A DNA stretch of 64,000 nt from a bacterium (GTDB lineage: Bacteria > Arandabacterota > Arandabacteria > Arandabacterales > Arandabacteraceae). Location of the stretch: the NCBI GenBank assembly GCA_029933125.1, contig JAOZOU010000009.1, positions 25,074 through 89,073 on the forward strand, written 5' to 3'. The notes below the pieces were generated by a model. It ran no database searches. It saw only the letters and a list, made by a program, of their open reading frames with translations, and was not told the origin of the DNA. How positions within the stretch are numbered: the stretch's first letter is position 1; each line of letters opens with the position of its first letter. Shown here piece by piece: positions 1 to 64,000 of the stretch. The position numbers and the translations under genes are program-made.

Positions 1-1399
1 CTGGATTCTTGACAATAACATCCCAGTAGCCAGGGGCAGCGTTCTCGAGATCTGCGGTACAGGTTAGCCTGTCAGAACTCTCAACGCGGATGTTATGACA
101 CACGATCCGGGGTTCACCAGGCTTTTCAAGCCAGACAGAATCAGGAAAGAAAAAGCCAGAACCCGATAGATTTGTGATGCGCACTAATTCATGGCTGTAG
201 CCTTCATCGGGTTCAATCGAGTTAATCTGCGGCTTCTCAAGTGTGCCGTTATACCATTCCTTCCAGTATAGCTCCCAGCCGCCATCACGGTTGTCATACC
301 ACGCAACATGCACGTTCCCACTTTCATCCGTCACTACTGATGGATACCAGGAGTCGCCCGAAGCAACAGTCAAACGCTCATCCGGTCCCCAACTCGCCCC
401 ATCATACCGCTTATAATAAATCTCATAGTTACCATCACGATTGTCATACCACACCACATGCACGTTACCGCCGGTGTCCGTTCCTACAGAAGGGCTATAT
501 GAGTCTCCTGAGGCATTTGTCAACCGCTCATCTGGTCCCCAGCTCATACCATCATACCGCTTGTAGTATATCTCATAGTTGCCATCACGATTGTCATGCC
601 ACACAACATGCACATTACCACTTCCATCAGTCGCCACTGATGGATACCGAGAGTAGCCCGAAGCAACTGTCAATCGCTCATCAGAACCCCAACTCATACC
701 ATCATACCGCTTGTAATAAATCTCATAGTCGCCATCACGATTGTCATGCCACACAACATGCACATTACCACTTCCATCAGTCGCTACTGATGGATACCGA
801 GAGTAGCCCGAAGCAACTGTCAATCGCTCATCAGAACCCCAACTCACACCATCATACCGCTTATAGTATATCTCTGAGTCGCCATCCCGATGATCCCACC
901 ACACCACATGTACATTCCCGCTCATATCGACTGCGACCGAGGGATCCTGGGAGAGCCCAGCTGAGTTCGTCAACCGCTCATCTGCCCCCCAACTAACACC
1001 GTCATATCGCTTATAGTAAATCTCCCAGTCGCCATCACGATAGTCCTCCCACACGATATGAACATTACCACTTACGTCCGCAGCCATCCACGCACCCCTA
1101 GACTGTCCACCTGCATTCGTCAAGCGTTCAACAGGGCTCCAACCCGTCCCATCGTAACGCTTGTAGTAAATCTCATCGCTGCCATCGCGAGTGTCCTCCC
1201 ACACCACATGCACGTTACCAAACAAGTCCGTGGTCACACACCTACCCATTTCAGCCGAAACCTGGGAAGTGGGTGGATCAGTCAGACGCCAGTCAAAGAA
1301 CCAGCCAGCAGCTGCCCGACTTGCAAAGCACAGACCCAGTGCTATCAAGATCGCAAAAGACCAACCGAACGCTTCGCTTGTGGGTCTATCACGACGCAT
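1..1399 (-). CDS. secreted seven-bladed beta-propeller protein, C-terminus cut by window edge
   Basis: The frame is open from ATG 1399 to the left edge of the window, so the C-terminus is missing. ATG 1399 is preceded by GGGGG at a 7-nt spacing and opens a signal peptide (MRRDRPTSEAFG, then a hydrophobic stretch ending in ASRAAAG). Seven repeats of exactly 50 residues follow, each with the pattern NVHVVWxDxRDGxxEIYYKRYDGxxWG. This fits a single seven-bladed propeller of the exo-alpha-sialidase/BNR-like type. After blade 7 comes an Ig-like segment (roughly residues 390-466, INSIEPDEGYSHELV onward) that resembles an IPT/TIG domain. Blades 4 and 5 are almost identical at DNA level. Secretion and a surface or periplasmic binding role are inferred; no catalytic motif is visible. 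The gene at 7275 has the same blade type. Confidence 0.85.
   Translation of the reverse strand, partial: MRRDRPTSEAFGWSFAILIALGLCFASRAAAGWFFDWRLTDPPTSQVSAEMGRCVTTDLFGNVHVVWEDTRDGSDEIYYKRYDGTGWSPVERLTNAGGQSRGAWMAADVSGNVHIVWEDYRDGDWEIYYKRYDGVSWGADERLTNSAGLSQDPSVAVDMSGNVHVVWWDHRDGDSEIYYKRYDGVSWGSDERLTVASGYSRYPSVATDGSGNVHVVWHDNRDGDYEIYYKRYDGMSWGSDERLTVASGYSRYPSVATDGSGNVHVVWHDNRDGNYEIYYKRYDGMSWGPDERLTNASGDSYSPSVGTDTGGNVHVVWYDNRDGNYEIYYKRYDGASWGPDERLTVASGDSWYPSVVTDESGNVHVAWYDNRDGGWELYWKEWYNGTLEKPQINSIEPDEGYSHELVRITNLSGSGFFFPDSVWLEKPGEPRIVCHNIRVESSDRLTCTADLENAAPGYWDVIVKNP
581..880 (-). repeat. near-identical 150-bp tandem duplication (two propeller blades)
   Basis: Bases 581-730 and 731-880 are nearly identical over about 130 bp, while the flanking 150-bp units of the same gene are clearly more diverged. 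The period is exactly 150 bp (50 codons), so loss or gain of a unit would keep the frame but change the blade count. Confidence 0.8.
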
Positions 1400-1539
1400 A
1401 GCCATTCCCCCTTTTGAAAGCCTTTGAAGCATTCTACTCAAAAACATAGCGGCCAACCCGCAGCCACGAACAAAAACCCGGAGAGACGCTCACAATGTCA
1501 CAGCAGCCCAGCCTGCGCCAACATTGGAACCAATTAGCC

Positions 1540-1568
1540 ATTATAGCACACAAGATGCGCTATTTCAA
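1540..1568 (-). promoter_or_regulatory. sigma70-type promoter of the left-edge propeller gene
   Basis: On the minus strand TTGAAA (1563-1568) and a perfect TATAAT (1540-1545) are separated by 17 bp, with an extended -10 TGC before TATAAT. It points at the gene starting at 1399, giving a leader of about 130 nt. The 12-mer TGTGCTATAATG is shared with the rsmA promoter near 62315. Confidence 0.8.
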
Positions 1569-1645
1569 CACCTTCTCGTACTTTTGCGGGGAATGGGTGG
1601 GGAGAACCCGCTTTCGATGAAACTGTTTTACATCCTCCACTTCGT

Positions 1646-1674
1646 TTGATAAAATGGGCGGCCGGCAAGAGAAT
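1646..1674 (+). promoter_or_regulatory. possible promoter of the FG-GAP protein gene
   Basis: TTGATA (1646-1651) and GAGAAT (1669-1674) are 17 bp apart on the plus strand. The -10 matches four of six consensus positions. Transcription would start near 1681 and include the 1721-1759 stem-loop in the leader. Confidence 0.35.
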
Positions 1675-1720
1675 CTTAACCAAAGGCTGCTGATTGTTCT
1701 GCGGGTCTGTCCGAGAGTGC

Positions 1721-1759
1721 AGGAAGGGCTAGGGATAGCAGCTACCCAAATCCCTTCCT
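1721..1759 (+). promoter_or_regulatory. stem-loop in the leader of the FG-GAP protein gene
   Basis: AGGAAGGG (1721-1728) pairs perfectly with CCCTTCCT (1752-1759). An inner GGG (1732-1734) can pair with CCC (1744-1746), giving a nested hairpin about 50 nt upstream of the start codon. There is no following T-run, so a terminator is unlikely; a leader element is possible. Confidence 0.4.
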
Positions 1760-1810
1760 CACGGTTGATGGGAAATATCGCTTCTGCCTTTCAATTGGGG
1801 GTGATTTTCC

Positions 1811-4273
1811 ATGGCGCGCCTTGACTGTCCCCGGTTGGTGCTGCCACTTGCGGTTCTTATTTTCACATTGGTGTCCCCTCCAACGCCTGTGCTGGGTGAT
1901 TGGCTCTTTAGCACGAGACAGGATTTTGCGGTGGGTAGCAGACCTTCACAAGCTGCCCTCCATGACTTCAATAATGATTTCATACTCGACGCTGTCGTCG
2001 CCAACAGTGAGAGTGACAACGTATCCATCCTCATTGGAAGAGGTGATGGGACATTTACCAGAGCGGAGGACGTAGACGTGGGGGATTACCCTGCCTCCAT
2101 TTTGGCAACCGATGTTGACCTTGATCAGGATTGCGACCTTGTCGTAGCCAACACGTGGAGTAATACCATCTCGGTCCTCCTTGGTCATGGCGACGGAACA
2201 TTCACCCCATCAGCGGAGATTCTTGTTGGTGGAGGACCTTGTTTCGTCATCGGTGGCGACTTTAACTGCGACTGGATCCCTGACTTTGCTGTTGCCAACA
2301 TGTACAGTGATGATATCTCCGTCGTGTTAGGCAATGGGGATGGAACATTTGATGCCCCGATACGCTTTCCTGTTGGCGGGTACCCGAACTCAATGGTTTC
2401 GGGCATGCTGAATGCAGACGGGTTTTCCGACATCGCTGTAACATGCTATTACGACAACAAAGTCTCAATCCTCTTCGGAAACGGTGATGGCACATTCACA
2501 AAGGCAGCCGACCATCCTGTTGACCACCCAAACGAAGTCTCAACTGGAGACTTTGATTCGGACGGCGATCTTGATCTTGTAGTGGTCAGAGTGTCTTCGA
2601 CAAACCAATCGGTCCTCGTCTTCCTAAATGACGGCAATGGAACATTTCAGCCACCGGTTGCATATGAGGCTTACAACTACGGGATCTCAGTTGCTGTATC
2701 AGATGTTAATCTTGACGGACATCAGGACTTGGCAGTCGGTGATTTCAACGAGTCATTCTACATTCTCCTGGGAAACGGGGATGGCACTTTCCAGTCGTCG
2801 ATTTACCACGATGCTGGGAACTCCGTCGTCTGCATCCGAGTGGGAGACCTGGACAGAGACGGGCTACCGGATATCCTCGCTGTCAATAGGTATGAGGATA
2901 CGGTCTCAAGCATCATAGGAAACGGAGACGGCACGTTCAAAGTCGCACCGTGGTACATGTGTGATTCCGGACTCTGCTCCGTGGCACTAGGCTATCTCAA
3001 CGCCGATTCATTTCTCGACATCGTTACTGGTAATGCTGACGCCCGCAATGTTTCAGTGCTCATTGCAAACGGTGATGCCACCTTTATGCCTGCTGTCAGC
3101 TACTTGATTGGGCTCGGTCTGAGCTGGGTAGTCATCGACGATTTTGGCGGCGACGCAGTTATGGATCTGGCTGTCTCCAGTGATATGCGCTATGTCGCTG
3201 TACTTATGGGAAACGGTGATGGCACCTTCCAGGATCCAGTGACCTACTGGGTAAAGGGAGGTGCTGCGCATCTCGCCTCCGGCGATGTGGATGGCGACGG
3301 CGATGCAGATCTAGCTGTCGCAATCAAAGACAGTGGCGAGGTAGCGCTCCTACTTAACAACGGTGATGGCACCTTCGCTCCGGCAGTTGGCTACGCGGCT
3401 GATGGTGGCACCAATTGTGTCTGCCTCGATGACTTTGATTGTGACGGTGATCTAGATATCGCTACGGCCAATTGCTATGGGGATAATGTCTCTATCCTGC
3501 TGGGCAATGGGGACGGGACCTTCGCTGCAGCCGTGAACTACCCTGCATCCTTTGGTCCTTGCAGCGTGGTCTCAAACTATCTCGATGGAGATTCTCTTCC
3601 AGACCTTGCGGTCGTAAACGAATATAGCGACAATGTCTCAATACTACTCGGCAACGGTGACGGGACGTTTGACCTGGCCCGAAACTACCCTGTAGCCAAC
3701 TCTCCTCTCTCACTTGCTACAGGAGACTTCAATCGTGACTGCGTACCAGATCTTCTGGTCGTGCATCAGTTCCACTACTTTGTCTCTGTCCTTCTCGGAA
3801 ACAGAGACGGTACTCTCAGGGAGCCAGTACTGTATGGCGCTCATATTTTCCCGCGGGCTGCAGCAGTCGGTGACCTAAACGCCGATGGGTCGGATGATGC
3901 TGTTGTTGCCAATCAGGGCTGCCTCAGCGTTTCGGTCCTTCTGGGGGAAATTTGCGCTGGTGTACCTATCGATGGAGACAGGAAACAAGCAGACTCAATT
4001 TGCCAGCTGAGGGTCGCGCCAAATCCATGCACTGGCAGTGCCGCGATTTGGTTCGACATTCCGTCAGAGCAATCTCTAAGAAGTGTCGCTGTCTATGATG
4101 TTTCAGGTGCTCTGGTCCGGCAATGGGTGTTGGAAGCGACGATAAGTAATGGAAACTGTGTTATCTGGGACTGCAGAGACAATTACGGAAGGCGTGTCGC
4201 ACCGGGCGTTTACTTCGCAAGTATCCAAAGCGAAGGCGTGTTGGCCACACGCAAGCTCATAGTACTTCGCTAG
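1811..4273 (+). CDS. secreted FG-GAP/VCBS double-propeller protein with FlgD-like C-terminal domain
   Basis: The product is 820 residues. The start ATG 1811 follows GGGGGTG, and a signal peptide ends near VLGDW. There are thirteen GDGTF-type motifs plus a fourteenth partial unit (VLLGE), with a period near 50 residues. Each unit also has an Asp-rich calcium-type loop (for example DFDSDGDLDL). Fourteen units would form two seven-bladed propellers, as in FG-GAP/VCBS families. Residues about 735-820 form a C-terminal domain (VAPNPCTG ... GRRVAPGVYFASI ... RKLIVLR) of the FlgD-Ig/type IX secretion-like kind. In Bacteroidota that domain directs export through the T9SS. No T9SS genes are seen here, so its role in this organism is open. 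Substrate or partner is unknown. It stands alone between a divergent and a convergent neighbour. Confidence 0.9.
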   Translation: MARLDCPRLVLPLAVLIFTLVSPPTPVLGDWLFSTRQDFAVGSRPSQAALHDFNNDFILDAVVANSESDNVSILIGRGDGTFTRAEDVDVGDYPASILATDVDLDQDCDLVVANTWSNTISVLLGHGDGTFTPSAEILVGGGPCFVIGGDFNCDWIPDFAVANMYSDDISVVLGNGDGTFDAPIRFPVGGYPNSMVSGMLNADGFSDIAVTCYYDNKVSILFGNGDGTFTKAADHPVDHPNEVSTGDFDSDGDLDLVVVRVSSTNQSVLVFLNDGNGTFQPPVAYEAYNYGISVAVSDVNLDGHQDLAVGDFNESFYILLGNGDGTFQSSIYHDAGNSVVCIRVGDLDRDGLPDILAVNRYEDTVSSIIGNGDGTFKVAPWYMCDSGLCSVALGYLNADSFLDIVTGNADARNVSVLIANGDATFMPAVSYLIGLGLSWVVIDDFGGDAVMDLAVSSDMRYVAVLMGNGDGTFQDPVTYWVKGGAAHLASGDVDGDGDADLAVAIKDSGEVALLLNNGDGTFAPAVGYAADGGTNCVCLDDFDCDGDLDIATANCYGDNVSILLGNGDGTFAAAVNYPASFGPCSVVSNYLDGDSLPDLAVVNEYSDNVSILLGNGDGTFDLARNYPVANSPLSLATGDFNRDCVPDLLVVHQFHYFVSVLLGNRDGTLREPVLYGAHIFPRAAAVGDLNADGSDDAVVANQGCLSVSVLLGEICAGVPIDGDRKQADSICQLRVAPNPCTGSAAIWFDIPSEQSLRSVAVYDVSGALVRQWVLEATISNGNCVIWDCRDNYGRRVAPGVYFASIQSEGVLATRKLIVLR

Positions 4274-4400
4274 GGTCCTAAATCCAGAAGCAGAGCCCGA
4301 CAAGTAGCCCGCTGTGATGGTGTCAATTCCACCCCGCAGATGTGGCCTAAGCATTACTCGAAGGTGAGGGCACTTTCACATTCCCCTTAAGTGCAACTAG

Positions 4401-4416
4401 GCCGGTAACAGCCGGC
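4401..4416. other. short GC hairpin between convergent genes
   Basis: GCCGG (4401-4405) pairs with CCGGC (4412-4416) around a 6-nt loop. It lies in the 251-bp gap between the FG-GAP and serpin genes, which converge here. There is no T-run on either side, so a terminator role is only possible. Confidence 0.3.
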
Positions 4417-4524
4417 ATCACAAGAATAGGGTCGGTCCTGCAATCACGCGGTACTGATGGCATCTCCCTTTAACATGCCTTGCTTGCTGTGTTCCATCGA
4501 CAGTGCCCCAAGCTGCGATACAAG

Positions 4525-5766
4525 CTAGTCCGCCGGGTTCACGAGGCGCCCCATGAAGAGGATGGTGCCGGTTGTGTTCTCCTTTATAAGGAAAATGAAA
4601 GGATGATCGGCTCGAAATGTCTTGGCTGGCGTAGGTGCCATCGCGAGCGCCATGGTAACCCCTGTTGCCGCAGCTGCCTCTGTCCCACGCTCATTCACAT
4701 CGACATATGCTTTGTGCACAACAGCTGAGATGAAAAGATCACGCTTGCCTGTCATACCTGAGAAATCCGCTCTTGTTGGCTCGAATGCATCCTTCATGCC
4801 AAGTTCTTCAAGAGCTCCATCAACCCGAAACTTAGTCTCGAGCTTAAAACGCGGAAGGCTTATGTCCACCCGCTCAGGCGCAAGACGCCCAAGCCAGGCG
4901 GAAAGGGAATCAGGGGCAAGCCCCGCCTCGAGCCCTTTGAGCCCCTCAACCTTCCTTGGAAGCAGAATCACCATTGAAAGATCTCCACCCTTGTAGGGGA
5001 GCTCAAGTGCCTGAAAGTCATCTCTCTCAAAATAGTGAAAGTGTCCTTCCTGATGCATCATGGGAATGGTGACCGTCGTTGTGTCATCTACATGGAAGGG
5101 CTCATCCGAGGTGCGCTTCTCCTTGAAAGGATGCTCCCAGTTGCCCAGAAAATAGATGGCGTTGGTAAGCACAAGCCTTACGTCGGGGGTAAGAAGCCCC
5201 CTGCCTATGAGCTCCTGTATCTTGCCCTCAGTCTTCTCAGACACCCACTCATTTATGCGCTCCCTTGCACCAGCGGCATCATTGGCAAAATCAACCTGAA
5301 AAAGGCCTGCCCCATAGTATTTTTTGGTTAAACCTATGAACTCAGCCTCAAACTCATAGCCCTCCTGTGCCCAAAGTGCATTCGCCACACTGAGCTTGAA
5401 GTTGCCTTTCCTACCAAGGGCATTGAGTGAATCTGTAAGCTCCCCAAATGCCTTGTGGATACCCTCACCACCTACCCCACCAAGCCCACCAAAATGCAAT
5501 GCCCGAGCCATCTCCTCAGCAGTCTTACCCCGCGCTCCTGCATATGTCATCGCAAGCGCACTTGAGATGCTGTATGGGGAAAAGAATAGATTTCCTTCCC
5601 CAAGTTGCTGGTAAAGATCAAGCGCAAAAGCATTGTTTCTTGCCGCAAGTGTGTCCATCGTAACCTCTTGTGTTGGCTTTGCCTGGTCGCTTCCACAGCT
5701 AGATGCTCCCATCAGCGACATTCCGATAAGCATTACCGCTATGAATCGCCAATCTCGCAGTCCCAT
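4525..5766 (-). CDS. lipoprotein serpin (serine protease inhibitor)
   Basis: The 413-residue product is a full-length serpin. Start ATG 5766 is preceded by a strong AGGAGGAG. The frame extends farther upstream, but that part covers the promoter. A signal peptide ends in the lipobox MGASSC, so the protein is predicted to be lipid-anchored. Serpin core motifs include NALWAQ, LVLTNAIYFLGNW, the hinge GTEAAAATG (residues 361-369) and the C-terminal DHPFIFLIKENTTGTILFMGRL. The small-residue hinge is the form found in inhibitory serpins. Counting from hinge E359 as P17 puts P1 at Ala375 and P1' at Met376, which suggests elastase- or subtilisin-like targets. Bacterial serpins are sporadic and protect against host or own proteases. 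Here the target is unknown. Confidence 0.93.
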   Translation of the reverse strand: MGLRDWRFIAVMLIGMSLMGASSCGSDQAKPTQEVTMDTLAARNNAFALDLYQQLGEGNLFFSPYSISSALAMTYAGARGKTAEEMARALHFGGLGGVGGEGIHKAFGELTDSLNALGRKGNFKLSVANALWAQEGYEFEAEFIGLTKKYYGAGLFQVDFANDAAGARERINEWVSEKTEGKIQELIGRGLLTPDVRLVLTNAIYFLGNWEHPFKEKRTSDEPFHVDDTTTVTIPMMHQEGHFHYFERDDFQALELPYKGGDLSMVILLPRKVEGLKGLEAGLAPDSLSAWLGRLAPERVDISLPRFKLETKFRVDGALEELGMKDAFEPTRADFSGMTGKRDLFISAVVHKAYVDVNERGTEAAAATGVTMALAMAPTPAKTFRADHPFIFLIKENTTGTILFMGRLVNPAD

Positions 5767-5797
5767 CCTTCTCCTCCTTCCTATGTACCCAACCCCC

Positions 5798-5826
5798 ATA
5801 TTATGATAACCACTCTCCAAGGTCAA
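5798..5826 (-). promoter_or_regulatory. promoter of the serpin gene
   Basis: On the minus strand TTGACC (5821-5826) and TAATAT (5798-5803) are 17 bp apart. Transcription would start near 5791, about 25 nt before ATG 5766, which supports that start. Confidence 0.55.
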
Positions 5827-5985
5827 AACCAAACCTTCGGGGGAGATTCCCTCGAAGACCACATACCAGACGCGTGAAATGCATCGCTCGAGGGTATGCT
5901 GAGATCTCATGTGTGGTTCCTTCAGCCCAGATGGAACCTTCTACGCCAATTTGAGAATTTTAGAGTGGAGAGAAGGAGGGTGAGA

Positions 5986-7185
5986 ATGAAACACAAGAAT
6001 CCTGATCGCTATACCAAAATTGCATTCTGCCTGACAGTCACTCTTGTTGCAGGGCTCGTCGGGGCTTTGAGTTTTCTCGGTGACCATGCTGTCGCCTATG
6101 CACTTGAGAATTCGAAAGCCTCATTTGGTACCAGCTACACTACTACCTGCCTTTTTGAAGGCTTCGAAGATGGTTGCCGCCTCAACCCCCCAATCACCAC
6201 TGCCCGAGATATCAATCTCCTTGGCACATCCCATAGTCACATTCGTTCACACGAGCTGGTTGGGTTGGTGTCTTCCTCTTCATATGCGGCAGGCTCAGAA
6301 GGCTTTGTCCCCCAGCTGGAATCGGGTTCCACCGCTTCCTCTGCTGCTCAACTAAGGCTAGCCTCTGCCGAACAATCCTCAATTTCGCCTGCGAATCTGC
6401 GTGCCGCCAAAGCCACCTACATCGTGTGGCCAACTCACCTGGATTTTGGGACCATAAGCACTTACAGCTACGCCGATAGGACATTCATGATAAAGAACAA
6501 GGGATCGACGAAACTCAGCGGTACAGTTCAGGCATCGCTACCATTTGTGGTTATAGAAGATAATCACTTCGATCTGGATCCAGGGCAGTGGAAGCATTTC
6601 ACAATCAGGTTTCTCCCTATCCTGCCTGGGAGTTCCACCTGCATGGTGACGCTTGGAGATAGCGTAGATACTAAAGTAATCTGCACCGGCAAGGGGAAAC
6701 CTCGACCGTTCTCTGGCATACTCTACCTCGAGTTCTTAGCATCCCTTCTCGCTGCTCACGATGGGGCTCTTATCTTCTCCAGTAATGCTTTTGTGCAGGC
6801 TGATTCTTGCAAAATAGAGGAAAGGCTTGCCAGATACGCAAAGGCTTGCGACGCCGCCAAGTGGATCTATGACGCCAGATCCATGTATAGAGATGATCAT
6901 CATACACCGACTACTCCCACATGGCACAGCGACTTCCCAACATGGCACAACGACTTCCCAACATGGGGTGGACATTCAACCCATCAGAGTGGCTCAAATA
7001 CCTCTCACATCAGCATTGGAGAGATGAACTGGACACATCATGTGCCCTCAGCGATAGTTGCGCCACTCCCTGTCGCAACCCCACCTTCCTGGCATGCCAC
7101 GATACCAACCGCTGGTATTTCCTCCTCGATGTCCCATACATCGGATAGACGTCACCATATATCGCACCCACGTGTCCACCACTAG
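5986..7185 (+). CDS. secreted Ig-like (DUF1573/ASPM-SPD-2-Hydin-like) protein with His-rich tail
   Basis: The product is 399 residues from ATG 5986, which follows AGAAGGAGGG. An upstream in-frame ATG at 5896 lacks a ribosome site and would precede the signal peptide (TKIAFCLTVTLVAGLVGA). Residues about 145-250 form an Ig-like fold of the ASH/choice-of-anchor-D type: WPTHLDFGTISTYSYADRTF, then IKNKGSTKLSGTV, LDPGQWKHFTIRFLP and VTLGDSVDTKVICTGKG. The last 130 residues are rich in His, Trp and Ser, with PTWHSDFPTWHNDFPTWGG encoded by a 21-bp tandem repeat. The protein ends in a cluster of histidines (RRHHISHPRVHH). The tail could bind metal. No function is assigned. It is divergent from the serpin and codirectional with the propeller gene at 7275. 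Confidence 0.75.
   Translation: MKHKNPDRYTKIAFCLTVTLVAGLVGALSFLGDHAVAYALENSKASFGTSYTTTCLFEGFEDGCRLNPPITTARDINLLGTSHSHIRSHELVGLVSSSSYAAGSEGFVPQLESGSTASSAAQLRLASAEQSSISPANLRAAKATYIVWPTHLDFGTISTYSYADRTFMIKNKGSTKLSGTVQASLPFVVIEDNHFDLDPGQWKHFTIRFLPILPGSSTCMVTLGDSVDTKVICTGKGKPRPFSGILYLEFLASLLAAHDGALIFSSNAFVQADSCKIEERLARYAKACDAAKWIYDARSMYRDDHHTPTTPTWHSDFPTWHNDFPTWGGHSTHQSGSNTSHISIGEMNWTHHVPSAIVAPLPVATPPSWHATIPTAGISSSMSHTSDRRHHISHPRVHH
6919..6967 (+). repeat. 21-bp in-frame tandem repeat
   Basis: Two 21-bp units (6919-6939 and 6940-6960) differ at one base, and a partial third follows. They encode TWHSDFP and TWHNDFP followed by TWGG in the His-rich tail. Confidence 0.85.
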
Positions 7186-7228
7186 CCATGCCAAACAGGA
7201 ATTGTAAGTCTGCAGGTGAGCTGATCTC

Positions 7229-7257
7229 TTGACCGTAACTTCCCCTAGTGGTATGAG
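7229..7257 (+). promoter_or_regulatory. possible promoter of the propeller gene at 7275
   Basis: TTGACC (7229-7234) and TATGAG (7252-7257) are 17 bp apart. The start site would be near 7264, leaving a leader of about 11 nt that still holds AAAGG before ATG 7275. Confidence 0.45.
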
Positions 7258-7274
7258 TTCAAATCAAAGGTGCC

Positions 7275-8480
7275 ATGAGGAAAAGATCGCTTCTTTCGAC
7301 AATTCTCTTGATCACGATAGGTGGCTCTGGGCTATTGTTAGCCCCCCTTGCCCGAGCTGCCGCTGGCTGGACTCCTGCAATCCGGCTGACTAATAGCGAT
7401 GGCTCCCTAACGCTTTCGGGTCCCCCCGGACTTAAGCAGATAGCTGCAGGCCCTGACGGGAGGATACATGTAGTTTGGGCTGATAACCGAGATGGGATGT
7501 ATCACATCTATTACAAGTGCTTTGATGGAAAAGCTTGGAGCAAAGACGAATGCATAAGCCAGGGCTATGGCTTAGACCCCAGTATCTCGCTCCTTCCTCA
7601 CGGTCGGATACTGGTAGCGTGGTACTGGTTCGGCTACGACACCTTTGCTCGGATCTTCGACGGGTCAAGATGGCAGAACGAGACCAAGCTCAGCGATTGC
7701 ACACCGATCAATAGCACCTGGCCTTCTACGGTGACCGACGCTGCAGGACGTGCCCACGCATTCTGGCCAGTCTCAAGCTTCTGTGAGGCGTTCCTAATGC
7801 ATCGTGTCTATGATGGCCAAAGGTGGCTTCCCTGTGACACGATACCAGGCACCACAGGTAACCCCATGCTGACGGCTGCTGCGTGTGATAGCAAGGGAAA
7901 TCTTCATCTCGTGTGGACGGATGGAAGAGATGGCAACTTTGAAATCTACTACACGACGTATGATGGCTCGCGGTGGGGTGCTTTTCAAAGACTCACGAGT
8001 GACCCAGCAGCATCAGAGCTTCCGGATGTTGCAATCTCCTCAAAGGATGTCATCTATGTGGTTTGGCAGGACTCTCGTACAGGAGTCCCTGAGGTCTATC
8101 TTAAGACATTCAACGGCAAATGGTCTCCTGATCAGAGACTTTCAGCAGACGACGGCAGACTATCGGGCAATCCCAAGATAGCTATAGATTCAATGGACAG
8201 GGTACACATCGTTTGGGGAGAGCAAAGGCATGAGAAGATCAAGTTCCATGACATCTATTACCGCAGGTCGCGTCCCAGGGGTAAGCTATGGTCGCCCCCT
8301 GTAAGACTGACAAGTGATGCAGCAATCCCGAAATACTACTCCCTCTGTGTTGACTCTGCTGGTAACGCCTATGTGGTTTGGATGGATTTCCGCAATTTCA
8401 GGTGGGATATCTATTTCAAAACTCAGTGTAAATCCAACGACCCTGCCTTCTGGACAAGGGGGCTCACCCAGGCCAATTAA
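7275..8480 (+). CDS. secreted seven-bladed beta-propeller protein
   Basis: The product is 401 residues. The signal peptide (MRKRSLLSTILLITIGGSG onward) ends at LARAAAG. Propeller blades of about 50 residues carry the pattern RIHVVWADNRDGMYHIYYKCFDG, NLHLVWTDGRDGNFEIYYTTYDG, VIYVVWQDSRTGVPEVYLKTF, RVHIVWGEQ and AYVVWMDFRNFRWDIYFKT. This is the same blade family as the left-edge gene (1399 minus), but the repeats are much more diverged, so it is an older paralogue. No C-terminal sorting domain is present; it ends soon after the last blade. No catalytic sialidase residues (Asp box with an Arg triad) are evident. A binding or scaffold role outside the cytoplasm is inferred. Its 3' end converges on the CHAT gene with a 27-bp gap. 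Confidence 0.85.
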   Translation: MRKRSLLSTILLITIGGSGLLLAPLARAAAGWTPAIRLTNSDGSLTLSGPPGLKQIAAGPDGRIHVVWADNRDGMYHIYYKCFDGKAWSKDECISQGYGLDPSISLLPHGRILVAWYWFGYDTFARIFDGSRWQNETKLSDCTPINSTWPSTVTDAAGRAHAFWPVSSFCEAFLMHRVYDGQRWLPCDTIPGTTGNPMLTAAACDSKGNLHLVWTDGRDGNFEIYYTTYDGSRWGAFQRLTSDPAASELPDVAISSKDVIYVVWQDSRTGVPEVYLKTFNGKWSPDQRLSADDGRLSGNPKIAIDSMDRVHIVWGEQRHEKIKFHDIYYRRSRPRGKLWSPPVRLTSDAAIPKYYSLCVDSAGNAYVVWMDFRNFRWDIYFKTQCKSNDPAFWTRGLTQAN

Positions 8481-8507
8481 TCTTCAACTGCGAAGGATAT
8501 GGGTCAC

Positions 8508-11500
8508 CTACCTCCAGTCACCAGAGGAAACAAAAGCAGCCCATCGTACCGGATGATCTATCATTCCATGCGAGCGCAGTTCTTTGAGCACTTTGAGCTC
8601 AACCGCGTTAAGGGTGAATGCAATATTCTCTGGGGGCGTGCTGTAGATGGCACTACAAACTTCGGCAGCAAGTCTGTCAGACACTGGCCACATTGCACCG
8701 ATTATTGTGCGCGCCCCAGCCAGCCGAAAGGCACGCACGGGGCCATAAACGCCTTCGGCATCTTCAAGCTCGCCAGTTGCGGTTTCGCACCCCGAAAGCA
8801 CCACGAGATCGGTTCCTCTGAGATCAAGGGCAAGGATCTCCTCAGAGGTAAGTGTGCCATCATCAATCATTGGGTTCTCAAAGCCTCTACCATGGAGATT
8901 TGCTCGAGCCAGAAAAAGCCCTGATAAGACCAGGGGATTGAGACTATCAGGGTTGATACTTACCCTATCTGCTGAAGGGTAGATCTTCCCCGGCGAGCAA
9001 GATGCCAGGTGATAACCATGGGTTGCAAGGTGAAGCACGCGCTTCCCAGGAGCATCAGCTTTTACCCTTTCCTCAGTTGCGTCTTTGCCGACATAGATAT
9101 ACGCGGGCTCACCTGTGACCTCGCGCCACCTATGAGCTACAGCTTCTACCTCACGGCGGCTCTCAGGGAGAGGTGGAACAACAATGTTGAACCGTTCCTT
9201 GCAGGGAATCGATGTCTGACCATGCTCAAGTAAGTCAAGCTCAGGCTTGAGGGCACCCCTCTCAGGTAAGGCATCGTAGTCGGGGGCACCAATTGCCAGA
9301 AGCCCCTTACCCCGCTTAGGATTTTTCCCAAGCGCAAGGAGGTCGCGAGCAGCTGCGATGTAGTGTACGGGATAATGTTCGATAAGATACTTGCCATCAC
9401 CTGCTATCAAGCCTGCAAAGGAAATGCGCGAAATCTCAGCATCAGAGCAAATGATCACAAGATCCGAACCCTCGAGGTGACCTTCAATCGGCTCAACAAG
9501 GATCTCATAGAGCCTTCTTCCAAGCCTTGTGTAGTATTCCATATCCTCAAGTGTGGGACCTGACCTGGAATCAGCTAACTTCCTCATGTGGTGGCAATAA
9601 AGGCGGACAGCAAAGTCGATGTCAGCAGCATCGCCCAGCTGTACAATACGCACCTCGGAATCACTGGTTAGCACGAGCGCAAGGTATCTGAAAAAGTAGC
9701 CGTTAGGCTCAACCCAGTACTGATACTTGAAATACTCAACAACTGTAGTTCTCATAGGAAATCTTCTCAGGGCACTGAGCACCTTGGCTACACTGGTGTC
9801 AAGTACCTGCGCTGCGTCGGCATGATCAGCTATCAAACTGGCAAGTCTTCGCTCAAGGCGCTCCTTTCGCTTTCTGAGATTTTTGAGCATTGTCTCTAAG
9901 TCTTTGCTGCTGGGGATCTCAGAAGTGTAGAGCACCGAGATTTGCTGGTGAATGAGGCTAAGGGAATCCACAACCGCAGTTGCATAATCTGTCGTTCCAC
10001 GTAAGGCGTGTCTTTGAGCAAGGAGATCAGTGACACCGCCTTTGGACTGCAATACGGCATCTGCAACCTCGAGCGTGGCATGCTCTTCCCTTTCGGGGAG
10101 ATCGAAGTAAGTAGTAAGTAGCCTATCCACACAGGCGAGCTGAACCTCTCGATACTTAAGAGCCTCTCTTTCCGGCATTAGCAGAATCTGATCCGCTACG
10201 GTTTGCCATCCGAGCTCGAGTGTCTCCAGGGCAGCGTCCCAGGCCGCCCGGACGTCACCTCTCATCCTATGAAATCTGCTGAGATCCAGGAGATTCATGG
10301 TTGCATCTGGACCAAGCGAACCGAGTGCTTTCTGCATAGCAATTGCCTTCTCATACATTGGCATTGCTTCACCATAGCGCCGCTCATCTCGATAGCAATT
10401 TGCGAGGGTCATCAAAATGGAAACAATTGCCGGGCTCGCCGTCTCAGCCTCCGTCTCGCAGGAAGCTATTGCTGAAGCACACAGGCTTTCAGCCCTGCTA
10501 TAGTCATGGATGTAGCGGTAGACAGTTGCAAGGGCTGCGATTGCCCGTAGGAGAGCGGGATGCTGAGGACTAAAGGGCTTATTTAAAATTGCAATAGCAC
10601 GTTCCAGGTTGTCTATAGCCATTCTAATGTACTTTGTGTGGTTATTGCTACGCAGCTCGTAGTTCAGGGATCCGAGCTCGGCAAGTACCATACCAATGCC
10701 TGGATGATTCGGTCCAAGACCTACCTCACCTCTCCCGAGAGCATCCTTGAGCACAACATGTGCCTGATCAAACCGCTGGGATGCAACGAGCACTCTTGCA
10801 AAACCGAGCATTGCCTCAAGACGGTGGGTATTCATAGCAGGTGACGTGCGATCAAAAATGGCAAGAGCCTCTTCATAAAGCCTTTCAGCCTCGACAAGGT
10901 TGGCTTGACAATATCTGAGGCGTGCCATATTGGTGATTGTTGAGGCAACGAAAGGGTGCCAGTAACCAAGGCTGATGCCGAGCAATCTTCTGGCCTCAAG
11001 CAAGTGGTATTCTGCCGAAAGATAATCCAGTTTGTAAGTATCTATCAACCCTTGCAGGTTCAGGGTATGCGCTAATGTAACACTGTCGGCCCTGTCCGAT
11101 ATCTCAAGAAGGAAGCGTGACTCATCAAGCCAATCTTGAGCCCTGGTATAGTAACCCTGGGCAACCGCGAGATGAGCAAGAGCGAGATCGATGTGTGCTT
11201 CCCAGCAAGGGTCGGGGTAGTTCTGAGAAAGATAGCGAGCCTGAGATAGATAGCCTTGCGCTTCAGCATAGTGTCCCAGCTCAGTTCCTATCTCACCAAG
11301 GTAGGTAAGAAGTGGCAGGGCCTGCTCGCGCAATTCCGAAGGGGGAGTTCGGGTGATTAATCGCTCCAGCTTCCCGTACAGGCTTGAAAGTTCTTCGTGA
11401 CCACCATACTGGAGATAGAACGCAGCCAAGACTGCAATCTGTGAAGGGAGGGATTGAAATTCCCTTCCCTCACCAATCGACCTCAATGTCCTTGCTAGCT

Positions 11501-11681
11501 TGGCCTGGGCATCACGGTAACTTTCATACTTTAAGAGTCGAGTCGATCCGCATTGGGAATCTACAACAACAATCGGCAGGTAGCCCCCACCAACACTTGA
11601 CGGAGACCCTCCAGCAAGCCTAATTAACCCAAGAGTGCACACTGCTGCGAGGAGGACCTGATTGACTTTCGATGAATCCAT
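8508..11681 (-). CDS. TPR-CHAT caspase-like protease
   Basis: The 1057-residue product starts at ATG 11681 with a hydrophobic signal or anchor (VNQVLLAAVCTLGLIRLAG). The open frame continues to 12137 but there overlaps the promoter and the divergent sigma gene, so the shorter start is chosen. Residues about 60-570 are tandem TPRs (for example ALIDTYKLDYLSAEYHLLEARRL). A helical linker follows, then a CHAT domain (about 760-1050). The catalytic pair is visible: His888 in LHLATHGYH and Cys965 in VVLSGCETATGE, so the protease is probably active. CHAT proteases are caspase relatives (clan CD), including the type III-E CRISPR Craspase and separase-like proteins. Its neighbours are a divergent ECF sigma factor and a zinc-finger anti-sigma factor. 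A regulated proteolytic response is inferred; the substrate is unknown. Confidence 0.9.
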   Translation of the reverse strand: MDSSKVNQVLLAAVCTLGLIRLAGGSPSSVGGGYLPIVVVDSQCGSTRLLKYESYRDAQAKLARTLRSIGEGREFQSLPSQIAVLAAFYLQYGGHEELSSLYGKLERLITRTPPSELREQALPLLTYLGEIGTELGHYAEAQGYLSQARYLSQNYPDPCWEAHIDLALAHLAVAQGYYTRAQDWLDESRFLLEISDRADSVTLAHTLNLQGLIDTYKLDYLSAEYHLLEARRLLGISLGYWHPFVASTITNMARLRYCQANLVEAERLYEEALAIFDRTSPAMNTHRLEAMLGFARVLVASQRFDQAHVVLKDALGRGEVGLGPNHPGIGMVLAELGSLNYELRSNNHTKYIRMAIDNLERAIAILNKPFSPQHPALLRAIAALATVYRYIHDYSRAESLCASAIASCETEAETASPAIVSILMTLANCYRDERRYGEAMPMYEKAIAMQKALGSLGPDATMNLLDLSRFHRMRGDVRAAWDAALETLELGWQTVADQILLMPEREALKYREVQLACVDRLLTTYFDLPEREEHATLEVADAVLQSKGGVTDLLAQRHALRGTTDYATAVVDSLSLIHQQISVLYTSEIPSSKDLETMLKNLRKRKERLERRLASLIADHADAAQVLDTSVAKVLSALRRFPMRTTVVEYFKYQYWVEPNGYFFRYLALVLTSDSEVRIVQLGDAADIDFAVRLYCHHMRKLADSRSGPTLEDMEYYTRLGRRLYEILVEPIEGHLEGSDLVIICSDAEISRISFAGLIAGDGKYLIEHYPVHYIAAARDLLALGKNPKRGKGLLAIGAPDYDALPERGALKPELDLLEHGQTSIPCKERFNIVVPPLPESRREVEAVAHRWREVTGEPAYIYVGKDATEERVKADAPGKRVLHLATHGYHLASCSPGKIYPSADRVSINPDSLNPLVLSGLFLARANLHGRGFENPMIDDGTLTSEEILALDLRGTDLVVLSGCETATGELEDAEGVYGPVRAFRLAGARTIIGAMWPVSDRLAAEVCSAIYSTPPENIAFTLNAVELKVLKELRSHGMIDHPVRWAAFVSSGDWR

Positions 11682-11709
11682 TCCTCCCTGCCTTTGCTTT
11701 TCGAGAAAA

Positions 11710-11738
11710 CGCATACCATGCACTATTTGGGATGTCAA
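11710..11738 (-). promoter_or_regulatory. possible promoter of the TPR-CHAT gene
   Basis: On the minus strand a perfect TTGACA (11733-11738) lies 17 bp from TATGCG (11710-11715), a weak -10. Transcription would start near 11703, about 22 nt before ATG 11681, in agreement with the chosen start. Confidence 0.45.
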
Positions 11739-11954
11739 GCCTGCCAACTCGGATGTGCCCGTCCCAACGCCATAAACAATATTGCACTCCATGCGATTAA
11801 GCTTGAAGATATGGCGTTCGTGAGGTAACATTTGCAGTAGCACACGGTTCCTGCTCGGATCTGCTACGAAAGAGAGCTGGCGGAGGGCAGACTCATCGAC
11901 TTCTCGCTCGAAGATAAGGACACCCGGGAAACCGTCAGGCAATGGATTCAGCCT

Positions 11955-12437
11955 GTGGTAAGAAGTCCAAGGTGGTATCAGCGCATCAAGCACGAAGAGC
12001 AGGATATTTACAATGAAGTTATGTTGAGATTCCTGATTGCATGTCAGAAAGGCCGCGTCGATACTGCAAGAGATCCCAGGCCTTATGTTCAGAAAATTGC
12101 CTTTCACGTCTGCGTTGACTGGATCAGGCGTAACCATCGAGAGGTCCCTTTCGACGACATCACCGAAGAGATTAGCAGGAAGCTTTTCAGGCGTGAGCCC
12201 AGTATTCTCGAAAAGCTCACACGTGATGAAACGGTTGAGGTTCTAGTGGAGCTGATTGGAACCTTGCCTGAGAAATGCCGAAATATATTACGGATGACAT
12301 TTTATGAAGAAAAATCAGAGAAGGCGATTGCAGATGCTCTTGGTGTACCCGTTGGAACCGTAAAATCTAGAAAGTCGAGATGCCTCGACAAGCTCAGGCA
12401 TCTCTTGAAAGGAAAAGACAATCAAGCTATGGATTAG
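11955..12437 (+). CDS. ECF-type RNA polymerase sigma factor, start uncertain
   Basis: From GTG 11955 the product is 160 residues. Region 2 is visible (EEQDIYNEVMLRFL, then DPRPYVQKIAFHVCVDWIRRNHRE), and region 4 ends in a helix-turn-helix (LPEKCRNILRMTFYEEKSE, then AIADALGVPVGTVKSRKSR). There is no good ribosome site before GTG 11955, and the same frame stays open back to 11841. That extra stretch encodes ETVRQWIQPVVRS just before residue 1, which looks like the missing first helix of region 2. No ATG, GTG or TTG exists there; CTG 11877 and ATC 11895 (7 nt after GGAGGG) are the only candidates. It is followed 76 bp later by its presumed anti-sigma factor and is divergent from the CHAT gene. 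Confidence 0.88.
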   Translation: MVRSPRWYQRIKHEEQDIYNEVMLRFLIACQKGRVDTARDPRPYVQKIAFHVCVDWIRRNHREVPFDDITEEISRKLFRREPSILEKLTRDETVEVLVELIGTLPEKCRNILRMTFYEEKSEKAIADALGVPVGTVKSRKSRCLDKLRHLLKGKDNQAMD

Positions 12438-12513
12438 AAAACGATCGGAATTGAGGATCGATGCTTTGTAGAAGGAGCATTCATGGCGTGAGAATCTGAA
12501 GTGAGGTTGGGAT

Positions 12514-13596
12514 GTGTATGCGCAGGGTAGCAGGCATGTAGCAGATTTACTTGACGATTACATCAATAGAAAACTCAATGATTCTCAATCCAAAGTGGTC
12601 GAGGCCCATGTAGCTACCTGTAAGGCCTGTGCCGTTGAGCTTGCCTTCAGGCTGGCAGTAGCCAAAGCCACGAAAAGGTACTATGCGAGGCAATCTCTCG
12701 ACCACGTGGATACCGCCATTCTGGCAGATCTTGCCCTGGGAGGGCATAATCTCAGCCCCGAATCGAAGAACAAAGCTCTCGAGCATATCGCCTCATGCCC
12801 CCAGTGCCGGAAACACTATGAGACAGCAAAGGGTGTTGCCGATGATCTTAATCTGGAGCCGATCCCGTCTCCCAGTGAGTCCCATCCCGGGCCTGACCTT
12901 GCGAAGGAATCTGAGATGCGGCGTGGCCTCATGGTAAGAAACTTCTTTTTGTTTCTATTCGGAAGATGGCGTTATGCTGCCGTAGCCTTTGCCGCTGCTT
13001 TCTTAACCTTTGCAATCATCGAACTAAGCAAGCCATCGTATCCTCCAGGGATAACATCCAGCCCTTCCCTTGGGGAAGGCTCCTCACAGCCCTTTGCAAC
13101 ATCACAGGTCCGAGGAGTAAAGTCCCCGCCTGAGAAGGCTCTCTCTGAGACAGGTGCGGCTACTTCTCCTACCTCAACGATCGGAGCCACCTTGCCCCCA
13201 AGAGTGCTATACTTTGATGCGGGAACAAAGGTGGGACCCGACGAAGAACTTGACTTAGCCAGACTGGAGGTAACAGCTCGGGTGGTTACACTCGCAAGGC
13301 AAGAGAATCTGCTTCTTATAATCGAACGCCCACGAGAGCTTGTAGGCAAGACCATCGGCTGTGTTCAGATCTACAAAGTCGAAGGCTCGGCAGCCATCTT
13401 AGAAACTGAGTGGAGTAAGTTTGCGATTCCAAGGGAAGGGAAAATCCCCCTGATGATACCCTCAGAAATTCTTCAACCCGGCACTTACGCAATCTCAGTC
13501 CAGCCTACCGAACCAGACCAGACTGCAACCTTCTTCCCTGTCAAGGTGAACCTGGAGTCGGCATATTCTTCCGAACAGAAGGAATCCTCAAAGTAA
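12514..13596 (+). CDS. zinc-finger transmembrane anti-sigma factor
   Basis: The product is 360 residues from GTG 12514, with GAGG upstream. Two zf-HC2-type motifs are present: HVATCKAC (about residues 29-36) and HIASCPQC (about 91-98). This doubled HxxxCxxC pattern is typical of ZAS-domain anti-sigma factors that hold ECF sigma factors at the membrane. One membrane segment follows (YAAVAFAAAFLTFAIIEL, about 155-172). The outer part starts with a Ser/Pro-rich linker and ends in a beta-rich domain of about 130 residues (ARVVTLARQENLLLIIERPRE onward). Similar folds act as sensors or carry cargo in related systems. It probably controls the sigma factor just upstream. Its last 56 bp overlap the 3' end of the convergent mobB. 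Confidence 0.85.
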   Translation: MYAQGSRHVADLLDDYINRKLNDSQSKVVEAHVATCKACAVELAFRLAVAKATKRYYARQSLDHVDTAILADLALGGHNLSPESKNKALEHIASCPQCRKHYETAKGVADDLNLEPIPSPSESHPGPDLAKESEMRRGLMVRNFFLFLFGRWRYAAVAFAAAFLTFAIIELSKPSYPPGITSSPSLGEGSSQPFATSQVRGVKSPPEKALSETGAATSPTSTIGATLPPRVLYFDAGTKVGPDEELDLARLEVTARVVTLARQENLLLIIERPRELVGKTIGCVQIYKVEGSAAILETEWSKFAIPREGKIPLMIPSEILQPGTYAISVQPTEPDQTATFFPVKVNLESAYSSEQKESSK

Positions 13597-14227
13597 GTTC
13601 AATTGTCTCAGGTTTCTCAATCCGCTTTAGAGTGGTAACGAAGCCTGTGATGACACCAGTTAGTGACTTTTGCACAAAGTCATTCATAGCCACTGGCTTC
13701 CCATTGACGATAAGATTTATATGGCCCCCTTTGGGCTTAAGGATTCCCCGCTTGAGAAGAAATTCCCCGAGTGCGTCAATTTCGTCAAAACCGAAACTTT
13801 CGTGCTCCCCTTGCTGCTTAGACTCAGTGACAACGGCAACAATCTGACTGAGGCCCTCGGGAGCGCTTTGACCACTCTTTACGAGAATCTTGGGCATCTC
13901 CTCCTGCTTGAAGCCCTCAATTATCACGAGATCATATATGCCAAGAAACCTCGAGACAGCTTCCTGCCAGTCAAGCGATTCGGGTATGAAGACGAGAGAA
14001 ACATTTTCGGATACCACAATAGAAGCGCGAGCTCCAGCAGCGAGATGCCTTTCTGAATCTGTTGAGCGATTGAGCTTAAGATCTTCAGTCGTGTGTTTTA
14101 GCGTCCCCACCCTGAGCCCCTTCCTGTTAAAGAACCCAACCAGTCCCTCGACTACCCTGGTCTTGCCACTGTCCTTCCAGCCAACTACTCCTATCACTCT
14201 TCCCTCAAGCGTGGATAGCATCTTCAC
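13541..14227 (-). CDS. mobB: molybdopterin-guanine dinucleotide biosynthesis adapter MobB
   Basis: The 228-residue product is a P-loop GTPase-like protein with Walker A GWKDSGKT near residues 16-23. MobB features include RVGTLKHTTEDLKLNRSTDS and DLVIIEGFKQEEMPKILV. It assists conversion of molybdopterin to the guanine dinucleotide cofactor. The C-terminal 60 residues (GGHINLIVNGKPVAMNDFVQ onward) form a small extension that is not part of the minimal MobB. GTG 14227 overlaps the TGA of ispG, which suggests translational coupling; ATG 14221 is an alternative. No mobA or other molybdenum cofactor genes are nearby. The 3' end overlaps the convergent anti-sigma gene by 56 bp. Confidence 0.88.
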   Translation of the reverse strand: MKMLSTLEGRVIGVVGWKDSGKTRVVEGLVGFFNRKGLRVGTLKHTTEDLKLNRSTDSERHLAAGARASIVVSENVSLVFIPESLDWQEAVSRFLGIYDLVIIEGFKQEEMPKILVKSGQSAPEGLSQIVAVVTESKQQGEHESFGFDEIDALGEFLLKRGILKPKGGHINLIVNGKPVAMNDFVQKSLTGVITGFVTTLKRIEKPETIELTLRIPSVRKNMPTPGSP

Positions 14228-15321
14228 CGTCTCCTCGGCTTGCCCCTCCGTTTGACAACCTGCTTCATCTCTTTGAGCAATGCATCAACAGCCTTAGATG
14301 GTGTTACCTTCTTTATGATCTCACCTTTTCTAAAGATTAGAGCTGTGCCCTTGCCAGCTGCAATCCCGACATCGGCTTCACGAGCCTCACCAGGCCCGTT
14401 TACCACGCACCCCATGATTGCAACAACCGTTGGCTCCTTGACTTTGGCAAGTTTCTTCTCAACCTGCCTCACAATTCTCATAAGATCTATTTCGCATCTG
14501 CCGCATGTTGGGCATGAGATTATGATTGGACCTTTCTGGCGAAGCATTAGTGCTTTGAGTATCTCATGGCCAACCTTGACCTCTTCCTCTGGTGGAGCTG
14601 TGAGACTCACCCTGATAGTGTCCCCAATCCCCTCGGCAAGCAGCGTTCCAATTCCAACAGCTGATCTTATGATGCCCGATGGCGGAGGACCAGCCTCGGT
14701 AACACCAACATGAAGAGGATAGCGGAAGCGGTTGGCTATCATCCGATAGGTTTCAATTGTGACCTGAACACGCGATGACTTGGCCGATAGGATGATTTCA
14801 GTAAAACCAATATCCTCAAGTAGGCTCACTGTTCGTGAGATACTTTCAACAAGAGCTTCCGGGATTGGAGTACCATATTTCTGTAAGAGCGGCTTCTCAA
14901 GCGAGCCTGCATTGACACCGACCCTTACAGGGACCCCATGGCGTCTTGCAGCTTCAACAGTTCTTATGATGTGTTCACGGCCACCAATGTTGCCAGGGTT
15001 TATTCTTATGCAGTCGACACCCGCCTCAAGTGCCATAAGCGCAAGCTTATAGTTGAAATGGATGTCAGCAATTATCGGAATCTTCACCTTCTGCTTTATC
15101 GCAGCAAGCGCCTCGGCTGCTTCATAGTCAGGTACAGCTATACGCACCATATCACAGCCTACTTTCTCAAGACTCTTTATCTGCCTTAGCGTCGCCTTGA
15201 CATCGCGTGTATCAGTCTTGGTCATCGTTTCAACGGCGATAGGCGAACCACCACCAATTGGTACATCACCAACGTAAACCGTCCTTGTCATTCTTCTCAC
15301 ATATGATTCTCTCAGATGCAA
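14224..15321 (-). CDS. ispG: 4-hydroxy-3-methylbut-2-en-1-yl diphosphate synthase (IspG/GcpE)
   Basis: This enzyme reduces MEcPP to HMBPP in the non-mevalonate isoprenoid pathway and carries a [4Fe-4S] cluster. The product is 365 residues. The cluster ligands are visible: Cys270 and Cys273 in SCPTCGR, and Cys305 and Glu312 in MGCVVNGPGE. The TIM-barrel half shows VRIAVPDYEAAEAL, PIIADIHFNYKLA and IRINPGNIGG. The length is that of the short bacterial form. The start is TTG 15321, with a perfect AAGGAGGT 6 nt upstream. It lies 16 bp after thiL and overlaps mobB by 4 bp. Confidence 0.97.
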   Translation of the reverse strand: MHLRESYVRRMTRTVYVGDVPIGGGSPIAVETMTKTDTRDVKATLRQIKSLEKVGCDMVRIAVPDYEAAEALAAIKQKVKIPIIADIHFNYKLALMALEAGVDCIRINPGNIGGREHIIRTVEAARRHGVPVRVGVNAGSLEKPLLQKYGTPIPEALVESISRTVSLLEDIGFTEIILSAKSSRVQVTIETYRMIANRFRYPLHVGVTEAGPPPSGIIRSAVGIGTLLAEGIGDTIRVSLTAPPEEEVKVGHEILKALMLRQKGPIIISCPTCGRCEIDLMRIVRQVEKKLAKVKEPTVVAIMGCVVNGPGEAREADVGIAAGKGTALIFRKGEIIKKVTPSKAVDALLKEMKQVVKRRGKPRRR

Positions 15322-15337
15322 TTTGCTACCTCCTTAG

Positions 15338-16342
15338 TCAGGCTCGCTTGAAGTGATCAAATCCCTTAGGCTCGAGCAGCTGCGCTCCGCCTTTTGAGCT
15401 GAGTTTTACGCCTTCGCCCTTGACGGTCACCGTTCCAATTGGAGTCACCGCCAGATTGAGCTCATCGGCTAAACGGTCAATCTTTGCCTCTGAAGCTTTG
15501 GGCAGTGTAAAGAGAAGCTCGTATTCCTCACCGCTTGATAGGGCATGAGAAAGAGCCTCATCACGCTTGCCGAAATATTCCATCACACCTTCACCAACGG
15601 GTATGGCTTCGGCATCAAGCACGGCTCCAACTCCACTCGCATCGAGAATATGCCAGAGATCGGAGAGTAAACCGTCGCTTATATCTATCATCGAGGAAGG
15701 ATTGAGTTCGGCAATTATCTTGCGAGCCTCAGTGAGGCGCGGTCTGGGTCTACGAAAATGCTCAATTGCTTTTCTGGCAGCATCGCTTTCAACCTGTGCG
15801 TTCTCCTCAAGATAGTGCAGCCCAAGCCAAGCATCACCAAGCGTACCTGTCACTACAATAAGATCCCCATGGCGAGCTCCTGACCGCAGAACAATCTCAT
15901 CACGTTCACATGTGCCTGAGAGTGTTACCGAGATGGCAAATGGACCGATAGTATGCACAATGTCACCGCCAACGATAGTTACCTCATAGGCGCTGGAAAG
16001 TTCATCCATGCCATCATAGATTTCATCCACCTGCTTTGCTGTAAAGTCATCGGGCAGAAACAAGGTTACAAGAGCATGCCTTGGAAGAGCACCCGTTGCA
16101 GCTATGTCACTTACATTTACGGCGAGCACCTTCCAACCGACATCCCTCATAGTCAACCAGCCTGACTTAAAGTGGGTTCCTTCTACAAGGCAGTCGGTTG
16201 TAAGAACCTCGAGAATCTCACCACGCCTTATGACGGCGCAGTCATCACCAATGCCTACGATAACATCCTCATCAGGATGTGTCTGCCTCGCCTTGATACG
16301 ATCGATAAGCCCAAATTCGCCAATCTCGCTTATCTTGCCCAT
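15338..16342 (-). CDS. thiL: thiamine-monophosphate kinase ThiL
   Basis: ThiL phosphorylates thiamine monophosphate to thiamine diphosphate using ATP. The 334-residue product has the expected N-terminal motifs: GIGDDCAV (30-37), LTTDCLVEGTHF (48-58) and VNVSDIAATGALP (75-87). Later come VVGGDIV and MIDISDGLLSDLWHI, followed by the acidic GEEYELLFT loop. It belongs to the PurM-like fold. Start ATG 16342 follows GAGG at 5 nt. It sits 16 bp ahead of ispG and 121 bp after the M20 gene. Confidence 0.97.
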   Translation of the reverse strand: MGKISEIGEFGLIDRIKARQTHPDEDVIVGIGDDCAVIRRGEILEVLTTDCLVEGTHFKSGWLTMRDVGWKVLAVNVSDIAATGALPRHALVTLFLPDDFTAKQVDEIYDGMDELSSAYEVTIVGGDIVHTIGPFAISVTLSGTCERDEIVLRSGARHGDLIVVTGTLGDAWLGLHYLEENAQVESDAARKAIEHFRRPRPRLTEARKIIAELNPSSMIDISDGLLSDLWHILDASGVGAVLDAEAIPVGEGVMEYFGKRDEALSHALSSGEEYELLFTLPKASEAKIDRLADELNLAVTPIGTVTVKGEGVKLSSKGGAQLLEPKGFDHFKRA

Positions 16343-16463
16343 TTTAGCCTCTTGTTCCCATTTGACCGGGCTCTTTGCAAGCCGGAAGCCGCCACGATTG
16401 CATTTCCTATCGACTTAACTTCAGACCTCATGCGGCGAACTCCATCCCTTTCACAAGCAAGCC

Positions 16464-17675
16464 TCAAGACGAAGATTCGAGCCATCTATAGGCAGAGTAA
16501 GCCAGGGCAGTCACCCCAACCCTTAAGGCACTTTCATCAATGTCAAACCTGGGATGGTGGAGCTCGAAAACTTTCCCTTTGCGCCGGTTCATGATGCCAA
16601 CAAAGAGCACTGTCCCTGGCACCTTCCGAGCATAGTAGGCAAAATCCTCTCCACCCATTTCAAATTCAGTCGTTTGCTTGACATTTGCCTTCCCCAAAAG
16701 ATCGCGACATGCCTGCTCGGAAAGTTGAGTTAGTGCGTCGTCGCAGACAACCGCTGGATAACCACAGATGTAGTCGAGCTTGGCCTTGGCACCAAAACTT
16801 GCACATGTTGCATCGAGAATCTGTGAAAGCATGCGTCGAACCTTCCTACGCATCCTCTCACTTCGCGTACGGACAGTTCCCTCGAGGTGTACAGTGTCTG
16901 CAATGATGTTGTCACGATAGCCGCCCGCAATCTTTCCGATCGATACGACAACACTTTCAAGGGCTGAGACCCTTCGCGAGACGATTGTCTGCACATGGGT
17001 CATGAAATAAGCTGCAACAACGATGGCATCAATTCCTGAATGAGGCGAAGAGCCATGCCCGCCCTTTCCTTTGATGGTTATCTTGAAGTCATCAGCCGCA
17101 GCTGAGATCGCTCCGCGATTGAATCCAACCTTGCCCGATGGGATTGATGCACTCACGTGGGTACCGATTATCGCATGCACCACGGGTTTCTCGAGTACAC
17201 CTCTTCTTATGAGTTCGAGAGCGCCACCAGGTGGACTCTCCTCGGCTGGCTGGAAGATGAGCTTTATCCTACCTGGAAGATCCTTTCCCAATTGTTTAAG
17301 CAGCCAGCCAGCACCCCATACCATCGTCATGTGAGCATCATGACCACAGGCGTGCATGTAGCCCTTGTTGCGAGACTTAAAAGGTAGATCAGTTTGCTCA
17401 TCCATACTCAAGGCATCCATGTCAGCACGAAGAGCTATAGTTTTTCTCCCACTGCCTTCGACAATGCCAACGACGCCTGTCGTTCCAGCAATACGCTCGT
17501 GCGGTATGCGCACCTGTTTGAGCAAGGAGCAGATCTTTGCCTGGGTCTTGTGCTCCTCAAATGAAGGCTCGGGTATTTGGTGTAGAGCTCTTCTTGTTGC
17601 AATGAACTTTGCCTCAAGGTTCTTGCTAAGGCTTAGTAGCCTCTCCTTCACATCATCTTTACCGGCTTTTCTCAT
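16464..17675 (-). CDS. M20D-family metal-dependent amidohydrolase
   Basis: The 403-residue product belongs to the peptidase M20D family (hippurate hydrolase, IAA-amino acid hydrolase, N-acyl amino acid deacylases). Metal-site motifs are RADMDALSM (about 79-87), HACGHDAHMTM (about 108-118), FQPAEESPPGGA and the C-terminal GGEDFAYYARKVPG. A lid or dimerisation domain (residues about 190-300) holds KGKGGHGSSPHSGIDA. There is no signal peptide, so it is cytoplasmic. The exact substrate cannot be read from sequence. Start ATG 17675 follows GGAG, and the gene begins 2 bp after the stop of the NAD(P)HX repair gene, so they are cotranscribed. Confidence 0.93.
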   Translation of the reverse strand: MRKAGKDDVKERLLSLSKNLEAKFIATRRALHQIPEPSFEEHKTQAKICSLLKQVRIPHERIAGTTGVVGIVEGSGRKTIALRADMDALSMDEQTDLPFKSRNKGYMHACGHDAHMTMVWGAGWLLKQLGKDLPGRIKLIFQPAEESPPGGALELIRRGVLEKPVVHAIIGTHVSASIPSGKVGFNRGAISAAADDFKITIKGKGGHGSSPHSGIDAIVVAAYFMTHVQTIVSRRVSALESVVVSIGKIAGGYRDNIIADTVHLEGTVRTRSERMRRKVRRMLSQILDATCASFGAKAKLDYICGYPAVVCDDALTQLSEQACRDLLGKANVKQTTEFEMGGEDFAYYARKVPGTVLFVGIMNRRKGKVFELHHPRFDIDESALRVGVTALAYSAYRWLESSS

Positions 17676-17677
17676 TC

Positions 17678-19231
17678 TTAACTCTCCGGTGAAAGAATCG
17701 ATGCTATCGCATTGGGAATGCGCTCGGCAAGCTCTCCTGCCAGGAAACCATAGTAGCCCTTCTCATCCAGCAGCATGTCTCCAAGGAGACCATGGATGAA
17801 AACACCTGCGCAGGCAGCTTCAAGTGGAACGGTCCCCTGCGCAAGCAATCCAGCGATAATTCCTGTAAGTACATCGCCTGAACCCGCTGTTGCAAGTCCC
17901 TGATTACCGGTTGGATTTATGAAGACGTAGCCATCGGGTGAGGCTATGAAACTCGGTGCACCTTTGAGAACAAGAATCAAGCCAAGTTCCTCGGCAACTT
18001 TGCGTGAGAACTCAATCGGGCCAGCCAGAATTTCGCTCTTTTCTTTGCCGAGAAGCCTGGCTGCTTCACCTGCATGGGGCGTGAGCACAAGAGGAAAATC
18101 AAGGCCTTTGAGAAGCTCGCTTTGTCCAGCAAATGCATTGATCCCATCCGCATCCAGCACACATGGCTTACCTAGAGTGGGAACGATTTCTCTTATGAGC
18201 TCAGCCGTCTCAGCATTCTGCGACAGCCCAGGACCGATTGCTACCGCATCTGCTCTTGCAACAAAATCGAGAAGCTTGGACTTGGCTCTCTCCGCAAGCG
18301 TACCCTCGTGTGTTTCCTCAACAGGTAAGGTCATCACCTCAGTTAGTTTGACCTCAAGAATTGTATTGAGACTTTTGGGCACAGCGAGTGTAACAAGACC
18401 TGCACCAGCCTTGAGCGCCGATATAGAGGTCAGGGTTGCGGCGCCTGTAAAACCAGTTGAGCCGCAAATTGCCGCGACGAATCCACATGTCCACTTGTGA
18501 GCCTGAGGAGATCGATCGGGCAGAGCGGTAACAACATCTGAGCGCGTGAGGATAAAAGTCTTAAGCCCCGCCTTCACGATGACCTCGGGAGGAACACCGA
18601 TGTCATGAACAATTACTTCACCAGTAAGAGACCTTCCAGGGAAGAGCAGGTGTCCTCGTTTGGGTAGCGCCATTGTAACAGTGAGATCTGCTCCAACTGC
18701 AAGTGACGCCTCCCCGGTTGAAGAGTTGACTCCTGATGGAACATCGATGGCAACCTTTATCCCTGGCGCCGCGTTTATCATCTCTATAGCCTGCCTTGCA
18801 AGCCCTCGCGGCTCCCCCTCGAAGCCGGTGCCGAAGATGGCATCCACAACAAGAGCAGCTTTCTGGAGGGAGGCTTCGAGATCGCTCAGATTGTCCTTAT
18901 CCACTTCCCTGACTTTCACACCTGAATTCTGGCATTTCTTCAAATGGAAAGCAGCATCACCTTTAACATCCTTTATCTTCCCAAGAAGATAGGTCTTTAC
19001 AGCATAGCCCTTACGCTTAAGAAGGCGCGAGACAACGAAGCCGTCACCACCATTGTTGCCCTTGCCGCACACAACGACAATAGATAATCGCTTCTTTGGC
19101 TTGAAACTTCGGATTATCTCCTCAGCCACACCTCGGCCCGCATTGTCCATGAGTTTGGAACCTGGCACGAAGTCCCGAATTGTCTCTTCATCGATCCTTC
19201 GCATCTCTTGAGCAGTTACAACAGGGATCAA
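17678..19231 (-). CDS. nnr: bifunctional NAD(P)HX epimerase / ADP-dependent dehydratase
   Basis: This enzyme repairs hydrated NADH and NADPH. The N-terminal half (about 1-215) is the YjeF_N epimerase with CGKGNNGGDGFVVSRLL and AIFGTGFEGEPRG. The C-terminal half (about 230-510) is the ribokinase-like dehydratase with GPGLSQN, PCVLDADGINA, LTPHAGEAARLLG and TAGSGDVLTGIIAGLLAQG. The length of 517 residues is normal for the fused bacterial form. The start is TTG 19231, overlapping the TGA of acpS by 3 bases, so translation is probably coupled. Confidence 0.96.
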   Translation of the reverse strand: MIPVVTAQEMRRIDEETIRDFVPGSKLMDNAGRGVAEEIIRSFKPKKRLSIVVVCGKGNNGGDGFVVSRLLKRKGYAVKTYLLGKIKDVKGDAAFHLKKCQNSGVKVREVDKDNLSDLEASLQKAALVVDAIFGTGFEGEPRGLARQAIEMINAAPGIKVAIDVPSGVNSSTGEASLAVGADLTVTMALPKRGHLLFPGRSLTGEVIVHDIGVPPEVIVKAGLKTFILTRSDVVTALPDRSPQAHKWTCGFVAAICGSTGFTGAATLTSISALKAGAGLVTLAVPKSLNTILEVKLTEVMTLPVEETHEGTLAERAKSKLLDFVARADAVAIGPGLSQNAETAELIREIVPTLGKPCVLDADGINAFAGQSELLKGLDFPLVLTPHAGEAARLLGKEKSEILAGPIEFSRKVAEELGLILVLKGAPSFIASPDGYVFINPTGNQGLATAGSGDVLTGIIAGLLAQGTVPLEAACAGVFIHGLLGDMLLDEKGYYGFLAGELAERIPNAIASILSPES

Positions 19232-19617
19232 CTTTGCACCTCCGGAAGAAGCAAGACCATCGCCACTGCATAGTCACCATCATGGGAAATACTCAGCAAT
19301 GCTTGCCTGTCACCGAGAGCATCTTTGGCTGCACCTCGAAGATGAAGTACGGGCAAGCCCTTCTCGGTGAGCACAACTTCTATTGTGCGATGAGTGATTT
19401 TAGGAGTCTGGTGAGTTGCAAGAGCTTTGAAAAAAGCCTCTTTTGCTGCGAATCTTGCAGCCAGAGCCTCAGCAGGCACAGGGCGGGCAAGGCTGTAAGC
19501 TATTTCGCTCTGGGTGTAGATGCGTTCGAGAAAGCGTCTTCCCCAACGATCGAGGAGGCGCCTGATGCGAGGCACTGCAACAAAGTCGATTCCTATGCCC
19601 ACATGTGCATACGGCAT
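19228..19617 (-). CDS. acpS: holo-[acyl-carrier-protein] synthase
   Basis: AcpS transfers 4'-phosphopantetheine from CoA to acyl carrier protein. The product is 129 residues, normal for AcpS. Motifs are GIGIDFVAVPRI near the N-terminus, RFAAKEAFFKAL in the middle (metal and CoA site) and SISHDGDYAVA near the end. ATG 19617 is chosen because GGAGG stands just upstream; a TTG at 19635 adds six residues but has no ribosome site. It heads the acpS-nnr-M20-thiL-ispG-mobB run. Confidence 0.95.
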   Translation of the reverse strand: MPYAHVGIGIDFVAVPRIRRLLDRWGRRFLERIYTQSEIAYSLARPVPAEALAARFAAKEAFFKALATHQTPKITHRTIEVVLTEKGLPVLHLRGAAKDALGDRQALLSISHDGDYAVAMVLLLPEVQS

Positions 19618-19798
19618 GGCATCCTCCGCACGCAATCATATGCAAGTGGGCTTGAGGATTCAAGAAGGATATACGTTGTGATTGACCGTCTCGAAGACGC
19701 TCAGGCTGCACCCTGGCAAAATACGGTCCTGCTTGCTTAGTTGGGTTGCTTTAGCAAACTTTCTCTCGCAACTCCTTTCACAGGGGCTAGTCTTGGAC

Positions 19799-19990
19799 CT
19801 ACTTCATGGACTGGCCAATCGTCCGCCCAACGCTTATCTCACCATTGTCTATCCTGAGATTGAACCCACACTCAGGATTGGAGCATACCCAGGCCTTGTA
19901 AGTAATTGGTGCCCCTTCACGACCGTAGTCGGAAAGAGGAATAAGGACACCATCATGACACTTCCTACATTTAGGGAATGATCCTTCCAT
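19799..19990 (-). CDS. small zinc-ribbon protein
   Basis: The product is 63 residues from ATG 19990, preceded by GGGAGG at 8 nt. Two CxxC-like knuckles are present: CRKC (residues 8-11) and CSNPEC (about 36-41). Together they form a zinc ribbon similar to those in small nucleic-acid-binding or adapter proteins. There are no signal or membrane segments. The frame continues upstream to 20089, but that part shows no support. It lies 181 bp ahead of acpS on the same strand and may share its promoter. The function is unknown. Confidence 0.7.
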   Translation of the reverse strand: MEGSFPKCRKCHDGVLIPLSDYGREGAPITYKAWVCSNPECGFNLRIDNGEISVGRTIGQSMK

Positions 19991-20383
19991 TACGCTAACC
20001 TCCCATCCCTTCGCATTCACAATACAAACCCTCCGCGGTGAAAGCCCACACAACTTTGCCGGGCCAGTCCTTGTCTTACAATATAGCACTCGCTGAGGAA
20101 GTTAGTCAAGCCATCCCATAGACTCATGAATCAATCTCGCCACCTGTTGGGATCATAAACAATTGTATTGTAGTGAACAATTGCTTCTTGGGGTGAGCTC
20201 TGTCATCCTCTTCTTCCCGAATCCACTACACATGCATCCAAGAGTCACATTATCAACGAATGTTACGTGTGCAATAAGCAGAGCGCGCCACTTTCGCAGT
20301 GCGGAGCCTTAGTCTGGAACTTCATAGCCACAGCGAACCACATCTCAGGTTGAGCTTAGTCTGCCAGAATCACGCTGCCGCTA
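19991..20383. other. intergenic region, 393 bp, with promoter and repeated octamer
   Basis: It contains a minus-strand promoter candidate at 20152-20180 whose -35 and spacer carry two copies of AACAATTG. The rest (20184-20383), downstream of the EndoV-like gene, shows no gene and no convincing terminator. Confidence 0.5.
20152..20183 (-). promoter_or_regulatory. promoter with overlapping repeated octamers, upstream of the zinc-ribbon gene
   Basis: On the minus strand TTGTTC (20175-20180) and TATGAT (20152-20157) are 17 bp apart. AACAATTG occurs on the plus strand at 20158-20165 and 20176-20183, 18 bp apart, covering the spacer and -35. This placement suits a repressor site. The leader to ATG 19990 would be about 155 nt. 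Confidence 0.45.
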
Positions 20384-21040
20384 TCATCTTTCCCTTACAT
20401 TTAGACGGCACCACTCTCGTTCCCAAGCTCTCACCCTCATCCCGGCTCCCCGCAGAGGAGCAGGCAAGCGCGCATCCTTAGCCAGTGCTTTGACTATATT
20501 CTGAGCATCTTTGAAAGTCACAAGATTACCTGCAACAACTGCAATTGGAGTGCGATGGCCTGCTATCTTGACTGGACCAGAAATCTTGATTCCATCATGC
20601 CCCTTCCTGCCCTTGAATCCTGAGCCCCTTTCACTCACACCTATTGTTGGCTTCCCAGCTATAACTCCAACATAAGCTGCAAGAGGGATCTCATCCCTTA
20701 ACGATAACTCTTTCACAAGAATCACATCAGGATTGCGTTTGAGCATCTTGAGAACATTCATTATGAGTGGGACAAAAATGGGGTTGCCAACATCCGCGTA
20801 GAGCACTCTATCGATCTCATCTGTGGCAATTGCTTCTTCAAGCACTTGCATCTTGGGGAAGGATACCAGACAGGCAGCAGCATGAGCCTTGCCAGCCTGG
20901 AGAGTTGTCACAACATCGACTCCCACAACTCTCCTCATGCGTTTGGGGGCTGGCTTAAACTTTAGGCGCTTTAGCACGCGCTCCCTTAACTGGCTGAATT
21001 CTGTGAGTCTTAGCTTTCGCAGTGCTTCAATCTCAACCAT
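20384..21040 (-). CDS. endonuclease V-like protein, catalytic residues partly altered
   Basis: The product is 218 residues from ATG 21040 with GGAGG at 6 nt. It overlaps the end of the radical SAM gene by 8 bp. The fold resembles endonuclease V (RNase H-like): VVGVDVV holds the first catalytic Asp, and LAAYVGVIAGKPTIGVSERG matches the conserved GV..KPTIGVAK segment. The usual FRE glutamate is not evident in NPIFVPLIMNVL, and the LVDGHG aspartate position reads VKEL. It is therefore a divergent relative, and inosine- or deaminated-base cleavage is not assured. Coupling to a photolyase-like radical SAM gene suggests a nucleic-acid repair role (inference). Confidence 0.65.
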   Translation of the reverse strand: MVEIEALRKLRLTEFSQLRERVLKRLKFKPAPKRMRRVVGVDVVTTLQAGKAHAAACLVSFPKMQVLEEAIATDEIDRVLYADVGNPIFVPLIMNVLKMLKRNPDVILVKELSLRDEIPLAAYVGVIAGKPTIGVSERGSGFKGRKGHDGIKISGPVKIAGHRTPIAVVAGNLVTFKDAQNIVKALAKDARLPAPLRGAGMRVRAWEREWCRLNVRER

Positions 21041-22181
21041 TGCCTTCCTCCAGCTCACGCGACCAACGGCGATAATCTCTAAGATAGAAATCCATTCTCC
21101 CACCCCTGCCCATCGCTAAATCCTGTATGCCACAGCGCGCATCAGTGCACCTGAGACAAGCACCATCACATGATGCCGCTGGCTCAAACTTCTCCCCTCT
21201 CTTCACATAAACCGGTACATCAATTCCTTCACAGTTTACAGAGCTCATAAATTCCCTGTTCAACCCAACCGCGACACCATCGACGAGCTCGTATTCCATA
21301 CAAAGAGCGAAAGTCACACCAAGCCTGTCACAAATGTTGCGCATCTTATCGAAGATGCGTTTGCGGTAGTCGATCCCTGCATGGAGATAACCATCTATAC
21401 GCTCGACGTACAAGCGCTCGAGGTCGTAAACGAATCCTACACCAAAGCGCCGAAATTTTGCAAACACTTCCGTTGCGATCTTCATCGGAATGTCCATAAC
21501 GCTTCCTATGATGTGCCTCGCTCCGCAATCAATGCCCCTTGTAATCATCGCCCGAAGTTCATCGTCTGAATCGGTAAGGAAGGGAATAACGGGATCAACT
21601 CTTAAGACGACAGGAATGCCACTGGAAGCGCAAGCACTCATTGAGCTAAACAGCTCATCGAGAGTTGCTCCACGCGCCATGAGTCGCTTGCGAACCTCCT
21701 CCCTCGATGTAGAAACGGAGAATTGCCCGAAGGAGTGCTTCTGCTTCTTAAGCAATCCTATGACATCCCCCGGAACTTCACACTTGGTTATGAATTCTAT
21801 TGGGATATTTCGCTCGATGAACTCACGAATTACCTTCTCTGAAAGTTGGTAGCGCCTGTTCACCTCCTGAAATGGATCACAAACGGGGGAAAGATAACCG
21901 CATGATGCAACTCTGATGGAATCGAGCTGATGGGCGACCACTTTGTCAAAATCTTTAAAGACTGTGACTATGCCTTTCTCATTGAAGAGTCTGAAATAGT
22001 GTGCTGGAAGAGCTCGTGCATAGCAGAAGATGCAAGCCACGGAACAGCCATTGTAAGGATTTATGAGCATCCTCTCGCCCGTGCATTCACGCTTTCCCTT
22101 CCACCAGCCGTGGAGCTCCTTTTTTGAAGAGACGATTATGTGAGGATAGGGTTCTCTGATTACTTCCTGCGCTTCCACCAC
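21033..22181 (-). CDS. radical SAM protein, SplB/photolyase-like (COG1533) family
   Basis: The 382-residue product has the radical SAM motif with CX3CX2C spacing: Cys46, Cys50 and Cys53 in NGCSVACIFCYA. The pattern INPYNGC and the Cys spacing fit the COG1533 family that includes spore photoproduct lyase. A second Cys cluster near the C-terminus (CDGACLRCTDARCGIQD) could bind an extra Fe-S cluster. GTG 22181 overlaps the stop of the upstream membrane protein by one base; GTG 22178 is better spaced from GGGAG. The downstream EndoV-like gene overlaps it by 8 bp. The substrate is unknown, and sporulation is not implied. Confidence 0.82.
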   Translation of the reverse strand: MVEAQEVIREPYPHIIVSSKKELHGWWKGKRECTGERMLINPYNGCSVACIFCYARALPAHYFRLFNEKGIVTVFKDFDKVVAHQLDSIRVASCGYLSPVCDPFQEVNRRYQLSEKVIREFIERNIPIEFITKCEVPGDVIGLLKKQKHSFGQFSVSTSREEVRKRLMARGATLDELFSSMSACASSGIPVVLRVDPVIPFLTDSDDELRAMITRGIDCGARHIIGSVMDIPMKIATEVFAKFRRFGVGFVYDLERLYVERIDGYLHAGIDYRKRIFDKMRNICDRLGVTFALCMEYELVDGVAVGLNREFMSSVNCEGIDVPVYVKRGEKFEPAASCDGACLRCTDARCGIQDLAMGRGGRMDFYLRDYRRWSRELEEGNG

Positions 22182-23731
22182 TATCTCCCGAAGACGCTTA
22201 GAATCCTTGCACCATCGACTCTGATTGTGTAGAGCTCTTTACCTCGAGGCTTACCACGTTCCCATCTGAAGTTGGTTATATAGTATTGAGCCGCATTGGG
22301 GTTGGCAACAAAGATAAGCCGTCTGCGGTCGGGAGCTTTGAGAATGTAAGCATTGTATCTACCAGGAGCCGTTGCAGCATGAATGAGGATCTGGTCGGCG
22401 CTATCGTTTGCTGCAATCCATTCAAGTCCCTGTCTGTATGAAAGTCCCCAGTAGTCAAGTTCAAACTTGCCCTGAGCTCCTCTGACACCATGAGTGAGTG
22501 CATTAAAGTAAACATTCTCATGGGGATGATTGCGAATTACAAAGAATGTGATTGCTGTGAGATTGATTATTAGCGCTGAAGCTAATAGCCCAATGAGGCT
22601 CGTTCGCAACAGGCGCTTCCCCGATGGTATCCATGTGACAATCCTTTCTATGGTGAAAACCGAAGCAAGTACCATCGCCGGATAGATAAAAAAGGCATGA
22701 CGCCACGCATCATAGAGCACAACTCTCGCAAACATGAGATAGCTTAAGGGAACCCAGAACCATAAGAGGATAACAAGAGCGCTTATCCGGATAAGCCCTG
22801 GCTCCTGCCTGCTTGCAATCTTCCAGGCAAGCAATATGAAGCCAATGGTGCCAAGTGCGATTACGATAGGCGGTGAAGATACCCCTATCCAGACTGGAAG
22901 ATAATACCAGGGTAGATTTGTTGACCAGACCTCGCGCCCGAGGAAAAGAACCGGGGCCTCCCAGGGAAAGCTTCGCATTACCTCAAAGCTATGAACAAAA
23001 TTGCTTAAAGGGTGCCGCCAAAGAGTGGGCCACATAATAATTGTAAGACCGATCAAAGAACCGAGGTATGTTCCAAGGGATGAAATTGCGCGGCCGAGTG
23101 ACTGTGACCGATAGTCGCTGAGTAAGGCGAGAAGCGTTGCGATGAGCGTAATTACCACAATCAAGATTCCAATGATACGGATGTCAAGGAGAAGAGCGCA
23201 GATAAAGCCATGCAAAATCGCTGACCTCAGGCTTCTTTTCTCAAGAAAATGCACAAGGCTGTAGATGCCAACAACAAAGACAACCATGAAGGGAATATCT
23301 TTTGTGTTGTAGAAACCATGAGCAAGGATGCGTGGACTCATGAAAAGCAGAATTGGTGAGAGGAGGGCAATTCGCCAGTCAGCGATGAGGCGCTTTGTAA
23401 GTTTATAGAGAAAGATAAGGCCAATCCACGATATGAGAAAGGTGGCAAGGTGACGCATGAGGTAAACTTTTCTTATATCTCTAAGTGACAGAATCTGCTC
23501 AAGCCAGTAGAGAAAGCTCTCGACCACTGGTCCGTAGTAGCGATGACGATCCCTGAAGAGCTCTTCATCATGGCTTGTCAGGAAGTTGTATACCTTAGCT
23601 CCGTACTCACGCTGAACAGGTTCGTCCCAGGAGATACCATAATCGTCATAGGCAAAAAGACCAATAACAAGTAGTGCCACAAAAAAGATAGGGACAACAG
23701 CAGAGGTTTTGGTGACTTGCATTGCCGCCAT
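22181..23731 (-). CDS. GT39/ArnT-like membrane glycosyltransferase
   Basis: The product is about 516 residues with roughly 10-11 membrane segments. Near the N-terminus the first outer loop has DYGISWDEPVQREYG, the acidic DE motif of lipid-phosphosugar glycosyltransferases (GT-C fold, PMT/ArnT). Later it has LAHGFYNTKDIPFM and a C-terminal soluble part (NAYILKAPDRRRLIFVANP). GT-C enzymes move sugars from polyprenyl phosphate carriers to lipids, proteins or glycans on the outer face of the inner membrane. Acceptor and sugar are unknown. ATG 23731 follows the upstream stop (23742); ATG 23722 is an alternative. The same transcription unit holds an ASST-like propeller. Confidence 0.82.
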   Translation of the reverse strand: MAAMQVTKTSAVVPIFFVALLVIGLFAYDDYGISWDEPVQREYGAKVYNFLTSHDEELFRDRHRYYGPVVESFLYWLEQILSLRDIRKVYLMRHLATFLISWIGLIFLYKLTKRLIADWRIALLSPILLFMSPRILAHGFYNTKDIPFMVVFVVGIYSLVHFLEKRSLRSAILHGFICALLLDIRIIGILIVVITLIATLLALLSDYRSQSLGRAISSLGTYLGSLIGLTIIMWPTLWRHPLSNFVHSFEVMRSFPWEAPVLFLGREVWSTNLPWYYLPVWIGVSSPPIVIALGTIGFILLAWKIASRQEPGLIRISALVILLWFWVPLSYLMFARVVLYDAWRHAFFIYPAMVLASVFTIERIVTWIPSGKRLLRTSLIGLLASALIINLTAITFFVIRNHPHENVYFNALTHGVRGAQGKFELDYWGLSYRQGLEWIAANDSADQILIHAATAPGRYNAYILKAPDRRRLIFVANPNAAQYYITNFRWERGKPRGKELYTIRVDGARILSVFGR

Positions 23732-23741
23732 CCGATTCTTG

Positions 23742-25175
23742 TCAGCTTCCTTGAATGGTATGGCCCTGTCTAAGGAGCGGCTCAACAACTTCAGGAGATA
23801 GCCTGATCATGCGATAAATCTGGACTCGGTGCATACGCTGCTTCCTCGGATTGATCCACTCCCAAACTATTTCACCGTCCGGAGTAACCTCAAATGCACG
23901 GCCTCGATCGCCCTCACAGATGAGGGTGTTGCCATTGGCGAGGCGCTGGGCAGAGCCTTTCTCATAGGAGTAGAAACTCTCAGGTGGATCCCCAACATAC
24001 TGCCATACGATCTCATAGGTGACCGGATCAAGCTCGATGACTCTTGAATAGCCTCTAACTGGTCCATTGTCAAAGATGAGGATGTGCCCATTGGCTAGCA
24101 TTGTCGGATGGTGTGGCCACTGGAGCTCGCCTTCTCCCCAAACCCAAAGAATCTCACGTGTATCCTTATCAAGAATTGCAATTTGATTTACATTTCGAAA
24201 GCATATGAGAAGATTCCCTGGCTTGAATCTTCTATCCTTAGCCAGAGCATTCTCTGGAAGCACCGTGACCGTATTCATGTGAAAATAATCGTAGATGTTC
24301 TTACCACTGCGTTTATAGACCTCGAGTTTGCCAGGGACCGTTGCCTTGAAGGAATCAATACCCCCACGTCCTGATAGACTATCAATCAGATTGTCAAGGA
24401 AGGATCGTGTATCGAAGGCTTGCTTTATCTCATCAAGATGGTCATATGTTGACCAGCGACCAATCTCCTTACCATCGAGGGTGAGGTGAAGAATAGCTGC
24501 AAATCTGACCTGAAGTCCTCGATAGTTCTTGATGTCGCGTACAATTGTGTAAATTGTGCTATCCGGAGCAAGTGATGCCTCATGATGGGCAATGGCATCG
24601 ACCTTCCAGATAAGATTTGAATTCCAATCGAGACGCTTGATGTCCCTCATTCTGCTTACAACAATGACATCGCCATTGGGTAGCATGAGCGCAGGTGCCC
24701 ATACCCAGTGACGCTTACGCTTCTCAGGGTAGTACCACCTGTGAACCATTTTCCCATACATGTCCATAAGATAGACCTCTGGCGAGATGGCTGAGCAAAA
24801 AATCTGATAACCGCGCCATGAGCGGAGGCTGTCATAGACAGTAACTCCCGAAGGGCCGCTCACTTTCTGGGGAGTCATCGTTGTATAAGGGATTGAGCGA
24901 AGACGTTCGAGCTTTCGCTTCAGATTCTGATCATTGTTAGTCTCACGAGGTGTGTTGCGGGCTAGGGATAGGATAATCACAGCTGCCAGACCCGATGCAA
25001 CTGCAAGTGAGCCTATGAGCAGTCGTCTTCTCATTCTGCCTGGAGCCTCTCCTTTCAGGCGAATCTCGCTGAGATTTTCACTGATAACTTCGACAACTTC
25101 ATAGCCAACTTCATCAAGAAGTTTCTGGCGAACTTTACCAAAATCATACCATTTGGAGCTAGCTGGTTTAAACAT
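23742..25175 (-). CDS. membrane-anchored arylsulfotransferase-like (ASST) propeller protein
   Basis: The product is 477 residues. A short cytoplasmic N-terminus with RMRRR precedes a membrane anchor (LLIGSLAVASGLAAVIILSL, about 51-70). The rest is a propeller of ASST type: DMYGKMVHRWYYP, LMLPNGDVIVV, ASLAPDSTIY, EILWVWGEGELQWPHHPTML, NGHILIFDNG and RLANGNTLICEGDRGRAFEV. This HxPxxLxNGxxLxFDNG pattern is typical of arylsulfotransferase-like families. In known ASST enzymes a His takes the sulfuryl group; HHPTML or HMNTVTVL may correspond, but which is catalytic cannot be told here. It sits between two GT39-like genes and near a sulfatase-like gene. A surface modification role is inferred. Confidence 0.8.
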   Translation of the reverse strand: MFKPASSKWYDFGKVRQKLLDEVGYEVVEVISENLSEIRLKGEAPGRMRRRLLIGSLAVASGLAAVIILSLARNTPRETNNDQNLKRKLERLRSIPYTTMTPQKVSGPSGVTVYDSLRSWRGYQIFCSAISPEVYLMDMYGKMVHRWYYPEKRKRHWVWAPALMLPNGDVIVVSRMRDIKRLDWNSNLIWKVDAIAHHEASLAPDSTIYTIVRDIKNYRGLQVRFAAILHLTLDGKEIGRWSTYDHLDEIKQAFDTRSFLDNLIDSLSGRGGIDSFKATVPGKLEVYKRSGKNIYDYFHMNTVTVLPENALAKDRRFKPGNLLICFRNVNQIAILDKDTREILWVWGEGELQWPHHPTMLANGHILIFDNGPVRGYSRVIELDPVTYEIVWQYVGDPPESFYSYEKGSAQRLANGNTLICEGDRGRAFEVTPDGEIVWEWINPRKQRMHRVQIYRMIRLSPEVVEPLLRQGHTIQGS

Positions 25176-25336
25176 TTCATTAGCACGGGGCTGTGAAGCA
25201 GCCGAATGCTTAGGATCTTAGTTCTTGTGAGCCAATTGCTATGGTCGGGATCTTTATAACATCTGAGGTGGTAAGTAAATAGGTGGTTACGAGTGCGAGG
25301 GGTTATGGGATGGCTTCGGTTAAGGGTACCAAGGGG

Positions 25337-25372
25337 GCGCAGGATGCCAAGGAGCGCAGGATGCCAAGGAGC
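25337..25372. repeat. 17-bp tandem repeat in noncoding DNA
   Basis: gcgcaggatgccaaggagc starts at 25337 and again at 25354, giving a period of 17 bp; a degenerate third copy lies just before. It sits in the 220-bp G-rich gap between the ASST-like and GT39-like genes. No gene is seen there. Confidence 0.7.
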
Positions 25373-25395
25373 ATGCGACCTCTAGGGTGGTGGGG

Positions 25396-27147
25396 TTATG
25401 GAGTGTGAGGGTATGAGGTGCCTGAGCAGTCTCTTGTGTCCTTGATATCGTCACGAGGTTTAAGTTCGAAGATCACATAGGAATATCCTATGTGATCCAC
25501 GGGTTCATAGTTCTCTCTAAGCCACTTGTAGCGGTCGGGATCAAAGATACCAACAAGGTTGTTTACACTAACGACTATCTTGCCCGAATCAGGAAACTCA
25601 GGATGTAAGTACTTCTCGCTGAAGCGCCTGCGGACGCGTTTCATCCACCATTCTCCCTTCTCATAGTATGCATCTGGATGTTCTCGCAGATAGCGTTGGA
25701 GAGCATTTCTGTCCTGCCCCCAATCTATATTCGAATCAGCAAGCACTTTGTATGCCTTCTTGCGGTCCCAGACGAGTTCATTGAAGTAAGGGATGTAGTG
25801 AGGGAAATAGGAAAGAACCGAAACTGTCTGATAACAAATAAGAACGCCAAGCGCTGCAGTAAGCTTTGCTTGCCTCGGCAAGCCCTGCTTGAGCAAGCTT
25901 CCGCAGAAGACGTGCAGCAGGGGCAAAACGATCAGGAAGTGCCGAATGCCTATCTGGAGTTTGAAGAAGAAATTGAAATAGATGGCGAAGAAGACCATGG
26001 GAGCGACGAGGAAGAGCTCATCTTCGAGAAAGCGATAGCGTTTTCGCCTTTTTGTATAGGCGACCATGGCGATTATGGCGATGGCCTGGGTAGCAAGGGG
26101 AACCTTAAAGAGATACGCAAAGAAATAGTAACCCTTGAAGCCACCAATTTCTTTGAGTCGCCCGAGAAGATACATCTTACCGAAGCCTTTGCCGGTTTCG
26201 GTCCGATAGATTCCCCAATCTATTCCTTCGAGATAGGGATATGGCAAAGGGAGAGGAAGTCTTGCAAGTTCTCCGAGGCGAGAGCGTAGGCTTTTGAAGG
26301 CGTCACTTCGCAGGGCATAGTCGTCGAGAGAGCTAAACGTACGGTTGAAGAGAAAAGCTGCATTTATGATAAGGATGCTTACAGCAATGAAAACAACTGT
26401 ATAGAGCAAGGTGCGAAGCAAACCCTTTCGCATGGCTTTAAGATCTGCCTGCCTTGCCTGTCTCAGAATCTCAGGACTGTAGCGAATCGCAAGGATGATA
26501 GCCTCAAGGGGATAGAGAAGGATGCAAACATATTTAGAGATCTGACCCATCCCCAGAGCAACTGCTGCAAGGATGCCCCTTCGTGGTGAAGGATGTTTGG
26601 TGAATCTCCAGAGTGTCCATAGGGAAACAAGTACCATACCTGCTGCATAGACATCTGTAGTTATGAGGCGTGCATGGGCAATCATATTGGGGCTTAAGGC
26701 AAAGAGTGTGAGTGAGAGGATTGCTCCCTTTGTTCCGTAAAGTTCTCTACTCCAGGTGAAAACAACGAGAGCCACGATGACGCTAAGGATAATTGTTACA
26801 TATCTGCCCGTGGGAACGGATTTTAGAAACGCCTGGTATCTTGCTGCCGCCTTGAGCTCACCTATTTCGGCCGGCAATGCGTTTAGGGCTGTTATGGGCA
26901 TCGTTCCATCAACGAAACGAGAGGAATTGCCCGATAGGATGCTGGCGCCATAGCGAAAGTGCCAGGGTTCATCCTGGGTAAGGGACTTATGGCGTATGCT
27001 AAGAACCTCAAGAGCAACCATAAAGGATAAGAGACCAATTACGACCAGGATTGTTGATGTGGGAATGCGGTCTGCGAACTTTGCGTCGGAGAGGTCGCTG
27101 TTGTTCATAACAATATGAAGGTAAGCCAAAGCAAGGACATCTTTCAA
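25396..27147 (-). CDS. GT39/ArnT-like membrane glycosyltransferase
   Basis: The 583-residue product is a GT-C type membrane protein with about 10-12 segments. The first outer loop carries SLTQDEPWHFRYG with the catalytic-type Asp-Glu pair, followed by ALPAEIGELKAAARYQAFL. LSPNMIAHARLITTDVYAAGM matches the conserved AHARLxTxD region of PMT/GT39 enzymes. The C-terminal part includes the ADSNIDWGQDRNALQRYL motif seen in many uncharacterised members. The start TTG 27147 has AAGGA at 6 nt; ATG 27108 is an alternative. It is divergent from the sulfatase-like gene. Confidence 0.85.
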   Translation of the reverse strand: MKDVLALAYLHIVMNNSDLSDAKFADRIPTSTILVVIGLLSFMVALEVLSIRHKSLTQDEPWHFRYGASILSGNSSRFVDGTMPITALNALPAEIGELKAAARYQAFLKSVPTGRYVTIILSVIVALVVFTWSRELYGTKGAILSLTLFALSPNMIAHARLITTDVYAAGMVLVSLWTLWRFTKHPSPRRGILAAVALGMGQISKYVCILLYPLEAIILAIRYSPEILRQARQADLKAMRKGLLRTLLYTVVFIAVSILIINAAFLFNRTFSSLDDYALRSDAFKSLRSRLGELARLPLPLPYPYLEGIDWGIYRTETGKGFGKMYLLGRLKEIGGFKGYYFFAYLFKVPLATQAIAIIAMVAYTKRRKRYRFLEDELFLVAPMVFFAIYFNFFFKLQIGIRHFLIVLPLLHVFCGSLLKQGLPRQAKLTAALGVLICYQTVSVLSYFPHYIPYFNELVWDRKKAYKVLADSNIDWGQDRNALQRYLREHPDAYYEKGEWWMKRVRRRFSEKYLHPEFPDSGKIVVSVNNLVGIFDPDRYKWLRENYEPVDHIGYSYVIFELKPRDDIKDTRDCSGTSYPHTP

Positions 27148-27227
27148 TCGCTTCCTTATACGGTCTCTACGAAAATCCCCCTCTCCGCTCTTCCCTTTGC
27201 TTCATCTCTGGCCCCCTACTGGCAGGA

Positions 27228-27256
27228 TTGACCCATCCCAAGAGCTATGTTAGATT
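27228..27256 (+). promoter_or_regulatory. promoter of the sulfatase-like gene
   Basis: TTGACC (27228-27233) and TAGATT (27251-27256) are 17 bp apart. The TTG at 27228 could be misread as a start codon of the downstream gene, so this promoter supports the start at 27300. Confidence 0.55.
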
Positions 27257-27299
27257 GGGAATTGGAGAGGATCAGTGTTTATACTCGAAGGGGGAAGTT

Positions 27300-28661
27300 T
27301 TGCGCAGATGGTTCTGGATTCTCGTTGTACTGGCGATTCTAACCTGCGCACGTGAGCCCAAGCCCAATGTGGTCATCGTTACGATCGATACACTTCGTGC
27401 CGATCATCTGAGCTGCTATGGTTATTCCAAGCCTACGAGCCCACGCATAGATGACTTCGCAGGCAGGGCTATCCTCTTTGAGAAAGCATTCTCACAGGCA
27501 CCCCAAACGCTTCCATCGCATGCGTCCATCTTTACAGGCCTGCATCCCCGCCACCACAAATCAATCACGCATGAAAGTCCTCTTGCCGATGATGTAACGA
27601 CCCTCGCTGAGATTCTCAAACATAAGGATTACGAGACTGCTGCCTTCATTAGCAGTCATGCCCTCGACAGCAAGTACAATCTGACTCAGGGATTCAATAC
27701 CTATTGGGAGATTCAAAGGGAATACAGTGTCCCGGAACGCCAGAATGCACACCACTGGGGCAAGGATCTTACCACCGATGCTGTTCTTCGCTGGCTCAAG
27801 GAGCACCACAGCGACCGCTTCTTCCTCTGGGTACACTGGTTTCATCCTCATCGGCCTTACAATCCCCCAGAAGATTATCGAACGAGATTTGCTGGTCCCT
27901 ATGAGGGCGATGCTAACAGTTCGCCCGATTTTATTATCACTGTGTGGCAAAACAAGATTGAACTCGCTGATGAAGATGTGGCTTACCTGAGAGGATGTTA
28001 TGATGGGGAGGTAGCCTTCACTGATTATCAGGTAGGAAGATTACTTGATGAGCTCACCTCACTCGGGCTCATGAACAATACAATAATCATTCTAACATCC
28101 GATCATGGTGAGATCCTTTATGAGCATGAATATTACTTCGGACACGATATCGGACTTTATGATGAGTGTCTTTGGGTTCCTCTCATCTTCTATGGACCCG
28201 GCATTCTGGATGAGCATAAACGTATAGATAAGCCTGTTGAGACAATCGACATCATGCCAACTGTGCTGGATCTCCTTGAGATAGCAAAGCCGCAAGGCAT
28301 GGATGGTAAGAGCTTGCTTCCCCTCATTGCAGGTGGAAAGTTTGAGGGGTGCACCTATTTCTTCTCAGAGACATTTCCCTTCCCCGAGAAATCCTTGCCA
28401 CGTCATGCAGTAAGAACGAGAACCGCTAAACTGATCTGGCGCGAGACAGCGACCGGTGGAATTGAGAAGCATTTCTTTGATCTTGTAAAGGATCCAGAGG
28501 AAACTGAGAACGTCTATGACGTGAGCAATCCTGCCTGTGCACGCCTCGATTCAGTGCTTGGTGAATGGATCAAACCGGAGGGTCTTCATCCCGCACGCAT
28601 CCCGAGTGCCCGCGAGTCGGGAAGGTGGCGCATCCTCAAAAGCCTCGGCTACGTCAACTAA
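27300..28661 (+). CDS. sulfatase-like lipoprotein with Thr at the nucleophile position
   Basis: The product is 453 residues from TTG 27300, preceded by GGGGGAAG. A short signal peptide ends in LAILTC (Cys16), so it is a predicted lipoprotein. It has the alkaline phosphatase/sulfatase fold: NVVIVTIDTLRADHLSCYGY (metal Asp30), TLPSHASIFTG, WVHWFHPHRPYNPP and ILTSDHGE. In formylglycine sulfatases the nucleophile motif is C/S-x-P-S-R; here it is T70-L-P-S-H. Thr at this position occurs in phosphotransferases of the same fold (for example LTA synthase), so a phospho- or sulfo-transferase cannot be excluded. The C-terminus LKSLGYVN matches the other sulfatase-like protein (LKALGYIQ). A 36-bp repeat array begins 2 bp after its stop. 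Confidence 0.88.
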   Translation: MRRWFWILVVLAILTCAREPKPNVVIVTIDTLRADHLSCYGYSKPTSPRIDDFAGRAILFEKAFSQAPQTLPSHASIFTGLHPRHHKSITHESPLADDVTTLAEILKHKDYETAAFISSHALDSKYNLTQGFNTYWEIQREYSVPERQNAHHWGKDLTTDAVLRWLKEHHSDRFFLWVHWFHPHRPYNPPEDYRTRFAGPYEGDANSSPDFIITVWQNKIELADEDVAYLRGCYDGEVAFTDYQVGRLLDELTSLGLMNNTIIILTSDHGEILYEHEYYFGHDIGLYDECLWVPLIFYGPGILDEHKRIDKPVETIDIMPTVLDLLEIAKPQGMDGKSLLPLIAGGKFEGCTYFFSETFPFPEKSLPRHAVRTRTAKLIWRETATGGIEKHFFDLVKDPEETENVYDVSNPACARLDSVLGEWIKPEGLHPARIPSARESGRWRILKSLGYVN

Positions 28662-28662
28662 C

Positions 28663-28770
28663 GGGGTCGGAGCTAAAAACCTCCAAATCACCCATTTTGG
28701 GGTCGGAGCTAAAAAAACGCAAATCACCCAAAATGGGGTCGGAGCTAAAAAAATGCAAATTGGCTGGAAT
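28663..28770 (+). repeat. 36-bp REP-like tandem array (3 units)
   Basis: The 17-bp core GGGGTCGGAGCTAAAAA starts at 28663, 28699 and 28735, exactly 36 bp apart. The 19-bp parts between cores are similar to each other in units 1 and 2 (caaatcaccca). A reverse-orientation core lies at 28836-28852. The array is between convergent genes. Confidence 0.92.
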
Positions 28771-28835
28771 TGCCTCTTCCACAAGGCCCATGGCTCCTTA
28801 ACTCATTTACACACAAAGGGATACGCGTGTGCAGA

Positions 28836-28852
28836 TTTTTAGCTCCGACCCC
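28836..28852 (-). repeat. inverted single copy of the REP-like core
   Basis: The same 17-bp core occurs here on the minus strand, facing the array at 28663. The two could pair as a 17-bp stem. The stop codon TAA of the DUF89 gene (28839-28841) lies inside this core. Confidence 0.9.
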
Positions 28853-29711
28853 GGGTGAGGAGGTTGGAGGCGGTGGGGACGCCAAGACGTTCAGCAACTA
28901 TGGGGCATTTGGCTTTGAGGATAAAGAAGATTTGGCGCTCAGCGTCATCGAGAGTCTCATAATTTGCCTGCCCCTTGGATATCACCACACCAGCCTTAAA
29001 GAAAACATCCTTAAACTGGTCACTACATTCGCCGAGGATAATGCCGAGACTATCTGAGCCTGTCTCAATTATCTTTATCGGCTCACCAATTCCTGCTCTG
29101 ATTGCATCTTCGTAAGTTGCGTCATTGAGAATGCCTCGGCTTTTCACACTCACATAGACATCCTTTCCACGACGCACGAACTCATCGAGCAGAAATCGGT
29201 CGAAGACGATCTCACCGGCATTGTCACTTATGAGCAATATGTTCCTGGAGGCGATAACAGCTTCTAAGAGCTCCTCAGATTCATCAACCACAAGCTCCCC
29301 ACTTATTGTTTCCCTGAGAGTTTTCTCAAGATCAAATTCGCTGCCGACACCAAAATCTATAATGTTACCCGCCGCAGCAAGCTTAACACAGAGCTTTATT
29401 CTGCCTACCTCATCAAGTTGCAAGAATCTCTTTTGAATTTCAGGCTTGATATGCTCGTACATCGCAAGAGCTTCGACAGTGGTTTCCCACTTTAGCTTCT
29501 CAAATGGATCAACATTGCTGAGCAAGTGATCACCTGAGCGAATTGCCCTTGTCGCAAGAATCGCCGGGGGCACACCGTGGTCGAGATCCATTAAGGCTTC
29601 CATCGCCTTACGAGCAATCTCAACCTGGCTATTCTCATCAAGTCCAGCAATCCTTGCTGTCCGTATAGCCTGTCTGACTGAACACGGAATGCACTCAGGG
29701 GAAGATTTCAC
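28839..29711 (-). CDS. DUF89 (ARMT1-like) metal-dependent phosphatase-type protein
   Basis: The product is 290 residues from GTG 29711, with AGGAG upstream. It has the prokaryotic DUF89 signature: CIPC near the N-terminus (Cys7, Cys10), GNIIDFGVG in the middle, ILLISDNAGEIVFD, and ISKGQANYETL near the end. DUF89 proteins are carbohydrate-phosphate phosphatases active on damaged sugar phosphates; the CxxC subgroup is common in bacteria and archaea. The last codons (GRS and stop) come from the REP-like core, so the native C-terminus was probably changed by repeat insertion. It starts 10 bp after the stop of the amidotransferase-like gene. Confidence 0.88.
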   Translation of the reverse strand: MKSSPECIPCSVRQAIRTARIAGLDENSQVEIARKAMEALMDLDHGVPPAILATRAIRSGDHLLSNVDPFEKLKWETTVEALAMYEHIKPEIQKRFLQLDEVGRIKLCVKLAAAGNIIDFGVGSEFDLEKTLRETISGELVVDESEELLEAVIASRNILLISDNAGEIVFDRFLLDEFVRRGKDVYVSVKSRGILNDATYEDAIRAGIGEPIKIIETGSDSLGIILGECSDQFKDVFFKAGVVISKGQANYETLDDAERQIFFILKAKCPIVAERLGVPTASNLLTRGRS

Positions 29712-29721
29712 TTCTTGCTCC

Positions 29722-31005
29722 TCACGTTTTTTGTTGCTTCTTACGAGCCGCAGGGAAGAGAACGTTGTTTAGAATCAGCCGATAGCCAGGGGAATTCTTA
29801 TGAAGTGCAAGATCCGTCGGTGGATCTCCAATCATATGCTGATAATCCTCGGGGTCATGGCCCCCATAAAATGTGAAGGTGCCACGTCCATAGGTTCCAT
29901 GAAGATACTTGACCTCATCTTGCCCTTCGGTCTCAGCCAGAATCGTGACTGTTTTCTTTATCAGGTGCTTCTCGTATCCAGTTGTCTGCCCCATGAAACC
30001 CTTTATGACCGAGACATGATTCTGCGTCAGCATAGTTGGAATGGGATCGTGTTTGGCTGAGAATTCAAAAAGTGTGAAGTAATCATTTGCCTGACCTCGC
30101 CTTGCCGCACGCGGGCTGGTATCAATATCGGAATATTCGTAGACAAACGGATTGGGTATAACTTTAAAACCCGTGAAGCAAAGTGTTTTGGAATAGTCGA
30201 GTTTCTCCTGATAGTTGGGATCTGGTGGATCACCATCAAAAACACTATCAACGATATCGTCATTTTCTGCAGCGAGAGCGATATCATAGGAATCGGTTGC
30301 TGAACACATCGCAAAAAGGAAGCCGCCCCTCGCCACATAATCTTTTATCCTCCTTGCAACAGCCTTCTTGAGTTCTGAAACTTTGCTAAAGCCCAGCTTA
30401 TGGGCAAGCGCCTCAGATGTAGCCACCCGTTTCTTATACCAATCTGCATTACGATAGCTCGCATAGAATTTCCCATATTGACCCGTGAAATCCTCATGAT
30501 GAAGGTGCAGCCAATCATATTCGTCTAGTTTGCCAGCAAGTACTTCTTCATCATAGACGATGTCATAAGGTATCTCAGCATAGTCGAGTGCAAGTCTTAC
30601 AGCATCATCCCATGGCTCACGATCTGGTGGGACATAGACGGCAATAGCAGGAGCTTTCTCAAGAAGCACGACTTCCATATTCTCCTCTTCAATTGTTCTA
30701 TATATCTTGGCAGCGTCACCTTCTGATATCACACTGTAACTAACGCCCATTAGGGTTGCCTTCCTCGCCATTACATCCCTTGCATCCACCATGAAGGATC
30801 CACCGCGATAGTTGAGCAACCACTCAACGTTGAAGCCTTGCTCGAGACACCAATAGGCAAGCCCATAGGCTTTGAGGTGATCTGTCTGATTGAGATCCAT
30901 ATAGATAAGGATACGATCGGCTACCGCTGTCGCTGCAAGACCGAGGACAATGAAACAGACAAGAAGGACTTTAAGAATCTGATGATTGACTTGATCTAAG
31001 GCCAT
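29722..31005 (-). CDS. secreted glutamine-amidotransferase-like protein
   Basis: The product is 427 residues with a signal peptide (VLLVCFIVLGLAATAVA). The N-terminal pattern is RILIYMDLNQTDHLKAYGLA, followed by VEWLLNYRGGSF. Proteins like this are often labelled asparagine synthetase B in databases, but no synthetase domains are seen here. The middle (KDYVARGGFLFAMCSATDSYD) has the G-F-L-F-A-x-C look of a class I amidotransferase/ThuA or DUF4159-like fold. The C-terminus includes HGTYGRGTFTFYGGHDPEDY. The biochemical role is unknown. Start ATG 31005 with GGAGGA is inside the last 35 bp of the TPR gene. Confidence 0.7.
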   Translation of the reverse strand: MALDQVNHQILKVLLVCFIVLGLAATAVADRILIYMDLNQTDHLKAYGLAYWCLEQGFNVEWLLNYRGGSFMVDARDVMARKATLMGVSYSVISEGDAAKIYRTIEEENMEVVLLEKAPAIAVYVPPDREPWDDAVRLALDYAEIPYDIVYDEEVLAGKLDEYDWLHLHHEDFTGQYGKFYASYRNADWYKKRVATSEALAHKLGFSKVSELKKAVARRIKDYVARGGFLFAMCSATDSYDIALAAENDDIVDSVFDGDPPDPNYQEKLDYSKTLCFTGFKVIPNPFVYEYSDIDTSPRAARRGQANDYFTLFEFSAKHDPIPTMLTQNHVSVIKGFMGQTTGYEKHLIKKTVTILAETEGQDEVKYLHGTYGRGTFTFYGGHDPEDYQHMIGDPPTDLALHKNSPGYRLILNNVLFPAARKKQQKT

Positions 31006-32794
31006 CTATCTTCCTCCTCGCCTCACCTGCCGCAACACTTTCGGGAAAGCGCAGAATAAGATCCTCATATGTCTCCTTCGCCTTTTCAATCTCATCAAGC
31101 TCAACATAGATGTCAGCAATTGCCTCAAGTGCAGCTGGTGCTATATGACTTGCGAGGCTGTCAGCTATTACTCTGTAGATCGCGATCGCCAGGTTGGGGT
31201 TACCAGCCCTACGATAGATCTCAGCTAGTCTTCTCAGACTTTCAACCTTGATAGGTTTCAATTGAATCTTGCTAAGACTAAGATATCTATCCTTTGCCTC
31301 CTCGATGCGTCCCCGCCTCTCGAGAAGATAAGCCTGCGCGAGTTGTCCAAGCTCCTGGGGGTACTTCTCGCCAGCCTTGCTTGCCCTTATCAGCATCAGC
31401 CTTTCAATGCAGTCGTTGGCAAGATCCTCCTGGGGATATTGCCTCAAAGCGACATTGTAATAGGATACTGCTTCATCAAACTTTCCCTCATACAAACTTA
31501 TCTCGCCAAGATTGTAGAATGCCTCCTGAGCAAGTGCGCCTTGCCATTCAATCTCAACAAGATCATATGTCTCGAAAGCTTTCTCAAGATCACCAAGTTT
31601 TACAAGGCAGTCCCCTTTGATATTGACAGCCCTCGCAAGCAACTCAGGTGATCTGGTATTGCTTATAACCTTATCAGCCTCCTTAACTGCATTTTGAAAA
31701 TTGTCACTGTTGTAATAGATATCAGCGCGAGCAAGCACAGCATCCCATGCCCACTTGGTTCCCACAAAACGGTCTACCAGATCTTGATACGTCTTCAAGG
31801 CGTCCTCAACATCATTGCCAAGGTACTCACATTGCGCTTTCTTGAGAAGAACATCAGCCAGATTTAGGCCGGATTGCTTAAGCTTTGCAACCAGTTCATA
31901 TGCCTTAGCACACTCCTCAAAACAGCCTCTCCTCGTTGCCTCTCGAGCAAACAGGGGCAGACTGCGCGCTAACTCGCGTTCGTTGCCAGCGCCGGCTTGG
32001 ATCTCCTCAAGCGCAGCCTTGCAGTTGCCATCCAGAAGATAAAGTTGCCAGAGTACTCGACTGACGACGTCTGCAAATTCCTTGCGAGATTTTTCAGCAA
32101 CAAGAGCACTTATGACCTCAGCCCTGGCTTCATCATCACTGGCAAGATCAAGAATCTTCTGAGCAAACCTTTGAGGTACCCCCTTCTCACCTCCTCGGTT
32201 CTCGCTTGCAAATCGCAGCAGATACTCATGGACTGCATCACCAACCCTGCCTGCGTCGATATAAAGACGAATAGCTTCAGGCCCGAAAAGGGTGGAATCC
32301 CCGGTCGCCTTCCGAGCTCTTGTGATAATATCTATCACACCTTCCCTATCCCCGATCTCCGCAAGCACATTCATTGCAAGGGTGTAAGTCCATTCCTCAT
32401 CGGGTGCAGTCGAGATTATTTTCTCAAGAATCTCCATCCCCCTTTTCGTGTTACCCTTGAGGAAGCTTACAAGTGCAAGTTTTGCTTTCAGCGCATTCTC
32501 ATTGGGGTGATTCTTAAGAAAAGAGGAGAGTATCTTTTCAGCCTTTGAATAGTTGTGTGTCTCTATCAGAACATCTGCGTAGACTCTGACAACCGTAGCA
32601 TCATCACTTGCTTTCCTGTAAAGTGCGTCCAGCTCGGCGAGAGCCTTATCAATCTTGCCCTCAGAAAGGTACCTTCGCGCAGTTGCTAAGCTGCGATCCC
32701 TTGTCTGCGGTGTAACATCAGCCGCCAGGCAAGTCCCAACAGCAAGCAAGACAAAAGCAAATGTAAGAGTGGCACAAAACAATTTCTTCATCAC
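30971..32794 (-). CDS. periplasmic TPR-repeat protein
   Basis: The 607-residue product has a signal peptide (KKLFCATLTFAFVLLAVGT, cleavage near CLAAD), so it acts outside the cytoplasm. The rest is about a dozen TPR units (for example ARRYLSEGKIDKALAELDAL, AEKILSSFLKNHPNENALKA, AVSYYNVALRQYPQEDLAN and AKETYEDLILRFPESVAAG). Such proteins act as scaffolds for envelope complexes. The first 4 bp overlap the DUF4175 gene and the end overlaps the next gene by 35 bp, so translation of the three is probably coupled. The partner is presumably one of these neighbours. Confidence 0.88.
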   Translation of the reverse strand: MMKKLFCATLTFAFVLLAVGTCLAADVTPQTRDRSLATARRYLSEGKIDKALAELDALYRKASDDATVVRVYADVLIETHNYSKAEKILSSFLKNHPNENALKAKLALVSFLKGNTKRGMEILEKIISTAPDEEWTYTLAMNVLAEIGDREGVIDIITRARKATGDSTLFGPEAIRLYIDAGRVGDAVHEYLLRFASENRGGEKGVPQRFAQKILDLASDDEARAEVISALVAEKSRKEFADVVSRVLWQLYLLDGNCKAALEEIQAGAGNERELARSLPLFAREATRRGCFEECAKAYELVAKLKQSGLNLADVLLKKAQCEYLGNDVEDALKTYQDLVDRFVGTKWAWDAVLARADIYYNSDNFQNAVKEADKVISNTRSPELLARAVNIKGDCLVKLGDLEKAFETYDLVEIEWQGALAQEAFYNLGEISLYEGKFDEAVSYYNVALRQYPQEDLANDCIERLMLIRASKAGEKYPQELGQLAQAYLLERRGRIEEAKDRYLSLSKIQLKPIKVESLRRLAEIYRRAGNPNLAIAIYRVIADSLASHIAPAALEAIADIYVELDEIEKAKETYEDLILRFPESVAAGEARRKIDGLRSSQSSDS

Positions 32795-35700
32795 TTCGCC
32801 TCTTTCCCCGCCGCAATTGCCTCAAGGTAGGCTCTTATGAGATTCTCATATTCAGGTGGATAGTAGCCCTTCTTGCGATAGAGCATGTCCTGAAGAAACC
32901 TTTCTCTTTCCTCAAGCGAAAGCTCTGGCGGCGGTTTAATCTCATATTCTCCACCAGGTCTCGATTGACGCCTCCTCGAATAGTCTCTTCGCCTCAATGA
33001 TTTTTGTGCATTGAGCAATCGGGTGAGAATCTTCTCCTGACGGCGTATTGTTTCCTCATCCACATGTTGATTCTTAAGATCATCAACAACTTTACGAGCT
33101 TCCTCTGCAAGATCGTCCAATCTGCCAAGGATCTCACTTCGACCCCTAAGCTCCCGAGCAATATCTTCGATCCCTTTTCTCACAGTCTCCTGCTCCGCTG
33201 CAAGCCGAGCCATCTGAGCACGCTGCTCCATAGAGAGCCCTCCCTGACTCAGATCCTGCAACTGCTGTGTCCCCATGTTGATTCCCATCTGCATGCAACA
33301 CATGCTCTCAAGATTCTTGAAGGTTTCGCACAATCCACTCGGCGATGAGCAACTACTTGCCTGATCCATTGCATCCATGAGTGCTGTAACAAGCTGATTC
33401 ATCTTACCCAGAGCAGCTCTACCTTGCTGCCTGGCAAGTCCGGGCTTCTGCTGAGCAATGATTTCAGATGTACTCTCAAGATCTTTTGCTATCTGAAGAA
33501 CAGCTCCGCCAAGGCGTGGACCGATAAAGAGACTCTTGCGGGCTGCCTTGAAAATGTGATCGGCAACACGATCAAGCGCTTCCTTGTAGATAACCTCACG
33601 TCTGGCAAGATCCGAAAGCCTCTTCCCACGAGTTGTATCAATCTCAGCAAGGACCTCTTCATGGCGTTGCGATACATCTCTAAGTACATCGATGGCATTT
33701 CTGAGAGCTTCCATGAGGGCCCTCTTATCCTCACCCATAAGAGCATCGCGTGTGGTTTGAAGCATCATGGCGAGTTTAGCCATATCGACTTCAGCCTGCT
33801 TACCTTGTGCACTCGCTTCAGCCTGATTGCCAGCCTGCATCGCGGACATAGCCATTGACATCGAGCCCGAAATGTTTTGGGCCTTCAGGAATTCGCCCGC
33901 CTTGCGGATCTCTCCCTCGAGAGGATTACCCTGCTCCTTGAGAAGTTCGGCGAGCTGGTTCATCATCTCCTCAAGCGCATTTGTCTTATCAATTAGAGCC
34001 TTCTCCTTTGAAGCCGCCTCCTTAAGATCGCCACCCTCTTCAATCTTCTTGTTGAGCCCGCTCTGCTCATCTGCTATCTGCTTTGCAAGATTGGTGACGG
34101 CCTCCATCCTTTGTTGTAATTTCATCTTCTTCAGGAGCTCAATTGTCCTATCGAGACGCCGCAGAAGATCCTCCTGAGATATGTTGAAGTTCTCCATCGC
34201 CTGTCTTATTTCCTCAGGTGAGAGCTGCTGGAGGGCTTGCTGCATCTTCTCAATAGCCTTGAGTAATTCCTCAGACGCAACCTCATTTATGAGCTGCCTC
34301 ACCTCTTCCATCTTCTCAATTATTTCAAAAGTGATGAGATTATTTTCGTTCATGCGGTTGAGTGTTTCATCGAGAGATGCTGAAATATCCTCGAGGCGAT
34401 CAAGAAGTTCCTTGTGCTTCTCAAGATTCTGCTCGAGGGCTTGTTGCTCCTCCCATCCAACTTCTGACTTGCGCTTCATGTTTTCGATGAGATTGTCGAT
34501 TTCCTCCTTAAGCTCGGAAGCTTCATCAGCAACCTCTTCCAGCTCACCGATATCCTGCTCCTGCTCATTCTCAATAGCCTGGTAAATCTCATGGATGGCC
34601 GGAACCTTGAATGTATGGACATCGCTCTTTGCATACTTGGGACCTTTGAGAGCATCGTTGTCAGCCACAGCAACCCAATAGGTCACAACGTCTCCAGGGA
34701 AAAGATTCAGTTCACTCACATTCCAATCAAGATCTGCTCTTGCATGAGTGGTGCCTTTGAAATCGAGGGCTATGGATGAAGTCTCTGAAGGCGCAGCATA
34801 GTGAAGTCGCATCTGCGATATGCCATAGTCATCAACAGCCACAACTGAAAGGGGGACAAGCATGTCAGCCTCAAGCATCATCTCTTCCTGCGGGCTTTCG
34901 ATGCGAACGTAGGGTGGATCATCAGGGACAACATTGATCGTGTGAGGCCCGTGGGGCTCGGAACTAAGCCCACCGGCTGCAAGGTTAATGGTGTATGATA
35001 GGTTCTCATGTATGGTCACCGAGATTGCCAGGGAGTCTTTGCGCTCGACGAGCTTCAGACGGTGCTGCTTCGGCTTGTTATCTTCTATTGTGAGCCAAGC
35101 GCTGTCAGGTTCACAATTGGCTTCAAGCAGGAATTGGACACGTGTACCATAGGGAGCAGTTATATCCCAGATTCCTTTGGGGAGGATCTGTTCATCTCTA
35201 CCTGTGTAGGCTGGATAAGTGAGTTTAACTATGCCTCCGACTATTCTGGGTTTCTCATAGACTGAGATTGCATAGGTCGTACTCCTCTCATCTCCGTAAG
35301 TGACAAAGTAAGCTATGTCCCTGTCAACGCTTGGCAAGATGGTTGCGAAAACTCGCTTAGCCTTGCCCTCGGATTCAGCGAGATTCATTTCAAAGGCTGT
35401 CTCTGCACCATCTTGAAGCATGTGAAGCGTGGCTCTTCCTGGGGTGAAGCCTGTAATCTCAGCCGAAACTGTGAGGCTATCGCCGGCAAGCATCTTGTGG
35501 TTACCAGGGCTTACCCGGAGTTCAATTCCACTTGAAGGCGTAAGAGCAAGGAAATATCCGAATCGCTCAAGGGAGTAGGAAAGAGTTGGGGAATCGTAGC
35601 TTCTCCAGGCAGCTGCAAATGCAACTGTGGCGAGCAAGGGAATAGCCCAGAGAAGCAATCTCTTCTGACTTGCTATTACATCAATGCGCACACTTTCTAT

Positions 35701-36111
35701 CTTCTGGTTTATATCCTCAAGCACTCGCTTGATGAGGATATTGGAATAGCCAAGGCGCTCACTATCAACCTCACTGAGCTCAAGAGCGGTTAAGACATCG
35801 TGCCCGATCTCTCGGAGCTCAGAAGCTATGCGAGCAGCATAGGCTTTTAGGGAATGGGAAACGGAAAAAACCCTTACCATCCCATAGACAAGCCCCGCAA
35901 ATGCGCTGACTGCCGAGACAAGGGCAAGCAATCTCAACCACATCCTCGCAATTCCAAAGCCTAAGTCAAGAAAACTTGTCACAAGCCACCCGAAGCCCAA
36001 GATGGTGCAAGCGATGACAATCGCAGTTGCAACTGCAATGAGAATGCTTTTAAGCCTGACCCTCTCAAGTCTGGAAACTATTTTCTCGATCGGTCCGTAG
36101 CGGGTTGGCAT
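32791..36111 (-). CDS. DUF4175-family membrane protein with long coiled coil
   Basis: The product is 1106 residues. Two membrane segments (about 24-50 and 58-80) and a third (about 150-168) precede Ig-like beta domains (about 195-500, including VSPGNHKMLAGDSLTVSAEI and DDYGISQMRLHY). From about 510 to 1060 the sequence is helical and very charged, with Gln/Glu/Met-rich coiled coils (for example EEMMNQLAELLKEQGNPLEG and SMSMAMSAMQAGNQAEASAQ). This is the layout of DUF4175 proteins, which are widespread in FCB bacteria and have no known biochemical activity. ATG 36111 follows AGAGGT. It overlaps the TPR gene by 4 bp. A membrane-anchored scaffold for the periplasmic TPR protein is inferred. Confidence 0.85.
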   Translation of the reverse strand: MPTRYGPIEKIVSRLERVRLKSILIAVATAIVIACTILGFGWLVTSFLDLGFGIARMWLRLLALVSAVSAFAGLVYGMVRVFSVSHSLKAYAARIASELREIGHDVLTALELSEVDSERLGYSNILIKRVLEDINQKIESVRIDVIASQKRLLLWAIPLLATVAFAAAWRSYDSPTLSYSLERFGYFLALTPSSGIELRVSPGNHKMLAGDSLTVSAEITGFTPGRATLHMLQDGAETAFEMNLAESEGKAKRVFATILPSVDRDIAYFVTYGDERSTTYAISVYEKPRIVGGIVKLTYPAYTGRDEQILPKGIWDITAPYGTRVQFLLEANCEPDSAWLTIEDNKPKQHRLKLVERKDSLAISVTIHENLSYTINLAAGGLSSEPHGPHTINVVPDDPPYVRIESPQEEMMLEADMLVPLSVVAVDDYGISQMRLHYAAPSETSSIALDFKGTTHARADLDWNVSELNLFPGDVVTYWVAVADNDALKGPKYAKSDVHTFKVPAIHEIYQAIENEQEQDIGELEEVADEASELKEEIDNLIENMKRKSEVGWEEQQALEQNLEKHKELLDRLEDISASLDETLNRMNENNLITFEIIEKMEEVRQLINEVASEELLKAIEKMQQALQQLSPEEIRQAMENFNISQEDLLRRLDRTIELLKKMKLQQRMEAVTNLAKQIADEQSGLNKKIEEGGDLKEAASKEKALIDKTNALEEMMNQLAELLKEQGNPLEGEIRKAGEFLKAQNISGSMSMAMSAMQAGNQAEASAQGKQAEVDMAKLAMMLQTTRDALMGEDKRALMEALRNAIDVLRDVSQRHEEVLAEIDTTRGKRLSDLARREVIYKEALDRVADHIFKAARKSLFIGPRLGGAVLQIAKDLESTSEIIAQQKPGLARQQGRAALGKMNQLVTALMDAMDQASSCSSPSGLCETFKNLESMCCMQMGINMGTQQLQDLSQGGLSMEQRAQMARLAAEQETVRKGIEDIARELRGRSEILGRLDDLAEEARKVVDDLKNQHVDEETIRRQEKILTRLLNAQKSLRRRDYSRRRQSRPGGEYEIKPPPELSLEERERFLQDMLYRKKGYYPPEYENLIRAYLEAIAAGKEAK

Positions 36112-36323
36112 CGGCTACCTCTGTTGTTATATCTGGCTGCTACCGCTGTTGGCCAGCCCCTTGGGCGTGTCTATTACCAGGCCTTATAGATACCTCTCTA
36201 GCATATGTCCATTGGTCATTGAGTGCTTCATCGGTGCCACACAGGCGCACCTTAAAATTAGTGGTCTCGCATGAAATCTGTGCCCGTGCTTCACCAAACT
36301 CCTCTAAGATGCACCTAACCTAT

Positions 36324-36992
36324 CTAATGAGTGAGTGCATAGGCGACTATGTTGATTGCCATCTTCATCGCAGCTTCACGCTTCTCAGGTGGATCGTGGT
36401 GAACCTCAGCATCCTCGAGCCCACAGCCTATGTCAGTATTATACGAGTAGAAAACGACAAGCCTGCCGTTGTGGATGATACCATAACCATGCGGTGGACC
36501 GCCATGGTGCTCATGTATTTTAGGAAGTCCTGAGTTGAAGTCGTAGACCATGTGATAGATTTCATGGTCAAAAGGCAATTCAACGAGCTCGTCATCTGGG
36601 AAGACCTTGCGGATCTCACGCCGGAAATACTCATCCATACCATAGCAATCATCCGCCCACAGGAACCCTCCTGATTCAAGATAAAGCCTGAGTTTGGCAG
36701 CTTCCTCACCCGAAAATTTCACCTTACCATGACCAGTCATGTAGATGAAGGGATAAGCGAAAAGGTGTTCGTCGAGAAGGGTTACTCGAGCCTCTTCACC
36801 AGTCGGTATTCCTAGGACCTTTTCAACCTGAGTAAGGAGATTGGGAAGCGATGTGGGATCGGTATACCAATCGCCACCACCCCGGTACTTGACCCTCGCA
36901 ATTGTGAACTCGCCGGGACGGGCCTCTGCCATGGCAGCTTGAGATGTGGTGAGCAAGAGCAAGATGGCCGCTACAACGAATTTTCTTAGCAT
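36324..36992 (-). CDS. secreted DUF4159 protein
   Basis: The product is 222 residues with a signal peptide (LRKFVVAAILLLLTTSQAA). It has the DUF4159 pattern: FTIARVKYRGGGDWYTDPTS, YPFIYMTGHGKVKFSGEEA, LRLYLESGGFLWADDCYG, then HEIYHMVYDF and RLVVFYSYNTDIGCGLED. DUF4159 belongs to the class I glutamine amidotransferase-like fold, but the nucleophile elbow is not canonical here. In many genomes it occurs with DUF4175, MoxR and BatA-like genes; only DUF4175 and TPR genes are present nearby. It is 212 bp upstream of the DUF4175 gene. A matching promoter is at 37027-37056. Confidence 0.88.
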   Translation of the reverse strand: MLRKFVVAAILLLLTTSQAAMAEARPGEFTIARVKYRGGGDWYTDPTSLPNLLTQVEKVLGIPTGEEARVTLLDEHLFAYPFIYMTGHGKVKFSGEEAAKLRLYLESGGFLWADDCYGMDEYFRREIRKVFPDDELVELPFDHEIYHMVYDFNSGLPKIHEHHGGPPHGYGIIHNGRLVVFYSYNTDIGCGLEDAEVHHDPPEKREAAMKMAINIVAYALTH

Positions 36993-37026
36993 CTGCTACA
37001 GTTAAACCCCTTAAATAGCCTACCTC

Positions 37027-37056
37027 AATATAATTTGATGTTTGGAACTAAGTCAA
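37027..37056 (-). promoter_or_regulatory. promoter of the DUF4159 gene
   Basis: On the minus strand TTGACT (37051-37056) stands 17-18 bp from TTATAT/TATATT (37027-37033). Transcription would start near 37020, giving a leader of about 28 nt. Confidence 0.5.
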
Positions 37057-37158
37057 CCAGCGTGAATCCACATTGTGTCTTCCCGAATTATGAAACCCCT
37101 GAAGGAGAACAAGCGTTCCCGTGGTTGGCGTTTCGGTCCTTTCGGTGAGATTCGCTGG

Positions 37159-37252
37159 CTGGGGTGCGGCTGGGTGAATCAGACTTGCCGGAGGCTAGCT
37201 GGAGACCTGGGGCTTGCGGACTGGGTGGATCAGGCTTGCTGGAGCTGCCCGG
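37159..37252. repeat. imperfect direct repeat, about 45 bp per unit
   Basis: Unit 1 is 37159-37202 and unit 2 is 37207-37252. They share ctgggg, ctgggtg.atcag.cttgc and ggagct segments in the same order. Confidence 0.65.
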
Positions 37253-37985
37253 GATAAGCGGCTGAGTTACGAGGGATGCGCCTCCTATACCATTGCCGTA
37301 CTGTCTTGGCTCGTCCAATTCTCCCCTTTTCGTATCTCATCCATTTTGCTGTCTCATCTCTTCCTTCCGCCTCATCTTCTCCATTCCACCCTCCCCAATA
37401 TATCACCTTTTGCCTCTCGTCCTTTCTCGTGTCATCTTGCCATCCTTTATCATCTTGCCTCTCTCTGTTGTGCAAGCCAATTGTCATCCTGGCAAACTCA
37501 ACTCATGGCTCCTTTCGGCCTCGTCCTTTTGCAATTGTCCTCTTGCCACGCGCCCTCCCCAGCGCCCTCCCCCCGACCTCCACGCTCTCATCCTCTTGCC
37601 CTCGTCCGACTGAGCAGTACCAGCCTGGCTCTAATGCTTAACACCCTGGTTTGAATGGCTTAGCCAGCAATCATGAGCCAGTGCTCGCGCAATCACCATC
37701 CAGCAATTGCCACCTATGCCATCCAAATGTAGCGAATTGGCTCCACCGCATGAATGCACCTCGCACCCCATCCGTCTTGAGAAAGCAAGAATGAGACCTG
37801 TGACAGGTTAGCGGTTAGCCAGGGTCTTGGACAGTAATCAGATTCGCAGGTGGATAACCCTTGGAAAAGCCTTAATGTCGAGCAAAAGCCATCGAATGCA
37901 ATCTAAAAATTCATAACACGATCCGGGTGGCACGGAAGGGGGGCAAGAACATGCCCTCAGCCACAGCCTAAAGCCTCCAGATAGC

Positions 37986-38216
37986 CTAAAACAGGCCCTG
38001 ATCATCCTCAGTATCGAGGAGATCCATCAACTCCATGTCGATGTAATCTTCTGATTCTAAGTCCTTCTCGCTTTCCTCCAATTGATCCCTTTCATTGTAG
38101 CAATCTTCACAATAAATCTCTCCAGCCTCCTCGATCTGACAAAGTTTGCACAGTGGCACTCCACAAACACAACAGATAGAGTCGGCATCTGCTTTCGGAT
38201 GAAAGTGACACTTCAC
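37986..38216 (-). CDS. small B-box-like zinc-finger protein
   Basis: The product is 76 residues from GTG 38216, which has GGGGG 8 nt upstream. The zinc finger fills residues 2-40: CHFHPKADADSICCVCG, then CKLCQ and IYCEDCY. The C-H-F-H / CxxC / CxxC / CxxC arrangement matches the bacterial B-box-like fingers often fused to or next to membrane proteins. The C-terminal half is very acidic (SEKDLESEDYIDMELMDLLD). A longer version could start at TTG 38297, but TTGACA there looks like a -35 box. The function is unknown. Confidence 0.7.
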   Translation of the reverse strand: MKCHFHPKADADSICCVCGVPLCKLCQIEEAGEIYCEDCYNERDQLEESEKDLESEDYIDMELMDLLDTEDDQGLF

Positions 38217-38291
38217 GTTGCCCACCCCCTCAGGCGGTGCCACCTCGGCACCTGGTTTTCTCGCAATCCCATTAATACCAACCCCATCGCT

Positions 38292-38297
38292 TGTCAA
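38292..38297 (-). promoter_or_regulatory. possible -35 box for the B-box protein gene
   Basis: TTGACA on the minus strand at 38292-38297 is a perfect -35, but no good -10 is found at 17 bp (TAATGG), so this is weak. It still argues against using this TTG as a start codon. Confidence 0.3.
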
Positions 38298-38389
38298 GAG
38301 GAATATTTTGCTCGGTTTTGGGCTGCTTAGCGAGGCTTAGCAATCACATGGGGCGATGGGAAGGAGTCTGCGGGATTCAAAGCTCGGCC

Positions 38390-38959
38390 TCAGGCTTTTC
38401 CTGCGATGACAAGATAGTGGTAGGAGCTAATCTCGAGGTTTTTCTCTACCGAAAAGGAGGCTGCTTCTAGATATGCTGTCAGCTCATCTGGCGAGATTCT
38501 CACCCCGAGTGGTGGACCAGGGGGCCCCTCTATCTTCTTAAACTCGACTATCATGAATCTCCCAGATGGCTTGAGAATTCTCGAAACCTCTCTCACCGTT
38601 GAGATGCGATCTCCATCTTGGAGAATGTCATGGAGCACTGTGAAAGCAAGAGCAACATCGATGCTTCCGTCACTCAGGGGAATTCGCGATCTTATATCAG
38701 CGACAATTGGTATCACATTCTCAACACAATTGCGAGCCATCTTCTCCTTCAACATCCTAATTCCTTCCTCCCAGAGATCGATGGCAAATACAAGGGCACG
38801 TCCCGATAGGTTTCGAGCAACAGCGAGTGCGTATTCTCCAACGCCGCACCCAAGATCTGCAACCTTAAGATCCTTGCCGATGGCGAGCTCGGCGAGCAAG
38901 CGCTCGGAGTCGATCAGACCAAAACTGCTTCTCCCTGCCCCTCTTGGCTTATCTTGCAT
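38390..38959 (-). CDS. SAM-dependent class I methyltransferase
   Basis: The product is 189 residues from ATG 38959 with GAGG at 9 nt. It has the Rossmann methyltransferase motifs: VADLGCGVGEYALAVAR (motif I), AIDLWEEGIRML (post I), VIPIVADI (motif II) and DVALAFTVLHDI (motif III/IV), then ILKPSGRFMIVEF. This is closest to the UbiE/methyltransferase 11 type. The substrate cannot be told. The frame extends to 39067, but a promoter lies in that extension. It is divergent from the thioredoxin-fold gene. Confidence 0.88.
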   Translation of the reverse strand: MQDKPRGAGRSSFGLIDSERLLAELAIGKDLKVADLGCGVGEYALAVARNLSGRALVFAIDLWEEGIRMLKEKMARNCVENVIPIVADIRSRIPLSDGSIDVALAFTVLHDILQDGDRISTVREVSRILKPSGRFMIVEFKKIEGPPGPPLGVRISPDELTAYLEAASFSVEKNLEISSYHYLVIAGKA

Positions 38960-39022
38960 GATCCGTAACCTCGGGACAATCTCACGAGGTGGTTGCCATC
39001 GCGAGATTATCTTTGTGACGCT

Positions 39023-39051
39023 AACGTAAACTTTTGCTTGGTGCGCGTCAA
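39023..39051 (-). promoter_or_regulatory. possible promoter of the methyltransferase gene
   Basis: On the minus strand TTGACG (39046-39051) is 17 bp from TACGTT (39023-39028). Transcription would start near 39016, in agreement with ATG 38959. Confidence 0.4.
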
Positions 39052-39078
39052 TCGTTTGGAGGTACAAGGCTCAAAGCC

Positions 39079-39186
39079 AGAGGAGCGAGATTGCAGATTT
39101 TTAGCTCCGACCCCAAAATCAGCAATTTGAAGATTTTTAGCTCCGACCCCAAAATCAGCAGTTTGAAGATTTTTAGCTCCGACCCC
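39079..39186 (-). repeat. 36-bp REP-like tandem array (3 units)
   Basis: The minus-strand core GGGGTCGGAGCTAAAAA ends at 39186, 39150 and 39114, again 36 bp apart. Two of the three tails are nearly identical (tcttcaaa.tgctgatttt). It is the same core as at 28663 and lies between divergent genes, just upstream of the promoter at 39195. Confidence 0.92.
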
Positions 39187-39194
39187 GAGGGGGG

Positions 39195-39223
39195 TTGACA
39201 GGGTGGGGCGTGGCTCTTAGCAT
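39195..39223 (+). promoter_or_regulatory. promoter of the thioredoxin-fold gene, near-leaderless
   Basis: TTGACA (39195-39200) and TAGCAT (39218-39223) are 17 bp apart. The expected start site is near 39230, only a few bases before ATG 39232, so the transcript would be almost leaderless. It abuts the 36-bp repeat array. Confidence 0.45.
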
Positions 39224-39231
39224 AGGGTTGT

Positions 39232-40308
39232 ATGGGAAGAAGGTGGCTTTCATCGATTGCAGTAGCTTTGGTGCTCATTGGCACGGTGGTCTCCACCCAC
39301 ACAGCTGAGACCAATACTCCCCTAACCCGCGCTCCCGATTTCATCTTGCGAGAATGTGTCCTTGCCGATAGTATCCACCTTGCAGATTTCAGCGATCACC
39401 CTGTCTTGCTCTTCTTCTTTGACGCTGGCGACGCAGCCATGCGCCCAGCCTATCCCTACCTCAACGAATGGCAACGCCGCTACAAGAATGACGGCCTTAA
39501 GGTGATCGGAATTCACTGTCCTCAATATGAACCGCTCAAGAAGATGGAAAACGCCTCAACCGCAATTGGACGTGCTGGCCTTAAGTTCCCGGTTGGTATG
39601 GATTGGGATTGGAAAGTTTTCAATTCTTTTCATCTTGAGCAACTCCCAACCTTTGTCTTGCTAGGTCCAGGACTTAAACCTTCCTATTCAGTTTCGCGGC
39701 TGAGAGCATATACTGAGGTTGAACAGGCTATCCAGAATCTCCTCAAGCAACTCAAACCAGGCATAATCCTCCCGTTTCTCGTAAAGCACATAAGACCTGA
39801 GGACAATCCTCAGCTTAGGCTGCTTGAGACCACGCCTAAAATCGAATTGGGCTATACCTCGGGGAGCATTGCCAACTGTGATTCCTCAGATTTTGGGAAG
39901 TTTGCCGTTTACACAGATCCAGGTGATAGGAAAAAGGGAGTTGTCTATCTCGATGGACGATGGCGGGTCGATGAGAAAGGCATTACATGCAAGCTGGACT
40001 CATCCTACACCAGAGCACGTCTGCGTGTGCTCTATAGCGGCAAAGCGGTTTGGCTACTCGCAGATTTTCCCCCAGGCAAACCACCCAGGATCTACGTGAA
40101 ACAGGATAGATCATATCTTCCTTCCGAGCTCTGGGGCAATGACATAAGATTTGACGAGATGGTTCACCCATTTGTCCTCATACGCTATGCAGTCCCTCTG
40201 CACATTGTTGAGAACAAAACCCATGGAGCTCACCAGCTCGAACTCATTATCGAGGACGGCGCTGCGACTTTCTATTATCTGTTTTTCGAGAGCGCCGTTG
40301 AGCGTTAG
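39232..40308 (+). CDS. secreted thioredoxin-fold protein lacking CxxC, with DipZ-like C-terminal domain
   Basis: The product is 358 residues with a signal peptide (SSIAVALVLIGTVVSTHTA). Residues about 32-170 follow the TlpA/AhpC-TSA thioredoxin fold (APDFILRECVLADSIHLADF, LLFFFDAG, YKNDGLKVIGIHCPQYEP, QLPTFVLLGPG). At the place of the active-site CxxC the sequence reads DAGD (64-67), so disulfide chemistry is not expected. Residues about 205-350 (VVYLDGRWRVDEKGITCKLD, then RIYVKQDRSYLPSE) look like the carbohydrate-binding-type C-terminal domain of DipZ-like proteins. The missing redox motif is a clear departure from DipZ. Its last 62 bp overlap the convergent sensor kinase gene. Confidence 0.75.
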   Translation: MGRRWLSSIAVALVLIGTVVSTHTAETNTPLTRAPDFILRECVLADSIHLADFSDHPVLLFFFDAGDAAMRPAYPYLNEWQRRYKNDGLKVIGIHCPQYEPLKKMENASTAIGRAGLKFPVGMDWDWKVFNSFHLEQLPTFVLLGPGLKPSYSVSRLRAYTEVEQAIQNLLKQLKPGIILPFLVKHIRPEDNPQLRLLETTPKIELGYTSGSIANCDSSDFGKFAVYTDPGDRKKGVVYLDGRWRVDEKGITCKLDSSYTRARLRVLYSGKAVWLLADFPPGKPPRIYVKQDRSYLPSELWGNDIRFDEMVHPFVLIRYAVPLHIVENKTHGAHQLELIIEDGAATFYYLFFESAVER

Positions 40309-43300
40309 GTCGTTCAGGTAGTGGTAGTCTGACCCTCACCGTCGTTCCTTCTCCAGGTGTGCTCTCAATAACGATCTCCCCGGCATAGCCATCAACGATG
40401 TTCTTGCAAATAGCAAGTCCTAGCCCAGAGCCTTGCGTTTTGGTCGAGAAATTAGGCTCAAAGAGATATTCGGAATTCTCGGGATCAATTCCTACACCGG
40501 TATCTGCAAAGCTTATCTCTATGTATCCCCGCAGAGGCTCAGCGCCAGGAGGTCGAGTGCTTACCCTGAAAGCCTTGGTGGTCGAAGTCCGACCCCAGGA
40601 GCGTGCAGTCCTTACAGTTAAAGTGCCTCCATTCGGCATAGCCTGGACAGCATTTTCTATGAGATTGAGAAAGACTCTCTTTAACTCGTCTCTATCGAGT
40701 CTGAGCTTGGGAATTGCCTCATCGAGCATCTTCCTTATCTCAATACCCTCACCTGGCGCTTGCTCATATTGTTTGATGCATTCCTCAAGTACGGCATTCA
40801 CATCGGTCATTTCAAGGCGACGCTCAGGCATTCTCGCAAATTGAGAAAATTCAACTGCGATTCGGCGAAGTGATTCAATCTGCTCAACTATTGTTGCAAC
40901 ACTATCCTCGAGGATACGATCAAAATCACCAACTCCATCGCGATGACACTGCAGAAGATGTTGAATCGAGAGTTTCATAGGTGTAAGTGGATTTTTTATC
41001 TCATGGGCAACCTGCCTTGCCATCTCACTCCAGGCAATAAGCTGCTTCGACCTTATAAGCTCGGTGACATCCTCGAAAACCATGACCCGCCCCATGGGTT
41101 TCCCACGAGGACCCTTAACTATGGACGCAACTGCTCTAAGCGTCGCGATCCTACCATCCTTACGAGCGATGGTTACTTCCTTTGCAACAATGTCGCGCCT
41201 CGCATTGACTTCCCTCATAACAGCCGCCAAGCCCGAGGCACCGATCTTGGTAAGCAAGCGAGTTGCATCCCCTCCCCTTGCATTCCTCCCTTTGACACCG
41301 AGGATCCTCTCAGCAGTTGGATTAAAGGTGTCAATGCGCCCCCTACTATCTGTGGATATTATGCCTGCGCCGACATTGCTTATTATTGTCTCTATGTAGC
41401 GCTTCCTCTCACTCAACGCCTTCCGACTACGAGCCAGAGCCTGAGTCATCCTGTTGAAGGAATCCACTAGATCCCCAATCTCATCGTCTCCTGAACGTGG
41501 AATGGTGAATCGCAAATCCCCTGAACCGATCCTTAAGGTTCCCTGAATCAATTCCCTTATGGGTTGCGATATTCTTCTAGCAAGAAGAAGCCCAAGGATA
41601 AATATTGCACCTATTACAACGACGATGAGGTAGGATATCGCTGCTGAGGTCCATTCCATGCGTCTGCCGATTTCATCTTTCCTGAAAACAACCGGAACTG
41701 ATATGGCACCTATCACATTACCCCTGAAGTCCCTCAAGGGGCTGTAGCCCATGACGACATCTGCCTTGCCGATCTTCTCCCAGGCGAAATCGCGCTCACG
41801 ACCCTCAAGAAAACAATTGGCATAGGCTTCCGGGGAGACGCGATCGCTCACAAGTTCTGAGACAAAGACCTCGCGAGAGCTTGAAGCGGCAAGTTTGCCG
41901 AGACTGAAGAAATTGATGTCTCTGCCCAGCTCTATTGCGAGCTGGCGAGCCAGCCTATCGTCTATTGGACGTGAAACAAAAGCGCATCCGGTTATTATGC
42001 TCGGCGTTATCTCATCCTTTATGGGAAATGCCGACTTGGCGACAAGTCCACCTTCAACTGAGAAAAAGCTTAAGGCTTCCCCTCGCTTAAGAGTCCTGTC
42101 AAGAACCTCATTAGGCACAACAGGATTGCCATACCTGGCAACGACGTTACCGTCTGCATCGAAGACTTCGGCGGTGCTGCCTGGCTTCACGAGATTAGCA
42201 ATAAGTGATGGTTCATCCTCAAGAGCAGCCATGAGAATTGGATTCTCAACAAATCTTTCTGCATCGTCACGAACAAGCCTTTCAAGAGCAAGCCGTGCAA
42301 GTTTGAGCCCTTCCTCAGCTCGGGATTCCATAACTTCCCTAAATCTCACTCCAAGAAAGCCCCTGCTGGCTGTCCCGAGAATGAGGGTTGGCACTATGGC
42401 AATGAGCACAAAGCCAAGGGCGAGCTTGTGTGCAAAACTCCAGCGCAGCCTCAATCTTGATGCTCCGCGCATCCTGCGGATGCTATAGCTTAGAGCTTGA
42501 ATGAGCCCTGATATCACAAGGAGGCAGAAACCGAGGATGGCATAGCCAACTAAAACAGCCATGTAATAGACAGCGAGATCACTCACGCCGGGTATGGGAA
42601 AACTGAAAAGGATTCCCTCGAAACGGCCCTCAGGTCTGATCACGTAGCAACGGTAACGAGTCCCACCAATCCTATGTTCAAACCAGAAGGGCTTGGTTAT
42701 ATCTCTGCCCTCAAGTGCTTTTATCCTTTTGCCAACCTCAAACACGCTTGATGTTGTGCCCACCACCCTGCCTGATTTCACAACACTCGCATCGAGGTCA
42801 TAGGTGAGCTCAGCGCCACCGGCACCCCTTCCACCGACAACGTCAAAAAGGCCCGGGGAAGATGCAACGAGTGATTCAACATCGCTATAGCCATGCGGAA
42901 TAGCAATCACTATACAACCCAGATACCTTTCCCCTTCGAAGAACGGAATGAGGCCAAGATGGACAGGAAGCGTTCGAGGTCCGATTGTTGCAGTGGTGAC
43001 TTCTATTATCTTCTGCATTGAAAGGCGTGCACGCCTTATCACGCTTTCTATTCCAGAGATATCCCCAACTTCACCAGGAGCAAATCTTCCAACTATGTTG
43101 TCATGAGGGCCAAGAATATAGATGCCACCATTTAAGCCTGCGCGACTTATGATCGAATTTGCCCAGAGCCTGAGGGCAAAAGCATCAAGCCCACCTTTCG
43201 CATCCTTCAAAGCCTCAAGCACATCTGGCGATTCCTCAATCTCACCTGCTGTCTTCTCGAGCACGAGGAGCTTCCACTCATCAGTCTGATAAGCCACCTG

Positions 43301-45070
43301 TGAAGCGAGGACTTCAACTGCAGCCTCCTTCTTGGCAATGTGATCACGGAAGGCTATAGGAAACTCGACAATTGAGGCAGCTGCCACAAGAAGTAGCACT
43401 GCTGCTATGAGGCTAAATTCTACCTGGCGAGCAAGAAGATGATCGAGAAGAAATGCAAATGCCACAGCCAATGCGCCTACCAAAACGGCAAGCGGATTGA
43501 CACCGGCAATGCTAAATATCGCAAGCAAACCAAGGTGAACAATCCCTATGAGAACGAAGGCCATCCATCTCGTTCGGAATGACTTCGAGATGCGTCTCAG
43601 CAGGTTCACCTGCCACTGAAGGATTGCCCCGCTGGCAAGGATCGTCCCCAGTATGACAGAAAGCATACCCAAACGCAGAAGCAGTGTGGTTGGGTGAAAA
43701 TCAAAGGGTGAAACCATAAGAATATCTTCCGATGCATCACTGTGGAAGCGCTCGAGGGCAAGCGTGAAGATGATGACAACAGCGGCAGCAACAATAGCAC
43801 AAATCACAGCGAGAAGAGCCATCGGCAAAGCCTCACTTGACTTAGTCTGAGGCTTAAAGCGGGAAGCGGGACGTCTTGCCTTGGCAACCAAAACTATGAC
43901 AATTGCAATGACGATGATGAGAGCTGAAAGTGCAAGGTCGAATGGCGAACGCAAGATTCCCAGAGGTGCCTGGGTTGCATAATCAACGGATGAGAAAGCC
44001 CGGAAACGATCGAGGAAGAGGTGATCGCGAACAAGCGCGAATCCCAGGCGCACGCCAAGCAAGGCGAGCACAAGGAGAAAGAGGTTCAGGTTAGATGCAT
44101 ACTCGAACCTATATCCAAGGAGTATCCTCACAGCAATGCTCAAGGTGATGCCGATGAGAAGTAGACTCAGGATGGATGCTATGAAAAGACCTCGCTCTTT
44201 TACTCTGGCGATCTCATCATCGACAGGAGGCATGCGCACGCTAAGATAGCCAAGCAGACTACCATCTGGCAGCCTCACTTCCTGTGTAACCACATCAGGC
44301 GCTTGTGCGATCCCCTTAGTCTCGCTTGCAAGATCAAAATGAACATCGTAGCCAGTAAGTGAGACAAGGTAGGCCCCAATGTCAGCCTCATTTCGTCCAT
44401 GAATAAGGTTGGGGAAGAGGGGTCTAATCTTCCTATAAGCGACCACAAAGCCAGATTCCTTATCACCTGCCTTGATGGGCTGACGAGCTTCAAGCCACTC
44501 ACATGTAGTGCTTATGGTAACCCTCAAGCCCGTTGGGGGACCATCCACACGGATTCCAATGCTATCGGGTAGGTTCCCCTGCCAGGCAAGTATCTTGCCC
44601 TCTCGATCTGCAATGACGAGTCCTGAGATCTTATTAGCTTTCCTCCACTCGCTCCTGAGCTCGGCAAGAGCATCAAAAAGAGCTTTAGCAGATCCGGCTC
44701 GAAATGCCTCACTGATCGCTTCATCCTTAGCTACTTCGGCTGCCGTGGAGGAAACCCCGCCGACGATACCTTCGATAGCTTGTTGGGAATCCGAAAGAAT
44801 ATCTGCTGCATGTGCCCTTGATATCTGCTGCCAGTTGTTCTCAATATGGTGAAGATAGGCTATTGTGCCAGCATGGAGGGCAAAGCAAAGGGTTGCAATC
44901 AGCGCTATTATGCGCCTAGCCGAGCGCTTCTCGATTGCTGCCGCACCAATTCCCACCCCTACACCAAGCAATGGAAACCAAAGTTGGCTCAGCCTCCAGC
45001 CTGTAAAAACATCGAATAGTGCAAACCCAACAATGATCGGGATGGCAAAATTGGCAAATCTTCTTAGCAT
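40247..45070 (-). CDS. giant multi-sensor NtrY-like histidine kinase
   Basis: The product is 1607 residues. About 14 membrane segments are seen: three at the N-terminus, eight at about 305-570, two around 780-860 and one near 1140. They leave three large outer regions that look like sensor domains. The cytoplasmic C-terminus has HAMP (ISQPIRELIQGTLRIGSG), PAS (about 1225-1330, GIISTDSRGRIDTFNPTAERI), HisKA with VAHEIKNPLTPMKL (phosphoacceptor His1356) and HATPase_c with NLIENAVQA, DTGVGI and GSGLGLAI. The H-box matches the NtrY family that pairs with NtrC-type regulators. No response regulator is adjacent. It starts 31 bp after the DUF4783 gene. Its 3' end overlaps the convergent gene by 62 bp. 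Confidence 0.93.
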   Translation of the reverse strand: MLRRFANFAIPIIVGFALFDVFTGWRLSQLWFPLLGVGVGIGAAAIEKRSARRIIALIATLCFALHAGTIAYLHHIENNWQQISRAHAADILSDSQQAIEGIVGGVSSTAAEVAKDEAISEAFRAGSAKALFDALAELRSEWRKANKISGLVIADREGKILAWQGNLPDSIGIRVDGPPTGLRVTISTTCEWLEARQPIKAGDKESGFVVAYRKIRPLFPNLIHGRNEADIGAYLVSLTGYDVHFDLASETKGIAQAPDVVTQEVRLPDGSLLGYLSVRMPPVDDEIARVKERGLFIASILSLLLIGITLSIAVRILLGYRFEYASNLNLFLLVLALLGVRLGFALVRDHLFLDRFRAFSSVDYATQAPLGILRSPFDLALSALIIVIAIVIVLVAKARRPASRFKPQTKSSEALPMALLAVICAIVAAAVVIIFTLALERFHSDASEDILMVSPFDFHPTTLLLRLGMLSVILGTILASGAILQWQVNLLRRISKSFRTRWMAFVLIGIVHLGLLAIFSIAGVNPLAVLVGALAVAFAFLLDHLLARQVEFSLIAAVLLLVAAASIVEFPIAFRDHIAKKEAAVEVLASQVAYQTDEWKLLVLEKTAGEIEESPDVLEALKDAKGGLDAFALRLWANSIISRAGLNGGIYILGPHDNIVGRFAPGEVGDISGIESVIRRARLSMQKIIEVTTATIGPRTLPVHLGLIPFFEGERYLGCIVIAIPHGYSDVESLVASSPGLFDVVGGRGAGGAELTYDLDASVVKSGRVVGTTSSVFEVGKRIKALEGRDITKPFWFEHRIGGTRYRCYVIRPEGRFEGILFSFPIPGVSDLAVYYMAVLVGYAILGFCLLVISGLIQALSYSIRRMRGASRLRLRWSFAHKLALGFVLIAIVPTLILGTASRGFLGVRFREVMESRAEEGLKLARLALERLVRDDAERFVENPILMAALEDEPSLIANLVKPGSTAEVFDADGNVVARYGNPVVPNEVLDRTLKRGEALSFFSVEGGLVAKSAFPIKDEITPSIITGCAFVSRPIDDRLARQLAIELGRDINFFSLGKLAASSSREVFVSELVSDRVSPEAYANCFLEGRERDFAWEKIGKADVVMGYSPLRDFRGNVIGAISVPVVFRKDEIGRRMEWTSAAISYLIVVVIGAIFILGLLLARRISQPIRELIQGTLRIGSGDLRFTIPRSGDDEIGDLVDSFNRMTQALARSRKALSERKRYIETIISNVGAGIISTDSRGRIDTFNPTAERILGVKGRNARGGDATRLLTKIGASGLAAVMREVNARRDIVAKEVTIARKDGRIATLRAVASIVKGPRGKPMGRVMVFEDVTELIRSKQLIAWSEMARQVAHEIKNPLTPMKLSIQHLLQCHRDGVGDFDRILEDSVATIVEQIESLRRIAVEFSQFARMPERRLEMTDVNAVLEECIKQYEQAPGEGIEIRKMLDEAIPKLRLDRDELKRVFLNLIENAVQAMPNGGTLTVRTARSWGRTSTTKAFRVSTRPPGAEPLRGYIEISFADTGVGIDPENSEYLFEPNFSTKTQGSGLGLAICKNIVDGYAGEIVIESTPGEGTTVRVRLPLPERPNAQRRSRKTDNRKSQRRPR

Positions 45071-45101
45071 ATTCGCTTGAGCAGCTGATGGTGAGTGGAG
45101 A

Positions 45102-45668
45102 CTACCTGGCGGGCACTATTCTCATCTCTGATATGACCCAGCGGTTGTCTTCAAGAGACAGGGAAACGAAGACAAATTGCTTGGTGACAGCTCCGTTTCT
45201 GTACCTGCACACTCTCTCAAGAAGGGCGGAAGGATGTCCACGTTTGATTTTCGTCCCAGCAGTTTTGACAAAATTCATGCTCGTAGTCTGGGCTCGCCTC
45301 AGGTACTGTGAGAGCAGATAGTAAGCTTGACTCCTGGTAAACAACCCGCCGCGCGGTCCCCCCTCACCAAAATCTAGCCGCACTCTCCCTTTCCCAAAAT
45401 ACCCTACAAATGCCTCGGGCCTACTCGAGTGGAAACCCCTTGCTACCGCCTTAAAGATATCATGGGGTTCTATCTCTGCTCGAGCCCTACCGTGACGCTT
45501 TGGAGCAACTTCGTCTCCTGCTTGGGTGGTTCCGACCCTCGCCTCGCTTGGACCCAAGATCTCCCGAGCAGTGTTCCCTTTGCTTCGGGCTTCACTCCAA
45601 CCTAAATTCACAGTCAGTAGCCCCAAGACCAGAAGGAAGACCGCGCTGACACGAGCTATTCTTACCAT
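45102..45668 (-). CDS. secreted DUF4783-like protein
   Basis: The product is 188 residues from ATG 45668 with GGAGG at 7 nt. It has a signal peptide (RIARVSAVFLLVLGLLTVNL). A small alpha+beta domain (about 70-185) has HDIFKAVARGFHSSRPEAFV, GLFTRSQAYYLLSQYLR, FVKTAGTKIKRGHPSA and NGAVTKQFVFVSLSLEDNRW followed by VISEMRI. This fits DUF4783 (NTF2-like fold) known from FCB bacteria. The function is unknown. It is 31 bp ahead of the sensor kinase and probably cotranscribed, so it may be a periplasmic partner. Confidence 0.75.
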   Translation of the reverse strand: MVRIARVSAVFLLVLGLLTVNLGWSEARSKGNTAREILGPSEARVGTTQAGDEVAPKRHGRARAEIEPHDIFKAVARGFHSSRPEAFVGYFGKGRVRLDFGEGGPRGGLFTRSQAYYLLSQYLRRAQTTSMNFVKTAGTKIKRGHPSALLERVCRYRNGAVTKQFVFVSLSLEDNRWVISEMRIVPAR

Positions 45669-45829
45669 TCTGCGTCCTCCGAGAGTCTTCGATTGCAATA
45701 GTCGTGCCAGCAATCTCAGCCATCTCCCTTCTCTAAGGGGCTATCAAACATAGACTTACCCATAGGTATGATTCGACACCCATAATAAATGTCTTAAATG
45801 AAAGCCAAGATGTCCACCAAAAGGTACAT

Positions 45830-46726
45830 TTAGCGCCTGCGCACTGGCGACTTGTTGTACCATTCGATAAGAATTGGGCTCGCAACGAAAATGGAAGAAT
45901 ATGTACCAACTATGACACCGACGAGCAGCGCAAAGGAGAAATCACGCAAGACCTCGCCGCCCATTGTGAAAAGGAACAGGACCACGATCAAGGTCGTGAG
46001 TGACGTCATTATGGTTCTGCCAAGTGTCTCATTTATGCTTGAATTCACGACACCGCTATAAGTCTCCTTGTGATATTTCCTGAGGTTCTCCCTTATACGA
46101 TCAAAAACCACAATGGTATCGTTGAGCGAGTAACCCACTATCGTGAGGAAGGCAGCAATGACTGCAAGCGATATCTCCCTTCCCGTAAGTGAGAAAAGGC
46201 CAAGGGTAACAAGGACATCATGGAAAAGAGCTGCAACTGCAGCAATTGCAAACCTGAACTGAAAACGAAAGGCAATATATCCGAGGATGGCTATGAGTGA
46301 GCTTATGATTGCCCAGATCGCCTTCCTTCCGAGCTCGCCCCCAATCTTAGGACCGACCAATTCCTCACGCCTCACCTCGAATTGATTGTTGGGCAAGGTT
46401 TCGGCAAGCGATTTCTTAATGGCTTCAGCTACATCGACCTCCTCGCTGTAAGGTGCTCTGATGAGAAATTCATTGCCAGTGGCAAAAGCCTGGATTTCAG
46501 ACTTACCGTATCCGCTTTGATCCAATGCCTGCCGAATCTGCTCGGTTTCAACAGGCCCATTGAAACGGACTTGAAGAAGAACACCACCTTCAAAATCGAT
46601 GCTTAAATCTGGACCGCCTTTTGCTATGAGTGAGACAAGCCCTGCTCCAATGACAAGACCTGAAAGAAGGAATGCACGCCGCCTTGCGCCAATAAAGTTG
46701 ATATGCGTCTTACCGAAAAAGCGCAT
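45830..46726 (-). CDS. secF: protein translocase subunit SecF
   Basis: SecF works with SecD in proton-driven completion of Sec export. The product is 298 residues with six membrane segments. Motifs are KGGPDLSIDFEGGVLLQVRF after TM1, LGRKAIWAIISSLIAILGYIA, VTLGLFSLTGREISLAVIAAFLTIVGYSLNDTI split over TM segments, then VVFDRIREN and NETLGRTIMTSLTTLIV. The length is normal. Start ATG 46726 follows GAGG, 11 bp after the stop of secD. Confidence 0.97.
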   Translation of the reverse strand: MRFFGKTHINFIGARRRAFLLSGLVIGAGLVSLIAKGGPDLSIDFEGGVLLQVRFNGPVETEQIRQALDQSGYGKSEIQAFATGNEFLIRAPYSEEVDVAEAIKKSLAETLPNNQFEVRREELVGPKIGGELGRKAIWAIISSLIAILGYIAFRFQFRFAIAAVAALFHDVLVTLGLFSLTGREISLAVIAAFLTIVGYSLNDTIVVFDRIRENLRKYHKETYSGVVNSSINETLGRTIMTSLTTLIVVLFLFTMGGEVLRDFSFALLVGVIVGTYSSIFVASPILIEWYNKSPVRRR

Positions 46727-46737
46727 CTCTTACCTCG

Positions 46738-48396
46738 CTATATGCTAAGTTTAGTCAATCTCCGAGCACTTGTGATAGCATCAAAGATTGCTCGTGTGAC
46801 AACAATCGCTGTAAACATGCTTGCAAGGATACCGATTGAAAGTGTCACAGCAAAACCCTTAATGGGTCCAGTGCCGAATTGATAGAGCACAGCAGCTGTT
46901 ATCAAAGTTGTAACGTTTGCATCGAGAATAGTTACGAATGCACGTGAATATCCATCCTTTATGGCACGCCTTACGGTTTTGCCAGCACCTAGCTCCTCCC
47001 TGATCCTTTCAAAAATCAAAACGTTTGCATCGACCGCCATTCCAATTGTAAGAATTATACCTGCGATTCCTGGAAGAGTAAGTGTACCCCTGAAACCGGC
47101 GAGAGCAGCCATAAGAATAAAGAGATTAAGCGCAAGAGCGAGAACTGCCAGCAGGCCAGAAAGGTTGTAGTACATAATCATAAAGATAGCAACTGCTATG
47201 CCACCTGCAATTGCCGCCCTCACCCCACGCCTGATTGAATCATTGCCAAGTGAAGGACCAACCGTACGTTCTTCAACAACCTTAAGTGGTGCAGGAAGAG
47301 CTCCAGCTTCGAGAACAATCTGGAGGTCTTTCGCCTGTTCAGCAGTGAACTTTCCAGTTATGGAAGCAGCACCTCTTATCTTCTCCCTTATCCTTGGAGC
47401 AGAATGAACCTTCCCATCGAGTACAATCGCAAGTCTGCTGCCAACATTCTCACCGGTCACCCGCGAGAAAATTGCTCTTCCAGTTCTGTTGAACTGGAGC
47501 GAGACTCCGGGAGCATTGGGATACTGAGGATCAAGGCCCCACCTTACTGTTGCAGACTTAAGATACTGCCCTGTTATGGCTGCCTTCCTTTTTACAAGAT
47601 ATACACGCTGGAACTTGCCTTCTCTTCCCTGCTCAACATCGCGATTCCAGAGAATCTCAACATCAGGCGGAATCAAACCCCGCTTCTCAGCGAGCTCAAA
47701 AATCCGCTCAACGATTGGAATATCCTGTTCGGAGACTATGGCATCCTCATGGGTACCAACACGCACAAACTGTATCATTGAGCTCAGCGTTCTGCCCTCT
47801 CCAGCCTCTGCTTCCATCTCAGCTCGCAAACCAGTTGTGTCCATCTCGCTTGCGAGCTCCTTAAGCTGAGCTTCAACATCAACCTCTTCCTTGCCTGCTG
47901 TCAGTGCTGTAATCTCATCCTTAAGTTCTTCGTCTATCTTGGTAATGAGTTTCCTAAAGTCATCGCCTTCTTTTACGAGCTTAAACTCAAGTAGAGCAGT
48001 CTGTCCTATGAGTTGCTTGGCTCGCTTCTCATCAGTTATGCCGGCAAGCTGAACAACTATGCGGTCGTTACCCTGCTTCTGGATGACAGGCTCGGAAACG
48101 CCGAACTTATCAACTCTATTGCGAATGATGAGCTCGGCTCTGTCAACAACAGATCGCAAATCCGTGCCCTGCTCGAGACCCGACTTATCAACCTCAAGCA
48201 CGAGATGCATCCCACCTCGCAGATCAAGCCCGAGGTGAATCGCCCTCTTTTCAAGTTCCCGAAGCTGAGCCTCTTCCAGAGCGGCCCTCTCCTCCTCGCT
48301 CATCGTGGCGAGTTTGAGCGTTGGGTAGAGGTAATAGATGGCAACAGCCAAGATGGCAAGAATAAGAAGTGCTCTCCATTTGAGGGTTCTATCCAT
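46738..48396 (-). CDS. secD: protein translocase subunit SecD
   Basis: SecD is the large subunit of SecDF. The product is 552 residues. It has TM1, then GLDLRGGMHLVLEVD (P1 head), a large periplasmic part, and VSLQFNRTGRAIFSRVTGEN before the C-terminal membrane block (YYNLSGLLAVLALALNLFIL, TLPGIAGIILTIGMAVDANV, LIFERIREEL). Length and motif order are normal. Start ATG 48396 follows AAGG at 7 nt. The upstream region has three inverted repeats. Confidence 0.97.
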   Translation of the reverse strand: MDRTLKWRALLILAILAVAIYYLYPTLKLATMSEEERAALEEAQLRELEKRAIHLGLDLRGGMHLVLEVDKSGLEQGTDLRSVVDRAELIIRNRVDKFGVSEPVIQKQGNDRIVVQLAGITDEKRAKQLIGQTALLEFKLVKEGDDFRKLITKIDEELKDEITALTAGKEEVDVEAQLKELASEMDTTGLRAEMEAEAGEGRTLSSMIQFVRVGTHEDAIVSEQDIPIVERIFELAEKRGLIPPDVEILWNRDVEQGREGKFQRVYLVKRKAAITGQYLKSATVRWGLDPQYPNAPGVSLQFNRTGRAIFSRVTGENVGSRLAIVLDGKVHSAPRIREKIRGAASITGKFTAEQAKDLQIVLEAGALPAPLKVVEERTVGPSLGNDSIRRGVRAAIAGGIAVAIFMIMYYNLSGLLAVLALALNLFILMAALAGFRGTLTLPGIAGIILTIGMAVDANVLIFERIREELGAGKTVRRAIKDGYSRAFVTILDANVTTLITAAVLYQFGTGPIKGFAVTLSIGILASMFTAIVVTRAIFDAITSARRLTKLSI

Positions 48397-48470
48397 CCTC
48401 TAACCTTCCACTGGACGTTATAACCAATTAAACTTAGTGCCTGGCTTAAGTCTATGTGATTAAAGATACA

Positions 48471-48486
48471 AGCCGCTACAGCGGCT
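48471..48486. promoter_or_regulatory. perfect 6-bp hairpin upstream of secD
   Basis: AGCCGC (48471-48476), loop TACA, GCGGCT (48481-48486). It lies in the divergent region, 75-90 bp upstream of secD and upstream of the promoter of the gene at 48655. There is no T-run. Confidence 0.5.
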
Positions 48487-48501
48487 GCTAACCAGCAAAT
48501 T

Positions 48502-48535
48502 CTAACGTGTTAGTTTAAGTGACGCTCAAAAGCGT
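48502..48535. promoter_or_regulatory. two further dyads between secD and its divergent neighbour
   Basis: CTAAC GT GTTAG (48502-48513) is a compact operator-like dyad. ACGCT CAAA AGCGT (48522-48535) is a small hairpin. With the hairpin at 48471 they make three inverted repeats within 65 bp. Confidence 0.45.
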
Positions 48536-48561
48536 GTCAACCGATAATTGCGGTAATGCCG

Positions 48562-48590
48562 TTGACAATACCAGCTTCGGAGATTACAAT
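48562..48590 (+). promoter_or_regulatory. sigma70-type promoter of the gene at 48655
   Basis: A perfect TTGACA (48562-48567) and TACAAT (48585-48590) are 17 bp apart. Transcription would start near 48597. This rules out the upstream ATG 48556 as a start and supports ATG 48655. Confidence 0.7.
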
Positions 48591-48654
48591 CAAACTGGAG
48601 CTAGCCTTCAAGAAGCAGGAGCTGTTGACAGGATTCCGCGGACGTATACCCACA

Positions 48655-49437
48655 ATGCCGAGTCATTTCGGAGCAATCGGATTGCCAATGGAAAGCGCCG
48701 AGGAAATGGAGGAGCTGCTCGATAGGGTGATCGACAAGTGTGAAAGCCTCAACGTCGAGGGTGGACGCTATCTTTACTGGGCGGCTCCGAGTGGCGCTGA
48801 GTTGTGGATCCAGGTTGATACCAATGGTGACTACATTGGCATAAATCCCCACTTCTGGGGTAAATCTCGCTTTCGGGCACGTATCGAGAGGTCGCTGGTT
48901 CGATCGGACTTCACCGAGCTCGACGGTTCATATCTCATTCGCCTGGTCAGCGATGAAGTTGGCGTAGATGGTTTGCCCATCGTCTTCGACGTACCAGACT
49001 TCAAACTTCACCACCGTAGCCTTCCTGAGATTGTCACCTTCCAGCTCACCGCCTTTGCGCATGATGAGTTGGAGATCTTCGAATCCGAAGAGGCTTTCAA
49101 TGAAGCCGAGGAGGAGGAATGGGAGGAATCTGAAGGCACAAAGTTTGGACTTGCGCCTAATTTCTTCCTCGTTCCAAGCTTCTTCCTACCGTCGGGTGAG
49201 CGGCCGCAAGTGCCTGAACCCTTTGCATTTTTCGCAGGATTCGTCCTCGAGGCTGAGAAGAGAGTTACCAGGTTGACGGGAAAGAGCTTCTGGCGGGCTT
49301 CGGTCAAGACATTCCCAGGAATCTTCGATGTTGTGATCGAACCGACGATGCTTACAACCGAGCCCAAGGTTGGAGGGGTGGTCAAAGGATACTTCTATCT
49401 TTCTGGCCGACTCGCCATTGAAGACCAGCAGGAATAG
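48655..49437 (+). CDS. uncharacterised acidic cytoplasmic protein
   Basis: The product is 260 residues from ATG 48655. The N-terminus MPSHFGAIGLPMESAEEMEE resembles a family of uncharacterised bacterial proteins that begin with SHF-AIGFP. Next come GGRYLYWAAPSGAELWIQVD and GINPHFWGKSRFRARIERS. The middle has a very acidic stretch (about 155-175, EEAFNEAEEEEWEESEG). The last third includes FFAGFVLEAEKRVTRLTG. There is no signal or membrane segment. Function is unknown. It is divergent from secD, and its last 56 bp overlap the convergent membrane gene. Confidence 0.75.
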   Translation: MPSHFGAIGLPMESAEEMEELLDRVIDKCESLNVEGGRYLYWAAPSGAELWIQVDTNGDYIGINPHFWGKSRFRARIERSLVRSDFTELDGSYLIRLVSDEVGVDGLPIVFDVPDFKLHHRSLPEIVTFQLTAFAHDELEIFESEEAFNEAEEEEWEESEGTKFGLAPNFFLVPSFFLPSGERPQVPEPFAFFAGFVLEAEKRVTRLTGKSFWRASVKTFPGIFDVVIEPTMLTTEPKVGGVVKGYFYLSGRLAIEDQQE

Positions 49438-51411
49438 CCTGGCAACTGTTGGCAGTGCCTTCGAGGTCATGCACCTTCCAGAGGGTGTATTCGTGATTCC
49501 TAGCTACTAACTTGAATGCCGCACTCTCCGTGGCGAGCGCCGCCGCAAGGGGCATCTCATGGTCAAGGATGAGGTAATTGATCTTTGCTGTTCTCAGACG
49601 TTGCCTAAGTCTCTGGGTCACTGTCTCGGCTTCAAGTATCTCGTGCGCTTCACTGTACGTGAGTGTTCCAAGTCCCCTGTAGGCAGCCGGGTAAGCTTCG
49701 GGGACGAAGGCTGCAACCTTACGCATGACTTCAATTGGTCCAAGCACAAATCCCTGGGGACCGGGTTCGGTATCGAGGACATGGAAGATCTCAATCTCTG
49801 CAGCTGATGCTCTTCCCCGGTCACGCATGTGATAAGCATTCTTGAGATAATTGACTGGATTGAAACGACCGAGCCCAAGCGCTATCACGAGAACCAAAAG
49901 ATAGTTCAGAAGGGGACGAAACTTCATTCTCAGAACAAAGAATGCGATTATGAATCCCCACGGAAGTAGCCAAGTTAGGCGAATTACCATCTTTGCAGTG
50001 ACGATCTGTGTGAGGAGTGAGGTCCCAGCTGGGGTGAAGCTCCCCAAAACGACCGCCGCACTTAAGACGAACAGGAACCTGGCACATCGGCTCCTCCAGA
50101 AAGCGAGCAGGGCCCATAACAAGACCAACCCAGCGACTGCCAGCGGGAAACGCGTGATATAGGATGGATTGGTTATCCATAAGGTTCTCCCCAGTCTCAC
50201 GATCTTTGGCAGGCTGCGTAAATTGGGAGGGAAGCTGCTGCCTGGTATATATATATATCAGGTTGCTCGTTAACCCACTCACCCCAGGCAAGCTGCGACC
50301 TGTATTGCTCAACCTTAAGACTTGCCACCGTGCTCCCCCTACCACCCAGAACAATCAGCGAGCACACAATGAAAGGCATAACAATGAGCACCAGACTCTT
50401 TGCGCTCACCCGTCGCCCGATAAACTCGATCAGGGCAAATGGCACAATCCCAAGTGCACACCAGGCAACTCCAAGCGGATGAATGAGCGAAGTAGAGCTC
50501 GCAACGAGGAGATAAATGAGAAGGAGGCTCCTGAAGCCGGGACTCGACTCACGCTCAGCACGCAGTAGCCTGAGCCCAAGAACAATTCCGATTGGCACAA
50601 GGAGGGCGAAGCAGGCAGCCTTATCCTGCACGGTTCGACAAAAGAAGACCCATCCGATGTTGTTCACGGGGAAGATAGCACTCAAGAAGAATAGCACCTG
50701 GAAGCATGTTGCCAGTGCTGCTGAATGGTCTGACCGAAAGATCTCGCGAGCCAGGCTGTATATTCCGAGAACACCAAAGGCCACGATGAGGGGTGGGAGA
50801 TAGACCTGATGGCATCTGGCGGGTTCAATGCCTGCCATCCTGCCAAGAGATGCTTCCACTACCCACCATGCGCCATAAAGTGCTCTGGGCGAAGGAGGAT
50901 TGCCCATGTCGGCTATTGGCTCTTCGGAAAGCATCGGCTTGCCATCAACATAGTCGGCGATGTAGGCAAGGTAATACCAGTCATCACTGTTCCGCGGAGT
51001 AAGCAAGGTGATCAAGGCGGCGCCGATGGCAAGGACCACTATGAATTTTTCAACACTGCTCAGACACGGCAGGCAGAGCAAAGCACGTTTCTTATCGCTC
51101 CCTCTTACAACTTTAATCACGACACCCAAGAGCAACCCACCACTAACCACCAGCATCCCGACTATTACCCATACCAGTCTCAACTTGAGCATCAAGCCAA
51201 CCATGCTCACCAGAAGCCACAGGCAAAGACCGAGACTCAGGAAAATGGCAATCTCTTGGATCTTAAGCGAGTCCTCACCACGTTCACGTAGGAGCCAAAG
51301 AGAAAGCCCTGGAAGACCTACGGCACTTGTTGCAAGCAGATAAAAGCGGAAGGGTTGACTCAGATGTACAAGAGCCGCCAGTATGGCTCCAGTCACGAAA
51401 ACAAACAGCAT
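49382..51411 (-). pseudogene. polytopic membrane protein gene split by a frameshift in a TA repeat (possibly phase-variable)
   Basis: Two open frames lie end to end. The 5' frame (51411 to 50197) encodes about 9-10 membrane segments, beginning MLFVFVTGAILAALV and including RNSDDWYYLAYIADYVDGK and RTVQDKAACFALLVP. It ends shortly after EQPDIYIYQAAASLP. The 3' frame (to 49382) encodes further membrane segments and a soluble C-terminal domain (INYLILDHEMPLAAAL). Removing one TA unit from the repeat at 50246-50258 joins them as DIYIPGSSFPPNLRSLPKIV and gives 675 codons; the 2030-bp span has exactly 2 extra bases. The parts alone look truncated. It resembles DUF6077 or glycosyltransferase-like membrane proteins (weak). 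ATG 51411 follows AAGG at 7 nt. Confidence 0.75.
50246..50258. repeat. (TA)6T dinucleotide tract inside a coding region
   Basis: Thirteen bases of pure TA repeat lie exactly where the reading frame of the membrane protein gene changes. Loss of one unit restores a single frame. Confidence 0.9.
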
Positions 51412-51533
51412 TGACGACCTTTGTGCCACTTTGGTTTCGCCTTGCTGGGTAGATGGATCATACGCATTGTACCACGTCTTGAGGCTCGCTTCAACGAGAT
51501 GCGAGGGTGGGTACTGGGGTGTGCAGCCTAAAG

Positions 51534-53276
51534 CTACTGGATATAGCCGAGGGCTTTGAGGCGTTTGATCTCCTCGGGGGTAAGTTTTGTTGCGGCCTTG
51601 CCTTGCAGATATTTCTTTCCTGGAAGCCACCAGATGTAGGCCGAAGGCGTGGCAGATTGACGACTTGAATCGAAATTCCTCGGCAGCCCAATGGCTTCAC
51701 GGCTTGCCAGGGTAAAACTTTTGGCTGTCTGCTTACCATCCCTGCCAACATAGATAGGGCCATCGCCTGTGACTTCGAAATTTACGCTTGCTCCTTGAGG
51801 CTCAACGTCAAAAAGCACTATTTGCTGTGTCTTGGGCTTTACCTCAACCTTGAAGCAGGTGCTGTCGGGGCAGATCTCTATCGAGGTACCCTCGCCAGCA
51901 ACAAACCTTTCAACCTGCCTGAGCCTTCCCCCATCCACTCTAACTCTGGCTGCGAAATTGTCTTTCTTCGTACCAGTAAACCCAAGACGCCATCCCCCAA
52001 CACTTATTCCAGGGACTCGTTGAAGGAGAGCCAGGAGAGAATCGCCCATTTCAGATTCTCTCCCCCAGAGGTTAACTGTCTCAGCAGGATCATCTTTAAG
52101 ATTATAGAGACGGATGATTCCCGTTGAAGGCTCAATCATAATCTTCCAACCTAAGCTCCTAATGCCCTTACTATCCGGTGACTTCTTAAGTGTACTCTCT
52201 GAAAGATCATATTCAGGTGGTAAAAGCCTGTCTGGAGGGACAGCGTCTCGCTTTCCTTCTACGAGCCTAACAAGATTGCGCCCTTCCCGGTGATGCTTGT
52301 CATCGAGATGGGTAAGGGCCGCAATCGTCGGCGTAAGATCGACAAGACTAACCTGATCCTCGATCCGTCTTCCCTTTGGAAATTCAACAGGGTTGCTGAA
52401 GATGAGCGGCACTCGTATCTCCTCATCATAGACGCTGTGCCCATGTGAGCCAAAACCATGCTCCCAGAAAGCCTCACCATGATCGGCAGTGATAATGATG
52501 ACGCTGTTTTCTCTCAATCCAGCCTTGTCGAGATAGTCAAGGAGGCGTGATAGTTCATGGTCCACAAAACGAATGCAGGCATCGTAGTATGCCACATCTT
52601 TTTCAACCACCTCATCCGGCGGCTTGTGAAAGTCTGATCTTCGTGCCTGCTGCTTGACGACAAGAACGTGCGAAGCCCCTCCAGTTACCAGGTCGATGTA
52701 CTTCACAGGAGGGCGATATGGCCAATGGGTATCAAAGTAGTGGATCATCAGAAAGAAAGGCTCGGTCGCAGCATTGATCATATCAATTGCATCTGAAGTG
52801 GTCTTTTCTGCATCACGCTTGTACTTGGCTGCCTCGCTCACCTGGTCAAAGCCTGATAACACCTTAAACCTGCCCGTTATCCCGAGCATGTTTACGATTG
52901 CCATAGTTCTATATCCTGAGGCCTGGAGCATCTCAGCGAGGGTAACTATGGATTCGGGCATCACAGCTTCCCAATCCACAACACCATGCTGGAATGGATA
53001 GAGACCGGTAAGGAAACTTGAAAACGATGTCTTGGTCCACGGCGCAGCTGCCACAGCATTATCAAAAACGATACTCTCACGAGCAAGACTGTCTATGTTT
53101 GGAGATGTTGGGCGACCATAGCCATAGCATCCAAGATGATCGGGCCGGAGAGCATCGATCACAATGAGGATGACATTGGGATGATCAAGTTCATGGGATG
53201 ACATACACGTAAGCAAAAGAGGTGCCACGAGTGCGAGTGCTAGGATGAGATAAGATCTTAACTTGTAGCATCCCAT
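51534..53276 (-). CDS. sulfatase-like lipoprotein with C-terminal extension
   Basis: The product is 580 residues from ATG 53276, with AGGGG at 7 nt. The signal peptide (LRSYLILALALVAPLLLTC) ends in a lipobox with Cys24. The sulfatase/alkaline phosphatase core runs to about 395: NVILIVIDALRPDHLGCYGY (metal Asp41), WTKTSFSSFLTGLYPFQHG, FDTHWPYRPP and IITADHGEAFWEHGFGSHG. The nucleophile position is Thr81 (TKTSF), not Cys or Ser of formylglycine sulfatases. Residues about 400-560 form a beta-rich extension not found in the paralogue at 27300. The C-terminus KRLKALGYIQ matches LKSLGYVN of that paralogue. It is near GT-like membrane proteins, as the other one is. The substrate is unknown. Confidence 0.88.
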   Translation of the reverse strand: MGCYKLRSYLILALALVAPLLLTCMSSHELDHPNVILIVIDALRPDHLGCYGYGRPTSPNIDSLARESIVFDNAVAAAPWTKTSFSSFLTGLYPFQHGVVDWEAVMPESIVTLAEMLQASGYRTMAIVNMLGITGRFKVLSGFDQVSEAAKYKRDAEKTTSDAIDMINAATEPFFLMIHYFDTHWPYRPPVKYIDLVTGGASHVLVVKQQARRSDFHKPPDEVVEKDVAYYDACIRFVDHELSRLLDYLDKAGLRENSVIIITADHGEAFWEHGFGSHGHSVYDEEIRVPLIFSNPVEFPKGRRIEDQVSLVDLTPTIAALTHLDDKHHREGRNLVRLVEGKRDAVPPDRLLPPEYDLSESTLKKSPDSKGIRSLGWKIMIEPSTGIIRLYNLKDDPAETVNLWGRESEMGDSLLALLQRVPGISVGGWRLGFTGTKKDNFAARVRVDGGRLRQVERFVAGEGTSIEICPDSTCFKVEVKPKTQQIVLFDVEPQGASVNFEVTGDGPIYVGRDGKQTAKSFTLASREAIGLPRNFDSSRQSATPSAYIWWLPGKKYLQGKAATKLTPEEIKRLKALGYIQ

Positions 53277-53295
53277 ATTCAAACCCCTTTCGAAA

Positions 53296-53324
53296 ATCGT
53301 ATCAAACCTACGAGCAGAGTGCAA
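53296..53324 (-). promoter_or_regulatory. possible promoter of the second sulfatase-like gene
   Basis: On the minus strand TTGCAC (53319-53324) is 17 bp from TACGAT (53296-53301). The TTG at 53324 would otherwise be taken as a start codon. Transcription would begin near 53289. Confidence 0.45.
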
Positions 53325-53363
53325 TCGCTCTCCACCTTTGATTGCCTGCCAGGGAGGTTTCGC

Positions 53364-53405
53364 ATGGACACCCGCCCAACACCCTTGCTAAAATGCCCAA
53401 GATGA
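53364..53405 (+). CDS. possible 13-codon leader peptide
   Basis: ATG 53364 has a strong GGGAGG at 7 nt and encodes MDTRPTPLLKCPR before TGA 53403-53405. Its stop overlaps the ATG at 53402 of the GT39-like gene (ATGA). The GT39-like gene has no ribosome site of its own there, so translation may be coupled through this leader. A base-calling error joining the two frames is the alternative. Confidence 0.4.
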   Translation: MDTRPTPLLKCPR

Positions 53406-54661
53406 CTATAGGAACTTCATCACACAAACCCTCAGGCTTTGCCATAGGCATGACAATAGCTTTCTTGATGAGTGTTGCCATATCCATTATTGCAGCTTTC
53501 AACGTGCGCCCTGCAACGCTCATGTTTGATGAGAATTACTACTATCCCGTCGCTGAGAAGATAACACAGGGAAACTTTGAAGATGGCTATGTTGTGCGAC
53601 CACCGCTCTATCCTCTTTTGCTGGCAGGCATTCTGAGTATCTTTGGCAAGGGCTTTGCGTCGCTGCTTGTGATACAAAGTATCCTGCGTGGCTTAGTTGT
53701 AGTAATTGTTGGATGGCTGGCAAAGAGATATTTCGATTCGAGAACTGCTGTCGTCTCGGGTGTGATTCTTGCAATCTATCCTCTCTTCATCTGGACATAT
53801 ACAAGATTCGTAAGTGAAATCATCTACATTCCACTATTCCTTTTGAGTTTCTTACTCCTCGATAAAGCCCTCAATAGCCGACGGTCAAGCGATACGTGGG
53901 TGGCAGGTCTTACGAGTGGACTTGCCGCACTGGCTCGCTCAACATCTTTCTTCTTCACAATAGTCGTGGCGGTTTGGCTTGTCTTAAGAAAAGCTGATGG
54001 CAGAAGATTTTCACCATCATCGCTCTGCAATGCAATGCTGCTAGTTGCTGGAATGCTCGTTATCATAAGTCCGTGGACCGTGCGTAATATCATAGTCCAT
54101 AGGAGTCTCATCCTCATTGACAATACCACTCCATTTAATCTCTGGCTCATAACATCGGGGGAGACTATCAAACAGGTTGAGAAGGAGTGGCTTAAGATCC
54201 CCAGCCAGGGTGAACGCCAGAAGGAAGGCTATCGCAGATGGCTAAGCCACCTCAAAAGCGATCCCCTTTTTCACATTCGCAGACTCCCCAGGGTACTTGC
54301 AAAGCTTCTCAGTCCAGCACGTGACCCATCTCTTAATAGCCTCGCAGTCATAATCCACGGAACGCATGTCCATACCAATAGACAACTGAGAAGCTTGCTC
54401 GGGATCATCGTTCCTGTCTGGACAGTTTTGCTTATAGCAGGCGGTATTGTGGGAATCATCTTCCTCGAGAAGAATAGCGTGCGAAGGGACCTTGTGATCC
54501 TCACCCTTTGCTTCTTTGTCTTGCTTCACGGCATGACTTTAGGCAGGCCACGCTTTCTCTTGCCGATGAGTATGCTCCTGGCAATCTATGCAGGTGCTAC
54601 TTGTTCGAGGGTGTTACCCAGATTGGGCTCGACCAGGCAAAGTCGCCCTTCGCAGTCCTGA
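53402..54661 (+). CDS. GT39-like membrane glycosyltransferase
   Basis: The product is 419 residues from ATG 53402. ATG 53393 and TTG 53342 are in-frame alternatives. It has about 9 membrane segments. After TM1 comes the acidic loop ATLMFDENYYYPVAEKITQ with the DE pair of GT-C enzymes, followed by VVRPPLYPLLLAGILSIFG, which matches the PMT_2 domain. A central loop (SGETIKQVEKEWLKIPSQGE) faces outward, and the C-terminus is HGMTLGRPRFLLPMSMLLAI. Sugar donor and acceptor are unknown. Its last 65 bp overlap the convergent PHP gene. Confidence 0.82.
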   Translation: MTIGTSSHKPSGFAIGMTIAFLMSVAISIIAAFNVRPATLMFDENYYYPVAEKITQGNFEDGYVVRPPLYPLLLAGILSIFGKGFASLLVIQSILRGLVVVIVGWLAKRYFDSRTAVVSGVILAIYPLFIWTYTRFVSEIIYIPLFLLSFLLLDKALNSRRSSDTWVAGLTSGLAALARSTSFFFTIVVAVWLVLRKADGRRFSPSSLCNAMLLVAGMLVIISPWTVRNIIVHRSLILIDNTTPFNLWLITSGETIKQVEKEWLKIPSQGERQKEGYRRWLSHLKSDPLFHIRRLPRVLAKLLSPARDPSLNSLAVIIHGTHVHTNRQLRSLLGIIVPVWTVLLIAGGIVGIIFLEKNSVRRDLVILTLCFFVLLHGMTLGRPRFLLPMSMLLAIYAGATCSRVLPRLGSTRQSRPSQS

Positions 54662-56849
54662 CACGAAGGTAGTAGTAGGTCTCACTCCCAGAACGAGGTA
54701 TCTTATAATTGAATTCGACTTCAGGCTTATTGTAATCCTTCTTATAGATGGCTTCTCCCCAGCTCATTATCTCAACCGTCTTTATGGTATCGGGGGACGA
54801 GGCATAGGCGCGGAAGTTTAGGTCATCCCTGCTTTGAATCTCTTCACCCATAAGGTGCCCGTTGCACCTGAAATCAACAACGATGCGTCCACCTGTCAAT
54901 GCAAATGTTCTTCGCTTCTTGTAAGCCTCATGGAGACCACCCAGGGAGAGAGACGTTACATATGCACCTGTTAAGCCTACCTCGTCAAGCAATGAAGAAA
55001 AACAGTTATGATAATCACTGGCACCAACAAATCCAAACCTGTAGCCTCGCGCAAGACCATCCTGGATGAACTTGCCCTCGACCATGCTTGGATCATTCTC
55101 GTGCCCTTCATACATCTCAAATACACCATGGACTGAACACATCTCAACAACGGGCTGAGCAGCCTCATCGAAGAAATCCCACGCATAGGGAGCAAACTTC
55201 TTGGCAACATGGTGTGGGATGAGCACTGCATCGTGTGCTTTTGCATAGGCTTGAAGATCATGCGGAGTCATTCCCTCCTGGTATTGGAAAACATCTCCAC
55301 CATCAAAATAGAGCATATTCCAGTGACCATAGTTGTGCTGAGCCCACCCCTTGCTGGGCTCATAGCCATGAAGGCAGACAAACTCACCCTTATCCGTGAG
55401 GGTCCTTGCAAGCTCTCTTGTCCATGCAAACTCACCTGGAGTAAGTGTTACGTCGTGATCAGTAACACATATGAAGTCAAGCCCACGCCTGTAGCGGGCA
55501 AACATCATGACCATGTCAGGATAAGCCCGGCCGTCTGAGAATGAAGTATGATTATGATGGTCGCCAAAGTATACCTTGAGAGGCTCCCCATTGTAATTGA
55601 TTGTATAGTTGACTCGCTTTGGCATCTCTCGTACCGAGACCATCTCCTCCCCAGGCTCAGACACAGGCTTTGTTCTAACCCGAGGGAGATCGAAATCACC
55701 GAGGTAAATTGTACCTGAGTATTCCCAGGCGATGATTGCTGGCTTGGCAAGTTCAAGATCGAACCAGTTTATGAAATTCTTAGGCATTGGAAAATCCACT
55801 GTGATGATATCGCTTAGCCCATCTCGATCAACTTTTTTCAAGAAAAGACGTGTGCTCCGATACATGCGGCGAGTTGCCCATACAATCCAGAAGCTACTAT
55901 CACTCGCTGAAAAAGCCCGCACTCGCCACGTTTCATCATCGCTCGGGCGGTCAATGCCACCCTGAAGTTTGATCGTATTGGCTAGGGTAAGAGCAGGTTG
56001 GGTTCTCTCTTCGCCGTGGGGAACGCGATGCCAGCTGACAAGAAACTCTTTGCCATCGCTTGCTAAATGTGGCTCCCAATTGTTCCCCGATCGCTCACCA
56101 CTCAGTGTAACAACTGAACTGAGGGCGCCATCCTTCAGCTTGCGCATTCTTGTTGCATAATTTCCGTTGATGAATTCATCCCAGACAAAAACCCAACCAT
56201 CCTCAAGGGCGCACAGATCCGGTCGCATTGCCAGGCGTGAGCTCCTATAGATGGTGAGCGTATCTATACCGCTATCCTTCATGAAGAGCGCTTTGATCGC
56301 AAATTCCTTATCCCTCACCCCAACCCACGTAAAAGCCAGAAGCCCTCTGGCGGATGCAAGCCTTACCTGACTTGAGAAGGAGTCACTATCCGAGATTGCA
56401 ACTTCGCGAACGACAATCATGCCATCGATGCGACTCGCCCTTATAGTCCACTTGCCATCACGATATGACGTCCAGACAACCCAGACACCATCGCCGCGGA
56501 CACATATGGAAGGCCCAAATTCAACATCGCCATTGTGGTCAATCTGAATCTTTTCAACCTTACCGCCCTTCCTTGCGACTCTCGCAAGATAGAGATGGCT
56601 CTCGTAGCCTTCGCGAACATCGTAGGCAACGTATATGTAATCGGGGGTTGTTGCAAGGGCTGGCAGTTCAGCCCAACCCTCTTCCTTGGAATGAAGGATG
56701 AGAGGCTTCTCATTCAAGCGAACTGTAATCTCACGCTGATTTATCCTGAGTGCCTTACCTTGCTGTGTGCCATATTGGGCAAAGCCAATCGTCGAAAGAA
56801 TGACAAGAATCACAAACGGCACGAGCACGCTTGCCTGTTTGGATTTCAT
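54597..56849 (-). CDS. secreted propeller-PHP (DUF3604-type) phosphoesterase-like protein
   Basis: The product is 750 residues with a signal peptide (SVLVPFVILVILSTIGFA). ATG 56849 follows GGAGG. The N-terminal 410 residues are beta-propeller-like (WVVWTSYRDGKWTIRASR, LVSWHRVP, FWIVWATRRMYRSTRL), similar in style to the propellers at 1-8.5 kb. From about 427 a PHP/DUF3604 metal-dependent domain follows: YFGDHHNHTSFSDGR (His431, His432, His434), LDFICVTDHD, LIPHHVAK and FGFVGASDYHN. PHP proteins hydrolyse phosphate esters; DUF3604 members are often secreted and uncharacterised. The fusion points to an extracytoplasmic enzyme with a recognition propeller. It is the last gene of the rsmA run and overlaps the convergent gene by 65 bp. 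Confidence 0.85.
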   Translation of the reverse strand: MKSKQASVLVPFVILVILSTIGFAQYGTQQGKALRINQREITVRLNEKPLILHSKEEGWAELPALATTPDYIYVAYDVREGYESHLYLARVARKGGKVEKIQIDHNGDVEFGPSICVRGDGVWVVWTSYRDGKWTIRASRIDGMIVVREVAISDSDSFSSQVRLASARGLLAFTWVGVRDKEFAIKALFMKDSGIDTLTIYRSSRLAMRPDLCALEDGWVFVWDEFINGNYATRMRKLKDGALSSVVTLSGERSGNNWEPHLASDGKEFLVSWHRVPHGEERTQPALTLANTIKLQGGIDRPSDDETWRVRAFSASDSSFWIVWATRRMYRSTRLFLKKVDRDGLSDIITVDFPMPKNFINWFDLELAKPAIIAWEYSGTIYLGDFDLPRVRTKPVSEPGEEMVSVREMPKRVNYTINYNGEPLKVYFGDHHNHTSFSDGRAYPDMVMMFARYRRGLDFICVTDHDVTLTPGEFAWTRELARTLTDKGEFVCLHGYEPSKGWAQHNYGHWNMLYFDGGDVFQYQEGMTPHDLQAYAKAHDAVLIPHHVAKKFAPYAWDFFDEAAQPVVEMCSVHGVFEMYEGHENDPSMVEGKFIQDGLARGYRFGFVGASDYHNCFSSLLDEVGLTGAYVTSLSLGGLHEAYKKRRTFALTGGRIVVDFRCNGHLMGEEIQSRDDLNFRAYASSPDTIKTVEIMSWGEAIYKKDYNKPEVEFNYKIPRSGSETYYYLRVRTAKGDFAWSSPIWVTPSNK

Positions 56850-56868
56850 ATTGCCTCCAGGTAGGCTT

Positions 56869-57582
56869 TCAGCGGATGAGCCTGAGCATCTCTCTTACGG
56901 CTTCAACCATCCCAACCATTATTGCTCGAGCAACAATACTGTGCCCAATGCTCATTTCCTCTATCTCTTGGATGGCTGCAATGGGTTCAACGTTTCTATA
57001 GTTTAGCCCATGTCCAGCACTAACCTTAAGACCAGCCTTCGATGCGAAAGCCGCAGCCTTTACAATTTTGTCGATTTCAATCTTGCGAGTCGTTTCATCC
57101 TTAGCCTCGGCATATGCACCCGTATGGATTTCAACTATTTGAGCACCAGCATCTATTGCTGCCTTTATCTGATTGATATCAGGATCGATAAAGGTGCTTA
57201 CCACCACCCCCGCTTCTCTGAGTTGGGAGATTTTGCCTTCGAGATCCTTGACATTACCCTTGACGTCGAGTCCACCTTCGGTCGTGAGCTCCTCTCTTCG
57301 CTCAGGCACGAGGGTCACAACATCAGGCTTTATGCGCTTGGCTATATCTATCATCTCTCTCGTTGCTGCCATCTCGAGATTGAGCTTTGTCTTGACCACA
57401 AGCCGCAGAAGTTCAACATCACGTTCCTGAATGTGCCGACGATCCTCACGAAGATGGACGACAATCCCGTGAGCACCAGCGAGCTCGGCAAGCATTGCTG
57501 CCATGACCGGATCTGGTATGTCGATTCCACGTGCCTGCCTGACGTTTGCCACATGGTCAACATTAACTGCAAGTCGAGCCAT
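56869..57582 (-). CDS. pdxJ: pyridoxine 5'-phosphate synthase
   Basis: PdxJ condenses 1-deoxyxylulose 5-phosphate with 3-amino-2-oxopropyl phosphate to make pyridoxine 5'-phosphate. The product is 237 residues, normal for PdxJ. Motifs are [16 protein letters not shown] at the N-terminus, [32 protein letters not shown] and [15 protein letters not shown] 57582 follows GGGGG at 7 nt; the TTG at 57588 is too close to it. It is part of the run from rsmA, 12 bp after the preceding gene. Confidence 0.97.
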
Positions 57583-57594
57583 CTCCAATCCCCC

Positions 57595-58005
57595 TTACCT
57601 TAGCCGCTTCTCAAGCCTGACCTCTCGGATCAAGGTGTCGCCATCAGAGATGCCGAGTGTCACAATCTGCCACCGTCTTTTGCTACTGAATGATTCTACA
57701 CCATAGGATATCTCCCCACCAACCCTTTTAACAGCTTGAGATATCGCCAGATTAGCTCTTATGAGTGAAGCTTCTTGCTTGAGTTGAAGTCTATCGCACC
57801 TTAGAGTCTCACCTGAGGCAACACTGGTGATGCGTTCCACGCTCTTAACTGGCAGGACGGCATAAAGACTATCGAGCGTTCTATTGATAATGGCTGGATC
57901 TGCCCTGCGAGACCCAAATGTCCCTAGGCGAAGAAAACACGCTGCCAGTGCGATGCACACCAAAACGAAGACAAGAATGGGCTTAAAGCCTCTGCGCTTT
58001 TTCAT
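57595..58005 (-). CDS. small single-pass membrane protein
   Basis: The product is 136 residues. The basic N-terminus (KKRRGFK) precedes one membrane segment (PILVFVLVCIALAACFL). The remaining 105 residues are outside the membrane (NRTLDSLYAVLPVKSVERIT, then YGVESFSSKRRWQIVTLGIS). There is no recognised domain. It lies between a lipoprotein gene and pdxJ on the same strand. Confidence 0.7.
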   Translation of the reverse strand: MKKRRGFKPILVFVLVCIALAACFLRLGTFGSRRADPAIINRTLDSLYAVLPVKSVERITSVASGETLRCDRLQLKQEASLIRANLAISQAVKRVGGEISYGVESFSSKRRWQIVTLGISDGDTLIREVRLEKRLR

Positions 58006-58055
58006 ATTGGCTGAATCGCACTGGCAGGCAAATCAGTACAGCGCCCCTGGATTCA

Positions 58056-58646
58056 CTATGGTTTCTCAATCTCTTTTATTCTCAGAATGACCCACAAGCC
58101 CTCGTAGTCCGGATCCTGCGTTACCCAGATATCGAGCCAGCTGTCTCTAACCTCTAGGGTCTTCGGCTCCCTACCCGGCTTCTCAATAGTCACCATAATA
58201 ATCGGCTCAAATTGCGCCACGAAAGCGTTTATGCTATCAGGCCCACTCGGTGTTTGCCTTATCTCAACAGTTGGTGCCCAATCAATTCTCTTGTTTGACA
58301 GATCCATCGTTATGTTGGTTACCTCAGGTGATTCAAACATATTCTCGGTTGAATGGACATCCTGCGCCTTGCCCCACCACGGAGCATCCGGGGGGAGCCC
58401 AAGGCTATCAATTGCTACATCAGGAGTAAACTCAAAGAGATAACGATCATCGAGCGCCTCTTCATACTTATCAATCTCACGCCGCTCATAGGCGAAGGCG
58501 AGAAAGTCAACAAGATTATCCATAGTCTTACGGTTGATCTCTTGACCATCGCCCCCTCCACCCCCTCCGCCACCACTCGAGCCGAACGGGTTCCAGCAGC
58601 CAGCAATAAGTAAAGTTGTCATCATGAAAATTCCCCAGCGTCTCAT
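58056..58646 (-). CDS. lipoprotein with NTF2-like domain
   Basis: The product is 196 residues from ATG 58646, with GGGGG at 8 nt. A signal peptide ends in LLIAGC, followed by a Gly-rich linker (eight Gly in a row). The domain that follows (MDNLVDFLAFAYERREIDKY, then LDDRYLFEFTPD, and near the end SWLDIWVTQDPDYEGLWVIL) is similar in layout to the neighbouring lipoprotein at 58660. Both look like NTF2/SnoaL-like folds. The two are likely paralogues. A role with the adjacent outer-membrane barrel is inferred from context only. Confidence 0.78.
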   Translation of the reverse strand: MRRWGIFMMTTLLIAGCWNPFGSSGGGGGGGGDGQEINRKTMDNLVDFLAFAYERREIDKYEEALDDRYLFEFTPDVAIDSLGLPPDAPWWGKAQDVHSTENMFESPEVTNITMDLSNKRIDWAPTVEIRQTPSGPDSINAFVAQFEPIIMVTIEKPGREPKTLEVRDSWLDIWVTQDPDYEGLWVILRIKEIEKP

Positions 58647-58659
58647 ACTCACATCCCCC

Positions 58660-59271
58660 TTACATCGAGGCTCGAATCAAGCCTTTGAGAATACCCCATG
58701 TTCCGCTACTTCTTTCAGGTTTCTCCTCGGGTCTAAAATCTTCCCATTTACTAATATACCAGAGACCGTCGAGCTCAAGATGTATCGAGAAAATTGAGGT
58801 TCCTTCAAATATCTCCCACTCCTCCCCAACAACCGTGAGCTCGTAGTCCTGCTGAACAACATAGCTTGTGTCTGTGTCCTCAATGACATTTGGATCGCTT
58901 GTGAAGGCAAGCCAGATGAGCTGTGTTCTCCCCGGATCCAGTAGCTGATTGCCAACCCTGATCTCAACATCCCTGCCCCACTCAGTCAAAACACCCGGAT
59001 AGTAATTGTCAAAATCCTGAACATCCCTTGCGTCAGGGATGAAAACGAAGTCATTCGAAAAGAGTTCCTCATAGTTTATTGCATCAAGGTTTCGCATCAC
59101 ATTTATGAGATTGGAAAGCACGATCTCAGGTTCGCGAGGCACCTCAAAAACGGTTACAGTGCCAGTTGGTTTCTCGGCTTCACGCACCGAGAAGGTATCA
59201 CAGGCAGGCGTCAATACCAGCGCGCAAAGCACGAAAGTTATCCCCAATCTCGCACACGTTTTAGAAAACAT
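58660..59271 (-). CDS. lipoprotein with NTF2-like domain
   Basis: The product is 203 residues from ATG 59271, with GAGG at 6 nt; it overlaps the end of the barrel gene by 11 bp. The signal peptide ends in LVLTPAC. The domain contains NLINVMRNLDAINYEELFSN, FVFIPDARDVQDFDNYYPGV and LDGLWYISKWEDF. The pattern of short N-terminal helices, an F-x-P-D strand and a C-terminal WYI-W-D strand is shared with the lipoprotein downstream. Function is unknown. Confidence 0.78.
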   Translation of the reverse strand: MFSKTCARLGITFVLCALVLTPACDTFSVREAEKPTGTVTVFEVPREPEIVLSNLINVMRNLDAINYEELFSNDFVFIPDARDVQDFDNYYPGVLTEWGRDVEIRVGNQLLDPGRTQLIWLAFTSDPNVIEDTDTSYVVQQDYELTVVGEEWEIFEGTSIFSIHLELDGLWYISKWEDFRPEEKPERSSGTWGILKGLIRASM

Positions 59272-61300
59272 GTGATGCCTCGAATTCGACATTCCTGTAG
59301 CTCTTGAAAGCCTCATTCACACGCTCCCCCTCCTTCCGATGCTGTTCAATCTTGAGGGAGAACTTCGTCCGATCCCCAATCTCATAGGTAAACCCAATTC
59401 TGCCCATTATTTCGGTGTTTGCAGTGACGTAGTCGAGCTGTTTGTTACCATTCTTGAAACGCCAGTTGCGCTGCAGAAAATAGCCCTGCCTTGCCATAAT
59501 TCTCAGCTTCTTAAGCAGCCTGTAGGTGAAGCCAAAATTCAGTGAATGGGATTCAGTCTCATTTGATCTGGCATAGTATCGAGCCCCTCCGCTCTCGCGA
59601 TAATTGCCCTGATCCTGATGTTTGTATGTATGGCTAAGTGTGATCTTGAGGCGCTGGGTGATGGGAAAATTAAGCCTTGTCTTTACATTGGAATTTCTGA
59701 CGAGGCTATTCTTGGATTCAGCAAAATGATAAAAGGTATAAACTGCCGAGATGTCATAGTCCTGTATGACGGTAATCTTCTTGAATGTTGAAATCTTGTA
59801 ACTTCCCGAGACACGATATTTGCGAGTTGTACGGTTGTTGGCTGACGACGAAGCCTTTATATAGACTGATTGATCAACGGAATACTCACCACCGAACTTG
59901 GTCGTTATCTTCTTAAGGGGATTGTAGTCAAGATTGAAACTGATGCGATTGCTCTGCCTATCACGATCCTTAGGATTTGCTACTTTATCATCATAGGAAA
60001 TTGAAACAAGATCTGAAAGCGCAGTGATACTGAGGTTGGCTTTCGGCCCAAGATCCTGAGTCAGCTTGAGCGTCAGCGATTTATGAATATCGTTGCCAGT
60101 CTCCTGCGTCTCATATTCTCCACGTGAGATCTTGCGTTCACCACCAACATTGAGAGTTGCACCCTTCCAGGGCATGATTCGAGCACTTCCTTGCAAATCC
60201 GAGTTTCTGACAAAACTATTCCTCGACGTATTAAGCTTATAGGTCTTGCGCGTTTCGTCAAAACTAACAGAAAGATCCCAGGTCACCTTCTCCCAAAGAT
60301 TGAAGGACGAACTGACAGATGCTGATCGCCCACTTCCCTTTTCTGTTTCCTGAGCATTTTCCTTGGGATCAGGATGTTGCTTCTGATAGTCATTCTGCGA
60401 AGCATCAAGACTGATACTTATACCAGGAATGAACTTGTATGTCGCCTGTACGGAAAGATTCTGGGTGAGCGTTCTGTCCTGGGAAGAGAAAAGCGCGGTA
60501 CCGGCGGAGTCAATTCGGGAATCAAGCAGAAGATGCTTTCCATTGTAAGCGATTGACGTGCTTAAGTCTTCACTCGGAGAATAGGATACTGAAGCTGAGA
60601 GGTTCTGGCTTGTTCCCTTGTTTCGAATGCGACTCGAAAGGTTCTCGGTCGTACCAGCAGCTGCCTTCAGCCTCACGCTTACGGCATCGGAAAGGGAATG
60701 GTTAAAATCTGATGAAATCTTAAAGCTCTCCTTCTTACGGCGGTTGCCCGGACCTCCACCGTGCAAACTAAATCGCCTTGCACTAACGGTTGAGTTGTAG
60801 GTAATTCCAAGTGCGAGGTCGTCGCTGACCCTGTAGTTGAGATTTGCGGTTGTCGCATCATCTGAATCTGATCTGTTAAGCGTGGTATTCTCCCGGGTTT
60901 GTATGCTTGTATCTAGCCTGAGGGTTATGCGTTCATTAAGACGTTGATTGAGGGAAATCTTGCTCTCCCATTTCGCTACATCCTTCTGTTTCTTTATTGA
61001 GACGCTGGACTTGGGATGAACACTCCACCACTTGGTTGCCTCACGCTGTAAAGACTCCTCAGCCCCGGATGATTCTTGAGCCTCTTCCTCTACGGCTTCA
61101 GTCTCCGCACCCTCTTCAATACCCTCAGTCACCCCTTCTCCTTGCCCCTCCTCAATACCGAGGGTATCGCTCTGCGATAACTCACTCTTAAGGCTATCTG
61201 CCGGAGTCGTCGATGTATCAGGCGCATCAGCCGCATAGAGATTCGAAAAAACCAAAAGCAAAGCAACGATGAAAACAAATGCCATGATGCCCAACCTCAC
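59261..61300 (-). CDS. outer-membrane beta-barrel protein
   Basis: The product is 679 residues. A signal peptide (LGIMAFVFIVALLLVFSNLY) is followed by an acidic linker (about 25-85) and then a long series of alternating amphipathic strands (for example ISLNQRLNERITLRLDTSIQ, KKITVIQDYDISAVYTFYHF and KLRIMARQGYFLQRNWRF). It ends in VEFEASHVF, a C-terminal Phe as recognised by the BAM machinery. This indicates a barrel of about 28-32 strands. No plug or TonB box is seen. GTG 61300 overlaps the rsmA stop; ATG 61285 is an alternative but gives a signal peptide without a basic residue. Two lipoproteins follow at once. Confidence 0.85.
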   Translation of the reverse strand: MRLGIMAFVFIVALLLVFSNLYAADAPDTSTTPADSLKSELSQSDTLGIEEGQGEGVTEGIEEGAETEAVEEEAQESSGAEESLQREATKWWSVHPKSSVSIKKQKDVAKWESKISLNQRLNERITLRLDTSIQTRENTTLNRSDSDDATTANLNYRVSDDLALGITYNSTVSARRFSLHGGGPGNRRKKESFKISSDFNHSLSDAVSVRLKAAAGTTENLSSRIRNKGTSQNLSASVSYSPSEDLSTSIAYNGKHLLLDSRIDSAGTALFSSQDRTLTQNLSVQATYKFIPGISISLDASQNDYQKQHPDPKENAQETEKGSGRSASVSSSFNLWEKVTWDLSVSFDETRKTYKLNTSRNSFVRNSDLQGSARIMPWKGATLNVGGERKISRGEYETQETGNDIHKSLTLKLTQDLGPKANLSITALSDLVSISYDDKVANPKDRDRQSNRISFNLDYNPLKKITTKFGGEYSVDQSVYIKASSSANNRTTRKYRVSGSYKISTFKKITVIQDYDISAVYTFYHFAESKNSLVRNSNVKTRLNFPITQRLKITLSHTYKHQDQGNYRESGGARYYARSNETESHSLNFGFTYRLLKKLRIMARQGYFLQRNWRFKNGNKQLDYVTANTEIMGRIGFTYEIGDRTKFSLKIEQHRKEGERVNEAFKSYRNVEFEASHVF

Positions 61301-62175
61301 CGCACAACTTCCTTTATGGCGTTTGAAAGGCTGGCAAATTCCTCAAGTGAAAGTGTCTCGGGCCTTCTATCGAGTCCCACGCCTGACATGCGGCCGAGCT
61401 CGCCCATTACTTCCGGCGTTAGCCCAGGAAACTGCCTGAGACTTTTTTTCAGGGTCTTGCGCCTCTGCCCGAACGCTGCTCTTATAGTCTGAAAGAAAAG
61501 CCCCTCGTCCTTTACAACGACGCTTGGGCGCTCAAGCACCTGAAGGCGCACAACGGCTGACCGCACGTCAGGTCGTGGGAAGAAACTTGTTGGTTTTATT
61601 GTGAAGAGAATTTCAGGCTTGAAGCGATACTGTACATAGATTGAAAGTGAAGAATAATCTTTCGATCCAGGTGAAGCCACAAGTCGCCTCGCAAACTCAT
61701 CCTGGACAGTAAGCACAGCCTGAGAAAAGTAATCGAGGCTATCAACCAGCTTCATAAGGATTGCGCTAGTAATGTAATATGGCAAATTGCCTACAACTTT
61801 CCAGGTTCCCACTTCAGGGTGGTCTGCAGTGAGCCTGGCAAGATCAAGCTTCAGGAAGTTTGCGTGAGCTATTGTTAATCCCTTCTGATGATCCATTTCA
61901 TTCCTAAGTATCGATACGAGCCGGCCATCAATCTCAACTGCAATAACGTGGCCAGCAACTTGTGTGAGGCGGCGTGTGAGTGCGCCCAGTCCAGAGCCAA
62001 TTTCAATGACACCCTGAGAAGCATCCAGAGCGAGCACATCTACAATCTTACGCGCAATGTTCTCATCGACGAGTATGTGTTGACCAAGGCTCTTGCGGAG
62101 ACGTAATCCGTATTTCCTGAGGATGCCTATCTGAGATACAGCGGCAGAAAATAAAAGCGGAAGCAACGAACACAT
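61297..62175 (-). CDS. rsmA: 16S rRNA dimethyladenosine transferase RsmA (KsgA)
   Basis: RsmA dimethylates two adjacent adenines near the 3' end of 16S rRNA. The product is 292 residues from ATG 62175; the frame runs further upstream to 62253 but lacks a ribosome site there. Motifs are KSLGQHILVDENIARKIV, GVIEIGSGLGALTRRL (motif I), VIAVEIDGR and VVGNLPYYITSAIL (the NLPY catalytic motif), then FFPRPDVRSAVVRL. Length and motif order are normal. The TGA overlaps the GTG of the barrel gene. Confidence 0.96.
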   Translation of the reverse strand: MCSLLPLLFSAAVSQIGILRKYGLRLRKSLGQHILVDENIARKIVDVLALDASQGVIEIGSGLGALTRRLTQVAGHVIAVEIDGRLVSILRNEMDHQKGLTIAHANFLKLDLARLTADHPEVGTWKVVGNLPYYITSAILMKLVDSLDYFSQAVLTVQDEFARRLVASPGSKDYSSLSIYVQYRFKPEILFTIKPTSFFPRPDVRSAVVRLQVLERPSVVVKDEGLFFQTIRAAFGQRRKTLKKSLRQFPGLTPEVMGELGRMSGVGLDRRPETLSLEEFASLSNAIKEVVR

Positions 62176-62248
62176 TGCCTCCAGAAAAGAATTTGGGCTT
62201 TGGCCAGCTACCTGCCAGAGGTCCACGCCTTTACCTCGGTGTTTAACT

Positions 62249-62265
62249 ACCAAACTAAGTTTGGT
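62249..62265. promoter_or_regulatory. perfect 8-bp palindrome in the rsmA leader
   Basis: ACCAAACT, one base, AGTTTGGT. It lies about 45-60 nt downstream of the expected start site of the promoter at 62315-62343, and about 75 bp upstream of ATG 62175. It may be an operator or a leader hairpin. Confidence 0.6.
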
Positions 62266-62314
62266 CTGTGACCTCTAACAAGCTAGTCTCGGCCTCACCC
62301 CCTTTTACGCTTGC

Positions 62315-62343
62315 ATTATAGCACATCCCCTACAGTATGTCAA
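62315..62343 (-). promoter_or_regulatory. perfect-consensus sigma70 promoter of the rsmA operon
   Basis: On the minus strand TTGACA (62338-62343) and TATAAT (62315-62320) are separated by exactly 17 bp, with an extended -10 TGC. Transcription would start near 62308. It points at rsmA and the genes that follow. Confidence 0.9.
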
Positions 62344-62479
62344 GGTGGCGATCTTCCTCAGAAATAATCTATTCGAAGGAGGGGTGTTTACTCAAAATAA
62401 GGTTGGTCAAACTTGGGGCATGTGATATAGAGGACCACCATGGGCTATCCATCGATCCCAACAGAAAGGAGAACAACCC

Positions 62480-62587
62480 ATGGTGGCAACGTTTCCAAAG
62501 GGAGTATACAAGATGACCGAGCGTATGTCCATCATTTCTGCCAACAGCAGGCGATCTGGTAATGTAAAGAAAAGTGTGTACTTTTGA
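62480..62587 (+). pseudogene. small frame cut by the IS256-type element
   Basis: ATG 62480 has AAAGGAG upstream and encodes MVATFPKGVYKMTERMSIIS followed by ANSRRSGN; the last eight codons come from the left end of the IS. It looks like the 5' end of a gene interrupted by the insertion. The start lies in one arm of a 10-bp inverted repeat (62435-62444 with 62477-62486). No family is recognised. Confidence 0.4.
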
Positions 62588-63934
62588 TGGTGTATCCTTC
62601 CATGGTTTCATCCTAAGCGGCGTTTCTGAAGTAGTCACCTATGGATTCTATTCGCTCTGTTCTACGATCCCACTTGGCATTGAAGTAGTAGAATTGACTC
62701 AGGAGTATCCGAGCACAACTTTTCGCATTCTGGAAGTAACCCATCACCTTCAGTCTACGCCTGATCTCCTTGAAACTGCGCTCTATTACGTTGGTAGTGC
62801 GTATCACCTTGTGGAAGGTGGGATCAAACTCGAAGAAGGCTATCAGCCGGTGAAAGTCTCGCTCCAGGCAGGCCTGTCTGCGTGCTACGCACAGGCAGGC
62901 AACCCCCTTAGGACTGACCTCCTGCCAGCGCTGCTTCCATCGACGAAATAGGGCTGCTGCCTTCCTGCTCGTGCCAGCATACATGATCTTGGCCGCTTCT
63001 GCCACACACGCCTCCACCTGGCTCCTCGGCCCATAACGAGCTATATTGCCCAACTTGTGTACCCAGCACAACTGATGAGGGACCAAGGGATACACATCAT
63101 CCAGCGCTGCCCATAAGCCCGGTGCACCATCCACAATGATCAACTCAAGGCTGTGACCAATAAGACCCCTAACACGCAGGTTCTCCAGGAACGACCGCCA
63201 ACTAGCCTCACTCTCCCGCTTGGCTATACTGAAACTAAGAAGACGCCGACTCCCGTCTCGCCTTATCCCATAGGCTATCAAGATTAGCCGCCTCTTGGCA
63301 CTTAACTCATACCGTATCCGCACACTCAGGGCGTCCAGAAACAGAAATGCATACTCATCCTCTATGGGTTCGTTCTCAAACCGCCTAACCTCCCTATCCA
63401 ACTCCTTGCTCACCTGTGATACATAGCCCGCTGAGACTCCCTCACCACAAAGGGCATCAAGCACATCCCCTACCTTCCGGGTGGATACCCCCTTCAGAAA
63501 CATCTCCCTGATGCCCTCATCCACTACCTCATGTACCCGCTTATAGCGCTCAAAAATCTCAGGTACGTACCGACCTTCTCTTGCCCTCGGCACCTCTAAC
63601 TCTACCACTCCCACACTGGTAAGAAGTCTCCTCGTGCGATACCCGTTACGGTAACCCCGACGACTGTCACTACGCTGGTAGCGCTCGGCGCCAAGATAAG
63701 CATCCAGATCCACTCGCATTATCCCCTCAAATGCCCGCCTTACAAGATACCGGCAGCCATCGTTGAAATCCTCCTCAAACATCTTCTTGACTTCTAAAAG
63801 ATCCACTGCTAAGTTGTGTCTCGAGAAGTCTAATTCTTCCATGGTGTCTCCTCCTCTCTAGTCCTTGCGACTGACTGGAAGGATACACCATCTCTTTTCC
63901 CCCTCAATCCCTTCTACACACTCTCTTATACATT
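62561..63934 (-). mobile_element. IS256-family insertion sequence
   Basis: One transposase gene is flanked by related ends: AATGTAAAGAAAAGTGTGTA on the left (62561-62580) and, on the minus strand at the right, AATGTATAAGAGAGTGTGTA (63915-63934). A second matching block, GGTGTATCCTTCCA, is just inside both ends. No target-site duplication could be recognised, so the exact outer limits are uncertain by a few bases. Confidence 0.85.
62613..63842 (-). CDS. IS256-family transposase (mutator type)
   Basis: The 409-residue product is full length for IS256/MuDR-like transposases. The DDE triad is visible: Asp170 in LFLDALSVR, Asp238 in ELIIVDGAPGLWAAL and Glu354 in TTNVIERSFKEIRRRLKVMG. The C-x2-H-like region (HQLCWVHKLGNIARY) between the second Asp and the Glu is also typical. 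There are no frameshifts, so it may be active. It is alone in its element. Confidence 0.96.
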   Translation of the reverse strand: MEELDFSRHNLAVDLLEVKKMFEEDFNDGCRYLVRRAFEGIMRVDLDAYLGAERYQRSDSRRGYRNGYRTRRLLTSVGVVELEVPRAREGRYVPEIFERYKRVHEVVDEGIREMFLKGVSTRKVGDVLDALCGEGVSAGYVSQVSKELDREVRRFENEPIEDEYAFLFLDALSVRIRYELSAKRRLILIAYGIRRDGSRRLLSFSIAKRESEASWRSFLENLRVRGLIGHSLELIIVDGAPGLWAALDDVYPLVPHQLCWVHKLGNIARYGPRSQVEACVAEAAKIMYAGTSRKAAALFRRWKQRWQEVSPKGVACLCVARRQACLERDFHRLIAFFEFDPTFHKVIRTTNVIERSFKEIRRRLKVMGYFQNAKSCARILLSQFYYFNAKWDRRTERIESIGDYFRNAA

Positions 63935-64000
63935 GCCATCACCGCAGACACCTATACGACAGCGTTGACTTGATCCGTCGACCGTGGTATAGTATTCAAC

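Follow-up and report, generated by a model that had tools for sequence, protein, structure and literature searches.

Within the window, by which is meant the whole 64,000-nucleotide stretch of bacterial DNA that was analyzed, an ECF sigma factor gene and the gene for a membrane anti-sigma factor (ZAS) lie head-to-head with the gene for an exported TPR-CHAT protein. Given its matches to DdvA and Craspase, the trio is best read as a split DdvA-type switch, in which the exported TPR-CHAT protein would sense a signal and inactivate ZAS (probability roughly 0.55). The CHAT protein probably acts upstream of ZAS; that it does so by proteolysis is rated at slightly less than an even chance. The fused relative DdvA is known, and what is additional here is the split trio with a separate exported CHAT protein. 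In a literature search of incomplete coverage, a weak form of absence, no report of a ZAS, an ECF sigma factor and a separate exported CHAT protein as a trio was found, nor, with the same incomplete coverage, any description of the breadth of the CHAT-sigma link.

Pfam confirmed the three proteins that the initial annotation had placed here (a CHAT protein, an ECF sigma factor and a membrane anti-sigma factor with a double HxxxCxxC motif), and the His888/Cys965 pair of the first is intact. The TPR-CHAT protein (8508..11681, minus strand; 1057 aa), delimited from Pfam, alignment and structural model, comprises a signal-like peptide (residues ~1-25), a TPR solenoid (~75-600) and a CHAT domain (~640-1057) with the predicted catalytic pair His888/Cys965. 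Pfam matches the CHAT domain at E 5.7e-51 and also finds TPR repeats, and the structural model has a mean pLDDT of 78.9 and a pTM of 0.74. The open frame extends to 12242, so far that its first 150 residues would run into the sigma gene; judged from the sequence, the start is at about ATG 11681, and 12137 would give a long upstream extension overlapping the sigma gene. ATG 11681 is preceded by AGGGAGGA and opens a signal-like N-terminus, MDSSKVNQVLLAAVCTLGLIRLAGG, with a hydrophobicity of 2.76 over 12 residues, which supports the envelope location first proposed for this protein; the residue numbers His888 and Cys965 agree with the same start. His888 is present in every member of an alignment of 22 CHAT proteins and Cys965 in nearly every one, and with a CHAT domain bearing a His/Cys dyad the window protein is a candidate CHAT peptidase of the clan CD fold.

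The ECF sigma factor was identified by Pfam and homology in an open frame at 11841..12437 (plus strand), in which Pfam finds sigma-70 regions 2 and 4 only. Its first standard start is GTG 11955. Relatives align with the frame upstream of this codon, where homology demands a start, and no ATG, GTG or TTG lies between 11841 and GTG 11955, so that either a rare start codon or an assembly error is indicated. The gene adjoins one encoding HxxxCxxC zf-HC2 motifs, as in an ECF sigma/ZAS pair, and ZAS is proposed from this arrangement to inhibit the sigma factor physically. ZAS itself (12514..13596, plus strand; 360 aa; Pfam, alignment and model) has two zf-HC2 stretches that resemble RsiW, ChrR and RsrA, and its putative zinc ligands, H32/C36/C39 and H91/C95/C98, are invariant in the closest relatives. 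Basic residues precede its membrane span. The AlphaFold model consists of two three-helix zinc units, a long helix at 130-171 (transmembrane at ~150-171), a disordered stalk at 179-263 and a six-stranded sandwich at 265-345, the last of which matches Ig-like domains weakly by Foldseek.

The initial annotation had held that its proposal would fall if the three genes were not conserved together, and their adjacency recurs in relatives and in other phyla. On another contig of the same genome (G000), an ECF sigma gene is followed by a fused 1191-aa ZAS-TM-TPR-CHAT protein (L069) that unites two zinc fingers, a membrane span, TPRs and a CHAT domain in one chain, with its domains named by Pfam. In a genome of the same genus (G001), sigma, ZAS and CHAT genes lie in line, with ZAS and TPR-CHAT sharing a reading frame interrupted by a single TGA (L070:3042-3050), which reflects either a recent split of a fusion gene or a sequencing error. 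A same-family genome (G002) has, at a contig end, a sigma factor and a ZAS with the C-terminal domain of the window type, and of the three sets in a same-class genome (G007) two are co-directional and one is convergent. Genomes outside the phylum that carry the trio include G303 (L144, convergent), whose ZAS combines two zinc fingers with a short outer domain; G332 (L139), with sigma and CHAT genes in line and ZAS divergent; and G214 (L141), with two tandem co-directional copies. About 15 further loci have a zf-HC2 ZAS with CHAT and sigma.

Sampling of genomes placed this recurrence on a quantitative footing. A PF12770 CHAT domain at E 1e-20 or better was found in 99 of 386 sampled genomes, and 100 CHAT loci outside the phylum were fetched regardless of their neighbors, with all frames searched using an ECF sigma profile grown from relatives. 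An ECF sigma gene lies within 2 kb of CHAT in 33 of these 100 loci, a proportion that does not estimate all CHATs since the loci were drawn from the best-scoring ones. Sigma density around the sampled CHATs falls from 0.096/kb at 0-2 kb to 0.023 at 2-4 kb and 0.006 at 4-8 kb, and only 3 of 158 background genes, taken at least 4 kb from CHAT, have a sigma gene within 2 kb (p ~1e-12 versus CHAT). Proximity to ECF genes may be a tendency of TPR proteins generally, and the TPRs may account for some of the CHAT-sigma link: 3 of 20 TPR proteins lacking CHAT are near an ECF sigma gene, a difference from CHAT that is not clear (p 0.087). With so small a TPR-only control, CHAT could not be separated from TPR as the sole cause of the link. 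On the CHAT tree the sigma-linked label requires 29 changes, fewer than in any of 500 shuffles yet enough to imply repeated gain or loss of the link. In an unrelated genome (G054:C1:1387000-1421400; L082-L083), five TPR-CHAT genes of 1200-1700 aa were observed within 35 kb and with no sigma gene nearby.

These data bear on the view that the window CHAT gene lies beside the sigma/ZAS pair by accident and has some other function. A same-family genome (G004; L074-L078) encodes five exported TPR-CHAT proteins and no trio, and the fetched stretches contain no sigma gene except one 3.7 kb off, so a CHAT protein can function without a sigma partner and other roles for the TPR-CHAT family are suggested; the closest supported group of the window CHAT is likewise mixed, with three linked and five unlinked among its eight members. 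Yet the ZAS relatives of the window, in the same genome (C120) and in G001, G303 and G332, all have CHAT fused or adjoining, and the enrichment over background also argues against an accident. The trio is not a chance neighborhood, and that explanation is considered very improbable for the window CHAT.

Comparison with known systems led to DdvA and Craspase. Foldseek matches the window CHAT model to DdvA at E 1.3e-12, and a CHAT-domain profile finds DdvA at E 5.3e-6, with conservation of the ATHG His and of the Cys, and Csx29 at E ~0.07; the ZAS part matches DdvA only weakly (E 0.43). The CHAT model aligns with Csx29 over ~600 residues (Z ~27) and with separase at Z ~25, and these alignments span both the solenoid and the protease. 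DdvA is a transmembrane anti-sigma factor of Myxococcus xanthus with a CHAT domain, and its structure has been solved (PDB 8rot, 8rw5, 8rlz; Sci Adv 2024 eadp1053, cited in PMC12288465). With the sigma factor DdvS it regulates a CBASS-CRISPR defence island, according to the title listed as reference 287 in PMC12288465, and DdvS becomes active once DdvA is inactivated by an as yet unidentified signal (PMC4374960). Like DdvA/DdvS, the window trio joins to an ECF sigma factor the elements of an anti-sigma factor with a zinc-binding domain, a membrane span and an extracytoplasmic portion of CHAT type. The paralogue L069 has the single-chain layout of DdvA, whereas the window encodes ZAS and the exported TPR-CHAT separately, on opposite strands. 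Further differences are the two zinc fingers and the Ig-like ectodomain of ZAS and the lack of CBASS or CRISPR genes near the trio.

In Craspase, of the type III-E CRISPR systems, the TPR-CHAT protein Csx29, activated by RNA in concert with Cas7-11, cleaves Csx30, the protein that holds CASP-sigma; autoregulation is noted in the same paper (PMC10028731). Both loci bring together a TPR-CHAT protein, an inhibitor of a sigma factor and an ECF-type sigma factor, and the TPR-CHAT fold is shared, but no Cas7-11 (RAMP) family match was found in the genome that contains the window, which is 97% complete, and ZAS is a zinc-finger membrane protein, as Csx30 is not described to be. Csx29 is presumably cytoplasmic, and the window CHAT protein carries a signal-like peptide. 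ECF54 sigma factors are described as having CHAT proteins in their gene neighborhood and no anti-sigma factor, and regulation by proteolysis has been proposed for them (PMC8999054, citing Casas-Pastor 2021 and Huang 2015); judged by gene context, the window locus is unlike ECF54 in that it has a ZAS. ZAS shares with RsiW (compare RseA/DegS) a zf-HC2 domain, a membrane span and an extracytoplasmic trigger, but its candidate trigger is a caspase/separase-fold protein and not DegS or PrsW, and it has two zinc fingers rather than one.

On the topology that we infer from sequence, the two zinc-finger units of ZAS would tether the ECF sigma factor to the cytoplasmic face of the membrane and the Ig-like domain would reach outward into the same compartment as the exported TPR-CHAT. 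The fused form places CHAT beyond the membrane span from ZAS, and thus outside. Among loci with an identified zf-HC2 ZAS, a membrane ZAS is accompanied by a signal-bearing CHAT in 18 of 21 and a soluble ZAS by a non-exported CHAT in 9 of 11 (Fisher p 3e-4), with one of the mismatches being the split fusion of G001. A phylogeny-aware view leaves at most four independent contrasts, because the soluble cases come mostly from one family, and the match was therefore set aside as phylogenetically independent evidence; it fits, at most, an encounter of CHAT and ZAS in a single compartment. The TPR solenoid would then sense the signal, CHAT would inactivate ZAS, most likely by cutting the stalk (about 179-263) with His888/Cys965, and a membrane protease would go on to release the sigma factor, so that the switch would work like DdvA/DdvS split into two genes, or like Craspase without CRISPR. 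Cleavage of the anti-sigma factor by CHAT, as the initial annotation had suggested, is plausible by analogy with Craspase, and the intact dyad together with the long disordered stalk favors cutting over contact.

Signaling by the fused form need not involve proteolysis. TPR-CHAT might instead be a sensor or scaffold that binds the ZAS ectodomain, or in the fused form is part of ZAS, and transmits a conformational signal, with CHAT used as a ligand- or peptide-binding fold. Neither the fused ZAS-TM-TPR-CHAT protein nor the structurally solved, transmembrane DdvA needs a separate protease, several ZAS ectodomains are themselves TPRs that could dock on TPR-CHAT, and in two of the sigma-linked CHATs the catalytic His is replaced by Tyr. 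The His/Cys dyad is nevertheless kept in 51 of the 53 sigma-linked CHATs, which is unexpected of a pure scaffold, and the window CHAT is a separate exported protein; a non-proteolytic role is considered rather unlikely.

The order of events in the split DdvA-type switch could also be reversed, with CHAT as an effector under sigma control, an envelope protease or a toxin, rather than a regulator. ECF sigma factors often target adjacent genes, and the window CHAT gene is head-to-head with the sigma gene. The intervening region, from the CHAT start to the earliest plausible sigma start (11682..11876, defined on sequence), has on its minus strand a perfect TTGACA followed after 17 nt by TATGCG, a weak sigma70-like site for CHAT that falls below threshold in a promoter scan of the region, in which no site exceeded it. 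A search for bipartite motifs common to the regions preceding CHAT and the sigma genes found no more than in shuffles, so that a sigma-driven CHAT promoter was rejected, and sigma70-like promoters precede the sigma genes of G001 and G002. The earlier expectation that the sigma factor transcribes CHAT thus failed to find support. The lack of a shared ECF-like motif, the ZAS-CHAT fusion, and trios that are convergent or have CHAT away from the sigma promoter all speak against CHAT as an output, which appears improbable.

The locus had also been described as a self-contained signal-transduction or suicide module. Conserved adjacency and the ZAS-CHAT fusion support the signal-transduction part. 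PADLOC gave no match for the three trio proteins or ten neighbors, and no RAMP or type III CRISPR gene was found in the genome (97% complete), so the suicide part is not supported, and a suicide or defence effector was rejected with no PADLOC, CRISPR or defence neighbor in evidence. A defence regulon of the window sigma factor is conceivable, since DdvA/DdvS regulates a defence island. The neighbors are mostly housekeeping genes (MobB, IspG/GcpE, an M20 peptidase and NAD(P)H-hydrate dehydratase), and a Mutator-family (IS256-like) transposase lies at the window edge (62613-63842, minus strand). There is also a lipoprotein-type serpin (4525-5910, minus strand; Pfam E 6.5e-130) 2.6 kb from the CHAT gene. 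As a candidate CHAT inhibitor it was discarded, with only two other serpins (L253, L215) in 140 loci, about chance by a rough estimate.

A second, soluble CHAT cassette is present in all eight genomes of the phylum and consists of a CHAT-TM-PEGA protein, a redoxin-like protein, an ECF sigma factor and a one-finger ZAS with no membrane span, its domains having been named by Pfam for the copy in the window's own genome (contig C42, L087:6643-9805; other copies L149-L155). In five of the eight genomes the cassette is followed, on the opposite strand, by a gene for a CBS-domain site-2 protease (M50); it was not seen in the fetched stretch of the other three.

In summary, the split trio of the window, the fused proteins (L069, DdvA) and the soluble CHAT-PEGA cassette could be forms of one widespread envelope pathway in which an exported caspase/separase-fold protease serves as the site-1 protease of zinc-finger anti-sigma factors, and from which the CRISPR-linked Csx29/Csx30/CASP-sigma cassette would have been recruited, a generalization that is at present speculative and rather doubtful. 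If true, Craspase/CASP-sigma, DdvA/DdvS and ECF54 would become one theme of caspase/separase-fold regulators of ECF sigma factors that spans many phyla, mostly outside CRISPR. The loci would offer simple systems, free of CRISPR and from non-pathogens, for studying possible cleavage of an anti-sigma factor by a bacterial caspase-like protein, and the split, fused and soluble forms would provide a natural experiment on the evolution of such a switch.
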